Of a stretch of DNA of 64,000 nucleotides, positions 1 to 64,000 are shown one piece after another. Both the position numbers and the translations under genes were made by a program. This DNA comes from Leisingera daeponensis (GTDB lineage Bacteria > Pseudomonadota > Alphaproteobacteria > Rhodobacterales > Rhodobacteraceae). Positions within the stretch are counted from its first letter, which is position 1. Each line of letters begins with the position of its first letter. The notes under the pieces are model-generated. The model worked only from the letters and a program-made list of their open reading frames with translations, was not told where the DNA came from and made no database searches. The DNA is taken from positions 744,001-808,000 of the forward strand of contig NZ_JAHVJA010000001.1 in assembly GCF_019801465.1 (NCBI RefSeq), read 5' to 3'.

Positions 1-11
1 GCCCCCTGTAG

Positions 12-400
12 GGGCTTTGTTGCACAAAACCCGCGAGGGATTCATGTCGTGAATCCAGAGCGATAGCAGGGGAGCATGAGCAGTTGGGCCCCGACGAAGT
101 ACAATGCCAGGAACTGGCCTTCGTATAACGCAGCATTGAAGCAGCGCGGATCGCTGTCGATTTGGTTTGACCCAGAGATGATCTGGGAGCCACCACCGAG
201 CGGCACGCGAGGTCGCCAGCAGCGTTTCAGCGGCTCTGCGGTCCAGACTTGCCTGACGCTGAAAGTGCTGTTCGGGATGCCGCTTCGGCAAACGACCGGG
301 TTCGTGCAAAGCCTTCTGCGGCTGGTTGGACTGGACTGGACAGAGCCCGACTATAGCCCCCCGTGCCGCCGCCGGAAAACGCTGAACGTGAGCCGGCCAT
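12..400 (+). mobile_element. IS5-family insertion sequence, 5' end only
   Basis: A terminal-inverted-repeat-like sequence (GGGGCTTTGTTGCACAAA, 12-29) resembles the ends of IS5-group elements common in Rhodobacteraceae. It is followed about 45 bp later by the start of a DDE transposase. Similarity to the transposase stops near 400 and no right-hand end is present, so this is a truncated copy. The right boundary is estimated from where the protein stops looking like a transposase. Confidence 0.75.
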
Positions 401-483
401 ACGGCCCGAACCACCTAAGCAAGTTCGCGCGCGACGAGGCAAAGGTCGCCCTCGCCAAGCTGGAGAAGGAGGAAGGTAAGTGA
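76..483 (+). pseudogene. Truncated IS5-type transposase fused to the tail of another gene
   Basis: About the first 108 codons read like the N-terminus of an IS5-group transposase (RNWPSYNAAL, SIWFDPEM, CLTLKVLFGM, LRQTTGFVQSLL, GLDWTEPDYS). The expected RRRKTLNVS-PY segment is then followed by unrelated sequence ending KVALAKLEKEEGK. The catalytic DDE region is missing, so no transposition activity is expected. The unrelated tail has its stop overlapping the GTG of the AlpA gene, as in a translationally coupled operon. I infer that the IS deleted the front of a gene lying just upstream of alpA. What that gene was cannot be told from about 25 residues. Confidence 0.75.
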
Positions 484-665
484 CGGACAACACATTGCCG
501 CTGCTGCTGCGCGACACCCAGGTGGCGCATCTTCTGGGAATCGGGCGCACAACCGTGTGGAACCGAGCCAATTCCGGCAAGCTTCCGAAGCCGATCAAAT
601 GGGAGGGCGTGACCGTCTGGCGCCGCACCGAGATCGAGAAGTTTGTTGAAGAGCTGGCGGGCTAA
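480..665 (+). CDS. AlpA-family DNA-binding regulator (excisionase-like)
   Basis: A 61-aa protein with a MerR/AlpA-type winged helix: LLRDTQVAHLLGIGRTTVWN, then SGKLPKPIKW and an R-x-E-I-E-K-F-V end. AlpA proteins activate integrase expression or act as excisionases in phage-like elements. The GTG start at 480 overlaps the upstream stop and follows a strong AAGGAGG. It lies outside the left att core of the prophage, next to a tRNA-Leu 3' fragment. It therefore probably belonged to an earlier element at the same tRNA, not to the prophage, which has its own excisionase-like gene at 36824. Confidence 0.8.
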   Translation: MTDNTLPLLLRDTQVAHLLGIGRTTVWNRANSGKLPKPIKWEGVTVWRRTEIEKFVEELAG

Positions 666-728
666 CTGGCGGGCTGAGAGCGGCCAACCAATCGCACCCC
701 TTAAAAAACAGCGGCGTGCAGAAAAAGA

Positions 729-781
729 TGGTGCGGGTGAAGGGACTTGAACCCCCACGCCTTACGGCGCCAGAACCTAAA
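729..781 (-). repeat. tRNA-Leu 3'-half remnant, left attachment site (attL)
   Basis: Read on the minus strand, this gives the 3' half of a tRNA-Leu, from the anticodon loop through the T arm to an encoded CCA. It matches the intact tRNA-Leu at 38128-38212 except for a few bases in the variable and T arms. The T-stem changes still allow a 5-bp stem, so the copy was once functional sequence. Identity stops after 781, as expected at a crossover point in the anticodon loop. Confidence 0.85.
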
Positions 782-934
782 ACTAATGAAGTTTCATTGT
801 TTTCAGAGCGCTTAACGAGAAAAATTTACAGGACATTGCCAGAACGAAACATGAAACCGTAAAACAGGGTCAACGGCGCCACTTTGGGCCTATGTTGAGC
901 CCACCTCTACTTGCGCAGCGGGATACATACACAA

Positions 935-1180
935 ATGAAGGCAAGAGATTACCCGTTGCCAGTAGTCGAGATAGCCTGCGACCACTGTGGACGTTACGGG
1001 AAGTACCGAAAGAGCAGATTCATTGACCTGGTCGGTGAACACACAGAACTGCCTCAAGCTCTTTCGATCATCGCCGCCGATTGCCCTGAAGATCGAGTTT
1101 CGCCCGACAACATGCGCGGGCGCTGCCGCCCTTTCTATGCGCAGAACTGGTGGGGCGCTGCCAGTAAAGAGCCGAGCTAA
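935..1180 (+). CDS. Small zinc-ribbon-like hypothetical protein
   Basis: An 81-aa protein not identified by name. It has a CDHCGR knuckle near residue 13 and two more cysteines (ADCPED and RGRCRPFY), giving a possible four-cysteine zinc site. I chose the ATG at 935 over the upstream TTG at 911 because the conserved-looking part begins with MKARDYPLPVVEIACDHC. Proteins of this look are common near replication and mobile genes in alphaproteobacteria, but I cannot give a function. It is the first gene inside the left end of the prophage. Confidence 0.6.
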   Translation: MKARDYPLPVVEIACDHCGRYGKYRKSRFIDLVGEHTELPQALSIIAADCPEDRVSPDNMRGRCRPFYAQNWWGAASKEPS

Positions 1181-1201
1181 CCCCATCTCTCCCTTTCCAG
1201 A

Positions 1202-1402
1202 CTACCCCGGGAGAGGCGCCAGCCCCCGCAACGCTTTGGTCATATCGAGGTAGCCGGTATAGCCATACTCGGCGTGCATCTGTTCATACCATGCCGCCCA
1301 GGGTTCCCGCCTATCTTCGGGGAAGACATCGAACCATGAGCCTTTTCGAACGCTAACCTGGCCATCAGGCAGCCGCTCAACCTTTATCTTGCTGACGCTC
1401 AT
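1202..1402 (-). CDS. Hypothetical small protein
   Basis: A 66-aa acidic/aromatic protein with a regular composition (KIKVERLPDGQVSVRKGSWFDVFPEDRREPW...). It starts with ATG at 1402 and stops 22 bp from the convergent gene ending at 1180. No known domain is recognised. It sits in the AT-richer cargo block at the left end of the prophage. Confidence 0.5.
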   Translation of the reverse strand: MSVSKIKVERLPDGQVSVRKGSWFDVFPEDRREPWAAWYEQMHAEYGYTGYLDMTKALRGLAPLPG

Positions 1403-1781
1403 CGCCTCTGCTCTTACTTGGACCGCTCGGATTATTCAGCTATAGCCTCCACATCCCAATCGCACCAGAGCGGGAAGGAACGGCCCGCAGCGCTCACCCC
1501 ATCTGAGCGCTGCGGGCCGTTCATCCTAGGCACTAGCAACCGTTACGCCGGACTCTTGCGGCCGTCCGCTGCGTGTGCGGCCTCGACAAAGTTCCACGGC
1601 TGCTTCGCTGCAAAAGCGCCCTTTGCAAAGTCGGGGTGATCGGGCACGATCTCCGGCCGGACGCGGCCCACAGCGGCCTTTTGTCGATTGTACAATATGC
1701 TGTGATCGCATCCGGCTTTGCGGACATTGGCTTCCGTGATCAGTGCTTCTATCATCTGCGGCAAGCCAAAGAGGTATTCAG
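1403..1781. other. Intergenic stretch with a long perfect hairpin and a doubtful minus-strand ORF
   Basis: A perfect inverted repeat (arms 1478-1496 and 1504-1522, 19 bp each, 7-nt loop) lies here. Its arms are G+C rich but it has no T-run on either side, so it is not a classical intrinsic terminator. A minus-strand frame at 1543-1755 (MIEALITEANVRKAGCDHS...) reads like protein for about 70 codons but has no recognised relative. I leave it unannotated as a gene. Confidence 0.5.
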
Positions 1782-2048
1782 ATGGAACGAGAACCCAATC
1801 TTGTCATTTCCAGCGCTTCGCAGCGCATTGTTGAGGATGGGATGCCATTCAAGGTGGACATCTACAAGCTCGAAGGCGGGGACGGTTGGTCGCTGGAAGT
1901 TGTGACAGAAGACGGGACATCCATTGTGTGGGACGATCTCTTTGAAGACGACCGAGCCGCCTTCGAAGAGGCAATTAGTACCATTCGCAACGAAGGCGCA
2001 GTCGCATTTTCGAACGGTGGTTCAAACGTCGTCCCGTTTAAGAAGTAG
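1782..2048 (+). CDS. Hypothetical acidic small protein
   Basis: An 88-aa acidic protein. The ATG at 1782 follows an AGAGG-like ribosome site and is preferred over the upstream in-frame start at 1743. The middle (FKVDIYKLEGGDGWSLEVVTE, then a VWDD-LFEDD segment) suggests a small beta-rich fold. The C-terminus VVPFKK is typical of small cytoplasmic proteins. No function is recognised. It lies about 100 bp upstream of the PHP-ATPase gene on the same strand and could be co-transcribed with it. Confidence 0.6.
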   Translation: MEREPNLVISSASQRIVEDGMPFKVDIYKLEGGDGWSLEVVTEDGTSIVWDDLFEDDRAAFEEAISTIRNEGAVAFSNGGSNVVPFKK

Positions 2049-2148
2049 ACGAACGACCCCAATCTGCCGTTTGCGCGATGGGATGATTAGAGGTGCGACT
2101 TCTCAATAGCGGGCTTAACTGCCTGAGCGCTCGAAATTCCCCTAATTA

Positions 2149-4998
2149 ATGACAACACCAATTTCAAAAGTTGAGAAACCTTCAATGAATTTTGCATCAT
2201 GGCGAAAATGTGATTTTCAGCTCCATACTCCAAGAGATCCCAACTGGAATGGAAAAAGGCCCATTGGTTTGGGCGATGAAACTGACAATGGCCCAGCAAC
2301 ACAAGCCGATGTAGATGCTGCTCGGCTAGCATGGGCGAATGATTTCATTAGGATTTGTCTAAAGAGAGACCTGCGAGCCGTAGCGATCACTGACCATCAT
2401 GAAATGGTAATGATACCGTACGTGCAGCTGGCTATATCTCAACGGATTTCTGAGGAAGCCAACTTTGACCTATGGCTTTTTCCTGGAATGGAGCTGACCT
2501 GCCGCAATGGTGTGCAATGTTTGATCATTTTTGACGCTGATCTTTCGGATGAGTGGCGCATTGAAGCCCAATCTAAATTAGGGATTACAATACCTTCCTT
2601 GAATGTCAATGGAAAGCAAGGGCCTAAGGTCACGCAACTTGATTTCCCGTATCCTGAAATCTCTAAACGACTTGATGTAGTCCCGGAACTTCAGGGACGA
2701 TATATTGTCCTGCCAAATGTCTCTCAGGGAGGCCAGCACACTGTCTTAACTGAAGGATCCCACGCGGACTTCAAGTCTATGTCTTATGTGGGGGGCTACC
2801 TCGATACAGGGCAGAATATTGAAACGATGAACGGAAAGAATAAGAGGCGCTTATCAGGTGAAGAAGACATCTGGGGAAAACGTTTCGTTTATCCTTTGCC
2901 CACATCAGATGGCCGGTCAGCGGACTTTTCCAAGGTGGGTACAAATAGCTGTTGGATTAAGCTTGCTGCACCTACCGCTGAGGCGATCAGGCAAGCGTTT
3001 TTGGGGCATCGATCTCGCATTTCGATCAAACCACCCCTAACACCTACGCTGAGTGTGAACTTCATTGAGGTCAGCGGGTCGGAAATATTTATTGATCGGC
3101 GGACAGACCTCAGCTCGGAACTGAACTCATTCATCGGCGGGAGAGGTAGTGGAAAAAGCACATTGCTCGAATATGTAGCTTTCGGACTGGGCCGCAGTTG
3201 CTACGATCTACCGAAAGATTCTTATTCTGGGGCAGGCCGACTAAAAGAACTCATATCTCAAACGCTCATCGCAAAAGGAGCAACACTAACCATTGGGGTT
3301 GTTCAAGATGGCGCGGAATTCACAATTCGCCGTAGCGGAGCAAACGCCTACCAGCCCGACATTACTTACCCAGACGGCTCGACCCAAAGGCTGAGCACTC
3401 AAGAGCTCCGAACTCTTTTTCCTTCTGTCGTTTACAGTCAGGGAGAGCTCTCTGAACTTGGAAAACAGGCCGGCAAGCGCACTCATATCTCGGACCTGCT
3501 GCAATTTGTTGACCAAGAATATAAACGTGAAGATGAGCGTCTTAATTCAGAAATAGACGGAGCGAAAACCCGCGTACGACAGGCCGTTCAAGGACTTTCG
3601 TCGGCATGGGCACTAGAAGCCAAGATTAGCAAGTACGCAGCCTCAAAGGCCTCACTAGAACAGCGCATTGCCGCATTGCAAAAGACGCTTCCTGAATTAT
3701 CCGATGCCGACAAAGCAACCGTTGATAAATATAAAAACCTATCCGCTCTCGAGGCCAAGAGACAACAGGCGACGGCCCAAGTGGCTTCTGTCATGGAGGA
3801 CGTTACCCAGCTTTGGCATACTTCCAGAAAGCCCGTAGACCTGAGCTCGGCGTTACCTGAAGCGGCAAAATTTCAGAAGGCATTCGCGGAATTTCACTCC
3901 GCCTTTTCGAGTGGTATCGAAGCGCTTGGAATTGAGCTTGGAAAACACCGCGATGCCATGGCTGAAGGCGGGGCAGATATAGACGGCGCTCTTGAAGCCG
4001 CGAAAGTCGAGCGCGATTTGGCTATGGAAAAACTCACTGAACACCGATCAGCTACGGCCCAGATTTCCAATCTCCAAGTTGAACTTCAAGGGGTTCTCAA
4101 GCAAATTGCTGAACTGTCGGTCACCACCAGTTCAGCTGATGAATGGTTTGAAAAGCTGAAATCGGCGGTTGATGATTTGAAACATACTGTCGAACTCAAG
4201 GGCGGCAAGACGAGAGAATGGGCCGACAAGATCGAGACATTATCTGGCAAAAGGATAGAGGCCCAGCTGAAGGCCGACGCAAACTGGTCCGGCATTCATG
4301 ACGCTGTAGAGGTTTTAACGGCCAAGGCAGGCATCAAGGAAGCAACGAGAATTCAACGAACGGACGAGTGCTTAGAGAGGTCAGGTGTTTGGTCATCTCT
4401 CGACAGATTGAGGGCTGATGCCCTCGCCGCTCTTCGCTGGAATGTCCTTTCGCAATCTGAAAGCGGAAAGCCACCACAGATGGACGTACTAGCAGAAGCC
4501 ACCGGTGCAACTCCAAGAGCTATTGAACGATGTGTTGAGTTGATGGATGTCCCGCGTGTTGAGGCTATAGCCACCGCGGTTCCAAGCGATGACATCTCTT
4601 TGCTTTACTGTGATGGAGATAGAAAAATATCATTTGAAAAAGCTTCGGAAGGCCAACGCGCAGCGGCACTCTTGTTCATGTTGCTAGAACAGCCGGGTGG
4701 ACCACTTCTGGTCGACCAACCAGAAGGAGACCTCGACAATAAGATTGTGTCGGACCTTGCCGAAAAGCTTCACGATGCCAAAAAGAACAGACAGATCATA
4801 TTTGCGAGCCACAATGCGAACATCGTTGTTAACGGTTCGTCGGAACTTGTTCTTGGCCTAGATGTAAGTCAAAACGCGAAAAGAGATGTCACCTGCGAAG
4901 GGGCAATCGACACAAAAGAGGTCTGCGATAAAATCACAGAAATTATGGAAGGTGGACCGCAAGCGTTTCGCGATAGAAAAGAAAAGTACGGCTACTGA
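2149..4998 (+). CDS. PHP-domain / SMC-like ATPase (TrlF-family-like), candidate anti-phage protein
   Basis: A 949-aa protein in two parts. Residues about 20-300 look like a PHP metallo-phosphoesterase: FQLHTP near 24, AITDHHE near 80 and GMELTC near 113 supply His/Asp/Glu metal ligands. Residues about 310-949 form an ABC/SMC-type ATPase, with Walker A GGRGSGKST at about 330, a long coiled coil at about 450-720, a signature-like SEGQRAA at about 832, Walker B LLVDQPEGDLDN at about 852, and a switch histidine in FASHNAN at about 886. Such PHP-ATPase fusions have been placed among biological-conflict systems. A nuclease or phosphatase gated by the ATPase is inference. The gene is AT-richer than the prophage core, and it sits upstream of a restriction-modification pair. 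No obvious partner gene is present, so it may act alone. Confidence 0.85.
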   Translation: MTTPISKVEKPSMNFASWRKCDFQLHTPRDPNWNGKRPIGLGDETDNGPATQADVDAARLAWANDFIRICLKRDLRAVAITDHHEMVMIPYVQLAISQRISEEANFDLWLFPGMELTCRNGVQCLIIFDADLSDEWRIEAQSKLGITIPSLNVNGKQGPKVTQLDFPYPEISKRLDVVPELQGRYIVLPNVSQGGQHTVLTEGSHADFKSMSYVGGYLDTGQNIETMNGKNKRRLSGEEDIWGKRFVYPLPTSDGRSADFSKVGTNSCWIKLAAPTAEAIRQAFLGHRSRISIKPPLTPTLSVNFIEVSGSEIFIDRRTDLSSELNSFIGGRGSGKSTLLEYVAFGLGRSCYDLPKDSYSGAGRLKELISQTLIAKGATLTIGVVQDGAEFTIRRSGANAYQPDITYPDGSTQRLSTQELRTLFPSVVYSQGELSELGKQAGKRTHISDLLQFVDQEYKREDERLNSEIDGAKTRVRQAVQGLSSAWALEAKISKYAASKASLEQRIAALQKTLPELSDADKATVDKYKNLSALEAKRQQATAQVASVMEDVTQLWHTSRKPVDLSSALPEAAKFQKAFAEFHSAFSSGIEALGIELGKHRDAMAEGGADIDGALEAAKVERDLAMEKLTEHRSATAQISNLQVELQGVLKQIAELSVTTSSADEWFEKLKSAVDDLKHTVELKGGKTREWADKIETLSGKRIEAQLKADANWSGIHDAVEVLTAKAGIKEATRIQRTDECLERSGVWSSLDRLRADALAALRWNVLSQSESGKPPQMDVLAEATGATPRAIERCVELMDVPRVEAIATAVPSDDISLLYCDGDRKISFEKASEGQRAAALLFMLLEQPGGPLLVDQPEGDLDNKIVSDLAEKLHDAKKNRQIIFASHNANIVVNGSSELVLGLDVSQNAKRDVTCEGAIDTKEVCDKITEIMEGGPQAFRDRKEKYGY

Positions 4999-5752
4999 AT
5001 ATGCTCTTTTTACCCGAGTAGATCTCGACACATTCTCCTGAAAATGTGCCGACCGCTCGACAGCGGTCTCTCGGGCTATTTCAAGGTCCGCTCTAGCGGC
5101 GCCATCAAATCCATGTTGCAAAGCGGAGAACGGTCGCTTACCCGCCCGACCTTGCGGGGCCGTCGGGCGCGAGCGGCGGTAGCGATCCCGTCCGCTTTAG
5201 GCTGAAACCGTCGGCTACACTCGCGGCGCCCCATGGTCGCGGCGATGTCAGCTGTTTGCTCTAAACCGCCATGCGGCAGTACAGCACCGAGCTCCAGCCT
5301 GCCCCAGGCCAGTTGAGATCGGCTTAAGCTAGCTCGAAGCCGACCTCCGGCTTGCCGCAAAGCCACGACGGATTCGTAAGCAGTCGGAGCGGAGGGCGGG
5401 AGTTTGCTGTACTCACACTGAATAAACGTCACTTTTCGAATAGCGACCGTTCACAACATAACAATCCTTGTTGCGTTTGAAGACACTCAGGGAACACCCG
5501 AAGATGAAGAATTCGAGCAACTTGTCGCAGCGCATTTCTTTCATTATATCACGCAGACCAGCGTTGCCCTGCAACAGGCTGATCGCCTGCTAGGTCGGGC
5601 TGCATTCAGACGCGGCAAGGCGGTGCCTAGACCGCCATCGGTGTAGGGCAGTAAAAGAGTAGCTTCCAACGAACTTCGATAGTCTGATTCTGCGATCAAC
5701 ATTCGGATATTTTTTGCCTACAAAGATGAACCAAAGGTAACAGGGGCACGAT
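4999..5752. other. Non-coding stretch between the PHP-ATPase and the methyltransferase
   Basis: A 7-bp hairpin (5051-5068) about 50 bp after the ATPase stop could end its transcript. Positions about 5090-5400 are clearly richer in G+C than the two flanking genes and show no convincing gene. A 75-codon open frame at 5422-5646 (AFEDTQGTPEDEEFEQLVAAHFFHYITQ...) reads like protein but has no ATG/GTG/TTG start, and may be the tail of a decayed gene. The upstream region of the methyltransferase (about 5650-5752) is AT rich and probably holds its promoter. Confidence 0.5.
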
Positions 5753-7084
5753 ATGCGACCAATCGGTATCGACTTATTTGCAGGGGCGGGGGGCTTAAGC
5801 CTTGGGTTCGAGCAGGCCGGCTTCGATGTGAAGGCGGCGGTTGAGATCGACCCCGTACACTGCGCTGTCCACGAATTTAACTTCCCTGCCACGACAGTGA
5901 TTCCAGCGTCGGTCGCAGACCTCTCTGGCAACGAAATCAAGCAGCGGGCAGGTTTGGTTGGCATGCAGATTGATTGTGTCTTTGGCGGAGCGCCTTGCCA
6001 GGGCTTTTCTATGATAGGCCAGCGAGTGCTCGACGACCCTAGAAACAAGTTGGTCTTGGAGTTTGTTCGCCTTGTGCGTGAGTTAGATGCTGAAAGTTTC
6101 GTGTTTGAAAACGTCAAAGGTCTGACAATTGGCAAACACAAAGCATTCTTAAAAGAGCTGGTAAACGCATTCGATGATGCAGGGTATGAATGCCGCTTGC
6201 CTTGGAAGGTGTTAAATGCAGCTCACTTTGGCACCCCGCAGTCGCGTGAGCGCTTTATTCTTATGGGCGTCAAGAAGGGCAATACTCTTCCTGACTATCC
6301 GGCGCCGAAAACAAATATTTCGGGAAGACCAAAACTCTACCCGGACCTGGAATTCGGGCCATCATGTGCTGATGCACTCGGGGATCTACCTGACGCAGAC
6401 ACCTTTGAGACTCTAAACGCAAGCGACGCAGTAAAAACAACTCGGTTTGGCAAGCCGTCTGACTACGCGGCCGAGCTGCGTTGCCTCAAAAACGACTCAT
6501 GGCATTATGGGTATCCGAGGCAATGGTTGCCCAATGTCCTCACCTCCAGCGCGCGAACAGTACACACCGAGATATCTAAGAGGCGGTTTCGTGAAACTGA
6601 GGAGGGAACAGTTGAGCCTATCAGCCGCTTTTTCCGGCTCCCGAGCTGGGGTGTTTCGAATACACTGCGGGCCGGAACTGATGGGGCGCGAGGGGCATTC
6701 ACAAGTCCGCGTCCAATCCACTATCTCTACGCACGCTGCATAACGGTACGTGAAATGGCACGGCTGCACGGGTTCCCCGACTGGTTCAGGTTTAACGCGA
6801 CAAAGTGGCACGGAGCGAGACAGATCGGAAATTCAGTTCCCCCGCCATTGGCCATGGCAATCGCAGCCAAAGTGATTGAAGCTCTTGGCGCAACGCCATC
6901 GAGACCTGAAGAGGATATTCCTCTTGGCGATCCTAGACTATTGACACTCGATCTTTCTCAGGCGTCGCGCCACTTTGGGGTCAAGGCACCACAGAGCAAA
7001 CGAGATCGGAAGAGTGGTGCTACGAAACGAAAACAGGAAGAGATCGAAGAAGCACTCAACTCGGCGAGGACGGCTCATGGCTAA
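5753..7084 (+). CDS. DNA (cytosine-5-)-methyltransferase of a type II system
   Basis: A 443-aa C5 methyltransferase. Motif I is DLFAGAGGLSLGFEQAGF (residues 7-24). Motif IV is GGAPCQGFS with the catalytic Cys82. Motif VI is FENVKG (118-123), motif VIII is QSRERF (163-168), and motif X is QIGNSVPPPLA near 362. It transfers a methyl group from SAM to cytosine C5 at a specific site. The variable region between motifs VIII and X, which would set the target sequence, has no relative I can name. The stop overlaps the ATG of the next gene by 8 nt, so the two are translationally coupled. This gene pair and low G+C are typical of a transferred type II restriction-modification system. Confidence 0.93.
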   Translation: MRPIGIDLFAGAGGLSLGFEQAGFDVKAAVEIDPVHCAVHEFNFPATTVIPASVADLSGNEIKQRAGLVGMQIDCVFGGAPCQGFSMIGQRVLDDPRNKLVLEFVRLVRELDAESFVFENVKGLTIGKHKAFLKELVNAFDDAGYECRLPWKVLNAAHFGTPQSRERFILMGVKKGNTLPDYPAPKTNISGRPKLYPDLEFGPSCADALGDLPDADTFETLNASDAVKTTRFGKPSDYAAELRCLKNDSWHYGYPRQWLPNVLTSSARTVHTEISKRRFRETEEGTVEPISRFFRLPSWGVSNTLRAGTDGARGAFTSPRPIHYLYARCITVREMARLHGFPDWFRFNATKWHGARQIGNSVPPPLAMAIAAKVIEALGATPSRPEEDIPLGDPRLLTLDLSQASRHFGVKAPQSKRDRKSGATKRKQEEIEEALNSARTAHG

Positions 7085-7865
7085 AATCGCCAATCGCTAT
7101 GGTGCTCTTATCGAGAAAATCTTCCTTGATCGCTACAGCACTGGACAAACCGAGCTCCACTTTGCACGAACGGATATTGAAGCCGCTGCCGAAGCGTTAA
7201 ACATCAAGCTACCGAAGAACTTGGGGGATGTGCTGTATTCGTTTAGGTTTAGGGTCGCTTTGCCTGAGAGTATTCTTGAGACCCAACCTGCTGGTATGGA
7301 GTGGGTAATCGAGCTTGCTGGGAAGGCTGCCTACAGATTTCGCCTAGTCAAATTCAATCGTGTCCTACCTCGTGAAGACCTTATTCGGATCGATATTCCT
7401 GATGCAACTCCAGAGTTGATCCGTGCCTATGCGCTCGATGATGAGCAGGCCCTTTTGGCTATCGTTCGTTACAATCGGTTGATCGACACATTCCTAGGGC
7501 TCACGACGTACAGTTTGCAAAATCACCTTCGAACGACCGTGAAAGGGATTGGGCAGATAGAGATTGATGAGCTCTATGTCGGGCTCGACAAGCGTGGCTG
7601 CCACTACGTTATTCCAGTTCAGGCCAAGGGTGGGAAAGATCAGATTGGTATCGTTCAAATCTCCCAAGATATCCGCTTTGTTGAGGATAAGTTTCCGGGA
7701 ATGCGATGCCGTGCGATCGCCGCACAATTCATGGAAGACCAAATTATTGCGCTATTTGAGCTTACGCTTCAGGACGACGAGATCAAGGTCGTCGAGGAGC
7801 GACACTACCGACTTGTCCCCGCGAAAGAGCTCGATCAAGCGACTATAAGAGACTACCGCGACTAA
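7077..7865 (+). CDS. Probable type II restriction endonuclease (PD-(D/E)xK-like)
   Basis: A 262-aa protein coupled to the C5 methyltransferase by an 8-nt overlap. A likely catalytic core is IEIDELYVG (161-169), then about 12 residues, then IPVQAKGG (179-186). This fits E/D-(x)n-(Q/E)-x-K of PD-(D/E)xK nucleases, with Q182 in the position often held by Glu. The rest (RYNRLIDTFL, KFPGMRCRAIAAQF) has no motif I can name, as is usual for restriction enzymes. It is assigned from context plus this motif. The ATG at 7077 is chosen because the longer frame from 6975 runs inside the methyltransferase gene. Confidence 0.7.
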   Translation: MAKIANRYGALIEKIFLDRYSTGQTELHFARTDIEAAAEALNIKLPKNLGDVLYSFRFRVALPESILETQPAGMEWVIELAGKAAYRFRLVKFNRVLPREDLIRIDIPDATPELIRAYALDDEQALLAIVRYNRLIDTFLGLTTYSLQNHLRTTVKGIGQIEIDELYVGLDKRGCHYVIPVQAKGGKDQIGIVQISQDIRFVEDKFPGMRCRAIAAQFMEDQIIALFELTLQDDEIKVVEERHYRLVPAKELDQATIRDYRD

Positions 7866-8308
7866 AAGCCGCCGCGGGGCCAAATGAAAAAAGTGATCTT
7901 TTACCTCGGCCTGGAAGTACGCCGCACGTTTGTTTTTGAACAAGCGGTAAAAGTCCGGTCCGGTGCAGTTGTGCTGCGGTGCTGTTCCAAGTTGCCAAGG
8001 GCTGGCCTAAAACGCTGTTCGCAAAGGCATCTTGGAGCGGCGAGTACCGCTATTCCAAGTCGGACTATGCTTTCAACCCATTCGACAACAGCGAAGAAGT
8101 AGCGACCTTTTGAAGCGCCATGCTGGAGGAGCTTGGCGTTGAAGCAGCGGCGGCCGCTATGGAGACGGCACGCGACCTGCGGAAGCAAGCAGACGAGAAA
8201 GCCGCACAAGCCGTTTCCGGCTGGGCCTAACAATCCAGAAACCGCCCGGTCGCCCAGGACGACACCCCCGAGCAAACCGGGGCTTTCATGTTTTAGATGT
8301 GACCTGCC
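7866..8308 (+). other. Decayed coding remnant between cargo and lysis genes
   Basis: No intact gene is seen. One frame reads as protein for about 45 codons (LFQVAKGWPKTLFAKASWSG..., about 7977-8113), reaches a TGA after EEVATF, then continues for about 35 codons (MLEELGVEAAAAAMETARDL...) to a TAA near 8230. This suggests a degraded gene or two minigenes. A short hairpin (8266-8282) followed by CTTTCATGTTTT could be a weak + strand terminator separating the cargo from the convergent phage late operon. Confidence 0.45.
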
Positions 8309-8479
8309 CTAAGGCTGGGTCTCTGTATCGACGCGCAGTAGCCCGGCCGCCAAGTCGGCTGAGACAACGCCTTCGGGGTCCTGTCCCTGCCCCGCTGCGG
8401 TAAGCATGTCGAAAAAGCCCTGTGTCACTGCCGCGGAAAACCCCAATGGGTTGCCGTGAGAGTTGACTGGCCGCGCCAC
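8309..8479 (-). CDS. Possible small hypothetical protein at the end of the late operon
   Basis: A 56-residue frame with a GTG start: ARPVNSHGNPLGFSAAVTQG, then FFDMLTAAGQGQDPEGVVSA. It reads like genuine protein and ends just before the boundary with the cargo block. The start is uncertain because the frame stays open upstream to the spanin stop and no strong ribosome site is visible. Function unknown. Confidence 0.4.
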   Translation of the reverse strand: MARPVNSHGNPLGFSAAVTQGFFDMLTAAGQGQDPEGVVSADLAAGLLRVDTETQP

Positions 8480-8557
8480 GCCCAACTCGTTGCTTCGACA
8501 CCCCGACCCAATCGCAAGGCATAAAGAACCCCAGAGGTCACCAAGGACCCCCTGGTT

Positions 8558-8806
8558 TTATTGCGGCCCAACCGGGTGGAGGATTTCAGCGACAGAAGCC
8601 AGCTTGGCATTGGCGCACGCCCGCCCCCGGGCCTCCGCGACAAGCGCGTCGGAGTGCTGCCCTTCACTCTCCGGCAACGGGCCGACATAGCCCGGGCAGG
8701 GGGCGAGCAAATCGGCTGGCACTGTCGGCGGACCGGTCACCGGCTCAACGTTCCGGCCCATACAGCCGCTCAGCAGCAGCACGCAGAAAAGGCGACAAAG
8801 GCGCAT
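8558..8806 (-). CDS. Rz1-like outer-membrane spanin lipoprotein (o-spanin)
   Basis: An 82-aa protein. The start at 8806 gives MRLCRLFCVLLLSGCMG, a short lipoprotein signal with lipobox LLSG-C. It is rich in proline after the cysteine (VEPVTGPPTVPADLLAPCPG). Its first 62 nt overlap the end of the Rz-like gene in another frame, the classic Rz/Rz1 arrangement. Such lipoproteins join the inner-membrane spanin to fuse inner and outer membranes in the last step of phage lysis. Confidence 0.75.
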   Translation of the reverse strand: MRLCRLFCVLLLSGCMGRNVEPVTGPPTVPADLLAPCPGYVGPLPESEGQHSDALVAEARGRACANAKLASVAEILHPVGPQ

Positions 8807-9074
8807 CACGGCCCTCCATGGATTGCAGATCACGGGCCAATGCATCCCACCGCCAGGCCTGCTCCGCCGCCCGCGCCAGGTGCGCCCGGTGAACACGGGC
8901 AGCCTCATTAGCCCGGGCCAAATTCGCATTGGCCCGGCCAAGATCGTCATGCACAGCGGCAAGCTCCGCCCGCAGCGTCTCACGATCGGCCGTCAATTGG
9001 ACCAGCCACCAGACCGCAGCTGCAAGAGCGGCAACACCGGCACCGGTCAGCATCGAGCGCAAAGACAGCATCAT
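8745..9074 (-). CDS. Rz-like inner-membrane spanin (i-spanin)
   Basis: A 109-aa protein with one N-terminal membrane segment (LTGAGVAALAAAVWWLVQL) followed by an alanine/arginine-rich coiled coil (ETLRAELAAVHDDLGRANANLARANEAAR, described here by its heptads at about residues 30-80). The start ATG at 9074 overlaps the endolysin stop (ATGA). It spans the periplasm with the Rz1-like lipoprotein encoded in its 3' end. The identity rests on topology and gene order, since spanins are poorly conserved in sequence. Confidence 0.75.
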   Translation of the reverse strand: MMLSLRSMLTGAGVAALAAAVWWLVQLTADRETLRAELAAVHDDLGRANANLARANEAARVHRAHLARAAEQAWRWDALARDLQSMEGRDAPLSPFLRAAAERLYGPER

Positions 9075-9784
9075 GCCGCTTCCAAGGCCTTCAAGCACAT
9101 CGAGCGTTCAGATGCGCGGCGGTTTGACAGGCCGCGTATCACCCGCCCCCCTGCCCTGTTCCAGCGCGGCAGCTCTCGGCAGGCGCCCGCCAGGTCGCCA
9201 GCATTTGCCTTCTTCACCAGAGTTGAGCGGCAGGCCGCGCCCGGCCCGACGTTGTATGTCCAGGATACCAGCGCGATCTTCATTCCCACCGGCACAGAGG
9301 CAGTCAGACAGCGGTCAAGGTGCGCTTCATATCTGACAATCTCACTCGCCAGCATCTGATCGCATTCAGCCTTACTGTAGCTGTCCCCGGGTTCCACCCC
9401 CTTGGTTTCGCCGTAACAGACAGTCCAGACCCCGACGATATCGCGGTATGCCTCAGTCCGCAGGCCCTCCCACTGGCCGACGAAACCCACGGCAGAGGCA
9501 AGAGCGATCGACGAACCGGCGATCAACCCCACACCGCGCCGGGAAACAGCCCCGCCGGAATCGGCCCGGAAATTGCGCAAGCCCTCCTGCAGTACGATGC
9601 GCGCCGGTATCGCCAGAACTTGGAACAGAGCGGCGGCAGCCGCAAACCACACCGGGTTCCAGCCAAGTTGCTCCGCTGACACCAGGGCAAGGAAGAAACC
9701 AGCCAGGCATACCAGACCAGCAAAGATGAAAAGCACTGACCAAGAGCCCGTCAGCACCTCCCTCCAGTTCGAGATAAGTTTCAT
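9071..9784 (-). CDS. Phage endolysin, GH24 lysozyme with an N-terminal multi-TM module
   Basis: A 237-aa protein. Residues 104-237 are a GH24 lysozyme: the catalytic triad E106-D115-T121 in QWEGLRTEAYRD and GVWTVCYGE keeps the T4-type 9/6 spacing. Ahead of it is a weakly hydrophobic segment at about 85-103, like a signal-anchor-release element, and before that two strong membrane helices (about 15-36 and 42-63). The start at 9784 is the ATG followed by MKLISNWREV, with GGGGAAC upstream. The longer frame to 9997 lies over a terminator and is rejected. It cleaves peptidoglycan at lysis. The extra two-helix front is unusual and may give holin-like activity. Confidence 0.88.
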   Translation of the reverse strand: MKLISNWREVLTGSWSVLFIFAGLVCLAGFFLALVSAEQLGWNPVWFAAAAALFQVLAIPARIVLQEGLRNFRADSGGAVSRRGVGLIAGSSIALASAVGFVGQWEGLRTEAYRDIVGVWTVCYGETKGVEPGDSYSKAECDQMLASEIVRYEAHLDRCLTASVPVGMKIALVSWTYNVGPGAACRSTLVKKANAGDLAGACRELPRWNRAGGRVIRGLSNRRASERSMCLKALEAA

Positions 9785-9796
9785 GATGTTCCCCAC

Positions 9797-9822
9797 AAAA
9801 AAAGCCCCGCAGAAGCGGGGCC
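9797..9822 (-). terminator. Intrinsic terminator upstream of the endolysin
   Basis: On the minus strand, a GCCCCGC/GCGGGGC hairpin with a 4-nt loop (9804-9821) is followed by a run of seven T's. It lies between the small membrane protein gene and the endolysin start, so endolysin expression would need readthrough, antitermination or its own promoter. Confidence 0.75.
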
Positions 9823-9848
9823 GGTTTCGGTAAGTGATGAAAATCAGC

Positions 9849-10163
9849 CTAAGGTGCTGATCTATTGAGCCACTTCGTAAGCAGAACTTCAGCGCCACGC
9901 GGGCCGATGTAAGCTGCCAACGCAACGATGCCCGTGCTGACCGTTGCGCCAGCATCAATGTATCTGGCGATTGCCTCGCCAATAATCGCCATCCCAAGGG
10001 CCACCGGAATTTCCCAAATCAACTCCGGGCCGACAAACCGCCGCTGCCCTTTTCGCACTTCGCTGGAGTGCCACATAAGCCGCCCCATTGCGGCTCCGAA
10101 CAACGTTGTCGCCGCGCCCCCCATCACACTGGACAGCCAGCCCACAAACCCCGTCTCATCCAT
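9849..10163 (-). CDS. Small membrane protein, candidate holin
   Basis: A 104-aa protein with hydrophobic segments at about residues 10-28 (SVMGGAATTLFGAAMGRLMW), 50-64 (IPVALGMAIIGEAIA) and 72-88 (STGIVALAAYIGPRG), and a short charged tail. The size, topology and place directly before the endolysin fit a phage holin, which makes the pores that start lysis. A similar layout is seen in phage holin families named only by topology. The function is inferred from context. Confidence 0.6.
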   Translation of the reverse strand: MDETGFVGWLSSVMGGAATTLFGAAMGRLMWHSSEVRKGQRRFVGPELIWEIPVALGMAIIGEAIARYIDAGATVSTGIVALAAYIGPRGAEVLLTKWLNRSAP

Positions 10164-10270
10164 TCTCTGCCCTTTGCCCTCATGCCGTCCGGCTCGCTAC
10201 AGCGGGGCCGGTGTTGCAATTGTTAGTCCTGCCTTTAACCCCTTGGGCCACCCGCCAATCCGACAAAGCC

Positions 10271-10307
10271 CAAAAGAAAACCCGGCGCCTTCATCCGCGC
10301 GCCGGGT
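10271..10307 (-). terminator. Intrinsic terminator after the tail genes
   Basis: On the minus strand, a 9-bp hairpin ACCCGGCGC/GCGCCGGGT (10280-10307) is followed by TTTTCTTTT. It lies in the 255-bp gap between the small gene ending at 10419 and the candidate holin, and would end the long head-tail transcript. Confidence 0.75.
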
Positions 10308-10418
10308 CACATATCAAGTTATTAAAAGGTGCCGTGCTGAGCGCTGCGCCGGCCTACCGTTGCAGTGACCAAGCTTGTGCATCACAACGTCTGCAGGCTG
10401 CACGCCGCAGGAAAGGGT

Positions 10419-10712
10419 TCACTCCTGGGCCAGCTTCAGCAGAACCAGCAGATGATTGTGCGCCATCGCCATGCTGCGCAGCGCCATCGCCTTCTGCTGT
10501 TTCAGATCAATAATGCCGCTGTTCGCTGCATCGGGCATTTCGGAAACCCGCCGCATCAGTTCGAACAGCGGCTTAACTTCGGGATGCCTCTCATGAACGA
10601 TAGCCAGTTTCGCTTCCGCTTCGGCGCGTTGCTCATCATTCATACGGGTGATCTGCGAGGGGTCCAGCACGGGTTTCTCCTGTCTGTTCGGTTTAGGGCC
10701 AGTATTTGTCAT
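10419..10712 (-). CDS. Hypothetical phage protein
   Basis: A 97-aa mostly helical protein: an unstructured polar N-terminus, then NDEQRAEAEAKLAIVHERHP and a C-terminal helix rich in Leu/Met. No family is recognised. It overlaps the next upstream gene by 20 nt and is the last gene of the tail block before a terminator, so a small tail-fibre accessory or chaperone is possible. Confidence 0.65.
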   Translation of the reverse strand: MTNTGPKPNRQEKPVLDPSQITRMNDEQRAEAEAKLAIVHERHPEVKPLFELMRRVSEMPDAANSGIIDLKQQKAMALRSMAMAHNHLLVLLKLAQE

Positions 10713-11085
10713 CGGTGAAATCCGAAGGCAGTGAACTTTCCGCCTTCAGTGTGAAATAGGCTTGGAAGATCGGCTGACGGAACAGCATTGCGGCAACCAG
10801 AACCTGCTGCCACTCCGCTGCCGTGACAGACACAGGACCCACTTCTGTCTTGAGATCTATGGTAGCGTCAGGCTGCCCGACATTGATCAGCGCCTGTGCG
10901 GCCGGTGAGACCTCATCAACCCAGCGCTTCATGTCGGCGGGCGTTGTACCAATCCGGTGCGTGCCGCGACTGTCGCCAAAATCATAGTCGAAGCCGACGG
11001 CCAAGCGCCGCTCCAGCTCATCAGTCAGCAAAACCTGCAAGCGGGCGTTGCGGTGCTCCTGATTGATCCCGATTTGGATGGGCAT
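10693..11085 (-). CDS. Phage protein resembling DUF4376 tail-fibre accessories
   Basis: A 130-aa protein. The pattern GFDYDFGDSRGTHRIGTTPAD, then a region rich in W-x-x-V and ending YFTLKAES, recalls the short DUF4376-type proteins encoded after phage tail-fibre genes. It overlaps both neighbours by a few nt (ATGA with the upstream gene), so it is translated as part of the tail operon. The exact role is unknown; tail-fibre assembly is suggested by position only. Confidence 0.6.
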   Translation of the reverse strand: MPIQIGINQEHRNARLQVLLTDELERRLAVGFDYDFGDSRGTHRIGTTPADMKRWVDEVSPAAQALINVGQPDATIDLKTEVGPVSVTAAEWQQVLVAAMLFRQPIFQAYFTLKAESSLPSDFTDDKYWP

Positions 11086-11462
11086 CAGACCGTCACCTCC
11101 ACGTCAAAATCCAGATACGGAAATGGGCTGACCGACCGAAGCCGGTAGCTACCAGCGTCCACCAGCTCCAGTATGTCTTGCTGCGCCGACAGGACTGTCG
11201 AATACCCCTCTTCGTCGGTCACTGTCAGCTTTGCCCCGACAGGCAGCTGGGAAAGGTCGTAAACGGACCCTGCTGGCACAGGCACGGCTGGTCGCTCAGC
11301 AGCCGCCCCGCCGACAACATAATGGGTCTGCGGAGAATAAGCCCCGGTCACCCAGTCTTCACCGTCGCGCAGGCATTCGAGGATTTCGATCACGTCCTGC
11401 AGGTCGTTCGCCCGCAGGATTTCCCCGGTAGTCTTCAGGTAGAAGGTGGCCGTTGCGCTCAT
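11085..11462 (-). CDS. Hypothetical phage tail-associated protein
   Basis: A 125-aa protein starting MSATATFYLKTTGEILRA, with a beta-rich look and a VGAKLTVTDEEGYSTVLSAQ segment. Its ATG overlaps the stop of the host-specificity gene (4 nt), so it is coupled to it. No named family. Its place after the tail-tip gene suggests a tail-fibre or fibre-assembly role. Confidence 0.6.
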   Translation of the reverse strand: MSATATFYLKTTGEILRANDLQDVIEILECLRDGEDWVTGAYSPQTHYVVGGAAAERPAVPVPAGSVYDLSQLPVGAKLTVTDEEGYSTVLSAQQDILELVDAGSYRLRSVSPFPYLDFDVEVTV

Positions 11463-14400
11463 CGTTTCGTCTCCAATGCAATCAGGCTGGCTGACTGGGT
11501 CGGCGCACCACCGCCGCCGTTATGGTTCACCCATATTTCAGCCGTCACTTGCGCACCGCCGGTGGTGTTCATTTTCCAAACCGCCGTGCTTTTGGCTTCC
11601 GCAGTGCTGCCGTCTAACGCATGGTAGAGAACAACCCGCCGCCGGTTCGTCCCGTTGACGCGGAGCCAGATGTCCACACTCCGGGCTGCAGGCCAGGCGC
11701 CGATGCTGCTCTCAACGTCCAAAATGAACGTGGCTTCGCCTTTAATTGTAGGGGTCCATGTGATTGACGGGGAACTGCCGGTGGAAATACGGGACTTGGT
11801 CACGGCGTTAGCCTGCATTTTCTCGCCGCTCAGGGTGAGGTCTTCGACGTCCAGGTTCTTCACCGTGATGTTCAGCGATGCAAGGTCTGCGAAATTGGCC
11901 TTTGCCGCAGTGACCGATCCCGCCTTCAGGGCTTCCGTTGTCACACTGTCTGCCACCAAGCGGCCGCCGTCGATGTAGGTGCTGCCGCCCGGGGAGTAAG
12001 GCGACAACGCCGCGCCCTCTGACGTCTCGGCGAACATCGGGTGGAAGATGTGAACGTCCCGGATTTCCCCGTTCACGCCGCGGCTTGCGACAAGGCGAAC
12101 TGTCGGGACAGCGTAGGCGGCATCACTGGGCGGTTGAGCCACCCCACCGCGTGCAGTCCAGCTGACAAGTGGACCCAGCGCATCCGCACCTGTCTGATTG
12201 TGATCCGGCGCCACTTGCGAATAGGGGGTGACGGCCGACGGGCTACCATCGTCCTGATACCAGTAGATGCGAACCGAAACCTGCGCGCGGCGCACGTTCA
12301 GTTTCGCGCTGAATTCGTAAAACTTGTTCGGGTCGACGGAATAGCCGACGCCCAGACTGCCATTATCCCGCACCGGCTTGAAAGAACAGCCGATCCAGCC
12401 GTTCCCTGAGTTCTCCGCGAACGTCTGCAGGCGCACTGACGGGTGGAACGGCTTGGAATAGCTGCTGTCGTCGGTTCGAATGGCAATATTCGCGCCGCTG
12501 CCGACTTCGTTGTTCGTGTCGAATTCAAACCCGACCTGACCCTGGGTGAAATCCGGGTTTTCGAGCAGGTTCTTCCCGATTCCGACCAGCAAACGGTTCG
12601 TCGCAAGACTGCCTTCGGCGATCACGTCGCCAAGCAATTCCAGCAGCGCGCCCCCCTCGCCATCAGGATCAATCCAGCTTGTGGCCTTCAGGCCCGCGAT
12701 CTTGCCGCTGCTGGTGGTAACGGTCAGACCGGCGTGCGCCGCCGCAAAGCCGTCCATGTCGGCCACAGCGCTTGCGTGATCGGTGATAGTGGCAGACGTA
12801 CCGCCCGCGTCGACTTGCAGCTGAGTGATCAGGGTCGCCAACGCGCTGCCGGTCATACCGCTTGCGTCCAGTTCGCGGATCGTTTCGATTTCCGCTTCCA
12901 ACTGATCAGCAACCGTCAGGTCTTCAACCTGAACATAGGCGACTTCAAACGCCCCGTCGCCGGTATCCGCGGAATGCCGGAAGACGCCCAGACGCCAGAA
13001 GGCAGAGACATTGCCCGCGGTGCAGACAAAGTCCTTTACAAAATCCTGCCAAGTGCCGGTCGCCTCAAAACCTGTGCCGTCGTTGCTTACCCAGGCATAG
13101 GACGCATCAAGGCCGCGGCGGGTGATGTTGAAATTGCTGCCCGCGCCGCTAATCGTGCCGGTCAGCCGCACCCGTGTTGTGACCCGGTAGGTGCGCCCAA
13201 CTTTCGGCACAAACACGCCGCGGGTGAACAGCCGATCCTCTACTGCGGCCTGCATGTCGGCGATCCGGGCAATCCGGCCCTCGGCCGGATCGTCGGCGAA
13301 TGTCCAGCGGGCATCCAACGGGTTTACTCCGGGCGCGCCGCTCTCGGTACTGGTCCAATGCGCCCCATCTGCGGCAAAGTCAGAATGGATGATCCGGGAC
13401 CGCACCGCGGCAATCTCCGCCTGGGCCGCCGCCGCATCAGTCAGCGCCTGGGTGGCATCCGCCGCCGCATTATCCGCCGCCGCCTGGGCCGCGTCCACCT
13501 CCAGCTGGATCTGCTCCTGCAAATCCAGATACCCCAGCCGCAGATCCGCGGTTGTGGCGCTGGCCCAGCCGGTCCAGATCCCGTCATTGCGCCCGCGTAT
13601 CCGGCCCTTTGCCCGGTAGGCGGTTTGCGACAGGATGCCCGAGGCAAACACAACCTCGCCGCTCAGCGGGCCGGGCGCGCGGCCAGCGGCCACCAAGGTG
13701 CCATCCGCCAGCTGGATTTCCCATTCCACTACATCATCCGCCAGCAGATCCTGGGCGGACCAGACCAGCCGCAAGGCCGGGCGCCGCGCGGTTCCGGTGC
13801 CGTCCGGCAGGCTGTGCGGCAGCAGATTAAAGCCGGGCAGCGTCCTCGGCCCCAGCACGGTAACCGCAGTGCTGGGGTGGTCCACCGACACCTCATCGCT
13901 GCCGGGCACCCAGGTGAAATCCCCCGCATCCCGCTCCCGCAGCGCTAGGGTTTGCAGGCAGGCGGCCAGATCGTCGGTCAGTTCGCCCACCTCAAACAGC
14001 TTGGAAGTGTACCCTTCGCGCGCACTGGTCCAGGCCACAGTGTCCAGTGGCTCCAGCAGCGCCGCATCCGGCGGCAGGGTCAAGCTGTGGCGGCGGAACC
14101 GGCGCTCATCCTCGATCCAGGCTTTCATCAAACGCTGAACTTGGGTGACCGAGGCCACCGCGGGCAAATCCACCTCCGCCACCAGCTGACGGCCGCCATC
14201 CTCGGCTTCCCATCCGGCGTTATAGCGCGGCGGCGCATCTCGGCTTTCCCAGAGGCTTTCCGGGTCCGGGTGGCTGGCGTGGATGGCGTTATGAACCCCG
14301 TCCAGCCCCGGATAGGGCACCAGGCTTTGCGGCCGGTCGGCAATCACGTCCTCATCGGTGAAGAAATAGACCGGCAGCGCGGGCGGCCCCACCCGCACCT

Positions 14401-15463
14401 TGTAGGTGCCGCCCAGTTCGCTGATTTCCGCGGAACAGGCTTTCAGCAGCTGCTGGATCACCTCCGCAGGCTCATCATCCACCAGCACCTCCAGCCCGGC
14501 GCGATACTGCGCCTCGCTGCCGCCCGCGGCCAGGGAAACGGACACATCGCATTCATTCATCCCGGCAAACCAGTTGTCCAGCGGCAGCGCCGCAGCGGAC
14601 GCCTGGCCACCCCAGCGCTGGCCGTCCGGCAGGGCGATGCCGCGCAGGATATTGTAAACCATCACAATGGGGTTTTCGGTGAATTCCCAGGTTGCGGGAT
14701 CCGCCCAGCGGTGGGCGCCGGAGCCGCCCGCGGTGCTGTCCTTGCGCGGGTCATACAGCGGAATGCCCTTCACCTCAAACCGCACGCCGGGCAGCTGATT
14801 GAACAGCTTGCGGCTGTAATGGAAGGTCAGCACCGCATAGGCCACGCCGGTGCCGGTCATGTCCGCGCTCCAGGGCCGGTCCGGGTGATCGGCATATTCC
14901 TCCAGCATGAAGGCATCCGCCGCGGTCTGGGTGCCGTCGTGCCAGGTCAGGTACAAATAGGGGTGACCGTCATGCACCATGCCCGCCATGTCATGCGCCA
15001 GCGCCTGGGCGCCGGTCACGTTTTCGCGCAAGTCCAGGTCGGTGACATATTCCCCGCCCACCATCACCCGCGACAGCTGCACGCCAGGCACGTCGGACAC
15101 ATCCACCACATAGGTCAGCCATTTGTTGGGCAGATCGCCGCTGTTCGGATGCGAATAGGGCGGTGCCGCCATATTGCCCGCGGAGGCATAGGTGCCGAGG
15201 ATGAAAGACTGCGGATTGCTGCCGCCGGAGGTGGTGCTTTCGGTCTTGATTCCCGGCTGCCGCGGCTGGCCCGGCTTCTTCCGCAACGCTGACGACAGAG
15301 ACGACAGCACCAGGGAAATACCGATCCGCACGATAAAGGCCGCCGTGGCCGTGCTGACCGCCAGGGTGGTGGCCACCCAGGCAGTGATCGGATCCGCCGC
15401 AGCTGCTGCGGGCGCCAGCAGCGCCACCATCAGCACGGCCCAGAATGTCCGCTTGTCTTTCAT
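11459..15463 (-). CDS. Phage host-specificity / tail-tip protein (lambda J-like)
   Basis: A 1334-aa protein, the largest in the phage. The N-terminus has a signal-like hydrophobic stretch (about 8-23) and a second one (about 27-62). A J-like tip core then carries FHYSRKLFNQLPGVRFEVKG, NPIVMVYNILRG and a DEDVIADRP segment. Next are fibronectin-like and coiled-coil parts (AAQAAADNAAADATQALTDA at about 655-675) and a C-terminal receptor-reaching part with beta-rich domains (about 950-1334). It is made from the tail operon right after the NlpC/P60-like gene, the GTA gp14-gp15 order. It would form the central fibre and bind the host. The N-terminal signal-like stretch is odd for a tail protein. 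Confidence 0.88.
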   Translation of the reverse strand: MKDKRTFWAVLMVALLAPAAAAADPITAWVATTLAVSTATAAFIVRIGISLVLSSLSSALRKKPGQPRQPGIKTESTTSGGSNPQSFILGTYASAGNMAAPPYSHPNSGDLPNKWLTYVVDVSDVPGVQLSRVMVGGEYVTDLDLRENVTGAQALAHDMAGMVHDGHPYLYLTWHDGTQTAADAFMLEEYADHPDRPWSADMTGTGVAYAVLTFHYSRKLFNQLPGVRFEVKGIPLYDPRKDSTAGGSGAHRWADPATWEFTENPIVMVYNILRGIALPDGQRWGGQASAAALPLDNWFAGMNECDVSVSLAAGGSEAQYRAGLEVLVDDEPAEVIQQLLKACSAEISELGGTYKVRVGPPALPVYFFTDEDVIADRPQSLVPYPGLDGVHNAIHASHPDPESLWESRDAPPRYNAGWEAEDGGRQLVAEVDLPAVASVTQVQRLMKAWIEDERRFRRHSLTLPPDAALLEPLDTVAWTSAREGYTSKLFEVGELTDDLAACLQTLALRERDAGDFTWVPGSDEVSVDHPSTAVTVLGPRTLPGFNLLPHSLPDGTGTARRPALRLVWSAQDLLADDVVEWEIQLADGTLVAAGRAPGPLSGEVVFASGILSQTAYRAKGRIRGRNDGIWTGWASATTADLRLGYLDLQEQIQLEVDAAQAAADNAAADATQALTDAAAAQAEIAAVRSRIIHSDFAADGAHWTSTESGAPGVNPLDARWTFADDPAEGRIARIADMQAAVEDRLFTRGVFVPKVGRTYRVTTRVRLTGTISGAGSNFNITRRGLDASYAWVSNDGTGFEATGTWQDFVKDFVCTAGNVSAFWRLGVFRHSADTGDGAFEVAYVQVEDLTVADQLEAEIETIRELDASGMTGSALATLITQLQVDAGGTSATITDHASAVADMDGFAAAHAGLTVTTSSGKIAGLKATSWIDPDGEGGALLELLGDVIAEGSLATNRLLVGIGKNLLENPDFTQGQVGFEFDTNNEVGSGANIAIRTDDSSYSKPFHPSVRLQTFAENSGNGWIGCSFKPVRDNGSLGVGYSVDPNKFYEFSAKLNVRRAQVSVRIYWYQDDGSPSAVTPYSQVAPDHNQTGADALGPLVSWTARGGVAQPPSDAAYAVPTVRLVASRGVNGEIRDVHIFHPMFAETSEGAALSPYSPGGSTYIDGGRLVADSVTTEALKAGSVTAAKANFADLASLNITVKNLDVEDLTLSGEKMQANAVTKSRISTGSSPSITWTPTIKGEATFILDVESSIGAWPAARSVDIWLRVNGTNRRRVVLYHALDGSTAEAKSTAVWKMNTTGGAQVTAEIWVNHNGGGGAPTQSASLIALETKR

Positions 15464-15888
15464 ACCCGGAACGCCCTTTGCATATGCAGGCGGCTGACCA
15501 GCGCCAGCCCCTCGGGCCGCAGCACATAGGCCGCGCCGCCCTGAACAATCCCTAGCGCCTGCCCGGCGCCGTCCGCTTCAAACACCGCCACATCCCCGGC
15601 CTGGGCAAAACTGGGCACCACCTCGGGAAACAGGCTGGCCGCAAGATCCACATGGCTGGCAAAGCCCGCCGCCTGGAGCGCGGCCTGGCCATCCTCCAGG
15701 CGCCGGTAGCGGCCGCGCCAGGCCGCCGCCAGGTCGGTGCCGGTCATGGCCTGCACCGCTCCCGCGGCGAACAGCGCGCAATCATGCTGGCCGGGCCGGT
15801 ACGGCAGATGCGCCACGCGGGCAAGATATGCCCCCAGCCGCACCCGCCAGTCCGGCAGCCGCGGCGCGATTTCGGGAATGGCTGTCAT
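15460..15888 (-). CDS. NlpC/P60-like tail peptidase (DUF6950-like)
   Basis: A 142-aa protein. HDCALFAAGAVQAMTG near residue 40 carries the nucleophile-type cysteine seen in NlpC/P60 and DUF6950 proteins, followed by AAWRGRYRRLEDG. No clear downstream catalytic histidine is visible, so hydrolase activity is uncertain. It sits between the DUF2163 gene and the tail-tip gene, the place of the GTA gp14 cell-wall peptidase that helps DNA entry. It overlaps both neighbours by 4 nt. Confidence 0.75.
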   Translation of the reverse strand: MTAIPEIAPRLPDWRVRLGAYLARVAHLPYRPGQHDCALFAAGAVQAMTGTDLAAAWRGRYRRLEDGQAALQAAGFASHVDLAASLFPEVVPSFAQAGDVAVFEADGAGQALGIVQGGAAYVLRPEGLALVSRLHMQRAFRV

Positions 15889-16550
15889 TTGGTCGGCTCC
15901 CTCCTGTCCGGCACAGAGCTGCCCCCCGGCGCCGGATCCGCGGGCGCCTCCACCCGCAATTCGCCCCAGTAGACCGGCACCACGCCGGAAATATTGCCGT
16001 AACGCCGGAAGCGGTCGCCGCTGCGGCGCTGCTGGCTTTCATCAGATTTCTTGCTGGCCAGGCGGCGCGTCAGAACGCGCGTCTCGCTGACCAATTCCAG
16101 GGTGCAGGTGCCCAGGCCGCCCGGCTCCGCGGTGCCGAAGTCCAGACCGTTGATAAAGCCGGAAAACACCCGGTGCGGCTCGGCCAGCAGCGCCCGGCTG
16201 GCCGGATCGAACAGCGCCCGGTGGATTTCCACCGGGGCAAAGCGGGTTTCATAACCCTTTGCCAGATCCTCCACCTCGGGCGCCACCGCCGCCAGCCGCA
16301 GCCGATAGGTCCGCACCTCCAGCCCCGCCCCCGCGGTGACCGGCTCCGCCTCCAGCAGCGCCCCGGCGCCGGTATAGGTCCGGGCCTGGCCGCCGATGGT
16401 CACCGCCAGATCATCCTCGCCGCTCCACAGGCCGAGGGTTTCCAGCAGGCCGCTGGAGCGGTTGCGGGCGGTGATCCAGACCAGCCGGTGCGCCGCCAGC
16501 CCGTCACGGGCCGCAAAGGCCGCGCTTGTACCGCTGTCAAATACCCGCAT
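15885..16550 (-). CDS. DUF2163-type phage tail protein (GTA gp13-like)
   Basis: A 221-aa protein with DUF2163 features: a baseplate/hub N-terminus (LVWITARNRSSG, GLWSGEDDLAVTIGGQ), TYTGAGALLEAEPV, and a C-terminal part with cysteine-poor beta sequence and an RRSGDRFRRYG segment. In gene transfer agents the equivalent forms a tail hub. It lies immediately before the NlpC/P60-like gene, with a 4-nt overlap. Confidence 0.8.
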   Translation of the reverse strand: MRVFDSGTSAAFAARDGLAAHRLVWITARNRSSGLLETLGLWSGEDDLAVTIGGQARTYTGAGALLEAEPVTAGAGLEVRTYRLRLAAVAPEVEDLAKGYETRFAPVEIHRALFDPASRALLAEPHRVFSGFINGLDFGTAEPGGLGTCTLELVSETRVLTRRLASKKSDESQQRRSGDRFRRYGNISGVVPVYWGELRVEAPADPAPGGSSVPDRREPTK

Positions 16551-16551
16551 G

Positions 16552-17229
16552 TCAGGCCCTCAGTTTCTGCCGCCAGGAAAACGCCACCCCGGAGGTGACA
16601 CTGCCCCGGGTGCTGCCGCTGCTAACCGACCCCGGCACCAGAACACCGAGGCAAGCAGGCCGGACCAGCCTCACAGCTGCTCCAGCAGCGGCACCTGGCC
16701 GTACATATGGCACCACTTCGAACTCTCCGGTCCGATAGCCACTGAAGGCTGATAGAGTGGTTGCCGCCCGGTCCTCGACAACGCGGTGAAGAGCGCGCCG
16801 AGTTCCGGTTCCAGGGTCATAGTCGAAAGAAATCATGTCACCAGGAGACAGCGCATATCCCTGTGGCAAACCGCCAAGGCGCAGACTGAATGCGTTGGAG
16901 GGCACTGCCTCAATCACCGGCGCAAACCCTGACAGCGCCGCGCCCAGCGGATCCCCGGCCGGGCCGATCCGGTGCGGGTGGCAAACCTCAAATGCGCGCC
17001 CCGGAACGGACAGCGCTGCCAGTAGCGTCAAAACCTCATCCGCAGCCCGTGACGCCATCGGTGCCAGTGCGATTGAGCCGCGCCAGTAAGGTGGAGCCAC
17101 CTCAGCTGTCAGCAACTCACCACCGTGCAGACTGTTCATCTGCAACGGGCGATCCAGATCCAATCGCACCTCTTGCACTCGCAAGAGGTCCATGAAACCG
17201 GATAGCGCCAAGGGGTACACCAAAGCCAT
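16552..17229 (-). CDS. Phage distal tail protein (unnamed family)
   Basis: A 225-aa protein between the tape measure and the DUF2163 gene, the slot of the GTA gp12 distal tail protein. The sequence is not an obvious DUF2460 match, so the assignment is by position. It is beta-rich with repeated short strands (RPLQMNSLHGGE, AEVAPPYWRGSIALAP, YALSPGDMISFDYDPG). The stop is 1 nt from the next gene and the start abuts the tape-measure stop. Confidence 0.7.
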   Translation of the reverse strand: MALVYPLALSGFMDLLRVQEVRLDLDRPLQMNSLHGGELLTAEVAPPYWRGSIALAPMASRAADEVLTLLAALSVPGRAFEVCHPHRIGPAGDPLGAALSGFAPVIEAVPSNAFSLRLGGLPQGYALSPGDMISFDYDPGTGTRRALHRVVEDRAATTLSAFSGYRTGEFEVVPYVRPGAAAGAAVRLVRPACLGVLVPGSVSSGSTRGSVTSGVAFSWRQKLRA

Positions 17230-19292
17230 CAGCTTATCCTCCGCGGGTCTTTGTTGATTTGCGCTACAGAGCGCGGCAGCTGGTGGCGGTCATACTGCTG
17301 CAAGCCCTGCCGCACTCCGCTTTCCACCATGCTTTCAATCTCGGCATTGCCGCGGGCCCCGGACACATTCACGTTGATTTCCACCCGGCCGCCGTTGCTG
17401 CTGGCAGGCATCCGCTGGCCCTTGCTGTGGTCAATCACGCTTTCATTCGGGTGGACCATGGCCAGATAACCGCCCTTGCCGTCCAATCCGCCGGACCGAG
17501 GGCCGCTGCCGGTGTAGCCGCCGCCGTCAAAACTCAGCAGATCACCCACACCGTCAAAAATGCCACTGTCCTTCATCACCCCCATAAAGGCGGCATTGGC
17601 AAACATCTGCGCCCAGCTGGACAGCAGGCTGGACAGCGCATCCTGGGCGCTTTGCGCCCCTGTAACAATGCTGGCAAAGGTGGAGGCCGCAGAGGATTTC
17701 AGACTGTCAGCCGCGGATTTAGCATCCCCGAACTTCTGTTCCACAGCGTCCAGCGCATCGGCATATTCTTCCTCCGACAGGATGCCCTGGCGCTTCATTG
17801 CCTCCAGCTTGGACAGCGTCTCCGCATAGCTGCCCCCAGCTGCGCCCGCCTCCCCGAAGGAAGCCTTTATGCGCTCCAAGACCTCGGCGTAATCGGACAG
17901 GTCCGGCACTGATGCCTTGGCCGCTTTGCCGGTGCCGCCAATCTCGGTGCGCAGTCCGGTTTCAATCGGGTTAACCGCTGCACCCTCCACCGACACCAGA
18001 CCTCCGCCGGATTGCCCGATGGCCCCCTCCAGGATGGAGACATTGCTGCCGGTTCGGGCCAGCTGGGCCTCCAGTTCCTGGCCGGTTTTGAGCAAGTCCT
18101 GGCGGGTGATGATCAGGGACGCCAAGCGCTGCTGTTCTTCCTCATAGGCAGCCGCGTTGATTGCGCTGGACTTATCACCGTGAAACCCCGTGGCATTCAG
18201 AAGGCTTTGGGTGTCGGCAATCTGTGAGGTCAGACCGGCCCATTCCTCGCTGTTGAGAACCATAGCCTTATGCTCAGCCAGAGCAGCCTTGGCGTTTTCA
18301 TGCCGGGTACGGGCCTCCTCCAGCTTGGCCCGCGCCGTGGCTTGGCTAAAGGTGATCCCCCGCCCCAAGGCCTGGTCCAGCAACTGGCTTTGGCGGATTT
18401 CATCACCCATGGCTGCCACAACATTGTCAGTGGCCAACTGCAATTGGGTCTGCGGGGTTAGAAAGCTCTGGATTGCATCAATACCCGCATTGAAACCGCG
18501 AGCGATATCCGCCAACGCCGTGGCCCCGGCCACCAAAAGCGGCGCAAGCTCAATCAGCGCAGAATTCAGCTGCGCGGAAATCACCCGGCCCATCAGGTCC
18601 AGCTTGGTCTGGGCATCTTCGGCGCCGCGGATCAGGCTTTCATCAATGATGATACCCAGATCCCGGGCCTCCTGGCGCATCTTTGCCATGCCGCCGCTGC
18701 CTTCGCGCAGCAGGTTGACCATGGCCACACCTTCACGGCCGAACAGGGCAGCGGCTGCCGCGGCGCGCTCGGTCGGGCTGGCAATCCCGGCGATTCTATC
18801 CGCGACCTGAGCCAGGGCATCATCCAGTCCCGCAGCCGCCAGCTTGTCCGCTTCCAGCCCCATACTTTTCAGCATCTTGGCAGCCGCGCCGCCGCCCAGC
18901 TGGGCCTCCCCCAAGCGCTTATTGAAGCGCTCCAGGCTGCTGTCCAGCGCCCCCTGCGATACGCCAGCGCTTTCTGCCACCGTGCGCAACTCTTGCAGCG
19001 CATCAGTGGAAAGCCCGATCTTATCAGCAGTCTTTCCAATGTCGTCCAGGGTAGACACAGTGCGCTGCACTTTGGCCAACACCGCCCCAGCACCCAGGGC
19101 TGCCATCACTGGCGCCAGCCGCTTGGCCGCAAATCCCAAAGCGTCAAAGGATTTAGACGTGCGCGACAGGTTGCGCTGCGACTGCTTGGAAAAGCGCTCC
19201 ACCCGCCGGATATTGCGGTCCATCGCCTTGGCAAACTCGCGGTCGCGGGCCGCCAGGATGATGTTAAGCCGCTCCAGATCCGTGCCGCTCAT
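17229..19292 (-). CDS. Phage tail tape measure protein
   Basis: A 687-aa protein, long and helical. The N-terminus RLNIILAARDREFAKAMDRN is like TMP heads. Hydrophobic segments lie at about 55-75 (LAPVMAALGAGAVLAKVQ) and in the centre (ALIELAPLLVAGATALADIA at about 240), with coiled coils around them. The C-terminus has a glycine-rich part (FDGGGYTGSGPRSGGLDGKG) and HPNESVIDHSKG, common in siphovirus tape measures. It sets tail length and forms the DNA channel. It overlaps the small chaperone gene by about 29 nt. At 687 aa it predicts a tail of moderate length. Confidence 0.88.
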   Translation of the reverse strand: MSGTDLERLNIILAARDREFAKAMDRNIRRVERFSKQSQRNLSRTSKSFDALGFAAKRLAPVMAALGAGAVLAKVQRTVSTLDDIGKTADKIGLSTDALQELRTVAESAGVSQGALDSSLERFNKRLGEAQLGGGAAAKMLKSMGLEADKLAAAGLDDALAQVADRIAGIASPTERAAAAAALFGREGVAMVNLLREGSGGMAKMRQEARDLGIIIDESLIRGAEDAQTKLDLMGRVISAQLNSALIELAPLLVAGATALADIARGFNAGIDAIQSFLTPQTQLQLATDNVVAAMGDEIRQSQLLDQALGRGITFSQATARAKLEEARTRHENAKAALAEHKAMVLNSEEWAGLTSQIADTQSLLNATGFHGDKSSAINAAAYEEEQQRLASLIITRQDLLKTGQELEAQLARTGSNVSILEGAIGQSGGGLVSVEGAAVNPIETGLRTEIGGTGKAAKASVPDLSDYAEVLERIKASFGEAGAAGGSYAETLSKLEAMKRQGILSEEEYADALDAVEQKFGDAKSAADSLKSSAASTFASIVTGAQSAQDALSSLLSSWAQMFANAAFMGVMKDSGIFDGVGDLLSFDGGGYTGSGPRSGGLDGKGGYLAMVHPNESVIDHSKGQRMPASSNGGRVEINVNVSGARGNAEIESMVESGVRQGLQQYDRHQLPRSVAQINKDPRRIS

Positions 19293-19470
19293 AGTACAGC
19301 CTCACAAGTTCATCTGTTTCCGCCCGGCTCGGCGCATCCGCGCCCGGCTTGCCCGCCTTGGCCTGATCCGCGTAGCCGCGGGCAATCAGTATCCAATCCC
19401 GCGGGATCATCGCCCGCACCTGGTCAGGCAGGATCCCCAGCGGCGCAGCGCTGCGGATAATCCGCCTCAC
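19264..19470 (-). CDS. Small tail assembly chaperone (GTA rcc01693-like, DUF2376)
   Basis: A 68-aa protein, MRRIIRSAAPLGILPDQVRA then a helix with ARGYADQAKAG and LVRLYYERHG. It recalls the short DUF2376 proteins placed before the tape measure in GTA-like clusters. It overlaps the preceding chaperone by 4 nt and the tape measure by 29 nt. In lambda-like phages the two chaperones are linked by a -1 frameshift. Here the 4-nt overlap would let them be coupled or fused; I did not find an obvious slippery site. Confidence 0.65.
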   Translation of the reverse strand: MRRIIRSAAPLGILPDQVRAMIPRDWILIARGYADQAKAGKPGADAPSRAETDELVRLYYERHGSGAA

Positions 19471-19904
19471 GCCCCAGGCGCGGGTCTCGTCTTTTTTTCG
19501 GAAGTCCCTGCGTCATCCCCGCCCGGATCCTCGCCGCCGCCCGGTCCTGCCATGTCCGGATAAAAGGCAATACCGACCAAGCCCTGCGCGACCTGATAGA
19601 GATGCGGGTTGTGCTCCGGGCCTAGAGCGGACACCAGCGCATCGGCCTTTTCGGCCTCCATCCCGTTGCCCACTAGGCCCAGGGCCACCAGGTCGCGCAC
19701 CTCGCGGGCTGTTGGCTTTTGCGCCCGGCCGAAAAAACCGTCATGCAAATCAAAGATCCCGCGGTGCAGATCCTCGAAACGCTCGATTTCGCCATTGCCC
19801 AGCAACAGCGCATGGCGGGTTTGGCCCAGCTTTTCCGCCAGGCCGCCCCGTGGTGCGGCGACGGCAGCGCCGCCGTCCCGCTCCCCTACCTTCGCAATCG
19901 CCAT
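19467..19904 (-). CDS. Phage tail assembly chaperone
   Basis: A 145-aa protein located between the tail tube and the small chaperone, the normal slot for a gpG-type chaperone that coats the tape measure. AIAKVGERDGGAAVAAPRGG is followed by a helical central part (RHALLLGNGEIERFEDLHRG) and a Glu/Gly-rich end (GGGEDPGGDDAGTSEKKTRP). The sequence family is not recognised, so the call rests on order and size. Confidence 0.65.
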   Translation of the reverse strand: MAIAKVGERDGGAAVAAPRGGLAEKLGQTRHALLLGNGEIERFEDLHRGIFDLHDGFFGRAQKPTAREVRDLVALGLVGNGMEAEKADALVSALGPEHNPHLYQVAQGLVGIAFYPDMAGPGGGEDPGGDDAGTSEKKTRPAPGA

Positions 19905-19907
19905 GAG

Positions 19908-20318
19908 TTACGCCGCAGTGAAGGTCACAGCGCCGGAGCTGGCCAGCGAAATGGACCCAGTGCCCTTTCCGTCCTCCCCCAGCTGGAGGTTGACAAAGAA
20001 CGTGCTTTCGAAAGTGCCGAGGCCCGGGAAGAACATCTGAAATTCCGCCGAAGGATTGTCTGCCATGGCGATTTCAATGGCCTTTGCCTGCGCGGCATCG
20101 CCGGTGATCAGAGCGTAATCACCACTGGCATCAACTGATTTGGTGCCCGCAAGCGATTCACGCCACTGCGCACCCTCGGGCGTGGCGGGATCCGGCGCCG
20201 TGGCGTCGATCTGCTCATTGTTGATGGACAGGCTTTTGCCTGTCAGCGATGCAAAGGGCACAAACGCCGCGTCGATTTTGACCAGCAGCAGAATTGCCCG
20301 GCCCAGAATTTTAGCCAT
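19908..20318 (-). CDS. Major tail tube protein
   Basis: A 136-aa protein starting MAKILGRAILLLVKIDAAF at 20318. The longer frame to 20348 crosses a terminator-like hairpin. The beta-rich sequence (AALTKSLSINNEQIDATAPD-like strands, then DASGDYALITGDAAQAKA, FFPGLGTFESTFFVNLQLG) ends in an AVTFTAA strand, as in TP901-1/GTA-type tail tube proteins. Hexamers of it stack to form the tail. It lies just before the chaperones. Confidence 0.8.
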   Translation of the reverse strand: MAKILGRAILLLVKIDAAFVPFASLTGKSLSINNEQIDATAPDPATPEGAQWRESLAGTKSVDASGDYALITGDAAQAKAIEIAMADNPSAEFQMFFPGLGTFESTFFVNLQLGEDGKGTGSISLASSGAVTFTAA

Positions 20319-20348
20319 AGCCGTTCCTTCCAAGTTGTCGGATTGCAC

Positions 20349-20376
20349 AAAAAAAGCGCGCCCAAACGGGCACGCT
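20349..20376 (-). terminator. Terminator-like hairpin before the tail tube gene
   Basis: On the minus strand, a 9-bp stem with one mismatch and a 4-nt loop (20355-20376) is followed by seven T's (20355-20349). It lies between the tail-completion gene and the tail tube. It may partly separate head-completion from tail transcripts. Confidence 0.65.
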
Positions 20377-20401
20377 CAAAAGCGGCGCCTATCCCCGCGC
20401 C

Positions 20402-20818
20402 TCAGGCGTCCAGATGAACCTGCAGGGCCAGGCGGCCCAGATGGTCCTTTCCGTTCCTGGCGCGCTCCACGTACCAGGTCTGGATTTCAACCTCAGTGAC
20501 TGTGAAGCCCTCGGCGGCCACCACCTCCGGCCGCTTATGCAGGGCAGAGGAAACCGCCTCGCAGATGTGGGAAGCCTCCACCTTTCCCGCAGAACCGGCC
20601 CGCGAATGGACCTCCAGGCCGAACTGCACAATGGCGCCGCGGGTGGCGCCGGCATCATCTTCTGAAACCTCGCTGCGGCCAAAGCGGACGTAAGGCAGGT
20701 GGATCCCCTCCCCGGGTTCATCCACTACACGATCCCCGACCAGGGTGGCCACCCCGGGATCCGCCACCAGTGCCGCGCGCAACCCCACCTGGGCTGCGGT
20801 CAGGTATCCATCAGCCAT
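20402..20818 (-). CDS. Tail completion / terminator protein (DUF3168)
   Basis: A 138-aa protein of the DUF3168 (gp17-like) group: YLTAAQVGLRAALVADPGVA at the N-terminus, then GDRVVDEPGEGIHLPYVRFG, FGLEVHSRAGSAGKVEASHI and a C-terminal WYVERARNGKDHLG region. It caps the tail at the head end or joins head and tail. It overlaps the neighbouring gp10-like gene by 8 nt. Confidence 0.8.
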   Translation of the reverse strand: MADGYLTAAQVGLRAALVADPGVATLVGDRVVDEPGEGIHLPYVRFGRSEVSEDDAGATRGAIVQFGLEVHSRAGSAGKVEASHICEAVSSALHKRPEVVAAEGFTVTEVEIQTWYVERARNGKDHLGRLALQVHLDA

Positions 20819-21209
20819 TGCCAGCCACCTCTTTCGCCGCCTTCTTCACTGCGCGCTTGATCCGGTTCCGGTGCTTTTTGCCGAGATACTGACGGGTGCG
20901 ATGCACATGGTGCGAACCTTCGGTGGTGCCGCGGTCGCCTCGCTTGCGGCCGTGCTCAATCGAATAGGCCCGGTCTTTTTCAGCCCGGGGCGCGTCCGAG
21001 GCGATAACCACCACCTCCCCGACCATGCCGCCATCATGATATTGCGTTGTGATCTGCTCCCGGGTTTCGCCAGTCACGTCGGGCGCCAGAACCCTCGCAA
21101 CCCGGGCGCCTTCCTCAGTGGATTTCTGGATGGCGCCCGTAACGTGCTTTCGCTGGGCATCAGGCAGCTTCTCCAGTTGCCTGATCAGCCTTGTGCTTTC
21201 AACCTTCAC
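20811..21209 (-). CDS. HK97 gp10-like head-tail joining protein
   Basis: A 132-aa protein resembling HK97 gp10/phage virion morphogenesis proteins: IRQLEKLPDAQRKHVTGAIQ, an ARVLAPDVTGETREQI segment and RAYSIEHGRKRGDRGT, ending with a basic helix (HRNRIKRAVKKAAKEVAGNG). It would help attach the tail to the capsid. It overlaps the upstream adaptor gene by 4 nt and the DUF3168 gene by 8 nt. Confidence 0.8.
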   Translation of the reverse strand: MKVESTRLIRQLEKLPDAQRKHVTGAIQKSTEEGARVARVLAPDVTGETREQITTQYHDGGMVGEVVVIASDAPRAEKDRAYSIEHGRKRGDRGTTEGSHHVHRTRQYLGKKHRNRIKRAVKKAAKEVAGNG

Positions 21210-21556
21210 TCGGCCGCCTCCCCGCGCTCCAGCAGAAACTCAACAGTTTCCCCCCGCCCATCGGGATCAATCGGCGCAGCCTTGATGTCCCAGGGCCACC
21301 CCCGCACACGCACCCGATCCCCGCCTTTGACACCCCAGGCAGGGCCGGAAAGGCTGGACCGCACCCGCAGGGTTGCAGTTGCGGTCGCTTCCAGGCGGCC
21401 CGCGGCAACCTGTTCCTTGCCCGGCGTCTGCCGCAGCCACCCACGGGCCTCGAACAGATCTTCCCAATCGCCCGAAAGATTACCGTATTGATCCCGGCCT
21501 CCGTCGCCGCCCTTGCGCTGGAATTCCACCAGATCGCGGTATTTTCCTGCAGCCAT
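21206..21556 (-). CDS. Phage head closure / head-tail adaptor protein
   Basis: A 116-aa beta-rich protein with AAGKYRDLVEFQRKGGDGGR and DWEDLFEARGWLRQTPGKE, followed by strands typical of the SPP1 gp16/HK97 head-closure adaptors (RLEATATATLRVRSSLS, GDRVRVRGWPWDI). It would form the stopper under the portal. It is coupled to the gp10-like gene. Confidence 0.8.
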   Translation of the reverse strand: MAAGKYRDLVEFQRKGGDGGRDQYGNLSGDWEDLFEARGWLRQTPGKEQVAAGRLEATATATLRVRSSLSGPAWGVKGGDRVRVRGWPWDIKAAPIDPDGRGETVEFLLERGEAAE

Positions 21557-21558
21557 GG

Positions 21559-21858
21559 CTACGCCCCAAGATCGCGAAGCGGGGCCAAAAGCATTCGAAC
21601 CCCCATTGGCAACTCCACTTGCCCCCCGGAGGTGACCGGCTCGCGGTTTTCATACCAATCCGCCACCAGCAGGCGCACAGCCTGCAGTGCGTCCGGCGGC
21701 CAGCCACCGGGAAAATCGACCTCCATGTCGCGCCGCAGATGGCGCGCCACGAAACTTTCGGCGGCCCCTATGTAGCCTTCAATCAGCCCATCATTGCCGC
21801 TGTCAGCGGCCGGAATGGACAAATGCAGCTTCATATCTGCGGCGCTGATCTGGGTCAT
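21559..21858 (-). CDS. Phage head-tail connector (gp6-like)
   Basis: A 99-aa helical protein, MTQISAADMKLHLSIPAADS, with GLIEGYIGAAESFVARHLRR and DALQAVRLLVADWYENREPV. This is the usual HK97 gp6 connector pattern of four helices. It forms the ring below the portal. It overlaps the preceding small gene by 4 nt. Confidence 0.85.
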   Translation of the reverse strand: MTQISAADMKLHLSIPAADSGNDGLIEGYIGAAESFVARHLRRDMEVDFPGGWPPDALQAVRLLVADWYENREPVTSGGQVELPMGVRMLLAPLRDLGA

Positions 21859-22103
21859 TCGGAGCCGCTTCCCTCATCACCGTCCGCACCCTCATCGGTG
21901 GAACCTTCAGGAACCAGAGATTTGACCTTGGCCAATTCGGTCTCAGCCTGCTTTTTGGTCAACTTCACCACCGGCGGGTTTTCACCTTCCATCAGCGCCT
22001 CGACCACCTCGCGGCCCCTTTCCCCCAGAGGCGACACGTCCAGGACACCCGGTCGCAGGGTTCCGATTTTGGTGTGCCGGGTCTGCTTTACCTTCACAAA
22101 CAT
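21855..22103 (-). CDS. Small phage protein after the capsid gene
   Basis: An 82-aa protein, with a KVKQTRHTKIGTLRPGVLDV beta-rich N-terminus and a highly acidic C-terminus (EGSTDEGADGDEGSGSE). A short protein in this place between capsid and connector is common in Rhodobacteraceae phages. It may be a head decoration or structural protein. No family name can be given. Confidence 0.6.
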   Translation of the reverse strand: MFVKVKQTRHTKIGTLRPGVLDVSPLGERGREVVEALMEGENPPVVKLTKKQAETELAKVKSLVPEGSTDEGADGDEGSGSE

Positions 22104-22135
22104 GCGCTTGCCTTTCCATCATCATTGAAGGGATA

Positions 22136-22161
22136 GCCCGCCCGGATCAAACCGGGCGGGC
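22136..22161 (-). other. Strong G+C hairpin between capsid and connector genes
   Basis: A perfect 10-bp inverted repeat GCCCGCCCGG/CCGGGCGGGC with a 6-nt loop follows the major capsid stop on the minus strand. There is no T-run, so it may act as an mRNA stabiliser or a partial terminator that keeps capsid transcripts in excess. Confidence 0.6.
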
Positions 22162-22183
22162 CAGCTGCAGGATCACCCGCCAA

Positions 22184-23506
22184 TTAGGCGAAGGTGAAAT
22201 CCCCGGTGACCATGGCTGCAGCGCGCTTGATCGCCAGGGCGGCGCGCTTGCGGGCCTTCATGGTCAGCATGTCTTCGACAAAGTTCTGATCATGCTCCGA
22301 GGAAATGATTACCTCCGCATCGCTGCGGTCATAGTAGGTTGCTGCCATTTCCAGATCGCCAGCCAGCCATTCATTGGCGCTCATGGTGTTGCTTTCCACA
22401 ACATCCTTACCCCACAAAACCGGTGTGGACTGCGCGCCAGGATTGCCAAAAACGAACCGGCCTGCGCTGTCTTTCAACAGGTCGATGGCCGCCCAGTCGA
22501 GCGGGTTCAGCACAAAGGCCGTGGGAATGTAATCCGCCAGCACAACCTGAAGAACCGCCAGGCGCAGACGGTCGATCCGGGTCTGGTTCGGAAGGCCGGC
22601 GGCCGCAGCAAAGGCGGTTGCATTCGGGATCAGGCCATGCAGATTTTCCCCGACACCATCACCGGCCAGGATCTGCTTTTCCTCCTCCAGATCCAGACCA
22701 TAACGCAGATCCACGTCAATTTCGCTCTGCAGAAGATCCGCGTCCGCCATGGTTTCCTCGGTGATGTTGGTCACAGCACCGATTTTTTTGACCTGGGCCT
22801 GCGCCTTGGTCCAGCCGAACGCCGACGCCGGATAGGTGCCGCCTTCAGCAATGGCCGCAGTGGCATCCGTGCGCAGGGTCTGCTTGCGGTACTTCACCAA
22901 GTCCGATCCGGTACGGCCACGGCTCAGCAGGCTGACGATCCGCAGGCGGCGGCGGGCCATGCTGACCGGAGCACGCTCCTCCTCGTGATAGATCAGGCCG
23001 CCGCCGGACCCGTCTGCCGTGGTGATCGCATTGGAAACCGGGATGCGCAGATTGCCGCGGGCGCCACTCTCCAGGAATGCCTTGATTTGCTCTCCGCCCT
23101 CGGCCAGTGCGGCCTGACCCATGGTCATGCGCGCCTCAGCGCCACCGCCTACACCTCCGGAAGCCAGCACCTGGGACACCTCCAGGATCTTTGCGTCCTG
23201 CCCCTCCAGCTGCTCGGTGATCTTGTCGGCGGTCTGCTTCAGGGTGTTCTGGGCGGTCAGAAGCTTGTCCGCCAGGTTTTTGGTCTCCTGGGAGACCTCG
23301 CCCGCCTTCTTGGCTTCTGCCAGCGCATTTTCAGCGGTCTGCTTCACCTCGCCGTTCAGCTGGCCGAGCTTCTGGCTGACCTCAGCCAGCAGCTTCTCGG
23401 GATCGGCCGAAGCGTCAGCCCGAACACCGCCAAACAGAACCACGTTTTGCGGCGCAGCCGCAGCCAGTGCCGCCACGGAAATGGCGGGCATATGTAGTTT
23501 CTTCAT
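22184..23506 (-). CDS. Major capsid protein, HK97 fold
   Basis: A 440-aa HK97-type capsid protein. A helical delta-like domain fills about residues 30-115 (QLNGEVKQTAENALAEAKKA, LKQTADKITEQLEGQDAKI). The mature capsid body follows, with TTADGSGGGLIYHEEERAPV, ITEETMADADLLQSEIDVDL, a GLIPNATAF P-loop part and a C-terminal AEVIISSEHDQNFVEDMLTM. The prohead protease gene is next upstream, so processing removes the delta domain. The first residues (LHMPAISVAALAAAAPQN) are unusually hydrophobic. Confidence 0.93.
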   Translation of the reverse strand: MKKLHMPAISVAALAAAAPQNVVLFGGVRADASADPEKLLAEVSQKLGQLNGEVKQTAENALAEAKKAGEVSQETKNLADKLLTAQNTLKQTADKITEQLEGQDAKILEVSQVLASGGVGGGAEARMTMGQAALAEGGEQIKAFLESGARGNLRIPVSNAITTADGSGGGLIYHEEERAPVSMARRRLRIVSLLSRGRTGSDLVKYRKQTLRTDATAAIAEGGTYPASAFGWTKAQAQVKKIGAVTNITEETMADADLLQSEIDVDLRYGLDLEEEKQILAGDGVGENLHGLIPNATAFAAAAGLPNQTRIDRLRLAVLQVVLADYIPTAFVLNPLDWAAIDLLKDSAGRFVFGNPGAQSTPVLWGKDVVESNTMSANEWLAGDLEMAATYYDRSDAEVIISSEHDQNFVEDMLTMKARKRAALAIKRAAAMVTGDFTFA

Positions 23507-23521
23507 TTCGGAAATCTCCGG

Positions 23522-24373
23522 TTAGATGGAATTGAGTTTCGCCAGCGCATCCTGCGCCAGCTGGGTCACGGCAGCGCCAGACTTGCCGCTGTCAGGGGCA
23601 GCGCCAGACTTGCCCCCGCCTTTGAGCGCGGCCACCAGCTGGCGGCGCTCGGATTTCGATGCCCTGGCCCCGCTGGCCAGAAACAGATCAAGCTTTTTGG
23701 CTGCCGCCATGGGCGTGAATTCCGCAGCATTCTGCGCAGTCTCCACAGCATCGCTGTCAAGCAGACTGTCCGCAAACCCCTGGGAAACTGCGGCCTCACC
23801 GCCGATCCAGGTTTCACGGTCCAGCATGGCGGCAATTTCAGCCTCTGCCATACCGGTGCGTGCGGCGTAGATGGAGGCCGCAGCCTGATCAAAGGGCTCC
23901 AGCCAATCGGCGACATCGCGGAAAGCGTGCCGGTCGCCAGCAGCCACCACCCAAGTGTTATGGATCATCAGGAAGGCGGCCCGGCCGATCTGAACCTCAT
24001 CACCGGCCATTGCGATGATGGAAGCGGCCGAGGCGGCAATGCCAAGGATCCGCACAGTCACCCTGCCCTTGTGCTCGCGCAGCAGGTTGTAAATCGCCAG
24101 ACCCTCGAAATAGTCGCCCCCCGGGCTGTTGATATTCACCACCACATCACCGCTGCCGACGCTGCGCAGCACAGCCGCGATACGCTTGGCGGTCACACCA
24201 TCCCCCCAGAAGTCGGCGCCAATGGGATCCAGCACTGAAATGGAGGTGGCGCCCTCATCATCGGCCGCCGCGCGAATGTCCGGGTTCCAGCGCTGCGCCG
24301 CGGTGGCGGTCACGTCGCTTTTGACGCCAGGGCGGCCAGGCACGGCCGCCTTGGGCAGATTGCTTTTGCTCAT
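23522..24373 (-). CDS. Head maturation protease, ClpP-related (S14)
   Basis: A 283-aa ClpP-like prohead protease. INSPGGDYFEGLAIYN holds the oxyanion-hole motif. The catalytic serine is in AASAASIIAMAGD, the histidine in MIHNTWVVAAGD, and the aspartate probably in DRETWIGGEAA. It lies between portal and capsid, as in HK97-like phages, and would trim the capsid delta domain. The C-terminus has a duplicated KSGAAPDSGKSGAA stretch, which looks like a short internal repeat. Confidence 0.93.
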   Translation of the reverse strand: MSKSNLPKAAVPGRPGVKSDVTATAAQRWNPDIRAAADDEGATSISVLDPIGADFWGDGVTAKRIAAVLRSVGSGDVVVNINSPGGDYFEGLAIYNLLREHKGRVTVRILGIAASAASIIAMAGDEVQIGRAAFLMIHNTWVVAAGDRHAFRDVADWLEPFDQAAASIYAARTGMAEAEIAAMLDRETWIGGEAAVSQGFADSLLDSDAVETAQNAAEFTPMAAAKKLDLFLASGARASKSERRQLVAALKGGGKSGAAPDSGKSGAAVTQLAQDALAKLNSI

Positions 24374-24378
24374 TGGCC

Positions 24379-25593
24379 CTATTCCTTTCCCAAGTCCTGG
24401 ATTGGCAACATTGCGCCCTGGGCCAGCAGCTGTTCAGCTGATGGATCAGGATGCGGCGGCAAGTTGAGTTTCGCGCGCCGCTCATTGGCGGTCATGGTTG
24501 CGGAACTTGCCATTTTGCTGAGGAACTCAGCTTTCGACTTGCTGTCCATTTGCAGCAGCGCTTCGCGGTTGAACTCGACGAACCACCGGCGGCGGCGCTC
24601 CGGTGGGACCAGATCCTTTCGGGCCTGGGCCTCGATCTTCCGCAACGCCGGATTGATCCCCAGTGTCATCCAGGAAAGCATGATCGCCTCCACACCGCTG
24701 CCCCACATGGTCTGCCCCTGGGCCGCGTGACCAATCACCACCGGCGGCACCCCGAACCAGCGGCAAACGTCCTCGACATTGAACCGGCGGGTTTCCAGAA
24801 GCTGCACGTCCTCAGGGTTCATTTGCAGCCGCTGGAATTTCAGACCGGCCTCCAGTGTCATCAGCTTGCCGGAATTGGTGGACCCCCGGTATTCCTCCAG
24901 CATTTTCTGCAAAGCGGCCCTCTGCTCAGCGGTTAAGGTCTGTTCAGATGAAACAACCCCGCTGGCCATCAGGCCGGACTTGAAGACCTTGCCCGCGCTC
25001 TCATCGGCGGACAGCGCCGCGCCAAAGGCGTTTGCGCCATACTTGATGGCTGACAGCCCCAGGCCGTCACCGGCGCCAAAACCGCGCACATGGAAGACCT
25101 TGGATGCAGGCAGATACTCCCGCTTACCGCGGTCAATGAAGGAATACCGGAATCCCCCACCAGGCAGCCGCTGCGGGACAACTCCGTGCAACGGGCGCAA
25201 CCCAACCAGGCGGCCGCCGGGAAGCTCCAGCTTTTCCGAATAGCCGTTGCCGCCCAGGATGGTTTGCGCCGCCATGCCCTCCCAATAGTCCAGACTGGTC
25301 TGGTTCTGGTTGGGCGTCATTGTCAGGATTTCCGCCAGATCAGGCTCGATCCGCTTCTTGGACCCGTCAGACTGGCGCTCATAAACCGCCAGCGGCAGAC
25401 TAGCCACGGCCTGCGCGTGCTTCCGCACACAGTCAAACGCCGCGGAAATTGTCATGGCGGTGGAGTGACTGACGACAGCACCCGAGACAGAAACCACGCT
25501 CCCGGCCGAAGCCGCATCGGTCCAGCCGGATTGGCCCGCCGCCAGCTCATTCCGCACGCCGCGCACCGCGGCTTTGACAAGTCGTGAGATCAT
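24379..25593 (-). CDS. Phage portal protein, HK97 family
   Basis: A 404-aa portal protein: AFDCVRKHAQAVASLPLAVY near residue 55, LDYWEGMAAQTILGGNGYSE, VFHVRGFGAGDGLGLSAIKY, ETRRFNVEDVCRWFGVPPVV and the MTANERRAKLNLPPHP C-terminal region are typical. Twelve copies form the DNA-entry ring. Its start overlaps the large-terminase stop by 4 nt. Confidence 0.95.
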   Translation of the reverse strand: MISRLVKAAVRGVRNELAAGQSGWTDAASAGSVVSVSGAVVSHSTAMTISAAFDCVRKHAQAVASLPLAVYERQSDGSKKRIEPDLAEILTMTPNQNQTSLDYWEGMAAQTILGGNGYSEKLELPGGRLVGLRPLHGVVPQRLPGGGFRYSFIDRGKREYLPASKVFHVRGFGAGDGLGLSAIKYGANAFGAALSADESAGKVFKSGLMASGVVSSEQTLTAEQRAALQKMLEEYRGSTNSGKLMTLEAGLKFQRLQMNPEDVQLLETRRFNVEDVCRWFGVPPVVIGHAAQGQTMWGSGVEAIMLSWMTLGINPALRKIEAQARKDLVPPERRRRWFVEFNREALLQMDSKSKAEFLSKMASSATMTANERRAKLNLPPHPDPSAEQLLAQGAMLPIQDLGKE

Positions 25594-27317
25594 AGCGCCA
25601 TCACCGGGTTGTTAAGGAAATCATCAAGGTTGTTGCCGCCCCGCGGCTGCGGGTTCCAGCTCATCATCTGGACCGTGTTGAACATGGCCATAAGCGGATC
25701 GATCTTTGCGGTGCCCGATTGCGCCTTGGTGACAATCACGGCATTCCCGCGCGCTTCCGTTTTTGCGTTCTCCACCGAAAAAGTCATGATCCGCTGGCCG
25801 CAATGGACAAGGGTGCCATTCTTCAATTTGACTGGCGCCGCCTTGATCGCCGCATTCAGCTTGTAGCCTTGGGAAATCGGCGTCATGTCCTCGATCACAA
25901 ACCCGGCGTCGATCAGCGCATCAACGATTTTGGCTACCCCTTCCGGGTCCATGCCGATGCCGTTTTCTTCCGGCAGAAGGCCGAGATCCCGAAGCTGCAC
26001 GCATAAATCCACAATTTCCGGGAACGCCTCCTCCTCCAGGTTGCCCACCAACGACAACTCCTTGGCATCCCGCAGCGCCTCCAGCTCCGGCTTGATTTCC
26101 TTGCGCAGCTCCAGGACCATCTCATCCGCCCAGGCTTTTGCCCAAAACTGCCAGCGCTTGGTTTCGCGGTGACGGCCCATGATGCCGAAGCCCAGAAGGT
26201 CATCCAGGCCGCCACCGTCCACCCCAGCCACGCACACATCCGAAGTGGCCAGGATATCCTCCAGCGTTATGTCCCGTGCGGCTTGCTCCCAGAACAAGGC
26301 GCCAACCCATTTGCCGGTGCCAAGACCGATAGACGGCTCGACATTCAGGTGCTGTGAGATGAACAGTGCGACGGCTTCCGGGCCTTCCCGCTCCGCCTTG
26401 CGCATGTCGTTTACCAGATCTTCCATGTGGACCGACCGGCCCATGTTCGGATTGACCAGCCCCCAGGTCTTGGGATCTCTCCAGGCTTTGCTCTCCAGCA
26501 TGTCCTGGGGCAGCTCATACATCACCGACAGCATGGGCAGACGGATTTCGCCATCCCGAACAGCCCGGGCCGTCGCCAGCTCTTTTTCAAACTGCCCTTT
26601 CGGGCGGTCCTTTGACTGGGTGGTGATTTGCAGGAAGAACCCTTCAGGCCGGGATTTCAGCCCGCCGCGCAGCTCGATGAAGACCTCCGGCGCCTTGTGC
26701 TTGCTGCCCAGGACGTGGGTTTCATCCACCAGGATATAACACCCCTTGGATCCGGTAACCACGTCCCCATCCGCGGACAGGATCATGATCACCGCTTCCG
26801 TGGTCAGATGGGTGATGGTTTTCTGATGCGTCTGGATCTTGAAGATTTTGGACAGGGTTTCATCCAGCTGGATAATCCCCTTCGCTGTCTTGAAAGCGAT
26901 ATTGGCAATCTTCTGTGTTGGCGCAATCAGATACAGCTCAGCCTGGGGGCGCTCATTCATGATCGCCGCGGTGACAATGATGCCCGCGGAAATCGCTGAC
27001 TTCCCGTTCTTCTTGGGCACCAGCAGGAAGAATTCCCGCAGCATCCGGCGCTTGGTTTCAGGGTTGTAGCTGCCAAATATGACGCGGACGAAATCCAGAA
27101 CCCAATCGTCGCAGACCTCGCCGAAGGTTGGCGTGCCGGGCAGATCCGGGACTTTCAGCCGCCTGAAGATCCGCAGTGCCTTTTCCGCTGGTGCATCAAA
27201 CAGCGGAAGGTCCGGAATCAGCGACAGCCCATTGAGAATCCGGTGCTCCCAGTCCGGAACCGACGTATCCCAGTCAGGATCCAGGCCGAAATCTTCATCA
27301 CCTGAAAAATCAAGCAC
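25590..27317 (-). CDS. terL: Phage terminase large subunit
   Basis: A 575-aa packaging motor. The Walker-A-like VPKKNGKS is near residue 133, Walker B is CYILVDETHVLG near 192, and the nuclease domain has GVDGGGLDDLLGFGIMG near 363. LQITTQSKDRPKGQFEKELA is also typical of this terminase group. It hydrolyses ATP to pump DNA into proheads and cuts at the ends. The start touches the small-subunit stop (1-nt overlap). Confidence 0.95.
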   Translation of the reverse strand: MLDFSGDEDFGLDPDWDTSVPDWEHRILNGLSLIPDLPLFDAPAEKALRIFRRLKVPDLPGTPTFGEVCDDWVLDFVRVIFGSYNPETKRRMLREFFLLVPKKNGKSAISAGIIVTAAIMNERPQAELYLIAPTQKIANIAFKTAKGIIQLDETLSKIFKIQTHQKTITHLTTEAVIMILSADGDVVTGSKGCYILVDETHVLGSKHKAPEVFIELRGGLKSRPEGFFLQITTQSKDRPKGQFEKELATARAVRDGEIRLPMLSVMYELPQDMLESKAWRDPKTWGLVNPNMGRSVHMEDLVNDMRKAEREGPEAVALFISQHLNVEPSIGLGTGKWVGALFWEQAARDITLEDILATSDVCVAGVDGGGLDDLLGFGIMGRHRETKRWQFWAKAWADEMVLELRKEIKPELEALRDAKELSLVGNLEEEAFPEIVDLCVQLRDLGLLPEENGIGMDPEGVAKIVDALIDAGFVIEDMTPISQGYKLNAAIKAAPVKLKNGTLVHCGQRIMTFSVENAKTEARGNAVIVTKAQSGTAKIDPLMAMFNTVQMMSWNPQPRGGNNLDDFLNNPVMAL

Positions 27318-27808
27318 TAGTGCATTCCACTTCCTGGCTTGATGTCATCACCCCAGCCGCTATCCGCGTCTCCGCCGACAACGTTATGAGCGTCCAGCCT
27401 TTCCTGGGCTTTCTTGCCCGGCGTTTCCGGCTTGGCCGAAGACTTACGCTGCGCCTCATTGATCCGGCCTGTGGTCAGCGCCAAATCGCTCTTGGCAATC
27501 AGCTGTTCAAGCAAGCGCATCGCACCAACGTTCCCTTGCTCTGCAGCCTCGAACACCTGCATGTAACGCTTCAGGTCCAAGCGGTCCCGCTGGATATCCC
27601 GAGCCTTGAGTTCTGAAAAATAATACTTCCTCAGCGTCGGCTGTGTGATGCGAAGCGCCGCGGCAATGCGTTCATTACCCCATCCGAAAGCCAGTAACAT
27701 TATGACTTTATTACGATTTTCTTGGGTGGCCACATGAGCAGGCCGACCACGCCTGCCATTGGCCAGCCGCACCGGGTCGCCAAACAGGTCAAATTCTTGC
27801 TCTGCCAA
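27317..27808 (-). CDS. terS: Phage terminase small subunit
   Basis: A 163-aa protein. The helix-turn-helix segment LAFGWGNERIAAALRITQPT is followed by LRKYYFSELKARDIQ, then an oligomerisation helix, and a C-terminal acidic tail (DADSGWGDDIKPGSGMH). It binds the packaging site on phage DNA and hands it to TerL. It lies directly upstream of terL and downstream of an HNH gene, as in HK97-like packaging modules. Confidence 0.88.
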   Translation of the reverse strand: MAEQEFDLFGDPVRLANGRRGRPAHVATQENRNKVIMLLAFGWGNERIAAALRITQPTLRKYYFSELKARDIQRDRLDLKRYMQVFEAAEQGNVGAMRLLEQLIAKSDLALTTGRINEAQRKSSAKPETPGKKAQERLDAHNVVGGDADSGWGDDIKPGSGMH

Positions 27809-27894
27809 GAAAAAAATCTCCGAATGAGGGGGGGACGGGTCTGGGCGCGGCGGCCCTTCGGGACTTTTGCGCCACCCCCTCCCTTGCGCAGACC

Positions 27895-28266
27895 TCAGAC
27901 CAGGCCGCGCTTTTCCATGCTTTGCTTTTCGCCATCGTGATAGCGCTTCGACACGGTCTGCAGGTTGTCCGGATCCCAGAACAGATCTGGATCACCGCGG
28001 TGCGGCTTGAGATGGTCAACAACCGGGCTGTTCAGCGCCGGATACTTGCCCACCAGCAGCTCCCCGGTTTGCTGGCACGTCCAGCCATCACGCTTCAGGA
28101 CTTGCAGCCGCAGCTTCTGCCAGCGCGCCGTCTTGTACCATGCGCGCCAGGAATGCACGGCGTCCCGCTGTTGCGAACGCTGCCGTTCGCCGACAGGCGC
28201 ACCAGCCAGCCGGGACCGGGCAGGCTGCAACCGGGGCTTAACCGCCCTGCCCTTCAGCTTGCCCAT
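27895..28266 (-). CDS. HNH endonuclease
   Basis: A 123-aa HNH nuclease next to terS. RWQKLRLQVLKRDGWTCQQT precedes PVVDHLKPHRGDPDLFWDPD with the HNH histidine, and LQTVSKRYHDGEKQ follows. HNH proteins beside terminase genes in phages stimulate specific DNA cleavage in packaging. The start at 28266 (MGKLKGRAVKP) was chosen over one at 28335 because the extra N-terminus is an arginine-rich non-conserved run lying across a hairpin. Confidence 0.88.
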   Translation of the reverse strand: MGKLKGRAVKPRLQPARSRLAGAPVGERQRSQQRDAVHSWRAWYKTARWQKLRLQVLKRDGWTCQQTGELLVGKYPALNSPVVDHLKPHRGDPDLFWDPDNLQTVSKRYHDGEKQSMEKRGLV

Positions 28267-28359
28267 CGCGCACCCTCCAAACGCAAAGCGCCCGAGGCGG
28301 GGTCTCCGCTCCGGGCGCAATTCGGTCGCTTGCACTATGTCAACAGATTGAGATTTGCG

Positions 28360-29058
28360 TCAAGCCCCTTTCCACGGAGCACAAGGCGGCAGAGCGTCTA
28401 TAACAGTGAAGGAGGTGAGGTGGCACGCCTTTTGGAAGATGAAGCGCAAATGGTGAATAGCCCTGTACCAGTCCAGATAACGGCGCCGCGCGGCCGCCAT
28501 GTCCCGTGCCGTGTTGCTGTAGGACACCCGGCACCAGGAGCCATCCGCCTTCTTTCCCAGCTGATCGGCCGGCCAACGCTGGCCGGGCACCCTGCACACC
28601 TCAGTCGCAGCAAAGGAACCATGCTTGCAGCGGCGCCAGGCAACAGGCTCGCAGGCGGGCACGGCACCGCCCATCCAATCAGGCACCTCACCAGCCCGCG
28701 CCAGCTCAGCTATCTGAACCGCCATCCGCCGCCCGCCATAGACTTCCGGAAGGCTGGCAAGAGAGGCAGCAACCATATCGGCATCGTGGTGGCGGGGCGA
28801 GCTGCCGCCGCCCTGCACCCTGCAGCCCAGCTTGGCCCGCTCAACCATGATGTATTCCATCCCGATACCCGGCCGGGCGCCGGTTTCCTTCTCGATTTCG
28901 TCAAAGTCCAATCCGACCTTTTCCCGCTGAAAGGCCCATTCGATCAGCTGCAGCGCGCTAACGTCCATCTTGCCAGTGCGCAAAGCCTGCACCGCAGCTC
29001 GCTTTCCCTGCTGGCGCGGCGCCATGACGAACCGGCTTTGCGATGCCGCCACGTTCAT
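28360..29058 (-). CDS. Hypothetical phage protein
   Basis: A 232-aa protein of no named family. It has a basic N-terminus (SRFVMAPRQQGKRAAVQALR), a central part with GIGMEYIMVERAKLGCRVQG and a C-terminal part holding W-R-R-C-K-H-G. Four cysteines and several histidines in the second half could form a zinc site. It overlaps the next upstream gene by 4 nt and lies between replication genes and the packaging module. A late regulator is possible but unproven. Confidence 0.65.
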   Translation of the reverse strand: MNVAASQSRFVMAPRQQGKRAAVQALRTGKMDVSALQLIEWAFQREKVGLDFDEIEKETGARPGIGMEYIMVERAKLGCRVQGGGSSPRHHDADMVAASLASLPEVYGGRRMAVQIAELARAGEVPDWMGGAVPACEPVAWRRCKHGSFAATEVCRVPGQRWPADQLGKKADGSWCRVSYSNTARDMAAARRRYLDWYRAIHHLRFIFQKACHLTSFTVIDALPPCAPWKGA

Positions 29059-29648
29059 GCCTGCACCTCCGGCCGCTGCGACCGCGCTTCATCGGCAATG
29101 TCCTGACACTTCTGCAGCGCCGCCCGGCGGCGGTCACGGAATACCGCTTCCTCCGCACTGACAGCGCCACCGCGCGCCAGCCGGGCCTCGATATCCTCCA
29201 GACGCCGCACAGGATCATCCGCGGCAGCCTTGATCTGGCTCAGTGTGAAATTGCCCGGCCATTCCCGGTTGCCCTTCAGCCAGGTCAGCAGCTCAGGCGA
29301 CCAGCCCTTGGCAATCGCCTCCCGCCCCAAGGGGTGGCCGAACACCTTGAGCATGAGCGGCGACGGCCCGGTTTCCGGTGGCTCGATCCGGCGCGCCTGG
29401 TTCAGAATGTGCAGGGCAATGGGGAAGCGGTCCCGCTCTTTTCCGCCCGGATGCGCGGCGCACCACTCCCGCAGTTCTTCCAGGCTCTTGGGCTGCATAT
29501 AGGCCAGCATCTGGCGCAGCTCTTTCTTCATGGTTTCGAACTGCTCTTTGCGCATGGTGCCGGGCTTGGTCAGCCCCAGCGCCTCCAGCGGCTCAATCAG
29601 TAATTCCTTGACCCGCTTTTCGCCTGCGGCCTGCTCTTTCTCATTCAT
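29055..29648 (-). CDS. Hypothetical phage protein, replication-region
   Basis: A 197-aa mostly helical, charged protein (KELLIEPLEALGLTKPGTMR, FETMKKELRQMLAYMQPKSL, LKGNREWPGNFTLSQIKAAA). Its family is not recognised. It has the look of a phage replication partner or regulator. It is preceded by an ATTTCA-rich repeat cluster (29765-29835), which may be its control region or a replication origin. Confidence 0.65.
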   Translation of the reverse strand: MNEKEQAAGEKRVKELLIEPLEALGLTKPGTMRKEQFETMKKELRQMLAYMQPKSLEELREWCAAHPGGKERDRFPIALHILNQARRIEPPETGPSPLMLKVFGHPLGREAIAKGWSPELLTWLKGNREWPGNFTLSQIKAAADDPVRRLEDIEARLARGGAVSAEEAVFRDRRRAALQKCQDIADEARSQRPEVQA

Positions 29649-29764
29649 TTCCGCAATCCCTCATTCTCAGCAATCCCACGTTTCCAACGGCTCTCCGGCC
29701 TGCGTTTGGTCCCTGTAAGGTGTTTTGTATTCTTCTGTTTTTTACTGTTCTGTCCTGTAGGGCA

Positions 29765-29835
29765 ATTTCACTGAAAGGCCCGAAATAGGACTGAAATCCG
29801 GTGAAATCATTTCACTTCATTTCAGATGAATTTCA
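29765..29835. repeat. Cluster of ATTTCA/TGAAAT repeats, possible origin iterons or operator
   Basis: Seven copies of (A)TTTCA(C/G) or its complement fall within about 70 bp. They include a perfect palindrome GTGAAATCATTTCAC at 29801-29815. The cluster fills the gap between two replication-region genes and reaches into the stop codon of the upstream one. Repeats of this density next to a replication gene suggest initiator binding or autoregulation. Confidence 0.6.
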
Positions 29836-30489
29836 CTTCCGTGCCGCGCTGATCGGGGTCACATCGCCGGTATATCCCAGCACCTCGATCATGGCGGCCC
29901 GCACGTTGTCCGGCGTGATGTACAGCTCCGAATGCTCGAAGTGCTCCGCCAGCGCCGTAATCGCGCGATCATCCTTGATGATGTGCTCCGGCACTCCCAT
30001 TTCGTGCATCTTCTTGCGGATCTTGTGCTTTTTGAGCGCCAGCCGCCCGGCCTCACGCGCCGCATCCCTGCCGCGCTTTCGCTTGTACATATCCTGCACA
30101 ATCTCCTCGATCAGCCCGGGGTGGCCCAGCCGCTCCTCGCACTCACCCGTGCGGGGGTCCTCAACCAACACCGTCTCCCAGCCATGCAGCACGGATTCCC
30201 GCACCTCTTGCCATTCACCCAAGGACCGGAAGCGCGCCATATCAGCCAGCTCCAGATCATCCACCGGCAGCGTGCCCGCGGGATCCTGGCGCATTGCCTC
30301 GGCCCACAGAATCAGCGCCGTCCCGATATCCGCACGGCGGCCGGTCATGACCGACTTGCTCAGGAACCGGGACGACAGGAACTTGTGCCCGAAGAACGGG
30401 AACCAGTCATGCGAGGACAGAGTTTCCCCGCGCTGCAAGGGCCAGGTATCGGGCATTCGCCCTCCTGGATCTTCGATCAAGTCTTTCAC
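29833..30489 (-). CDS. Phage replication-like protein (DUF1376-like N-terminus)
   Basis: A 218-aa protein. Residues about 25-90 (SHDWFPFFGHKFLSSRFLSK, SVMTGRRADIGTALILWAEA) recall the DUF1376/phage replication protein O-like N-terminus, which reads as a winged helix. The rest is a basic helical region (YKRKRGRDAAREAGRLALKK) and a C-terminal ITALAEHFEHSELY segment. It lies in the replication block next to a DnaA-like protein and the repeat cluster, which supports a role in phage DNA replication initiation. The family assignment is tentative. Confidence 0.6.
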   Translation of the reverse strand: MKDLIEDPGGRMPDTWPLQRGETLSSHDWFPFFGHKFLSSRFLSKSVMTGRRADIGTALILWAEAMRQDPAGTLPVDDLELADMARFRSLGEWQEVRESVLHGWETVLVEDPRTGECEERLGHPGLIEEIVQDMYKRKRGRDAAREAGRLALKKHKIRKKMHEMGVPEHIIKDDRAITALAEHFEHSELYITPDNVRAAMIEVLGYTGDVTPISAARK

Positions 30490-30507
30490 TGCCCTATCCT
30501 CCCGCTC

Positions 30508-30903
30508 CTAACCGGCGCGCCTGCGCACCGTTGAAAACGGGCGGCCATGCGCGGCTGCGTGGCGGATGAACTCCGCGCCGCCCGCACTGCCTGTCAGCCG
30601 CCGGTTTAATTCCTCGAAGTCCGCCTGCAGATGGGGGAACTCGCGACGCCGCGCGTTCACAGCCTTGAGGCCGTACAAAACTGAGGTGTGGCAATCCAAC
30701 CCGAGGGCCGCCGCCATCTGCGTGGTGCTAAGTCTGGTCCGGTAGCGCATCAGCGCCATTGCCATCTGACGCGGCCAGGAAACGCGGCGGGTCTTGTCCC
30801 GGCCGGTCAACTCACCGCGCCCGAGCTTGTAATAATCCCTGACCACTTCGATGATTTCCGGGGCTCGCAGCGGACGCATGGGGGACGGAAGGATTTCAGC
30901 CAT
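30508..30903 (-). CDS. DnaA domain-IV-like DNA-binding protein
   Basis: A 131-aa protein. Residues about 20-90 look like DnaA domain IV: VRDYYKLGRGELTGRDKTRR, PRQMAMALMRYRTRLSTTQM and GLDCHTSVLYGLKAVNARR with the box-binding helix. The AAA+ part of DnaA is absent, so it can bind DNA but not act as a full initiator. The start at 30903 overlaps the methyltransferase stop. The longer frame to 31032 is inside that gene. It may bind DnaA boxes of the phage or host origin. Confidence 0.85.
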   Translation of the reverse strand: MAEILPSPMRPLRAPEIIEVVRDYYKLGRGELTGRDKTRRVSWPRQMAMALMRYRTRLSTTQMAAALGLDCHTSVLYGLKAVNARRREFPHLQADFEELNRRLTGSAGGAEFIRHAAAHGRPFSTVRRRAG

Positions 30904-31705
30904 AGGCTTCCACCTCCTGGAACATATCCCCCTGAACGCACGGCAACAGATCAGCGCCAAGCTGCTGAACCGAAAGAACCGCCTTGCGAACTCGGCGGCA
31001 GGCCAGTGAGAAATATTCCGGGTTCTGCTCAATCCCTATGGCCCGACGCCCGGTCAGCGCTGCAGCGACCAGCGTGGTTCCGGATCCCGCAAAGGGGTCC
31101 GCCACTAGGTCGCCCGGCCGAGTGAAGTCAAACAGTAGTTCACGCATCAACCGCCAAGGCTTTTCCGTGGGGTGGCCGCCGGTGCGATCCTTAGGGCTGA
31201 CCATTTCGGTATAAACCCCGCGCTTTCCCCCGGCATTCCAGCGCGAATGGCCTTTGCCCGCCCAGGCGCAAACGAAATTTTCAAACCCAGACGCTGGACC
31301 TTGCCCGTTGAATTGCGGCGGACTGTCCGGCTTGATCCAGGTGCAGGCGCGCTTGTATTTCATCGGACTGGCGTTGATCTCATCCGCCCAGGGACGCACT
31401 CCCTCTGGCGTACAGAACGCAATAAACCAGCCATCGCATTGTGTACCTAGCTCCACTACACGACCGCGGATCTCATCAATGGGCGCGAAGTCCAGCTCCT
31501 GCAGCTCTTTGCGGCCATCGGCACGCATATCCCTGCGAGCCCCACCCTTGGATTTAGCCGTATGGGTGATCTCTTCATATGGCGGGTCCATCATGAAATG
31601 ATCAACGCTGCCTAGGCTCGGCATAACCTCCAGGCAGTCACCCAGGTACAGCTCGCAGCTGCCGATCACCACCTTGCGCACCCACGGATCAGCCATCGGC
31701 GCCAC
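30896..31705 (-). CDS. Phage N6-adenine/N4-cytosine DNA methyltransferase
   Basis: A 269-aa beta-class amino-methyltransferase. Motif IV DPPY is near residue 40 and motif I DPFAGSGTTLVAAAL near 210, the order of the beta class. GGHPTEKPWRLMRELLFDFT is also typical. It would methylate an adenine or N4-cytosine in a set sequence, possibly for protection from host restriction or for gene control. No endonuclease partner is adjacent. The start could be 31705 or 31696; both overlap the upstream gene. Confidence 0.9.
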   Translation of the reverse strand: MAPMADPWVRKVVIGSCELYLGDCLEVMPSLGSVDHFMMDPPYEEITHTAKSKGGARRDMRADGRKELQELDFAPIDEIRGRVVELGTQCDGWFIAFCTPEGVRPWADEINASPMKYKRACTWIKPDSPPQFNGQGPASGFENFVCAWAGKGHSRWNAGGKRGVYTEMVSPKDRTGGHPTEKPWRLMRELLFDFTRPGDLVADPFAGSGTTLVAAALTGRRAIGIEQNPEYFSLACRRVRKAVLSVQQLGADLLPCVQGDMFQEVEAYG

Positions 31706-32123
31706 CGTTCAGCAGATACACCGGCTTGCTCAGCTCCAGCGCCAGAAAGGCCGCCCGCCAAACGCCCGGGCACTCCTGCCACCCGTCCAGCGGCGGGATG
31801 ATCACCAGCTCCACGCGGGCCATAACCAGCTCCGGCTCAGGGGTAAGCAATTCAGCCTCTGCCGCCATGAACGCAGGCGCAACCGCCGGGATCCGAACCT
31901 TTGCCAGCAAGCCCAGCCAATTGAGCGCCATATCCGCAGCAATCACCGGCCCGCCACTGTGGGTGGCGTATGGAGTGGCCAGACAGGCAAGCCTGCCTGC
32001 TGCATCGTCCACCACATCCCCCAGCAGCACCCCCTCATGAAACAGTGCCGCCCGCCCGCGGGCTGGCCGCCTGTGCTGCTGGCGCAGTCTGCGCCAGTTC
32101 TCAGAAGGCGAAAAATCAAGCAT
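31689..32123 (-). CDS. Phage protein with DUF1937/DUF4406-like nucleoside fold
   Basis: A 144-aa protein starting MLDFSPSENWRRLRQ at 32123. The C-terminal half has ELVIIPPLDGWQECPGVWRA and FLALELSKPVYLLNGGA, the pattern of DUF1937/DUF4406 proteins related to nucleoside deoxyribosyltransferases. An adenylate or nucleoside-handling role is possible. The front half (LRQQHRRPARGRAALFHEGV) looks unrelated. It overlaps its neighbours by a few nt within the early minus-strand operon. Confidence 0.65.
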   Translation of the reverse strand: MLDFSPSENWRRLRQQHRRPARGRAALFHEGVLLGDVVDDAAGRLACLATPYATHSGGPVIAADMALNWLGLLAKVRIPAVAPAFMAAEAELLTPEPELVMARVELVIIPPLDGWQECPGVWRAAFLALELSKPVYLLNGGADG

Positions 32124-32322
32124 TAACCTCCCCCTCAGAAAAAGGGGCGCGCAGCAAGGTCCGCGCCACGCGCCCAAAGTCAACAGGGAGGTATTCAGGG
32201 GCTTTCTGCAGGAACGCCTGCCCCCGGTCAGCGCGCATAACGGGGACAGTTGCCCGCCCTGCAGAAATTTCCGCACCTTGACACCGGCGCACAACTTTGA
32301 ACCGATGCACTAATTCATCCAC
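32116..32322 (-). CDS. Small basic hypothetical phage protein
   Basis: A 68-aa basic protein with a GTG start (VDELVHRFKVVRRCQG). It continues with RADRGQAFLQKAPEYLPVDF and ends SEGEVNA overlapping the next gene by 8 nt. The frame stays open far upstream, but that extra part is antisense to a membrane-protein gene and looks artificial. No known domain. Confidence 0.55.
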   Translation of the reverse strand: MDELVHRFKVVRRCQGAEISAGRATVPVMRADRGQAFLQKAPEYLPVDFGRVARTLLRAPFSEGEVNA

Positions 32323-32344
32323 GCAACTTAAAAGGGGCCAAAAC

Positions 32345-32509
32345 ATGTTTCTTGCCATCTGGATCGGCTTTGCCGTGATTACTGCAATTGCTGCCAACGC
32401 CCGCGGGCGCAGTGGCATTGCCTGGCTGCTGATCGGCGCACTGACCGGCATTTTCGGCCTGATCGCCGTGCTGGTGATGAAAGACCTCAGCAGAGAACCC
32501 GCCGCCTGA
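32345..32509 (+). CDS. Small two-helix membrane protein
   Basis: A 54-aa protein with two membrane segments (FLAIWIGFAVITAIAANARG and IAWLLIGALTGIFGLIAVLV) and a short charged tail. The ATG at 32345 follows AAAAGGGGCC. It lies between minus-strand early genes, so it has its own promoter. Such small phage membrane proteins can exclude superinfecting phages or be host-envelope effectors; the function here is unknown. Confidence 0.65.
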   Translation: MFLAIWIGFAVITAIAANARGRSGIAWLLIGALTGIFGLIAVLVMKDLSREPAA

Positions 32510-32642
32510 GGCATATTTGCGGCGGCCGGGCCGTGTCCGCACCCCCGGCCGCCTGCTCCCGCCGCGCCACTGCTGGCATCGGTCGCAGAAGGCATTCCAA
32601 ATTGGCCGTTTTCTGGACATTCGCCCGTTGATTGACCAACAG

Positions 32643-33095
32643 TCATATCGACCTCCGCAGCTCGGCAATGAGCCTCCGAATTAAGGAACAATCACTTTGG
32701 AAACACTTGCAGGCAAAGCCCTGAACGACCTTGCCAACCTTGCCGCCGATAAATGGTATGCGGGCCTTGGAGCGATCGGATTGATTGCTCTCCTGTGGGT
32801 CATGCTCAAAGGAACGCCGCATGATGATCTGCTGATCGGCTATATTTCCCTGACCATGATCGGCCTTGGTTTCGGTGAAGCTGAAACGCGCACCTTTAGG
32901 GAGCACATAGACCCGCTCGGTCGGTACAAACTCACAGGTCCGGCAAGGCGCTGGACCTTCATTGGGATCAGCCTCTATCTCGCCGGGGCAAGTGGGGCGG
33001 GTCTGGCCACACTGCGGGCAATAGACCTCAGCCGAGACGCCAGCTTGATGTAAGAAGGCCGCAAGGCCGTTTTCTGGACGGGCTTCAGCCATCAC
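32643..33095 (-). CDS. Competing antisense ORF with a zinc-ribbon-like N-terminus
   Basis: A 150-aa frame on the other strand. Its start overlaps the stop of the upstream gene by 4 nt (ATGA), in keeping with the operon. The first half has CPQCG and CRTC, a zinc-ribbon pattern, but the second half (RSFEHDPQESNQSDRSKARI) is antisense to the membrane protein gene and looks unlike a fold. Either both genes exist, or only the front of this one is translated. Kept as a low-confidence call. Confidence 0.35.
   Translation of the reverse strand: MMAEARPENGLAAFLHQAGVSAEVYCPQCGQTRPTCPGEIEADPNEGPAPCRTCEFVPTERVYVLPKGARFSFTETKADHGQGNIADQQIIMRRSFEHDPQESNQSDRSKARIPFIGGKVGKVVQGFACKCFQSDCSLIRRLIAELRRSI
32697..33053 (+). 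CDS. Phage membrane protein (TTG start)
   Basis: A 118-aa protein with membrane segments at about 22-38 (AGLGAIGLIALLWVML) and 46-60 (LLIGYISLTMIGLGFGE) and near the C-terminus (WTFIGISLYLAGASGAGLAT). The GFGE, then RTFREHIDPLGRY pattern recalls small superinfection or lysogenic-conversion membrane proteins of phages. The start is TTG at 32697 behind AAGGA. A competing minus-strand frame (32643-33095) overlaps it fully. Confidence 0.6.
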   Translation: METLAGKALNDLANLAADKWYAGLGAIGLIALLWVMLKGTPHDDLLIGYISLTMIGLGFGEAETRTFREHIDPLGRYKLTGPARRWTFIGISLYLAGASGAGLATLRAIDLSRDASLM

Positions 33096-33415
33096 GCCGC
33101 CCTCACCAACTCATCTCCGAAGAACGCAACCGCGCCCGGATCAGTCAATATGACCAGCAGCGCGATGTGGCTGGCCGGCGCGGTCACTGCGCCCCACCAG
33201 TTCAGAGCGGTCTGAAAGCTCACATCGCAAAACAGCGCAACCTCGCGCGGGCTGCGGAATCTGGATCGGAAGTAGGCCGACCACAAGTCAGGGGCAGCAG
33301 CCTTCAGCGCATAAGGGTCAATCTGATTTGACCAAGATTTTTGACCGGCTTCCGCGCCAGGCTCACCGCATGGATCATTATTGTTTACAATCAAGGTCAG
33401 GCGGGGGCGGCTCAT
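33092..33415 (-). CDS. Hypothetical phage DNA-binding-like protein
   Basis: A 107-aa protein with an HTH-like segment FRSPREVALFCDVSFQTALN at about 55-75 and an alanine-rich end (AVAFFGDELVRAA). The N-terminus is polar. It overlaps the next upstream gene by 4 nt and its own stop overlaps the start of the antisense ORF at 33095. Being second in the leftward operon from the repressor suggests a regulator of the early switch. Confidence 0.6.
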   Translation of the reverse strand: MSRPRLTLIVNNNDPCGEPGAEAGQKSWSNQIDPYALKAAAPDLWSAYFRSRFRSPREVALFCDVSFQTALNWWGAVTAPASHIALLVILTDPGAVAFFGDELVRAA

Positions 33416-33648
33416 GCGGCGTCCTTTCCTCTTGCGTCCGGGTGCCCCTTGAAAAGATGTTCAGGGACCTCAATCCCATGCTTTTCACAGTAGCTCCGAA
33501 CAGCCCAAAACCAGTGCGCGGGAAAGAGCCCCACACGTTTCGCGCGTGTCACCAACTGCACCGAGAACCCAGTTTCCTTTTGAAACTGCACCCGGTCGAC
33601 GACATCAAGAAAGTTGGCAACTGTTTCTGTTCTGCTCTCAGCAATCAT
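33412..33648 (-). CDS. Small HTH-like early phage protein
   Basis: A 78-aa protein: RVQFQKETGFSVQLVTRAKR, then GLFPAHWFWAVRSYCEKHGI. It is the first gene of the leftward operon starting opposite the repressor, the usual place of a Cro or early regulator. I see no known family match. The RBS and promoter lie in the operator region at 33649-33734. Confidence 0.6.
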   Translation of the reverse strand: MIAESRTETVANFLDVVDRVQFQKETGFSVQLVTRAKRVGLFPAHWFWAVRSYCEKHGIEVPEHLFKGHPDARGKDAA

Positions 33649-33659
33649 TTGCCAAGTAA

Positions 33660-33700
33660 CTACGCATTTTGCGTAGGAAGTAAATACGCAAATTGCTCAG
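33660..33700. promoter_or_regulatory. Two operator-like sites between the repressor and the leftward operon
   Basis: CTACGCATTTTGCGTAG at 33660-33676 is a perfect 7+3+7 palindrome, and ATACGCAAATTGCTCAG at 33684-33700 is a weaker copy. Both match the sites at 34236 and 34266. They sit in the 86-bp gap between the divergent genes at 33648 and 33735, so the repressor could control both its own promoter and the leftward one. Confidence 0.8.
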
Positions 33701-33734
33701 TGCTGCAATTCAGCTTCAACGGTAGAAACTGACC

Positions 33735-33995
33735 ATGCTTGAAGATCAAGAAGACAACATTGAAGCAGTCGCAGCCCGGCTGAAACGCGTGCGCGAAATT
33801 CTCGGACTCACTAAGAAAGAGTTCGCAGAACGCGCAGGCATGACCGAACAGACGTACGGACCGTTTGAAAATGCGCGGCGGGAACTCTCCCTAAGCGCCG
33901 CAAAAAAACTTCGAAAGTGCTATAGCTTACCGCTTGAGTTCATGTACTTTGGAAAGATCGAGGATTTGCCCACCAGGATCTCGAGGGATTTGTAA
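33735..33995 (+). CDS. Phage repressor, Cro/CI-type helix-turn-helix
   Basis: An 86-aa protein. An XRE-type HTH spans about residues 12-65 (RLKRVREILGLTKKEFAERA, GMTEQTYGPFENARRELS, SAAKKLRKCYSLPLEFMYFG). It lacks a CI-like C-terminal dimer domain, so it is a short repressor. It is flanked on both sides by CTACGC-N5-GCTTAG-type sites, which are its likely operators. It would hold the prophage silent and control the divergent early operons. Confidence 0.85.
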   Translation: MLEDQEDNIEAVAARLKRVREILGLTKKEFAERAGMTEQTYGPFENARRELSLSAAKKLRKCYSLPLEFMYFGKIEDLPTRISRDL

Positions 33996-34096
33996 TCCAG
34001 TCCTTCTGTTACGTCCGCCCAGAAGTCCAACGGCAGGCCCGACTTGGCTCGCGCCTCTTTCAACAACCACAATAACTTTTCTTCGTTCATATTCAT
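33920..34096 (-). CDS. Small hypothetical protein antisense to the repressor end
   Basis: A 58-aa helical protein, MNMNEEKLLWLLKEARAKSG then PLDFWADVTEGLDYKSLEIL. Its 3' end overlaps the last 76 nt of the repressor gene in the opposite direction. The ATG at 34096 is preferred over a longer frame to 34198. No function known; convergent transcription into the repressor gene could affect it. Confidence 0.5.
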   Translation of the reverse strand: MNMNEEKLLWLLKEARAKSGLPLDFWADVTEGLDYKSLEILVGKSSIFPKYMNSSGKL

Positions 34097-34235
34097 TTGC
34101 CTAAGTCCGCATAGATTGCGCGAAAGTCGGGGGACTTCATCAAATGAAGCCCTCGCCAGCAGGGCAGAATCCCCGACCTCAGAATCCCCCGCAGGCAATA
34201 GCCATGCACAATGGTAAACCTTGCGCTAATTCAAA

Positions 34236-34290
34236 CTACGCATATTGCTTAGTTTTACTCTTGACCTACGCGTTTTGCTTAGTTTATCGA
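34236..34290 (+). promoter_or_regulatory. Rightward early promoter with two operator-like sites
   Basis: CTACGCATATTGCTTAG (34236-34252) and CTACGCGTTTTGCTTAG (34266-34282) repeat the 17-bp site seen near 33660. TTGACC (34261-34266) and TTTATC (34283-34288) make a -35/-10 pair with 16-bp spacing, so the second site covers the promoter of the operon that starts at 34318 and runs to the integrase. Repression by the protein at 33735 is inferred. Confidence 0.75.
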
Positions 34291-34317
34291 TATCCCTATC
34301 AACCGATGGAGGATTGA

Positions 34318-34587
34318 ATGCAAGACATGAACAACACCGCCCGACAGATCGTCGGTTCACCAGAACACTACCTGGATGATACCAGCTTGTTCACCCAGGC
34401 TTGGGCCGCCATGAAGGCTGCCCGCGGCCAGGGATTTGACCCGGCCCGCCTGCGGGCAGCCCACCTGATCGACCACCCCGAACCGGCGCCGGAACCGACC
34501 GACCAAACCCTTGCGCGCGTCGGCGCCAAGGTGCGCGCGCTCATCGCGGAGAAAAACATCCCGCTGCATCGCCGCAATGCAGCCTGA
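34318..34587 (+). CDS. Hypothetical early phage protein
   Basis: An 89-aa protein, first gene of the rightward operon. The ATG follows GATGGAGGATTG (GGAGG). It is helical with DDTSLFTQAWAAMKAARGQG and ends LIAEKNIPLHRRNAA. No family is known. Being under operator control it may be a lytic-switch or host-takeover protein. A strong terminator lies 100 bp after it. Confidence 0.65.
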   Translation: MQDMNNTARQIVGSPEHYLDDTSLFTQAWAAMKAARGQGFDPARLRAAHLIDHPEPAPEPTDQTLARVGAKVRALIAEKNIPLHRRNAA

Positions 34588-34682
34588 CGCACAGACCGCA
34601 TCCGCCAACGGAGCATCGTCCGATACCGGCAAAATCGGCAGAGCGCATCCAAGGGCACCGCCCCACCCCAAATAGCCAAAAG

Positions 34683-34716
34683 CGGCGCGTGACGGAGGAT
34701 TGACGCGCCGTTTTTT
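34683..34716 (+). terminator. Intrinsic terminator in the early region
   Basis: An 8-bp stem CGGCGCGT/ACGCGCCG with a 12-nt loop is followed by TTTTTT (34711-34716). It lies between the first early gene and the rest of the operon, so antitermination or a second promoter is needed to reach the integrase. Confidence 0.8.
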
Positions 34717-34813
34717 ATTGAGGTTTCGCGCCCGTCTTGCGGCGCGGATCAGCGCGGGCGGCGCAGTCCTCCAAACAATCCGCTGCCCGCGCACCTTTCT
34801 TCTAGGACACCCT

Positions 34814-35173
34814 ATGCACAACACCAGCCCCTGCACCTCACAGGAACTCTATGCCGCTGAACGCAACATGCGCGCCCGCTGCCGGTTCGGCCAGGCGATG
34901 CTGCTGCAGGAACTCGGCGGCAAGGTCACCCCGGCCAGCACTGACGCCAGCGATCGCTTCGATTACGAAGCCACGCGCTGGCACGCTTCGCTAATGGGCG
35001 TTTGCGCCTCAGGTGATGACCTGCCCGAAACGCTGGACGCATGGATGCGAGCCGCACAAACGCGCCTCAAAAACGACAACACCCACCGCGCGACCGATGG
35101 CCGCCCGGACTGCCCGTACAACGGCGCTGCACTGCTGCCGCACGCAAACACGAGAGTTGCCGTGGCCACTTGA
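34814..35173 (+). CDS. Hypothetical early phage protein
   Basis: A 119-aa protein starting MHNTSPCTSQELYAAERNMR at 34814; an upstream in-frame start at 34700 would lie inside the terminator. Helical middle (RFGQAMLLQELGGKVTPAST), then a DCPYNGAALLPHANTR end. No known family. Confidence 0.6.
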   Translation: MHNTSPCTSQELYAAERNMRARCRFGQAMLLQELGGKVTPASTDASDRFDYEATRWHASLMGVCASGDDLPETLDAWMRAAQTRLKNDNTHRATDGRPDCPYNGAALLPHANTRVAVAT

Positions 35174-35319
35174 AACCTGCGCCTTAGCACACCGGCCGGG
35201 GGTCGCCGAAACGGCCACCGGCACTTTCCAGAAAACGAACCCCGTCAGATCCGCCGGGCGCGGCAAAGTCCACCACTCACAAACCCGCGCCGCGCCCAAC
35301 CATGCAGAAAGGCAAGCCA

Positions 35320-35598
35320 ATGCCCACGGAACAGAAACAGCGCTTTGACGATCTGCCGCCGTCTACACAGGGAGGCATCCTCTGCAATGACCCGCGGTTT
35401 CAGACCTTTGCAGCCCAACGCTGCGGCTACCCGGATAAGCAGTTCACCCAAGGCGGCGCAGCTGAATACATCCGCCAGATCTGTAAGGTAACTAGCCGCT
35501 GCGAACTGCTGCACGACCAAGCCGCCGCCGCTCGCTTCCAGGCCCTGCGTACCGAGTTCGACGCATGGACCGGCAAGCTCGCAACCCCCAACCGATGA
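35320..35598 (+). CDS. Hypothetical early phage protein
   Basis: A 92-aa protein (PTEQKQRFDDLPPSTQGGIL), with GGILCNDPRF and GGAAEYIRQI motifs and a helical end. An alternative start at 35302 adds six residues. The stop overlaps the ATG of the next gene. The sequence recalls small phage proteins with no assigned role. Confidence 0.65.
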   Translation: MPTEQKQRFDDLPPSTQGGILCNDPRFQTFAAQRCGYPDKQFTQGGAAEYIRQICKVTSRCELLHDQAAAARFQALRTEFDAWTGKLATPNR

Positions 35599-35882
35599 TC
35601 AGGACACCCATGCAGACCGCAACAGACACCGCCGCCCGTGTAGCTGGCACAGATACACAGACCGGATCAAAAGAGGTGCGCAAGCCGCTGGCAAAGGTCG
35701 AACTATTCGGCCTCAGGGCACTGTGGCTGCACTTCGCGGATGAAATGGACCTGCGCCGCCTCGCTAAGCTCCACGTCCGTATCCGGGTGAAAGAGCGCGC
35801 CCTGCACGACCTGAAAGAAGAACGCCGCCAGATCATGCGCAAATGCACCCGCCGGATGCAACGCGCCCAAGCCAAGAACTGA
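35595..35882 (+). CDS. Hypothetical basic early phage protein
   Basis: A 95-aa protein rich in Arg/Lys in its second half (LRRLAKLHVRIRVKERALHD, then ERRQIMRKCTRRMQRAQ), likely a charged helix. The ATG at 35595 overlaps the upstream stop (ATGA). It may bind nucleic acid. Function unknown. Confidence 0.6.
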   Translation: MIRTPMQTATDTAARVAGTDTQTGSKEVRKPLAKVELFGLRALWLHFADEMDLRRLAKLHVRIRVKERALHDLKEERRQIMRKCTRRMQRAQAKN

Positions 35883-35938
35883 TTTCTCTTTCTGCCTCTG
35901 GGCACCAGGGGCAGCGACGGAAACCAGGAGACAAAACC

Positions 35939-36598
35939 ATGAAATCTCTGCGAGTCCTGATCGGCTGCGAAACTTCCGGTGCGGTGCGCCGGGCCTTCCT
36001 TGATCGTGGGCATGAAGCATGGTCCTGCGACCTGCTACCCGCTGACGACAGCAGCAACCGCCATATGCAGTGCGATATCCGCGAGGTTCTGGATATGGGG
36101 TGGGACCTGCTCGCCGTGATGCACCCTCCATGCACCCGTCTATGCAACAGTGGTGTGCGCTGGCTCAGCAGCCCGCCCAAAGGGCGGACTTTGCCGGAAA
36201 TGTGGTCCGAGCTGGACGAAGGCGCCAAGCTGTTCTCCGACTGCTGGAACGCCCCGATCCCGCGCGTTGCAGTGGAAAACCCTGTGATGCACCGCCACGC
36301 GAAAGAGAGGATCGAGAACTACCAGCCCGCCGCACAGCATGTACAGCCTTGGTGGTTTGGTGATCCGGCCTTTAAGTCCACCGGCCTTTATCTGCGCGGG
36401 CTCCCGCCGCTTGAACCCACAAACCGCCTGACACCGCCCGAGAAGGGTTCCAAAGAGCATAAGCGCTGGTCAGCCATTCACCGCGCCAGCCCCGGACCCG
36501 ATCGATGGAAGCTGCGCAGCAAGACCTTCCCCGGGATAGCTGCCGCCATGGCCAACCAGTGGGGCGGCTGGGCAACCGACCAGGAGGCCGCAGCATGA
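35939..36598 (+). CDS. C5-methyltransferase-like phage protein
   Basis: A 219-aa protein like the short phage proteins annotated as DNA cytosine methyltransferases. LIGCETSGAVRRAFLDRGHE is a motif-I-like start, MHPPCTRLCNSG at 61-72 resembles the PC catalytic motif, and RVAVENPVMH an ENV-like motif. It is shorter than true C5 enzymes (about 300+ aa) and lacks a clear target-recognition region, so it may act with a host protein or on unusual substrates. It has a good ribosome site (CCAGGAGACA). Confidence 0.7.
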   Translation: MKSLRVLIGCETSGAVRRAFLDRGHEAWSCDLLPADDSSNRHMQCDIREVLDMGWDLLAVMHPPCTRLCNSGVRWLSSPPKGRTLPEMWSELDEGAKLFSDCWNAPIPRVAVENPVMHRHAKERIENYQPAAQHVQPWWFGDPAFKSTGLYLRGLPPLEPTNRLTPPEKGSKEHKRWSAIHRASPGPDRWKLRSKTFPGIAAAMANQWGGWATDQEAAA

Positions 36599-36774
36599 AG
36601 AAGCCTCACCGGAACAAAACGAACCCTTGCACCCGCATTCACGGCGAGATGGCACAGACCTGCTTTCTGATTGGCGAGGAAACGGACTTTGAGGCCCATT
36701 TCTCCTGGTCTGCGCACGTCAATCAGCTCGACGTCCATGTCACCCCCAACTGCGCGCGCAAATGTTCGCATTGA
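36595..36774 (+). CDS. Hypothetical early phage protein
   Basis: A 59-aa protein overlapping the previous gene by 4 nt. It has several Cys/His residues (NPCTRIHGEMAQTCF and TPNCARKCSH), which could bind a metal. No family is known. Confidence 0.6.
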   Translation: MKKPHRNKTNPCTRIHGEMAQTCFLIGEETDFEAHFSWSAHVNQLDVHVTPNCARKCSH

Positions 36775-36823
36775 ATGCGGAACTTATGCGCCGCGGCGAG
36801 AACTGAACCAGGAGACAGAATCC

Positions 36824-37027
36824 GTGGCTGCAGCAAACCAAATCCTAGCACGCGAAAGCACGGCAGCTAAGATGCTGGATATGCCGCTCAAGGAATTCCG
36901 CGCCCTGGTGGCAGCGGGCAGCCTGCCCAAGCCGGTCAAGATCGGCGGCAAGGTTGAGCGCTGGTCCGTGAAACAGCTTGAGGCAATCAGCTCAGGCACC
37001 ATGCTAAGCGAAGATTTCGAATGGTAA
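36824..37027 (+). CDS. Excisionase / AlpA-like DNA-binding protein
   Basis: A 67-aa winged-helix protein with a GTG start at 36824 behind CCAGGAGACAG. The AlpA/excisionase-type pattern is ARESTAAKMLDMPLKEFRAL, then GSLPKPVKIGGKVERWSV. Its last 7 nt overlap the integrase start, so it is coupled to it. It would direct excision of the prophage. Confidence 0.8.
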   Translation: MAAANQILARESTAAKMLDMPLKEFRALVAAGSLPKPVKIGGKVERWSVKQLEAISSGTMLSEDFEW

Positions 37028-38031
37028 AGAAGAACTCAAAACCCTATCTGGCCCGGATCCCGCGCAGCGGAAAGGACTACTGGTATTTTCGAAAGGGCAA
37101 AACCCTGATTCGCCTGCCCGACGATCCCGACAGCGAGGAATTTGACCGGGAATACTGGGCCATCAGGTCCGGCCAGCACAAGGCGACGGTTAAAACCACC
37201 TTTGAGGCACTGATCACAAGCTACTACCAGACGCCGCGCTTCAGGGGATTGAAGGCAAGCACCAAGGCAGAGTACCGCCGAACGCTGGAACTGCTCCGTG
37301 AAAAGAACGGGCCTAAGGACTTCACCAAACTGCGCCGCAAACACGTTATCGCAGCGCGGGACAAGTATGCAGACCAATGGCGCAAGGCGAATGCCATGGT
37401 CGAACAGTTGTCGATTCTGGCCCGTCACGCCATTGATCTGGAATGGATCACCGCCAACCCTGCCCAGGGCGTCGAAAAGCTGAAGGGCGGCAGCTATGAA
37501 GCTTGGCCGGAGACAAAGCTGGCCGCATATGAGCGCTATTGTGAACAGCACGGGCTGACGATTGAGCGCGCGATTTATGAGCTGTGCATCGGCACCGGAC
37601 AGCGCATTGGTGATGTGGTCGCCATGGAATGGGCCCACTTCCTGGGCGGCTACATGGACGTTGTGCAGGAGAAGACCGGCGCCCGGCTTTCGATCTTCTG
37701 CCCGGATCGCCTCCAGACTTTCCTGGAGCGTTTGCCGCGCAACGGAAAACACATCCTGGCAAAGAACCTGACGCAGCACATCAGCAAACGGCGCGCTCAG
37801 AGCCTTGTGGCAGAAGTCCGCAAAAAGATCGAAGCCCAGGACTTTGTTATCCACGGCTGGCGCTACTCCGCCGCGAAAGAGCTGGCAGAGGCTGGCTGCT
37901 CAGACACAGAAATCCAGTCTGTGACCGGCCACAAATCGCTAGAAATGGTCAAGAAGTACCGCCAGCAGGCAAGGCAAAAACAGCTTTCAAAGACAGCCCA
38001 GCTGCGCCGGAACAGAACAAAAACAGAATAA
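37021..38031 (+). CDS. int: Tyrosine recombinase (phage integrase)
   Basis: A 336-aa tyrosine recombinase. An N-terminal arm-binding part (about 1-60) and core-binding SAM-like domain (about 60-150) precede the catalytic domain. The active site has R195 in GTGQRIGDVV, H278-x-x-R281 in HGWRYSAA, H304 in TGHKSLEM and Y313 in MVKKYR. The gene ends 97 bp from the tRNA-Leu attachment site and is coupled to the excisionase-like gene. It catalyses insertion into, and excision from, tRNA-Leu. Confidence 0.95.
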   Translation: MVKKNSKPYLARIPRSGKDYWYFRKGKTLIRLPDDPDSEEFDREYWAIRSGQHKATVKTTFEALITSYYQTPRFRGLKASTKAEYRRTLELLREKNGPKDFTKLRRKHVIAARDKYADQWRKANAMVEQLSILARHAIDLEWITANPAQGVEKLKGGSYEAWPETKLAAYERYCEQHGLTIERAIYELCIGTGQRIGDVVAMEWAHFLGGYMDVVQEKTGARLSIFCPDRLQTFLERLPRNGKHILAKNLTQHISKRRAQSLVAEVRKKIEAQDFVIHGWRYSAAKELAEAGCSDTEIQSVTGHKSLEMVKKYRQQARQKQLSKTAQLRRNRTKTE

Positions 38032-38127
38032 GAACAGATTCCAGAGTGTAAAACAAAGTGTAAAACACTCTGGATCACAGGCGCAGCACCACCCTGCAAT
38101 TAAGCGTATTTCTCTTTACAATCAGAA

Positions 38128-38212
38128 TGGTGCGGGTGAGAGGACTTGAACCTCCACGCCTTGCGGCGCCAGAACCTAAATCTGGTGCGTCTACCAATTC
38201 CGCCACACCCGC
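38128..38212 (-). tRNA. tRNA-Leu (anticodon UAG)
   Basis: An 85-nt cloverleaf on the minus strand. The acceptor stem pairs GCGGGTG (38206-38212) with CACCCGC and ends A-CCA, which is encoded. The anticodon loop TTTAGGT lies between CCAGA and TCTGG, giving UAG, a leucine codon reader. It has a long variable arm. Its 3' half was supplied by the prophage and differs slightly from the copy left at 729-781. Confidence 0.97.
38164..38180. repeat. Right attachment core (attR)
   Basis: CGGCGCCAGAACCTAAA, identical to 765-781. It covers the anticodon-loop side of tRNA-Leu, next to the integrase gene. The two copies are 37,399 bp apart. Confidence 0.85.
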
Positions 38213-38431
38213 ACGGCACGAGGATCCGCCCCCGTGTGCGGCGCTGAATAGCAAAGCTTGGCGGGGGATGCGAGGGGAAATCGTGCGCCGGGCGCCTTTG
38301 TGCAAAACGGCAACAATCCGTCTGGAATATCGCAACAATGAGCGGGTTTTCGCGCAAAAGGGCTGGGCCTGGAATCCGGTTGTGCCGTAGTCTGGCGGAA
38401 AAAGTCTGAGGCAGACAAAGCGAGCAACAAC

Positions 38432-38959
38432 ATGAAACCGTTTGGAAATGCGGCCCTGCGCGCGCAAATGGCGATGCGCGGCCAGGCACAGCCCCGGCGG
38501 CTGTTTCAAGGCAGCCAGAATATCAGCCTCTTGCGCGGCACCATTGTGCTGACCCGCGTGGGAGAGCGCGCCGCTGAGGAAATCAAGGCCGGCGACAGCC
38601 TGATCACCCGCACCCAGGGCATGGCCCAGGTAGAGGACGTCCGCAGCCGCCGTGCAATGCTGCAGGCGGTGTGCATTGCCGCAGGCTCCTTGGGAGACAT
38701 GCGCGCTGACAGCGATCTTGTGGTTCCGTGGGACCAGCGCATCCTGGTGCGCGACTGGCGCGCCAAGGCGATGTTCGGCCAGCCGCAGGCGGTGGTGCCG
38801 GCCTATGAGCTGGTGGACGGCGAGTTCATCCGCGACCTGGGCCTGCAGATGATGGAACTGACGGTGCTGGAGTTCTCCCGCCCGCATGTGATCTATGCAG
38901 GCGGATTGGAACTGGCCGCAGCCGCCGCACCGCAGGAGGACCTGCGCCCTGCGGCCTGA
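38432..38959 (+). CDS. Hint-domain protein lacking the catalytic residues
   Basis: A 175-aa protein of the Hint_2 type, common in Rhodobacteraceae. LLRGTIVLTRVGERAAEEIK aligns with the N-block but has no Cys at the splice position. The B-block part WDQRILVRDWRAKAMFGQPQ has Q instead of the usual H. The rest (AYELVDGEFIRDL) matches the family end. Without these residues it should not self-splice and is probably a structural or secreted remnant domain. It stands alone, 220 bp from the tRNA. Confidence 0.75.
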   Translation: MKPFGNAALRAQMAMRGQAQPRRLFQGSQNISLLRGTIVLTRVGERAAEEIKAGDSLITRTQGMAQVEDVRSRRAMLQAVCIAAGSLGDMRADSDLVVPWDQRILVRDWRAKAMFGQPQAVVPAYELVDGEFIRDLGLQMMELTVLEFSRPHVIYAGGLELAAAAAPQEDLRPAA

Positions 38960-38968
38960 GCCAGGGCC

Positions 38969-40726
38969 TTACAGCCCCAGCTTGCGGAACACCGCGGGGA
39001 TCTGCTCCGGCAGATCCTCGGCGATCAGGCCGGGGCCGAATTGCAGCGCGCATTCCACGTGGATATAGGCGGCGGTTTCCGCCGCCTGCATCGGGGAAAA
39101 CCCGCGCGCCACCAGCCCGGTGATGAAGCCTGCCAGCACATCGCCCGATCCGGCGGTCGCCAGCCAGGGCGCGGAGCGGTCGTAATGGGCCGAGTTCACA
39201 GAGCAGCGCCCGTCCGGCGCGGCGATCACAGTGTCCGGCCCCTTGAACAATACCACGCAGCCTGCGCGTTTGGCCGCCTCGCGGGTGGCGTCCACCTTGG
39301 AATAGGCGGGGCCGGTGGTGGCGGGCGCGTTCAGTTTCTCCGCCAGGTCCGGGAACAGCTTGGCAAATTCGCCGCCATGCGGGGTGAGCACGCAGTTCTC
39401 ATGCAGGATTTCGAACAGCGCTTGCGGCTTCAGCTCAAACCGGGTGAGCGCGTCGGCATCCAGCACGGTGGCCCGGTTTTCCTTCAGCACCGCCATCACC
39501 ACCGCCTGGGTGTCCGCGCCGCGCCCCAGGCCGGGGCCAAGGCAGACGGCGTTAAAGCGTGTGTCCTCCAAGAGTTCGCTGACCCCATGCGCGCCGTCGA
39601 TCTGGCGCAGCATGATGGCGGTCAGGTTGGCTGCATTTTCAAACATCGCCGAGCGCGGCGAGCCGACAGTGACCAGCCCTGCCCCGATCCGCAAAGCGCC
39701 GCGGGCGGCGAGCCGGGCGGCGCCGGTTTTGCCGTGGCCGCCGGAGAGGACGAGGGCATGGCCTTCATTGTACTTGTGCCCTCCGCCTGATTTCTCAAGC
39801 ATCGGGTGAGGAAACCCCGGAGTTTTCAGAGGGCGCCAGCAGAACCGCGGTTCAAGCAGCCTGACACGTTCTACGTCCGGGTCCTGCGCGCAAGCCACGG
39901 TTCTTTCCATCGCATCGCCCCGGAGCCCTATGTCAACAACTTTGACGCGGGTTCCGTTTATAACAACGGCTCCCAGGAAGTGACTGGTTTTGGGGCTGTG
40001 AAAGGTAACCGTCAAATGAGCGTGGAAGACAGCCGACATAAAGTATGGCCATCCCCCTTCCGTGTCTGCAGCCTCTTCAGTCTCATCCGCCTCTGTGATG
40101 GGAAACCCAGTGTCCGACGAAAGACCAGAGGGAATGTCGACCGCAACTTTCCTTAGAGTTCGCCGCGTCTTTCCGCTAGGGCTTTCCTCCTTCCATTCCG
40201 GCCGAAACTTCAAAAGCCAGTGAAAGGTTTTCCGGATCTCATCAGGCAGCGGACGGGTAAGCCCCGTGCCAAACAGAGCATCGACCAAAAGGTCAGGCTC
40301 AATAACCGAGGCAAGGCAACCACTCGTAAGCGGTTCTTCACTGCCAATCTCCCTCCACCTCCTATAATTCACCTTCGCATCCGGCGGCAGCTTGTCCGGG
40401 TCGCCGTAGAGGAAAACCTCCACCTCCCAGCCGCGCTCCCTCAGCAACCGCGCCACCACAAACCCGTCGCCGCCGTTGTTGCCCGGACCGCACAGAACCA
40501 CTGCCCGGTGCGCCTCTTCACCTTTCTCCAAATACTCCGGGGTGCGCGAGGGGCCGGCCCCTCGCCCGCCATCCGCAGGCTCTGCCAGCTCCGGCCATTC
40601 CTCGAAGATGGCCTCGACCACCCCCTGCCCGGCCCGCTCCATCAGCTCCAGCCCGGTCACCTCGCCGGATGCGATGGCGGCCTGTTCGATGGCCCGCATC
40701 TGGGCTGCGGTCAGCAGTTCGGTCAT
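38969..40726 (-). CDS. nnr: Bifunctional NAD(P)H-hydrate epimerase / ADP-dependent dehydratase (Nnr)
   Basis: A 585-aa repair enzyme. The N-terminal YjeF_N epimerase domain (about 1-280) has the GPGNNGGDGFVVARLL motif and VDIPSGLSSDTG. The C-terminal kinase-like dehydratase (about 315-585) has KYNEGHALVLSGGHGKTGAA, LDADALTRFE and TPHGGEFAKLFPDL, and GSGDVLAGFITGLV. It converts damaged NADHX/NADPHX back. It is about 70 aa longer than E. coli YjeF, with inserts near residue 55-72 and 175-240. It stands convergent to the Hint gene and divergent from glnB. Confidence 0.95.
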   Translation of the reverse strand: MTELLTAAQMRAIEQAAIASGEVTGLELMERAGQGVVEAIFEEWPELAEPADGGRGAGPSRTPEYLEKGEEAHRAVVLCGPGNNGGDGFVVARLLRERGWEVEVFLYGDPDKLPPDAKVNYRRWREIGSEEPLTSGCLASVIEPDLLVDALFGTGLTRPLPDEIRKTFHWLLKFRPEWKEESPSGKTRRTLRKVAVDIPSGLSSDTGFPITEADETEEAADTEGGWPYFMSAVFHAHLTVTFHSPKTSHFLGAVVINGTRVKVVDIGLRGDAMERTVACAQDPDVERVRLLEPRFCWRPLKTPGFPHPMLEKSGGGHKYNEGHALVLSGGHGKTGAARLAARGALRIGAGLVTVGSPRSAMFENAANLTAIMLRQIDGAHGVSELLEDTRFNAVCLGPGLGRGADTQAVVMAVLKENRATVLDADALTRFELKPQALFEILHENCVLTPHGGEFAKLFPDLAEKLNAPATTGPAYSKVDATREAAKRAGCVVLFKGPDTVIAAPDGRCSVNSAHYDRSAPWLATAGSGDVLAGFITGLVARGFSPMQAAETAAYIHVECALQFGPGLIAEDLPEQIPAVFRKLGL

Positions 40727-40864
40727 GTTTTGCCCTTCCCCGATTCAATTCTGCGCATTTTCCGGGCGCAGTGCTTAATTTTTAGGCAGATACGATCAAA
40801 TCCTGCCCGCAATTGCCGCAGCCGCAGCCTCCTGCATTGCTGCCTTCATTTAGAAGTGAAATGA

Positions 40865-41236
<372 letters not shown>

Positions 41237-41281
41237 GAATTCAACGAATATCCTGACATCTAAATCAAAAGGACCGAGGGA

Positions 41282-42688
41282 ATGAGCGCAGAAGCAGTTC
41301 TCAAGACACTCAAAGACGAAGACGTCGCTTATGTCGACATCCGCTTCACCGACGTGCGCGGCAGGCTGCAGCACGTGACCGTGGACGTGGACCTGGTCGA
41401 CGAAGACTTCCTGGAAGAAGGCTTCATGTTCGACGGTTCCTCGATCGCCGGCTGGAAGTCGATCGAAAACTCCGACATGAAACTGATGGCGGACACCACC
41501 TCTGCCTACATCGACCCTTTCTATGCCGAGAAAACCCTCTGCATCCATTGCTCCATCGTCGAGCCCGACACCGGCGAAGCCTATGAGCGCGACCCGCGCG
41601 GCACCGCCCAGAAGGCCGAAGCCTACCTGAAGTCCTCCGGCATCGGCGATGTGGCCTACATGGGCCCGGAAGCGGAATTCTTCCTGTTCGACGACGTGCG
41701 CTTCTCCAACACCATCAACAAGGTGTCCTACGAGGTTGACGCGACCGACGGCTCCTGGAACACCGACGCCGAGTTCGAAATGGGCAACATGGGCCACCGC
41801 CCGGGCCTGAAGGGCGGCTACTTCCCGGTCAACCCGACCGACGAAGCGCAGGACCTGCGGTCTGAGATGCTGTCGACCATGAAGCGCCTGGGCATGAAGG
41901 TCGACAAGCACCACCACGAAGTGGCGTCCTGCCAGCACGAACTGGGCCTGATCTTCGACAGCCTGACCAAACAGGCTGACGAGCTGCAGAAGTACAAATA
42001 CGTGATCCACAACGTGGCGCACGCCTATGGCAAGTCGGCGACCTTCATGCCGAAGCCGATCTATGGCGACAACGGCTCCGGCATGCACGTCAACATGTCG
42101 ATCTGGAAGGACGGCAAGCCGCTGTTCGCGGGCGACAAATACGCTGACCTCAGCCAGGAAGCGCTGTACTTCATCGGCGGCATCCTGAAGCACGCGAAGA
42201 CCCTGAACGCCTTCACCAACCCGTCCACCAACTCCTACAAGCGCCTGATCCCCGGCTTCGAAGCCCCGGTTCTGCGCGCCTACTCCGCCCGCAACCGCTC
42301 CGGCTGCGTGCGGATCCCGTGGACCGAAAGCCCGAAAGCCAAGCGCGTCGAGGCCCGCTTCCCCGATCCGGCGGCAAACCCCTACCTGTGCTTTGCGGCG
42401 CTGCTGATGGCCGGCCTGGACGGCATCAAGAACAAGATCGATCCGGGCGAAGCCATGGACAAGAACCTGTACGACCTGCCGGCCGAGGAGCTGGAAGGCA
42501 TCCCGACCGTCTGCGGCTCGCTGCGCGAAGCCATGGACGCCCTGGCCGCCGACCACGACTTCCTGCTGCAGGGCGACGTGTTCACCAAGGACCAGATCGA
42601 CGGCTACATCGAGCTGAAGATGGAAGAGGTCCACAAGTACGAGCACACCCCGCACCCGGTGGAATTCGGCATGTACTACAGCTGCTGA
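41282..42688 (+). CDS. glnA: Glutamine synthetase, type I
   Basis: A 468-aa GSI enzyme making glutamine from glutamate, ammonia and [21 protein letters not shown], the metal-binding [10 protein letters not shown] and [11 protein letters not shown], and the [18 protein letters not shown] segment are all present. Tyr397 in NLYDLP is the adenylylation site. It forms an operon with glnB, and a strong terminator follows at 42709. Confidence 0.98.
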
Positions 42689-42708
42689 TTGGCAGCAGTT
42701 GCAAGATT

Positions 42709-42736
42709 AAGGCGCTCCGTTCGGGGCGCCTTTTTT
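42709..42736 (+). terminator. Intrinsic terminator of the glnBA operon
   Basis: An AAGGCGC/GCGCCTT stem with three more pairs and a 4-nt loop (42709-42732) is followed by TTTTTT. It starts 20 bp after the glnA stop. Confidence 0.9.
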
Positions 42737-42815
42737 GTTGCCGCCCGAAGCCCGCTGCACAGCTGCTGCATCTGGCCGGTCTCACCGGTCCCAGGCGGCC
42801 CCTCCCTCGTGCCGT

Positions 42816-44159
42816 CTACAGCTTGCGGACATGATTGCCTGACGACGGCCAGCCATAGGAGCCGGCGGACTTCTTGTTGAAGCCTTTCTTCGACTGCGAG
42901 AACTCATAGACCGTGCCGTTTTTCACCGCGATGCAATGGGTCGACCACCAGGCGATATAGGTGCCGGTCTTGCCGTCCTTGCCGAAGAATTCCACCACCT
43001 TGTCCTTGCTCACGCCTTCCATGCCGACCTTGGAAGCCCCGAGATGGTCGGCCAGCCCGTCGCCGCGGCCGCTCATGCCGCGCATCGTCTTCATGGCGCT
43101 GCCGACAAAGGTAATGCAATCAAACCCGCGCATCTTCGGGTCGCGTTCGAAGTCGGGACCGTATTTCAGGAAGTACCAGCCGTTGATCGGCGCCGTGTAG
43201 AGGTAGCGCCCCTTGCCATTGCCGGTGTAGGTCATGCCGGTGTCCTTGCCGATGCCGTCCAGCGAGACGGTCCCCTTGAACGGTGCTACCGGCGTCGCCA
43301 GCACCACCGGCCTGGACATCGTGCACATGTCCAGCTTTCCGTCTGTGGTTTCCGCGGCATAGAAGGAAACCTTCTTGCCCCACAGCCCGCCCTGGTCCAG
43401 GAGCTTGAACAGCTCCACCATGGATTTCCTGGTCCAGCCCTTGGTGATATCCATCCTGAGGGGCGCCTTCCCGGCAATCAGGAAAACTTTGGCCTTCGGG
43501 TCCGGGCTGACGCCGCTGACCTTAAAGTCGAAGCACCCGCTTTTGATGTTCGTCGCTGAGCCTTTGAGGATCAATGGCACTTTGCTGCCCGGCTGCGACT
43601 GGCCGTTTTCCTCCAGAAGGCAGGCAAGGCTGGACAAGGCGTCCTTCCGCGCCTGCTCGGCGGTTTTGACCATGCATTTCTTGTCGGCAGGCCCGTTTTT
43701 CTCCTCCTTTCCCATATAAGCGAACCACTGCTCGGTCGCGTATTTTTCGAGGTCGGAGTAAAGCGACGCCCAGCTCTTGGAATCAACGCCCTGCTTCTTG
43801 GCCGCTTTCTCCGCCAGCTTTTTCACCGCTGCCATGGTCTTCTTGTGCTGATCCTCCTTGGCCTTTTCGTGCTTCTTCTCTGCCGCCTTCTGTTCGGAAG
43901 CCGCCTTGCCCGGCCCGGCGTTCAGCTTCTTCAGCGTGGTCTTTTTCGGATCGACCCTGTAATCCGGGCGGAATTTGCAAACCTCCTCCTGAAATTTTCC
44001 GATCGCGGTTTCCAGCGCCTTGCTGGGCTTGCCGTCGGTCTTGAGCTTGGAAAGTTTGAGCAGGCCGGCAAAGCCGTTCAGCAGCTTTTGCACGGCCCTG
44101 ACGTCTTCCACGCCGTTCTTCCCCTTGCGCCCTACGGATCCGGCGAGTGTGACAACCAT
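42816..44159 (-). CDS. Cysteine-hydrolase-like protein with peptidoglycan-binding-like N-terminus, possible effector
   Basis: A 447-aa protein starting MVVTLAGSVGRKGKNGVEDV at 44159. The first 60 residues resemble the peptidoglycan-binding-like domain at the front of many secreted or T6SS-linked hydrolases (VRAVQKLLNGFAGLLKLSKL). A basic coiled coil follows (AASEQKAAEKKHEKAKEDQH at about 95-115), then an unknown middle. The C-terminus has GFDCITFVGSAMKTMRG near 358-374, whose cysteine matches an NlpC/P60 nucleophile, and WWSTHCIAVKNGTVYEF with a histidine. A cell-wall amidase or peptidase is likely, possibly a toxin. No immunity gene, VgrG or Hcp lies next to it, so secretion is unproven. Confidence 0.6.
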   Translation of the reverse strand: MVVTLAGSVGRKGKNGVEDVRAVQKLLNGFAGLLKLSKLKTDGKPSKALETAIGKFQEEVCKFRPDYRVDPKKTTLKKLNAGPGKAASEQKAAEKKHEKAKEDQHKKTMAAVKKLAEKAAKKQGVDSKSWASLYSDLEKYATEQWFAYMGKEEKNGPADKKCMVKTAEQARKDALSSLACLLEENGQSQPGSKVPLILKGSATNIKSGCFDFKVSGVSPDPKAKVFLIAGKAPLRMDITKGWTRKSMVELFKLLDQGGLWGKKVSFYAAETTDGKLDMCTMSRPVVLATPVAPFKGTVSLDGIGKDTGMTYTGNGKGRYLYTAPINGWYFLKYGPDFERDPKMRGFDCITFVGSAMKTMRGMSGRGDGLADHLGASKVGMEGVSKDKVVEFFGKDGKTGTYIAWWSTHCIAVKNGTVYEFSQSKKGFNKKSAGSYGWPSSGNHVRKL

Positions 44160-44407
44160 GGCGTCCCTCCAAAAACAGGGGATTGCACGGCGCAATTGGT
44201 GCCGCGTATCCCGATGACTGATGTGCCGGTTCTTGAAACGGCCGGTGCTTATTGAACTGCCCGGCGCGCCCTTTCGGGCGGGACCCTCCGCTGCAATATA
44301 CCGCGACCCGCCGGTTCAGGGCAAACGCGCGGCCTTCCTGCTCCTCTTGCCTTCGCCTTCGACTGCCGGTAGTCAGGCCCGCTCCCGCAGCTGACAGGAG
44401 CCTCCCC

Positions 44408-45655
44408 ATGACTGCCCCGAACACCCTCGGCATTGACTTCGGCACTTCCAATTCTGCGGCCGGGATCGCGGTTGCGGGCCGTCCCTGGCTGGTGGAAATG
44501 GAGCCGGGCGAGCAGACGCTGCCCACCGCGGTGTTCTTTGAGGAGGGCGCGCGGAGCATGCGGATCGGCCGCAGCGCGACACGGGCGCTGATCAACGGCG
44601 ATGAGGGGCGGTTCATGCGGGCGCTGAAAAGCCTGCTGGGCACGCCGCTCTTGCAGGAGGAACGGCGGCTGGGCGGTGAGCGGATCAGCTTTGCCACCCT
44701 GATCGCGCGGTTCCTGGCGGAAATGAAGCACCGGGCGGAAGCGGCCACCCGGATGGAGTTCACCCATGCGCTGTCGGGGCGGCCGGTGCGGTTTCATTCC
44801 AGGGACGAGGACCGCAATGCGCAGGCGGAACGGGACCTGCGGGCCTGCTACCTGGAAGCCGGGTTTCAGGATGTGCTGTTCATGCATGAGCCCGAGGCCG
44901 CGCTGCGCGCCGCTGCCCCTGCCCCCGGAACCGGGCTGATTGTCGATATCGGCGGCGGCACCTCGGACTTCACCGCCTTTGAGCAGGACGCCGGTGGCGC
45001 AACCCGCATCCTCGCCTCTCATGGCGTCCGGCTGGGCGGCACCGATTTCGACCGTCAGCTGAGCATCCGCCATGTGATGCCACTGCTGGGCCGGGGCAGC
45101 CAGATCCGCAACGCCTTCGGCGGCGGCGCCCTGCCCGCGCCGAACCGGCTGTTCAACGATCTTGCGACCTGGCAGATGATCCCCTTTCTCTATGCGCCGG
45201 ACAGCCGCCGGGCGGCACAGGATCTGGCTGCCAATGCGGTGGAGCCGGAAAAACTGGCCCGGCTGGTTTCCGTGCTGGAGGACGAGCTGGGCCATGAGCT
45301 GGCCTTTGCTGTGGAGCACGGCAAGATCCGCGCCAATGCCGGTGACGGGACCGCGCTCATCGATCTCAAGCTTCTGCAGCGCGGGCTATCGGTGCCGCTG
45401 GATGCTGCCGCCATGACACAAACGCTGGCGGAGCAGACTGCCGCGATTGGCGCCTGCGCCGCCGAGACACTGGCTCAGGCCGGGCTAGCGGCGGAAAAGG
45501 TGGATCGGATCGTCCTGGTCGGCGGCTCTTCGCTGCTGGCGTCGGTACAGGCGGAAATGCGGGCGCTGTGCCCAAATGCCCGTCTGGAAACGGAAAATGC
45601 CATGACGGCAGTTGCCGGCGGGCTGGCGCTGGCCTCCGCTGACGCCTTTGCCTAG
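44408..45655 (+). CDS. Hsp70-family chaperone (YegD-like)
   Basis: A 415-aa Hsp70-type ATPase with only the nucleotide-binding domain well kept. The phosphate loops are GIDFGTSNSAAGI (8-20) and LIVDIGGGTSDFTAFE near 180, plus an adenosine loop VDRIVLVGGSSLL near 370. It is shorter than DnaK and lacks the usual substrate-binding domain, as in E. coli YegD. It may assist assembly of a membrane or regulatory protein; the role is unknown. Confidence 0.9.
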   Translation: MTAPNTLGIDFGTSNSAAGIAVAGRPWLVEMEPGEQTLPTAVFFEEGARSMRIGRSATRALINGDEGRFMRALKSLLGTPLLQEERRLGGERISFATLIARFLAEMKHRAEAATRMEFTHALSGRPVRFHSRDEDRNAQAERDLRACYLEAGFQDVLFMHEPEAALRAAAPAPGTGLIVDIGGGTSDFTAFEQDAGGATRILASHGVRLGGTDFDRQLSIRHVMPLLGRGSQIRNAFGGGALPAPNRLFNDLATWQMIPFLYAPDSRRAAQDLAANAVEPEKLARLVSVLEDELGHELAFAVEHGKIRANAGDGTALIDLKLLQRGLSVPLDAAAMTQTLAEQTAAIGACAAETLAQAGLAAEKVDRIVLVGGSSLLASVQAEMRALCPNARLETENAMTAVAGGLALASADAFA

Positions 45656-45748
45656 GCAAATGGGAACCAATCGCGGCTTTTCCCGTTAGACATGAGGCGG
45701 CAGCGCGTTAGGCTGCAGGCCACGAGTCACATTCCGAGAGTTTGCTTC

Positions 45749-46543
45749 ATGCGCCGCCTGCTGGCCCCTGCCCTGATTTCCGCCCTGCTTGCCTCCCCCG
45801 CCCTCGCTGCCACTTGCGGCAACAGCTCTGCCGGGTTTGATTCCTGGAAACAGGCATTCAGCGCCGAGGCCAAGCGAGCAGGCGTGCGCAAGGCGGGACT
45901 GCAGGCGCTGGCCAATGCTCAGTACGCCCGCCGGACCATTGCCGCCGACCGCAACCAGAAGAGCTTCAAATACTCGCTGGAGAAATTCATGCAGATCCGC
46001 GGGTCGGCAACCATCGTGGCGCAGGGCCGCAAGCGCAAGGCGCGCAACCCCGATTTCTATGCCGCACTGGAGCGCAAGTACGGTGTGCCCGCCGGTGTTC
46101 TGATCGCGATCCACGGCATGGAGACCGCCTTCGGCAACTATATGGGCGACAGCCAGGTGGTCTCCGCCATCGTGACGCTGACCTATGACTGCCGCCGTTC
46201 CGATTTCTTCCGCCCGCACGCGCTGGGCGCGCTGAAGCTGGTGGATCAGGGCGCCATTTCCGCGGCGACCCTGGGCGCCAAGCACGGGGAACTGGGTCAT
46301 ACCCAGTTCCTCCCGGGCAATGCATTGGAATACGGGCAGGACTGGGACGGCAATGGCAGGGTGGATTTCTACAACATGGGCGACGCGCTGGCCTCCACCG
46401 CCAATTACCTGCGGCAGAAGGGCTGGAAACCCGGCAAGGGGTATCAGCCCGGCGAGCCCAACTACCGCGTTCTGAAGGAATGGAATGCGGCCAGCGTCTA
46501 TCAGCAGTCTCTGGCCATCATGGGCCGCCAGATCGACGGCTGA
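45749..46543 (+). CDS. Lytic murein transglycosylase (MltB-like), periplasmic
   Basis: A 264-aa protein with a Sec signal peptide (MRRLLAPALISALLASPALA-A). The MltB-like core has AIHGMETAFGNYMGDSQVVS with the catalytic Glu, GELGHTQFLPGNALEYGQDW and GDALASTANYLRQKGWKPG. It cuts peptidoglycan to anhydromuropeptides. A start at 45692 is rejected since the signal peptide begins at 45749. Confidence 0.93.
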   Translation: MRRLLAPALISALLASPALAATCGNSSAGFDSWKQAFSAEAKRAGVRKAGLQALANAQYARRTIAADRNQKSFKYSLEKFMQIRGSATIVAQGRKRKARNPDFYAALERKYGVPAGVLIAIHGMETAFGNYMGDSQVVSAIVTLTYDCRRSDFFRPHALGALKLVDQGAISAATLGAKHGELGHTQFLPGNALEYGQDWDGNGRVDFYNMGDALASTANYLRQKGWKPGKGYQPGEPNYRVLKEWNAASVYQQSLAIMGRQIDG

Positions 46544-46874
46544 TCCCCAGCCAGCGGAATGCGGGTTGCACGCCGGCCCGCCGGCCGGCGTATTTCGTTG
46601 CTGCCCGACAGGCAAAAACAGTCCGCGCGATTCCTCGGCGATTGTAGGCCTTGGGGCATCAATGTGTCCTCCAGCCGCCACAGTTGGGCCGCATTCTGGC
46701 CGCTGGAGTGCTGAACCTTCAACATAAACAATTAAAATCAATTACTTGCAGACCGCCCCATTTCACCGCGGCCTGCCGCGCCGTTTCCGCGGCAATTGGC
46801 CCGATCCGCCCCACTTTTAACTATTTCAAATTTTACTGTTTCTCTATCGGCACCCTGAATGGAGGATCCGGACA
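46544..46874. other. Intergenic stretch with a hairpin and an AT-rich promoter-like part
   Basis: A hairpin with 8-bp arms ACGCCGGC/GCCGGCGT (about 46569-46590), followed by ATTTCGTT, could end the transglycosylase transcript. Positions about 46715-46745 are markedly AT rich (AACATAAACAATTAAAATCA) and may hold the promoter of the next gene. No gene seen. Confidence 0.5.
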
Positions 46875-47714
46875 GTGGCAGAAACAGTGCAATATACAGG
46901 CCGGCTGGGGCTGGAAAACCGCGACAGCGGCACCCTCTCGGCTGCGGTGACCGCGGTTGTCGACACGCTCGAGGATTTCGGCCACCCTGCGGAAATGATC
47001 GCGGCCCGGGCGGAGAACACCGCCAGGCTGCAATGCGACCATTACCTTGTGACAGTGCGCCTGCGCCGGGTGCCCCTGCGGCGCACGAGCAAACTGCCTG
47101 GCAGCGTCATGCAGCCTTCGGCCCTGCTTGAGCTGTCCTTGTCGCCGGCCTACCCCGGCTATTGCGACCAGGAGATTTCCGAACTGCTGCTGGCGGAAAT
47201 GCTGCGCCGCCTGCTGGATTCCGTGGAAGCAACCTCTGTCGAATGGCTGGACACCGAGGTTGCGCTGACCTGCGAGCAGTTTCTGAGCGTTTTCGATCCG
47301 CAAGCCGCTGAAAAGCAGCCTGACACGCGTCCAGCTGCCGCTGTTGCGCCCCGGGTAGCAAAGCCGGTTCAGGCTGCAGAAGCCCGTCCGCGCGGCCGGG
47401 ATTGCTTCACGCCTGTCGATCAGACCGCACTGGCGCTTGACGCCCACTGCGACCGCGCCCTGCAGGAAGTGCAGATGCGCAAGGCGGCACGCGCCGCCGC
47501 CGCGGCGGCTGCCGCCACGCGGCCGTCAGGGCAACCGGCCGCCGACCTGCGCCGCGGCTGGGGCCGGCAGCTGCAGGCCACTGCCCTCGCTGCGCTGTCC
47601 CTGGGCGGCGCGCGCCGCCTGCGCTTCATCAGCCACGTTCTGCTGGTTTCCGCTCTGATGCTGTATCTGGAAAGCGCCGGCATGGTTCTCGCCGCCCGGC
47701 CGCTGGTGCCTTAG
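46875..47714 (+). CDS. Hypothetical protein with a C-terminal membrane segment
   Basis: A 279-aa protein starting GTG behind GGAGG. The N-terminal 140 residues are an alpha/beta domain (ETVQYTGRLGLENRDSGTLS, LLLAEMLRRLLDSVEATSVE). An Ala/Pro-rich linker and a basic region follow, with a TM-like HVLLVSALMLYLESAGMVLA at the end. No family is recognised; it may be a roseobacter-specific membrane-anchored protein. Confidence 0.7.
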   Translation: MAETVQYTGRLGLENRDSGTLSAAVTAVVDTLEDFGHPAEMIAARAENTARLQCDHYLVTVRLRRVPLRRTSKLPGSVMQPSALLELSLSPAYPGYCDQEISELLLAEMLRRLLDSVEATSVEWLDTEVALTCEQFLSVFDPQAAEKQPDTRPAAAVAPRVAKPVQAAEARPRGRDCFTPVDQTALALDAHCDRALQEVQMRKAARAAAAAAAATRPSGQPAADLRRGWGRQLQATALAALSLGGARRLRFISHVLLVSALMLYLESAGMVLAARPLVP

Positions 47715-47864
47715 GGCCCGACCACTGCCCCGCTGCAAGGCGGGCTGCCCGCTGAACGCGCGGCCCCGGGTCAGAAACGACGGCCGAATCCGTCGCATTC
47801 AGCAGCGAATCTGCCCTCGTCCGGCTGCACATTGGACAGAACTGTGCAGCGAGGACTTCCCAGC

Positions 47865-49208
47865 ATGAACGAGCATTACCGCGACACCCGCAAAATCGAT
47901 CCGACCCGCGGCGCCACACTGGGCGACAACACCCCCAACGACAACAACCGGGTCGAGATCGGCCCGACCCAGCTGGCCTTTGCCGAATGGGCCAAGGCGG
48001 GGCTGCAGCTGCCGGATCTGCAGGCGCTGCGCAAATTCCGCTGGGAGCGGCTGGTCAGGCACATCAACGACCGCGGCTATGGCGGCCTGCTGGTGTTTGA
48101 TCCGCTCAACATCCGTTACGCTACCGATTCCACCAACATGCAGCTCTGGAACACCCACAACCCGTTCCGCGCGCTGCTGATCTGCGCCGACGGCTACATG
48201 GTGCTGTGGGATTACAAGCAGTCGCCCTTCCTCAGCGAGTTCAACCCGCTGGTGCGCGAGCAGCGCGCAGGCGCCGACCTGTTCTATTTCGACCGCGGCG
48301 ACAAGATCGACGTGGCCGCGGACAAATTCTCCAACGAAGTGCGGATCCTGCTGGAGGAGCACAGCGGCAGCAACAAGCGGCTGGCGGTGGACAAGGTGAT
48401 GCTGCACGGGCTGCGGGCGCTGGAAGCGCAGGGGCTGGAGATCCTCCCAGGCGAGGAGCTGACCGAGAAATGCCGCGCGGTGAAAGGCCCGGATGAGATC
48501 CTGGCAATGCGCTGCGCCCATCACGCCTGCGAAACCGCGGTGGCGGCGATGGAGAAATTCGCCCGGGAAAACGTGCCTGGCGGCAATATCTCCGAAGACG
48601 ACGTGTGGGCGGTGCTGCATGCCGAAAACATCCGCCGCGGCGGCGAATGGATCGAGACCCGCCTTCTCGCTTCCGGCCCGCGCACCAACCCGTGGTTCCA
48701 GGAATGCGGCCCCCGCATCATCCAGAACAACGAGATGATCAGTTTCGACACCGATCTGGTCGGCTCCTACGGCATTTGCATCGACATCTCCCGCAGCTGG
48801 TGGATCGGCGATGCAAAGCCGCGGCCCGACATGGTCTATGCCATGCAGCATGGGCTGGAGCACATCCGCCACAACATGGAGATGCTGAAGCCCGGCGTGA
48901 ACATCCAGGAGCTTTCGCGCGGATGCCATGTGCTGGATGCGCAATTCCAGAAGCAGAAATACGGCTGCATGATGCACGGCGTCGGCCTGTGCGATGAATG
49001 GCCGCTGGTTGCCTACCCGGACCAGATGGTCGAGGGCGCCTTCGACTATGAACTGGAGCCGGGGATGGTGCTCTGCGTCGAGGCGCTGGTTTCACCGGAA
49101 GGCGGCGATTTCTCGATCAAGCTGGAGGATCAGGTGCTGATCACCGAGGACGGGTATGAGAACCTGACCAGCTACCCCTTCGACAAGGCACTGCTGGGCG
49201 GGGCCTGA
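47865..49208 (+). CDS. dddP: DMSP lyase DddP (M24 metallopeptidase fold)
   Basis: A 447-aa M24-fold protein matching roseobacter DddP. The metal ligands D295, D297, D307, H371, E406 and E421 can be counted in SFDTDLVG, CIDISRSWW, MHGVGLCDEW, CVEALVS and KLEDQVL. The N-terminus MNEHYRDTRKIDPTRGATLG is also typical. DddP cleaves dimethylsulfoniopropionate to dimethylsulfide and acrylate in the cytoplasm. The start at 47865 gives the family's length; a longer frame to 47832 adds 11 residues. No DMSP uptake gene is adjacent. Confidence 0.93.
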   Translation: MNEHYRDTRKIDPTRGATLGDNTPNDNNRVEIGPTQLAFAEWAKAGLQLPDLQALRKFRWERLVRHINDRGYGGLLVFDPLNIRYATDSTNMQLWNTHNPFRALLICADGYMVLWDYKQSPFLSEFNPLVREQRAGADLFYFDRGDKIDVAADKFSNEVRILLEEHSGSNKRLAVDKVMLHGLRALEAQGLEILPGEELTEKCRAVKGPDEILAMRCAHHACETAVAAMEKFARENVPGGNISEDDVWAVLHAENIRRGGEWIETRLLASGPRTNPWFQECGPRIIQNNEMISFDTDLVGSYGICIDISRSWWIGDAKPRPDMVYAMQHGLEHIRHNMEMLKPGVNIQELSRGCHVLDAQFQKQKYGCMMHGVGLCDEWPLVAYPDQMVEGAFDYELEPGMVLCVEALVSPEGGDFSIKLEDQVLITEDGYENLTSYPFDKALLGGA

Positions 49209-49276
49209 TTCCAATCAGCCGGTCCCTCCTGCCAGGAGGGGCCGGGACAGCCTGCGGCGCCGTCAGGCGCCACCGC

Positions 49277-49828
49277 TTATTGACAATGCTGCTTAAGGAA
49301 CGGCGCCAGCTTGTCGCGCAGCACCAGCACGCCGGGCGAGCCCGTGACTTCTTCAAGCTGGCTCAGCGGCACCCAGGCCAGGGCATGAGATTCGCCGCTG
49401 GCAACAATCTCCCCCGCCACTGCTTGAAACAAGTAACGCACATCGTAATGCAGATGCGCGCATTCTTTCGCGTTCCCAGGGATTTCGTGGATGTCGACGT
49501 CAAAGATCTGCGCTGACAGCGGCCGGATCCTCTTGAGCCCGCTTTCCTCATAGGCTTCCTTCAGCGCTGTAAAGGGCACGTCGGCAATGCCGTCGCAATG
49601 ACCGCCCAGCTGGAACCAGCGGTTGAGCTTTCTGTGGTGGGTCAGCAGCACGCTCTTCATGTCCTGCGACATCACAAAGGCGGAGCCGGTCACATGGCCG
49701 GTTTCCGGATTGCGGCCGAAGGCCTGCGGCTCGCTCGTGCAGAAGTCCTGCAGGCGCTGCCACATCTCCCGGTCCCGTGCGTCCTGCGGGCTGTAACATC
49801 CGATTTCCCTGATGGCGCTGCTGCTCAT
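49277..49828 (-). CDS. NUDIX hydrolase, divergent
   Basis: A 183-aa Nudix protein. The Nudix box is GGHCDGIADVPFTALKEAYE-ESGL; the first Glu is replaced and the R of REUXEE is K, so the box is degenerate though the EE pair remains. LTHHRKLNRWFQLGG is the usual front strand. The substrate is probably a nucleoside or phosphate diester, not certain. It stands alone, convergent with dddP. Confidence 0.85.
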   Translation of the reverse strand: MSSSAIREIGCYSPQDARDREMWQRLQDFCTSEPQAFGRNPETGHVTGSAFVMSQDMKSVLLTHHRKLNRWFQLGGHCDGIADVPFTALKEAYEESGLKRIRPLSAQIFDVDIHEIPGNAKECAHLHYDVRYLFQAVAGEIVASGESHALAWVPLSQLEEVTGSPGVLVLRDKLAPFLKQHCQ

Positions 49829-49923
49829 CTGCCTTCACCTTCCCGTGACGTTCCGGCACGCTGCCTTGTTCCGGCCGGGTTGAGCGCTCAATCTATGCGG
49901 AACACCCAACAAAGGCCACGCCC

Positions 49924-51138
49924 ATGCCCACGGAACGGATTTCCTTTACCGGCCATGCCGGAAACACCCTTGCCGCCCGCCTCGACCTGCCCGAAGGGCC
50001 GGTGCTGGCCACCGCCCTGTTCGCCCACTGCTTCACCTGCTCCAAGGACATTCCGGCGGCGCGGCGGATTGCCGGGCGGCTGGCGGCGATGGGGATTGCG
50101 GTGCTGAGGTTCGATTTCACCGGGCTGGGGCATTCCGAAGGCGAGTTCGAGAACACCACCTTCAGCTCCAATGTGGCGGATCTGATCAAGGCGGCGCAGT
50201 ATCTGGCCGGGTGCAACATGGCGCCTGCACTGCTGATCGGCCATTCCCTCGGCGGTGCCGCGGTTCTGCGGGCGCGCGCGGGCATTCCGTCGGTCAAGGG
50301 GGTGGTCACGCTGGGAGCGCCGTTTGATCCCGGCCATGTTTCACATCATTTCGACGATGCCCTGCCGGAGATCGAGGCGGAGGGCCGGGCCGAGGTCAGC
50401 CTCGGCGGACGGCCGTTTGTGATCGCCAGGGAATTTGTCGAGGACATCAAGGCTGAGGCGCTGGAGCCTGCGATTGCGGAGTTGAAGGCGGCGCTGCTGG
50501 TGCTGCATGCGCCGCGGGATGAGACCGTGAGCATCGACAATGCCGCCTTGATCTTCACCGCTGCGAAACACCCCAAGAGCTTTGTCACCCTGGATGATGC
50601 CGACCACCTGATATCAAACGCTGCAGATGCGGAATATGCTGCCGAGGTCATTGCCGCCTGGGCCGGGCGCTATGTCAGAATGACGCCGCCGGCTCCGCCG
50701 CCCGGTGCGCCTGAAGGCATCCTGCGGGTGACGGAAGCCGACCCGGAAGGGTTTCTGCAGGACGTGCAGTCCGGCCCCTACCACCACGCCTTGGCCGACG
50801 AACCGCTGGCCTATGGCGGCACCAACCGCGGCATGTCGCCTTACGGCTTCGTCGCTGCGGGGCTGGGCGCCTGCACCTCGATGACGCTCAGGATGTATGC
50901 GCGGCGCAAGGGCTGGCCGCTGGAAGGGATCAGCGTCGATGTCAGCCACGACAAGGTGCATGCACAGGACGCGCTGCCCTCCGGGCCTGCAAAGATCGAT
51001 CAGTTCACCCGGGTCATACACCTGAGCGGCCCGCTGGATGACGCGCAGCGCGCCAGGCTGCTGGAGATTGCCGGTAAATGCCCGGTTCACAGGACCCTGG
51101 AAAGCGGTGCCCGTGTCGTGACGCGGCTGGACGGCTGA
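49924..51138 (+). CDS. Alpha/beta hydrolase fused to an OsmC-family domain
   Basis: A 404-aa fusion. Residues about 1-245 are an alpha/beta hydrolase: GHSLGGAAVLR holds the nucleophile serine, and the DDADHLIS segment the His. Residues about 255-404 are OsmC-like: GLGACTSMTLRMYARRKGWP and AGKCPVHRTLES hold the two redox cysteines of peroxide-reducing OsmC/Ohr proteins. This two-domain form occurs in proteobacteria and probably handles organic peroxide or acyl substrates. Confidence 0.93.
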   Translation: MPTERISFTGHAGNTLAARLDLPEGPVLATALFAHCFTCSKDIPAARRIAGRLAAMGIAVLRFDFTGLGHSEGEFENTTFSSNVADLIKAAQYLAGCNMAPALLIGHSLGGAAVLRARAGIPSVKGVVTLGAPFDPGHVSHHFDDALPEIEAEGRAEVSLGGRPFVIAREFVEDIKAEALEPAIAELKAALLVLHAPRDETVSIDNAALIFTAAKHPKSFVTLDDADHLISNAADAEYAAEVIAAWAGRYVRMTPPAPPPGAPEGILRVTEADPEGFLQDVQSGPYHHALADEPLAYGGTNRGMSPYGFVAAGLGACTSMTLRMYARRKGWPLEGISVDVSHDKVHAQDALPSGPAKIDQFTRVIHLSGPLDDAQRARLLEIAGKCPVHRTLESGARVVTRLDG

Positions 51139-51245
51139 CTGCACGCCGCCGCGGTTCAAAGGAAGGCGGGACGCTGCCGGACCGTCCGCTGCTGCGGTCT
51201 GCAACTGCTGCAGCCCGGAACCTGGCTCCTGCGGAACGGCCACCG

Positions 51246-51587
51246 TCACTGCCCGTGATAGCGGCCCGTCGTGATGCCGCCGCTTTCCCCGATGAAGCGC
51301 ACGGCATCACCGTCACTTTCCAGCGCGTAGCAGGCCCAAAGATCCAACGGCGGCCAGCTGGAGCAGTATTTTCCGTCCCGGACACCCCAGTAGCCCCAGC
51401 TGTCCCTGCCGGCGTTGTAGAGCGTCCGGCCAAAGGCGCTGAACTCCTGCCAGGCGCCGCTGCCGTAGACCAGCCGCCGCCCTTCCAGTGCCGCCTGCAC
51501 CTCGTCGCCGCTCAGGCGCTGCCATTCGCCGGCCGAAACCGGTGAAACCGCAGATGATAACGCAATCATCAGGGCAAACTGCCTCAT
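51246..51587 (-). CDS. Secreted small hypothetical protein
   Basis: A 113-aa protein with a short signal peptide (MRQFALMIALSSAVSPVSA). The rest, GEWQRLSGDEVQAALEGRRL then TLYNAGRDSWGYWGVRDGKY, has three aromatic-rich strands and two or more cysteines (CSSWPP, WACY). It resembles small periplasmic proteins of unknown role in Rhodobacterales. Confidence 0.75.
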   Translation of the reverse strand: MRQFALMIALSSAVSPVSAGEWQRLSGDEVQAALEGRRLVYGSGAWQEFSAFGRTLYNAGRDSWGYWGVRDGKYCSSWPPLDLWACYALESDGDAVRFIGESGGITTGRYHGQ

Positions 51588-51673
51588 GAGCCTCTCCCAG
51601 CCTTGCTGTCCTGCCTCCGCTGATCTAAGAGGCCGGGCATCTGCTGCGCAATCACATAAAGGTGCCTTCGCCC

Positions 51674-52978
<1,305 letters not shown>

Positions 52979-53002
52979 GCCTGACCGAGGATGAAGCATC
53001 TG

Positions 53003-53035
53003 ACGCCCCGCCTGGCCGGCGGGGCGTTTTTTTTT
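53003..53035 (+). terminator. Intrinsic terminator of purB
   Basis: A 10-bp stem ACGCCCCGCC/GGCGGGGCGT with a 5-nt loop (53003-53027) is followed by nine T's. Confidence 0.92.
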
Positions 53036-53134
53036 CATTCACAGTCCGGAAAACGCCTTTGTGAACAGAAATTCCAATTACTCACCGGTGTCTCAGGTTA
53101 GAGTGACCAAAACTTTGCATTTGGAGTTCTGAAG

Positions 53135-53668
53135 ATGCGCATTATCGCCTTGGCTGCCGCCCTGACGCTGCCGGTTGCAGCGCTTGCCGCCAGCGGCAAC
53201 GACTGGAACCCGCCGAAACCCACCGAGACCACCAAGACCTGCAAGGGCAAACGGGTCTGGGACGAGACCAAGAAACGCTGCGTAAGGCCGCGCAAGTCCT
53301 CGCTGGACCAGCAGGGCCTATTGGATGCGGCGCGGGAGCTTGCCTATGCCGGACGCCAGCAGGATGCGCAAGCAGTGCTGCGCGCGATGGCGGATCAGCA
53401 AGCCAGCATGGTGCTGACCTACTGGGGCTTCACCCACCGCAAGCTGGGCAATCTGAAGCTGGCGCAGGCCTATTACGAGCAGGCGCTGGCGCAGGACCCG
53501 GACAATATTCTGACCCGTTCCTACATGGGACAAGGCTTTGTCGAACAGGGAAAATACGGCGCAGCGCTGACCCAGTGGAAGGAAATCCGAGCCCGCGGCG
53601 GCGATGGCAGCTGGGCGGAGGCCTCCTTGCGCAGCGCGCTGGAAACGGGCACCTCCCACAGCTACTAG
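53135..53668 (+). CDS. Periplasmic tetratricopeptide-repeat protein
   Basis: A 177-aa protein with a signal peptide (MRIIALAAALTLPVAALAAS) and a TKTCKGKRVWDETKKRCVRP cysteine-bearing segment. Two or three TPR-like helices follow (WGFTHRKLGNLKLAQAYYEQ, MGQGFVEQGKYGAALTQW). It may be a scaffold in the periplasm. No operon partner is clear. Confidence 0.8.
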   Translation: MRIIALAAALTLPVAALAASGNDWNPPKPTETTKTCKGKRVWDETKKRCVRPRKSSLDQQGLLDAARELAYAGRQQDAQAVLRAMADQQASMVLTYWGFTHRKLGNLKLAQAYYEQALAQDPDNILTRSYMGQGFVEQGKYGAALTQWKEIRARGGDGSWAEASLRSALETGTSHSY

Positions 53669-53744
53669 GCTTCAGCCTTTCTTTACGGCTTGCGGCCTAT
53701 CCTGCCCTCCACGATTGAGAAGAATCTTTTGCTAGGGTGCGAGA

Positions 53745-54935
53745 ATGCCTCAAGACAACATGCTGGCGCTTCCGATGGATTTAGGCGGGGGCGACATGGG
53801 CGGAATGGGCGGAATGGACATGGGCGATTTCGCCGCTCCCGCGCCGATGGGCGGTCTGGATGCAGGCGGCCTCGGCGGCGGTGCAATGGGCGGCGCGGTC
53901 GCGAACCCGGCCGCGGCCTCCGGCCTCAGCGGCAAGGCCAAGGCTGCCATCATCGTGCGGCTGCTGCTGAATGAAGGCGCCGAGATCCCGCTGGAGGAAC
54001 TGCCCGACGACCTGCAGCTGGAGCTGACCCAGCAGATGGGCCGGATGCGGATCGTCGACCGCGAGACGCTGAATGCCGTTGCCGGTGAATTTGCCGATCT
54101 TCTGGACAATGTTGGCCTGCATTTCCCCAACGGCCTGGCCGGCGCGCTGAGCGCGATGGAAGGCAAGATCAGCCGCCACACCCACAGCCGCCTGCGCCGG
54201 GAGGCCGGCGTGCGCCAGTTCGGCGATCCCTGGGAACGGCTGAAGCAGCTTCCGCCCGAGGACCTGGCCGGGCTGGCCGAAGCCGAAAGCACCGAGGTGG
54301 CCGCCGTGCTGCTGTCCAAGCTCGACACGGCCAAGGCCGCCCAGATGCTGATCCACTTGCCCGGACCTGTGGCGCGCCGCATCACATTTGCGGTCAGCAA
54401 GACAGCAAATGTGACGCCGGACACGGTGGACCGCATCGGCCTGTCGCTTGCCGCCCAGGTGGAGGCGCGGCCGGACCTTGCGTTTGACCAGACACCGGGC
54501 CAGCGGCTCGGCGGCATTCTGACCGAGGCTGCTGCAGCCAAGCGCGACGAGGTCCTGACGGCATTGGACGAACAGGACGAGGATTTTGCCATCACCGTGC
54601 GCAAGGCAATCTTCACCTACGCGCTGATTGCCGAAAGGATGCAACCGCTGGATGTGCCCAAGCTGGTCCGCGTGCTGTCTCAGCCCGACCTGGTGACCGC
54701 GATCGCCTTTGCCACCGACGAGGAAGACGTCGCCACCTCCGAATTCCTGCTCAAGAACATGTCCAGCCGGATGGCCGACAACATCCGGGAGGAAGTGGCC
54801 GAACGCGGCAAGGTCAAGCGCAGCGACGGCGAGGCCGCCTTCAGCCTGATTATCTCTGCCATGCGCGATCTGGTTGCCACGGGCGAAATCGAGCTGAAGT
54901 CAGCGGAAGAAGACGATGAGGCGGACGCCGCCTGA
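53745..54935 (+). CDS. Orphan FliG-like motor-switch protein
   Basis: A 396-aa protein. Residues about 1-60 are Gly/Met/Ala rich and probably unstructured. The rest matches FliG domains: SGLSGKAKAAIIVRLLLNEG, VAAVLLSKLDTAKAAQMLIH, then the C-terminal DEQDEDFAITVRKAIFTYAL, LKNMSSRMADNIREEVAERG and MRDLVATGEIEL. In flagellar FliG the C-terminal charges interact with the stator. No other flagellar gene is nearby, so it is a stand-alone paralogue, perhaps with an altered role. Confidence 0.8.
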   Translation: MPQDNMLALPMDLGGGDMGGMGGMDMGDFAAPAPMGGLDAGGLGGGAMGGAVANPAAASGLSGKAKAAIIVRLLLNEGAEIPLEELPDDLQLELTQQMGRMRIVDRETLNAVAGEFADLLDNVGLHFPNGLAGALSAMEGKISRHTHSRLRREAGVRQFGDPWERLKQLPPEDLAGLAEAESTEVAAVLLSKLDTAKAAQMLIHLPGPVARRITFAVSKTANVTPDTVDRIGLSLAAQVEARPDLAFDQTPGQRLGGILTEAAAAKRDEVLTALDEQDEDFAITVRKAIFTYALIAERMQPLDVPKLVRVLSQPDLVTAIAFATDEEDVATSEFLLKNMSSRMADNIREEVAERGKVKRSDGEAAFSLIISAMRDLVATGEIELKSAEEDDEADAA

Positions 54936-55099
54936 ATCCTGACGGGTCTGAATTGACCCTTGCGCCCGTTGCGGCGGCCCCGCCCGGCCGCCGATGATGC
55001 CCTGCCCGTTTGCCATTCCCAGCTGCTTGTGCCTGCCGCGGCAGCTGCGTATGATGCAGGCTTCCGGGCGCAGTTCCGCGCCGCAGCCATCCAGACGCC

Positions 55100-56032
55100 A
55101 TGCCCGCAGATCCTTCCGAGCTCTCCACCTGGAGCCATGTCAAATACTTTGGCAGCAACCTTTTTCTGCGCGGTCTGCTGCAGGGCATGAAACTGGTGCC
55201 CTACCGGTACCGGGTGCCGATGATGGGCCGGCTGGTCACCGCCATGGGGCGGCTGGCAGGCTTTGACAAGCGGGTGCGCGACAATCTGAAACTGGTCAGC
55301 CCGGAGCTGTCGGATATGGATCCGGCAGAGCTGTACCGGGATGTCAGCGACAACGCGGGCCGGATGATCGCCGAAATCTATGCCGGGGCGCCGTTTCATG
55401 ACCGTGCCATGGCCGCGCCGGTGACCGGCCCCGGCCTGAAGGCGCTGGAAGAGGCCCGCGCAGCGGGCCGTCCGGTGCTGCTGGCAACCGCTCATTTCGG
55501 CAATTATGACGCCGCCCGCGCGGCGCTGGTGGGCCGCGGCCACGCGATGGGCGCGCTGTACCGCCGGATGGCCAACCCCTATTTCAACGAACACTACGTC
55601 GAAGCGATCAAGCAGAACGGCGAGCCGATGTTCGAACAGGGCAAGCGCGGCATGGTGGAACTGGTGCGCCACCTGAAAAAGGGCGGCATCGCCGCCATCG
55701 TCACCGACCTGCATGCCCAGGGCGGCAAGCTAATAGACTTTTTCGGCAAACCCGCCGTGACCTCCACGGTGCCAGCGGAACTGGCGCTGAAATTCGGCGC
55801 GGCTTTGATCCCTGTTTACGCGGTGCGGCAGGAAAATGGCCTCGACTTCGAGATTGTGATGAATGCCGAAGTGCCGCCCTCCGATCCGCTGACGATGACC
55901 AGGGCGCTGAGCGCCGATCTGGAAGCCATTGTGCGCAAGCATACCGGCCAGTGGTTCTGGATCCACCGCCGCTGGAAACCCTATGTGCCGGTAGGAAAAG
56001 CTGCCCGTCAAAGCGGAGCGGAACCGGAGTGA
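55100..56032 (+). CDS. Lysophospholipid / lipid A acyltransferase (LpxL/HtrB family)
   Basis: A 310-aa protein with a HxxxxD motif (HFGNYD near residue 133) and a signal/anchor-like N-terminus (LFLRGLLQGMKLVPYRYRVP). GGIAAIVTDLHAQGGKLIDF and KHTGQWFWIHRRWKP at the end are typical. It would transfer an acyl chain to lipid A or a related lipid at the inner membrane. The gene stands alone. Confidence 0.9.
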   Translation: MPADPSELSTWSHVKYFGSNLFLRGLLQGMKLVPYRYRVPMMGRLVTAMGRLAGFDKRVRDNLKLVSPELSDMDPAELYRDVSDNAGRMIAEIYAGAPFHDRAMAAPVTGPGLKALEEARAAGRPVLLATAHFGNYDAARAALVGRGHAMGALYRRMANPYFNEHYVEAIKQNGEPMFEQGKRGMVELVRHLKKGGIAAIVTDLHAQGGKLIDFFGKPAVTSTVPAELALKFGAALIPVYAVRQENGLDFEIVMNAEVPPSDPLTMTRALSADLEAIVRKHTGQWFWIHRRWKPYVPVGKAARQSGAEPE

Positions 56033-56041
56033 CCCGGCAGG

Positions 56042-56743
56042 TCAGTCCACGCGCGCCGCAGCAATGATCGGCCCGAACGGGGCCGTCTGCACCAGAACCG
56101 CAGCCGTTTTGCCGGCAGGAGACGGCACCGAGACCTCGAGATCGCCTGCCCCGTCCCACTCTGCCGCGGTCTGCCAGTCTTCGACGACATTGGCATAGCT
56201 GAGCGTCCGGCCGGCCAGTTCACCGCGTTTGATGCTGACGGTTCGCTCCGGCGTGTACCGCACCAGTTGCACCAGCAGGCGCCCCTTGGGCATCTGCGCC
56301 TTCGGCTTGAGCCGGACCAGCACATCCCCGCCGCGGCGGGCCACGGTCAGCGATACGGGCCGCGGCTGCTTCCTTTGCCTGGTGATGGCGTCCTCAACTT
56401 TCATCGCATCGGCGCCGACCACCTCGTCCTGCCCCATGATGATCATTTGCGGCGTGTAGATCATCCGCCGCCCGCCCCGGCGGGCATAGCCCTTCTGCCG
56501 CTTGGTGTGCGAGGGGATCGCAAACCTGTCCTTCCAGCCGATGTAGTCCCAATAGTCCACATGCAGCGCCAGGGCCAATACGTCCTCCCGCGCTGCCAGT
56601 TCATGCAGCAGCGCGTCGGCCGGCGGGCAGGAGGAACAGCCCTGAGAGGTGAACAGTTCGACCACTACGGGTTCCGCTGCGGACTGCCCGTAAGCCGGCA
56701 GGGCCAACCCCAGTACCAATGCAGCAGTCGCCAGAAGTCTCAT
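56042..56743 (-). CDS. DUF1223 thioredoxin-like secreted protein
   Basis: A 233-aa protein with a signal peptide (LLATAALVLGLALPAYG). The thioredoxin-like site ELFTSQGCSSCPPAD is near residue 35. HVDYWDYIGWKDRFAIPSHT and MIYTPQMIIMGQDEVVG are typical of DUF1223. A periplasmic redox or copper-handling role is possible. The start at 56743 begins the signal peptide; a longer frame to 56806 is rejected. Confidence 0.9.
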   Translation of the reverse strand: MRLLATAALVLGLALPAYGQSAAEPVVVELFTSQGCSSCPPADALLHELAAREDVLALALHVDYWDYIGWKDRFAIPSHTKRQKGYARRGGRRMIYTPQMIIMGQDEVVGADAMKVEDAITRQRKQPRPVSLTVARRGGDVLVRLKPKAQMPKGRLLVQLVRYTPERTVSIKRGELAGRTLSYANVVEDWQTAAEWDGAGDLEVSVPSPAGKTAAVLVQTAPFGPIIAAARVD

Positions 56744-56977
56744 GAATCGCCGTCTCCGTTTTCTAGGCTTCCGGTCTAAAGATGTACCGCCGAATTGGCC
56801 AATCAATCATTTTTGAGGCGGGTAAAGCCGGGCTTCGGGCGCGCCATCTGCAAAAAATGTGTACAATCGCATACAAAAGTGCGCCCTGCGGCGTTTGGGC
56901 TATTGAATGCTTCATCTTCCTCATGCATTTAGCAGGCAGCGAATTCCCCGGTTTCAAATTCTTGAGGGAGGCCAACC

Positions 56978-59752
<2,775 letters not shown>

Positions 59753-59776
59753 GACCCGCCAGTTCGTGAACATTGA

Positions 59777-59807
59777 ACATGCACCCTGCGGGGTGCATGT
59801 TTTTTTT
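59777..59807 (+). terminator. Intrinsic terminator of acnA
   Basis: A 10-bp perfect stem ACATGCACCC/GGGTGCATGT with a 4-nt loop is followed by eight T's. Confidence 0.92.
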
Positions 59808-59986
59808 GCAGCCGGGCCAAACCAATGGCAAACGCGTTCGGGCCGGGCTCCGCAGCACGAATTCACTTATTTGTGCAAACCGCCTTCCGGTTCCTGTCTG
59901 CGCGGCTAAGATCGCACATGCAGATGGAGTTCCTGGACGCATCTGACAACGCCGCGAAAAACTTTGAATAAGCTGGATGCAGAAGC

Positions 59987-60271
59987 ATGAAAGAGGCTGC
60001 TATTACAGTCGTTTACCCGGACGTCGACACATTCGATGACCACGCCGAGGCGGTGCTGGCAATGCTGCCCGGAACACGGTCGTTTCCCGGCTGCATCCAG
60101 GCGCATGCCGGCATCAACCGGGAGCGCTGCGAAATCGCAATTTTCCACCTGTGGGAATCGCCGGACCATTTGAACCGCTACCTCGACTGGCGGGCGGAAC
60201 GCGGCGATCTTGATGCCCGCAGTGCTACCATGCGGCGGGAACAGGACTTCCGCACCTATTCCGTGCCCTAG
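59987..60271 (+). CDS. Antibiotic-biosynthesis-monooxygenase-like small protein
   Basis: A 94-aa protein of the ABM-like ferredoxin fold: VYPDVDTFDDHAEAVLAMLP, SFPGCIQAHAGINRERCEIA and FHLWESPDHLNRYLDWRAER. Such proteins degrade or protect quinones or haem; the substrate here is unknown. It is followed at a 70-bp distance by a DOPA-dioxygenase-like gene on the same strand. Confidence 0.75.
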   Translation: MKEAAITVVYPDVDTFDDHAEAVLAMLPGTRSFPGCIQAHAGINRERCEIAIFHLWESPDHLNRYLDWRAERGDLDARSATMRREQDFRTYSVP

Positions 60272-60341
60272 CAGGTGACGCACAGGGCCTGTTCATTTTC
60301 ATTGCCTTGCCGGAGCGGTCCGCTTTGGTGACACTGCAGGC

Positions 60342-60680
60342 ATGAAACAGACAGACAGCATCACGGGCTACCACGCCCATGTATACTTCGACGCCGCCAC
60401 CGTGGCGCAGGCCCGAACGCTGTGCCAGCAGGCGGCCGCGCAATTCGATGTGGAGATGGGGCGCGTTCATGAGAAACCCGTTGGTCCGCATCCCATGTGG
60501 TCCTGCCAGCTGGCCGCAACACCGGAGCAATTCGCCCGGCTGCTGCCCTGGCTGGCACTGAACCGGAACGGGCTGGTTGTCTTTGCCCATCCCGAAACCG
60601 GAAACGCCCTGGAGGACCACAGCGATCACGGGATCTGGCTGGGCGCCGGGCTGAAGCTCGATCTGTCGGTGTTCGGCTGA
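60342..60680 (+). CDS. DOPA 4,5-dioxygenase-family protein
   Basis: A 112-aa protein with the family pattern ITGYHAHVYFDAATVAQART, GPHPMWSCQLAATPEQFARL and NGLVVFAHPETGNALEDHSD. Metal-binding histidines are H13-x-H15 and the later HPMW and DHSDH. It opens catechol rings in plants and fungi; the bacterial substrate is unknown. Confidence 0.85.
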   Translation: MKQTDSITGYHAHVYFDAATVAQARTLCQQAAAQFDVEMGRVHEKPVGPHPMWSCQLAATPEQFARLLPWLALNRNGLVVFAHPETGNALEDHSDHGIWLGAGLKLDLSVFG

Positions 60681-60699
60681 GGCCGACCTCCAGCCGGCC

Positions 60700-61239
60700 T
60701 TACTGCGCTGCGGCCTTTTCCATCGCCGGGCGCAGTGTCTTGTCGATCACCCGCTGGGTGATCGGTCCGGCCCACCGCAGAACGATGTTGCCCTCGCCGT
60801 CCACCACATAGGTCTCCGGCACGCCGTAAAGGCCCCAGTCGATCGCCATGCGGCCCTTCTCGTCGCGTCCGATCGCGGTGTAAGGATCACCAAGCTCGTT
60901 CAGGAACGCCTCAGCATTGGCCAGCTGGTCCTTGTAGTTGATGCCATAGACCGGGATGCCCTCCTTGGACAGGGCCTCCAAATTCGGATGCTCCGCCCGG
61001 CAGGGCGCGCACCAGCTGGCCCAGTAGTTCACCAGCTTCACGGTGCCGTCGCGCAGGGTGGCGTCGCTGAACATCTGCTTGCCCGGAAATTCATCCAGCA
61101 CCACCGGCGGCGCAGGCTGGCCCTCGCGGGCGGACGGCAGGCTGTCAGGATCCTCGCGGAACATGCCCACAAGCGCCAGGCCCACGAAGCCCGCGAACAC
61201 CACACCGGGCACCGCCATCAGCGGAGATATCTTAGCCAT
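60700..61239 (-). CDS. ccmG: Cytochrome c biogenesis thiol-disulfide reductase CcmG/DsbE
   Basis: A 179-aa protein with one N-terminal membrane helix (MAVPGVVFAGFVGLALVGMF) and a periplasmic thioredoxin domain with WCAPC near residue 75 and GVPETYVVDGEGNIVLRWAG. It reduces apocytochrome c before haem attachment. It is the last gene of the ccmABCDG set and overlaps ccmD by 8 nt. Confidence 0.97.
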   Translation of the reverse strand: MAKISPLMAVPGVVFAGFVGLALVGMFREDPDSLPSAREGQPAPPVVLDEFPGKQMFSDATLRDGTVKLVNYWASWCAPCRAEHPNLEALSKEGIPVYGINYKDQLANAEAFLNELGDPYTAIGRDEKGRMAIDWGLYGVPETYVVDGEGNIVLRWAGPITQRVIDKTLRPAMEKAAAQ

Positions 61240-61387
61240 TGCGTTTCATCCGGGTTTCCAGAGTTTCCATTTCCCGGCGCACCTTGCGGCCTCGCAGGAT
61301 CGTCACCACCACCAGCGCCACCAGCAGCACCAGCGAGGCGCCGTAGGCCGACAGCACCGTATCGGCGTATTTTCCAAGATCGGGCAT
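61232..61387 (-). CDS. ccmD: Haem exporter protein CcmD
   Basis: A 51-aa protein too short for most ORF calls. MPDLGKYADTVLSAYGASLV starts it, with one membrane helix (LVLLVALVVVTIL) and a basic cytoplasmic tail (RGRKVRREMETLETRMKRN). It holds CcmE in the haem-loading complex. Its start overlaps the ccmC stop and its stop overlaps the ccmG start. Confidence 0.93.
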   Translation of the reverse strand: MPDLGKYADTVLSAYGASLVLLVALVVVTILRGRKVRREMETLETRMKRNG

Positions 61388-62118
61388 CAGGCCTCCAGCC
61401 GTTCGCGCGCCATCAGGGCCTTGATGCGGCGGGCGCGGATTTCAGTTCCGGTGCGGTAGAACACCAATGCAATGAACAGCAGAACAAAGCCTGCCATGCA
61501 GACATAGAGCGGGTTGGAGAACGCATCAGCCACGTTTTCCTTTTCATCGAGGCTCAGCGACGCGCCCTGGTGCAGTCCCTGGTTCCAGAAGTTCACCGCA
61601 TAGCGGCTGAGCACCGCAAAGACCGAGCCGACCAGACAGAGGATCGAGGTCAGGTCGGCAGCGGTGTCGGGATTGTCGATCGCCTCCCAAAGGGCGATGT
61701 AGCCGAGGTAAAACAGGAACAGCACCAGGAAGGAGGTCAGCCGCGGATCCCAGGCCCACCAGGTGCCCCACATCGGCTGGCCCCAGATTGCACCGGTCAC
61801 CAGCGCGATCACGGTCATCACGACACCGACCGGCGCCGCGGCACGCGCGGCCAAGGCGCTGACATGGTGTCGGCGGATCACCCAGACCAGCGATGTCACC
61901 AGCATCATGAACCAGGCGTTGATCGCCATCAGCGCCGATGGCACATGCAGGAAGATGATCTTGACGGTAGAGCCCTGCCGGTAGTCGTCAGGCGTGAAAA
62001 AGAAGCCCCAGACCAGGCCCACGGAAATCAGTACCGCAGAGCTGACCCACAGGGCCGGCATCACCTTTTCGGTGGTGGCCAGAAACTTTTTCGGGTTGGC
62101 GTATTCCCAGATCGACAT
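61387..62118 (-). CDS. ccmC: Haem exporter protein CcmC
   Basis: A 243-aa membrane protein with six helices. The tryptophan-rich haem-binding WWD motif is WGTWWAWDPRLTSFLVLFLF. It passes haem to CcmE with CcmD. The stop overlaps ccmD (ATGA). Confidence 0.97.
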   Translation of the reverse strand: MSIWEYANPKKFLATTEKVMPALWVSSAVLISVGLVWGFFFTPDDYRQGSTVKIIFLHVPSALMAINAWFMMLVTSLVWVIRRHHVSALAARAAAPVGVVMTVIALVTGAIWGQPMWGTWWAWDPRLTSFLVLFLFYLGYIALWEAIDNPDTAADLTSILCLVGSVFAVLSRYAVNFWNQGLHQGASLSLDEKENVADAFSNPLYVCMAGFVLLFIALVFYRTGTEIRARRIKALMARERLEA

Positions 62119-62173
62119 GGTGGCTATTTAGCTCTTGTTCTCGGGTTTCTCAATTCACGGTCACGGGATGCGG

Positions 62174-62830
62174 TCAGCGCAAATTGACGCGCAGGACGGC
62201 GGCGCTGGCAAACGGCAGCAGGGCAATGGAGGCGGCAGAGATCCCGGCAAGAAGCAGCAGCGGTGTTTGCACCGCCATGCCCTCGGCCCCGCGGCGGGCA
62301 ACTTCGGATCCGAAGATCAGCGTCGGCACGTAAAGCGGCATCACCAGCAGCGACATCAAAAGACCGCCGCGCTTCAGCCCCACGGTCAGCGCGGCCCCGA
62401 AGGTGCCGATGACGGACAGCGCGGGCGTCCCCAGCAGCAGCGAGACCACCAGCCACTGGAAGCCCTGAACCGGCAGGTTCAGAAGCACACCAAGCACCGG
62501 GGCCGCCATTACCAGCGGCAGCCCGGTGGTGATCCAATGCGCCAGCGCCTTGATCGAGACAGTGCTTTCCAAGGGCAGCGGCGCGGTGGCCAGGAGGTCG
62601 AGCGAGCCGTCCTCCCAATCCAGCGCCAGCAGCCGGTCGAGCGACAGCAGGCACGCCAGCAGCGCCCCCAGCCACAACACACCCGGGGCGATGCGGGCAA
62701 GCAACTCGGATTGCGGGCCGACGGAAAACGGCACCATCACGGTCACGATCAGAAAGAACGCAAGACCCAGCCCAAAGCCGCCGCCCGCCCGGAAGGCGAG
62801 CTTCAGATCCCGCAGGAGAAGCGCAATCAC
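62174..62830 (-). CDS. ccmB: Haem exporter protein CcmB
   Basis: A 218-aa membrane protein, about six helices ([20 protein letters not shown] near the start). It is the membrane partner of CcmA in the ABC-type release of haem-CcmE. Its start overlaps the ccmA stop by 4 nt. Confidence 0.96.
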
Positions 62831-63441
62831 AGGAAGCCTCCGTCAAAATCGTCGATCTCCGGGGGCTTGGCCTTGTAGGGGCCGACCTCCAGAACATCGG
62901 CCTCAAGGCCCAGGTCGATGTGGGTAGCGATCAGCGCCGAACCGCCCTGCCCCAGATGCGCCCGCACGGCATCTGCGAACATCGCGACCGAGGTCTTGTC
63001 GAGGCTCACGGTCGGCTCATCCATGATCCAGACCGGGCGGCCAGTCACCAGCATCCGGCTCAGGCCCAGGCGGCGTTTCTGGCCCGCGGAAAGCGCACCC
63101 GCCTGCCGGTCCCGCAGGGCTTGCAGGTCGAACCCGTCCAGTGCCTGTTCTATGCCGTTGCGGCCAAACACACTGGCCCAGAAGATCAGGTTCTCCGCCA
63201 CCGTCAGCGTCGGCTTCAACCCGTCGGAATGGGCGGCATAGGCGATCTGGTCCTCAGCGCCCTCAACCTGCCCCGTCAGCGGCGGCTGCAGGCCCGCGAC
63301 GGTGCGCAGCAGGGTGGTCTTGCCAATGCCGTTGGGGCCGCGCAGGATCAGCGCCCTGCCGGGTGCCAGCGCAAAGCTCAGCCCCTCCAGCACCGGAATG
63401 CCGCCGCGCGCCACGCTCAGATCCGTCACAGTCAGTGTCAT
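62827..63441 (-). CDS. ccmA: Haem exporter ATP-binding protein CcmA
   Basis: A 204-aa ABC ATPase: Walker [13 protein letters not shown], signature [13 protein letters not shown] and Walker [13 protein letters not shown]. It powers release of holo-CcmE. First gene of the ccm operon here. Confidence 0.97.
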
Positions 63442-63528
63442 GGAGTTCGCTTATCCCATTGTGCCAGCGCATGAAAAGACCATTCAGCGGAGGCGCGCTT
63501 TGCGGCAGGTCAAATGACTTTCAGGAAA

Positions 63529-63882
63529 TCAGACCGGCAGCGCCGCCATGGCAATCCGCCGCCCTTCCGACAGGAGCACATTGTAGGTCCGGCACGCCGC
63601 GGGGGAGTTCATTGTCTCCACACCCAGCCCGGCCTCCTCCAGCGCCTTGCGCAGTTCCGCCGGGATATGGGCGATCTCAGGCCCGGTGCCGATGAACAGA
63701 ACGTCAATCTGGCCGGCCAGCGCCAGCAGCGGTTCGGCATCGCCCAGCCCGCCCCAAGACGCGGTGCCGGCAGTCGAAGTCAGCACCGCCCCCTGATGCA
63801 CCTGCCCGCCGATCCGGAAGAAACCATCGCCATAGCCGTCAACCGGCTGCGCGTCGGAATAGTTCACTTCGTTCAGGCGCAT
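63529..63882 (-). CDS. Mth938-like domain protein (DUF498)
   Basis: A 117-aa protein of the Mth938/NDUFAF3 group: NEVNYSDAQPVDGYGDGFFR, LLALAGQIDVLFIGTGPEIA and LGVETMNSPAACRTYNVLLS. Related proteins help assemble respiratory complex I in mitochondria. In bacteria it is often near sec and ccm genes. The upstream gene at the window edge overlaps its operon. Confidence 0.9.
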   Translation of the reverse strand: MRLNEVNYSDAQPVDGYGDGFFRIGGQVHQGAVLTSTAGTASWGGLGDAEPLLALAGQIDVLFIGTGPEIAHIPAELRKALEEAGLGVETMNSPAACRTYNVLLSEGRRIAMAALPV

Positions 63883-63893
63883 GGGCGCTCCTT

Positions 63894-64000
63894 TCAGTCG
63901 AATACCGGGAGGCTGGATAGCACGGCCAGCGCGATCACGGAATAGGAGGCAAAACGGTAGAGCTTCTCCAGCTTGGGATCAAACAGCGCCTTGCCGGTGA
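63894..64000 (-). CDS. C-terminal end of a membrane protein, cut by the window
   Basis: Only 34 residues are seen: KALFDPKLEKLYRFASYSV, then a hydrophobic stretch IALAVLSSLPVFD and the stop. It is 11 bp from the Mth938-like start, so co-transcribed. A Sec-translocon gene is common in this place in related genomes, but the piece is too short to name. Confidence 0.6.
   Translation of the reverse strand, partial: TGKALFDPKLEKLYRFASYSVIALAVLSSLPVFD

Follow-up and report, generated by a model that had tools for sequence, protein, structure and literature searches.

A prophage-borne Ppl/TrlF-type protein with half of its PHP ligands replaced and a glutamine in its Walker B motif

What kind of protein does ORF 2149-4998 encode, and does its PHP-like half still have the ligands of a phosphoesterase? 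The ORF lies in a window of 64,000 nucleotides from Leisingera daeponensis, and a preliminary description had taken its product for a PHP phosphoesterase fused to an SMC-like ATPase and carried as prophage cargo, in the manner of a stand-alone anti-phage effector. It is an open frame on the plus strand with an ATG start, and encodes 949 residues in which an N-terminal PHP-like region is joined to a Rad50/SMC-like ATPase (Table 1). We refer to this protein as WIN, and to the 13 alignment rows that share its Gln-x-His motif I as the WIN group.

Family membership and the prophage slot

The best NCBIfam match of WIN is NF045780 (TrlF family AAA-like ATPase), at 453.5 bits for a cut-off of 350 and over residues 15-948, so that WIN resembles the TrlF family along its whole length. 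The next NCBIfam match, NF042955 (Ppl_antiphage), reaches 173.7 bits, far under its cut-off of 1000, and the top PADLOC model is Ppl. NF045780 is broad, and gives even E. coli Ppl a score of 477.4 bits. As judged by sequence, the architecture of WIN is that of Ppl and TrlF, and the protein is thus of a kind already known rather than new. Our literature searches found no paper linking TrlF to a PHP domain, and none joining a PHP domain to SMC (phage defense) or to an ATPase (anti-phage).

The closest relative, from Poseidonocella pacifica (L004), is 89% identical to WIN, and dN/dS between the two is 0.096 over the whole gene, 0.101 over residues 1-300 and 0.024 over residues 791-949. The ORF is under purifying selection. 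A chance ORF was set aside on the family match over the whole length together with a dN/dS of about 0.1. Between positions 1400 and 8300, 8 promoter-like sites were counted versus 4.7 (sd 1.9) in shuffles, the 390 bases that precede the ORF containing none, and 9 terminator-like sites versus 8.2 in shuffles.

Like WIN, Ppl (NF042955; Gao-ppl) is a single gene that combines a PHP-like N-terminal half with an ABC/SMC-like ATPase and is borne on mobile DNA, and both proteins carry a DQP Walker B and a C-terminal EGG..AF..R motif. They differ in that identity is about 20%, in the low score of WIN with the Ppl model, and in the PHP ligand positions, all eight of which are present in Ppl as opposed to four in WIN. 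According to a 2026 review, E. coli Ppl is a one-gene system, a 3'-5' ssDNA exonuclease requiring 3'-OH ends; it detects those left by phage homing endonucleases, and is inhibited by nucleotides bound at both its PHP and NTPase domains until phage nucleotide depletion releases it (PMC12904381). The Gao-ppl system is given as inactive against phage P1 in another study (PMC10999674).

The prophage location, the companion restriction-modification (R-M) pair and the AT-richer block of the preliminary description were all borne out. Two 57-nt repeats bound a prophage of 37.4 kb, with a tRNA-Leu and the integrase at its right end and genes for terminase, major head, tape measure, tail fibre and endolysin between the repeats; the ORF starts 1.4 kb in from the left repeat. 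GC content is 51.1% in 1743-7865 versus 62.0% in 8286-37000, and the AT-rich block ends in the R-M pair, a C5 methyltransferase and a type II endonuclease whose genes overlap by 8 bases. The likely endonuclease start is the ATG at 7077; the REase_II match begins at residue 39 of a longer ORF (6975-7865).

Two other loci of the same genus were informative. A sister prophage (L201, in G653) has an integrase 91% identical at the DNA level, sits at its own tRNA-Leu, and on its left side resembles the WIN prophage in the repeat and in a related small ORF, after which comes different AT-rich cargo, namely a PD-T4-4_A/AriA-like AAA ATPase and a trypsin-like protein matching PDC-S45, both defence-like. 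At the other (L204, in G652), the left and right flanks lie near each other at a tRNA-Leu that lacks this prophage. Since the sister prophage bears other cargo and L204 lacks this prophage, the prophage slot that holds the ORF is one of exchangeable cargo. The possibility that it is cargo of some element other than the prophage was set aside in view of the similar left repeat and related small ORF of L201.

Table 1. Features of the prophage and of ORF 2149-4998, in window coordinates
Feature	Position	Strand	Evidence
Left att-like repeat	728..784		91% to 38127-38183
TrlF/Ppl-type protein, 949 aa	2149..4998	+	NF045780 453.5 bits; PADLOC Ppl 4e-40; dN/dS 0.096
PHP-like region, ~residues 15-300	2191..3048	+	20-region profile matches PDB PHP enzymes, best 9.9e-5
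Motif I, Q24-L-H26	2218..2226	+	Q24, H26 13/13 WIN group; His24 22/22 Ppl clade
D82-H83-H84	2392..2400	+	Each 13/13 WIN group; H83 = kept ligand
E115, kept ligand	2491..2493	+	13/13 WIN group
Q123, replaces His	2515..2517	+	Gln 13/13 WIN group; His 22/22 Ppl clade
N190, replaces His	2716..2718	+	Asn 10/13, His 3/13 WIN group
D254-G-R256, replaces DxH	2908..2916	+	D254 13/13; 256 Arg 12/13, Lys 1/13; His256 22/22 Ppl clade
Walker A IGGRGSGKS, residues 329-337	3133..3159	+	
Q-loop Gln431	3439..3441	+	Invariant in 15-row alignment A2
Probable coiled coil, ~residues 446-790	3484..4518	+	Rad50/SMC profile matches; weak heptad signal
ABC signature S833-E-G-Q836	4645..4656	+	
Walker B LLVDQPE, Gln857 at canonical Glu site	4705..4725	+	D856 = Walker B Asp; Gln in 144/145 rows
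Switch His888	4810..4812	+	Invariant in two alignments (A2, A3)
C5 DNA methyltransferase (type II R-M)	5753..7084	+	TIGR00675 180.1 bits; PADLOC MTase_II 1.4e-169
Type II restriction endonuclease	7077..7865	+	PADLOC REase_II 3.9e-135
Prophage integrase	37021..38031	+	phrog_1 4.5e-35
Right att-like repeat, within tRNA-Leu 38128-38212 (-)	38127..38183		91% to 728-784

The PHP-like region and its ligand positions

Taken alone, the PHP-like region of WIN gave no Pfam match at E <= 10, and single-sequence searches of the PDB with WIN and L045 found no PHP chain. Of the PHP-like regions of five relatives, that of Ppl gave a PHP_C match at 0.036, and the other four matched PF02811 with E-values of 2.8e-5 to 0.011, short of its cut-off. 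A profile built from 20 regions (12 WIN-type and 8 others) and run against PDB sequences matched the PHP enzymes 3e0f (9.9e-5), 7ug9 (2e-4), 2anu (5.3e-4) and 9etk (1.6e-3), followed at lower ranks by the endonuclease PfuEndoQ (0.21), the phosphatase YwqE (0.26) and two unrelated chains (about 1). In this alignment a canonical His or Glu stands opposite positions 24, 26, 83, 115 and 123 of WIN; positions 190 and 254-256 rest on weak profile segments when mapped onto PDB sequences, and the mapping onto Ppl is firmer. A phmmer search with one Ppl as query found no solved structure recognisable as Ppl by sequence.

The eight ligand positions are 24, 26, 83, 115, 123, 190, 254 and 256, where the residues of E. 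coli Ppl are H H H E H H D H and those of WIN are Q H H E Q N D R. Four ligands are kept (H26, H83, E115 and D254) and four are replaced (Q24, Q123, N190 and R256). The earlier statement that the protein keeps the PHP metal ligands is thus half right, FQLHTP, quoted as a ligand motif, reading QxH rather than HxH; the term phosphoesterase is therefore unproven for the WIN clade. The preliminary description had cited three motifs only, and had overlooked the Gln in place of the first His and the loss of the later ligands. Position 217 (Glu in the Ppl clade, Tyr in the WIN group) depends on the alignment and lies outside the eight-ligand count.

The replacements were followed in a tree of 94 rows, obtained from 108 full-length ORFs of the collected loci by removing 13 at 95% identity and the partial L031; the broken relatives L021 and L024 entered only as pieces. 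The tree is unrooted and was built by a quick search from the ATPase part only, without the PHP part. The 13 Gln-x-His rows (WIN, L004, L006, L007, L008, L033, L034, L035, L038, L040, L045, L046 and L138) form one side of a single branch with an SH-aLRT of 99. Among them are Alphaproteobacteria and a Hymenobacter plasmid, with identity to WIN as low as 26%, and Q24, H26, D30, D82, H83, H84, E115, Q123 and D254 are fixed in all of them. The Ppl clade (22 rows) has His at 24, 123 and 256 throughout and Asn84 in 21 rows; the TDY-type pattern (HH.YE.DH) belongs to 23 rows placed elsewhere in the tree than the WIN group. In a third clade, with 10 rows, neither His of motif I remains, the ATPase is retained and position 256 is variable. 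The loci collected for ligand comparison also hold 41 ATPase-only ORFs. A single NCBI "equivalog" model lumps Ppl with several active-site classes, which affects the annotation of defence genes.

Replacements that are coordinated and fixed in this way point to a changed site under selection, and are silent on whether cutting occurs. They suggest that the PHP site of the WIN group is either rebuilt or non-catalytic, and maintained by selection rather than decayed. Decay of the PHP domain in one lineage was set aside, as the pattern is common to 13 rows on one branch and extends down to 26% identity. One might guess that Asp30 stands in for a further ligand.

The ATPase half and its Walker B glutamine

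The C-terminal part of WIN shows the Walker A, Q-loop, signature, D-loop and switch His of a Rad50/SMC-like ABC ATPase. Pfam places AAA_23 and AAA_21 above their cut-offs, with SMC_N at 34.2 bits and under its cut-off of 40. The long coiled coil between the ATPase halves, proposed earlier, is supported by a Rad50 profile that matches residues 323-706 and by a heptad signal that is weak, being equalled in 22 of 500 shuffles. The ABC motifs had all been located to within about 2 residues, and the claim that they are complete holds with one qualification, that the Walker B Asp is followed by Gln857 and not Glu. WIN thus shares its Walker A, Q-loop, coiled coil, signature and switch His with Rad50/SMC proteins, and differs from them in having DQ for DE at Walker B and a PHP-like domain at the N-terminus.

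The glutamine is a property of the family. The comparison covered 145 distinct relatives whose sequence extends to the C-terminus, and Gln follows the Walker B Asp in 144 (43 of these being ATPase-only under the criterion of this comparison); the sole exception, L082, has Glu. As a control, 12 of the 43 SMC_N matches in the same genome were read; nine of these loci were readable, all 11 of their motifs were DE, and so was the Walker B of two further ABC-type ORFs in the collected loci of relatives.

Certain other SMC-like families likewise have no Glu at this position, which makes slow ATP hydrolysis by WIN plausible. In ABC exporters, Glu-to-Gln mutants have served to capture ATP-bound states, according to one study (PMC7756269), and the title of a work cited there states that a P-glycoprotein double mutant binds ATP and ADP tightly. 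The family-wide DQ Walker B may be a natural change that favours the holding of ATP. If the ATPase of this family is naturally a Glu-to-Gln form, it would offer a simple account of how Ppl-type proteins might sense falling nucleotide levels, with ATP leaving the clamp unburned.

Proposed defence role and its alternatives

From its kinship to Ppl and its genomic context, we infer that WIN serves in defence. Our leading reading, to which we assign a probability of roughly 0.4, is that WIN is a prophage-borne stand-alone anti-phage protein, Ppl-like in outline, whose PHP site has been rebuilt and still acts. The Rad50/SMC-like half would dimerise around ATP, which would tend to stay held in the clamp owing to the natural Gln in place of the Walker B Glu, and an ATPase of this sort would be a fitting sensor of nucleotide level. 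Plentiful nucleotides would keep the protein off, and the ATPase half would recognise DNA ends; upon infection, exposed ends or a nucleotide drain would open the clamp, and the PHP-like domain would then act upon either the DNA end or nucleotides. With four of eight ligands replaced, mostly by fixed residues, the rebuilt site (Gln24, Gln123, Asn/His190 and Arg/Lys256) most likely holds fewer metals, Arg256 probably replacing one.

More tentatively, the WIN group may be a distinct Ppl/TrlF-type clade with a non-canonical PHP centre, an effector chemistry other than the three-metal reaction, and a nucleotide-gated clamp that naturally holds ATP and hydrolyses little of it. Gln, Gln, Asn/His and Arg/Lys stand there for four His, with the fixed His84 and Asp30 beside them. 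If such a site still works with half its ligands, its metal chemistry would be new among enzymes of a nuclease fold.

The earlier view of a stand-alone anti-phage effector carried as prophage cargo fits the kinship to Ppl, the carriage by phages, the nearness of R-M genes and the defence-like cargo of L201. In weighing the leading reading, we counted in its favour the Ppl kinship, the shared rebuilt pattern, the fixed residues, the dN/dS over residues 1-300, the Walker B Gln, the first-position Gln of PolX, phage carriage and the R-M context, and counted against it the Pol III precedent, the single-sequence searches that gave no PHP match, the position of L004, the match of WIN to only 7 of 50,697 phage records (no single place covering 80% in any of them), the looseness of the family label, the tracing of growth restriction to trlG in the study that named trlF, and the inactivity of Gao-ppl against phage P1.

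Precedents for an altered PHP site point both ways, to an active PolX and to a Pol III without metal. T. thermophilus PolX, whose PHP motif is given as QHHEHHEDH (PMC9226535), resembles WIN in its Gln at the first ligand position, and differs in that its remaining motif positions are kept, whereas WIN adds Q123, N190 and R256; exonuclease activity is ascribed to this domain in a second source (PMC3666897). In the same source, the PHP domain of E. coli Pol III is described as structural, with five of nine ligands replaced, Arg at the last and no metal bound, and at six of nine positions Arg is the residue that most often takes the place of the ligand (PMC3666897). WIN is similar in having a PHP-like domain with ligands partly lost and Arg at the last position; Pol III differs in also having Arg at the first, and in being part of a polymerase with no SMC-like ATPase.

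The Pol III case lends itself to the alternative that survives best, in which the defence role is the same and the PHP-like domain of the WIN clade is catalytically dead, a scaffold or a nucleotide-binding lid, any protection being due to DNA clamping by the ATPase or to other cellular nucleases. The replacement of four of eight ligand positions, the ATPase-only relatives and the third clade, where the ATPase persists though both His of motif I are gone, would agree with this. We regard it as somewhat less likely than the leading reading, given that the other four ligands are fixed in 13/13 rows with new residues fixed beside them, and that the neighbourhoods looked at hold no recurrent partner nuclease. 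If the site is inactive, "phosphoesterase" misnames the clade, and the ATPase or an outside factor does the work.

A role in DNA repair or maintenance for the prophage or other mobile elements, such as end processing or inter-element competition, appears improbable. The Rad50/SMC-like core and the carriage on five plasmids (L033, L034, L035, L038 and L040) and on phage elements would suit it, but the gene occupies an exchangeable AT-rich slot and its distribution is rare and patchy: 20 of 394 genomes of the host's family have a match at E <= 1e-60, and the WIN-type profile finds 1 of 390 genomes of the order at E <= 1e-100, the one being the host's own.

Least probable is a growth-control protein akin to the Photorhabdus temperature restriction locus trlRFG, since WIN, while falling in the family named for trlF, has no trlG-sized neighbour within 1-8300, where the only ORFs of at least 290 aa are the ORF itself, the methyltransferase and the endonuclease (the trlG domains extend to residue 365), and since the study that named trlF traces growth restriction to mutations in trlG, with none in trlF (PMC7554251).

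The preliminary description had proposed a homology search for the context of relatives, and this showed that they are not confined to housekeeping surroundings, though L004 lies alone among housekeeping-looking genes (read by eye). Across the 13 loci, domain searches covered part of the neighbours and some were read by eye; a fixed partner nuclease was set aside, as the neighbourhoods covered show no nuclease that comes back from locus to locus. As a raw count, 7 of the 13 have an R-M or methyltransferase gene no more than about 3.1 kb away (WIN, L007, L008, L034, L035, L045 and L046; a lone methyltransferase in L008). Phage elements of differing kinds hold three of the 13, namely the WIN prophage, the Mu-like L008 and L046 with tail-sheath genes, and L045 belongs to a viral contig, with an integrase and a repressor close by. 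Other neighbours include a RelE/ParE-type toxin with a helix-turn-helix regulator (L033), a plasmid repA (L038), a Fic protein (L040), an RTX protein (L006, one neighbour searched) and a TPR protein with an AAA/NACHT-like domain (L138, read in L167).

Active-site classes under the TrlF name

Among the full-length relatives in the alignment, a clade of ten (L022, L023, L029, L041, L042, L131-L134 and L139) carries QxN or QxS as motif I, so that neither of its two histidines is kept; His123 and His190 are retained. The E. coli Ppl protein passes the NCBIfam 'equivalog' model for TrlF (NF045780) with a score of 477.4 versus a cut-off of 350, and the TrlF name therefore spans more than one active-site class. 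In addition, on a single contig (C2 of genome G071, loci L013 and L030), a gene of the window type lies approximately 30 kb from one of the TrlF family (686 bits), indicating that the two kinds can coexist.

The cargo slot and the left side of the prophage

In the sister prophage of a same-genus genome (L201, G653), the slot between the left repeat and the lysis end harbors a PD-T4-4_A/AriA-like ATPase, a PDC-S45-like trypsin-fold protein and a resolvase, and the same slot is occupied by TrlF and the R-M pair in the window prophage. It is likely that this slot is a defence hotspot.

To the left of the prophage, a stretch of approximately 9.3 kb (L123) is absent from two same-genus genomes, and lies between the left flank common to those genomes and the left repeat. 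A 15-base piece of this repeat is found again at the far end of the stretch; the stretch and the prophage are probably two elements arranged in tandem at one tRNA-Leu.

Coordinates of features in the window and in comparison loci
Feature	Sequence	Coordinates
Approximately 9.3-kb stretch	window and its left side	1-727, plus approximately 8.6 kb to the left
Transposase fragment within this stretch	window	76-483
Left repeat	window	724-784
Split PHP-like and ATPase genes	L043	1343-3959
DUF4238 gene, E. coli	L032	4682-5683
DUF4238 gene, Agrobacterium	L035	4408-5400

Split forms and neighboring genes

In a Vibrio phage listed under Tectiliviricetes, the PHP-like protein and the TrlF-like ATPase are encoded by two adjoining genes. 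The ATPase half of the family was also observed without a fused PHP part, in 41 ORFs of the fetched loci (for example L049, L058 and L064), many of them from viral contigs. A DUF4238 gene adjoins that of E. coli Ppl, and another is located one gene away from the Agrobacterium relative.
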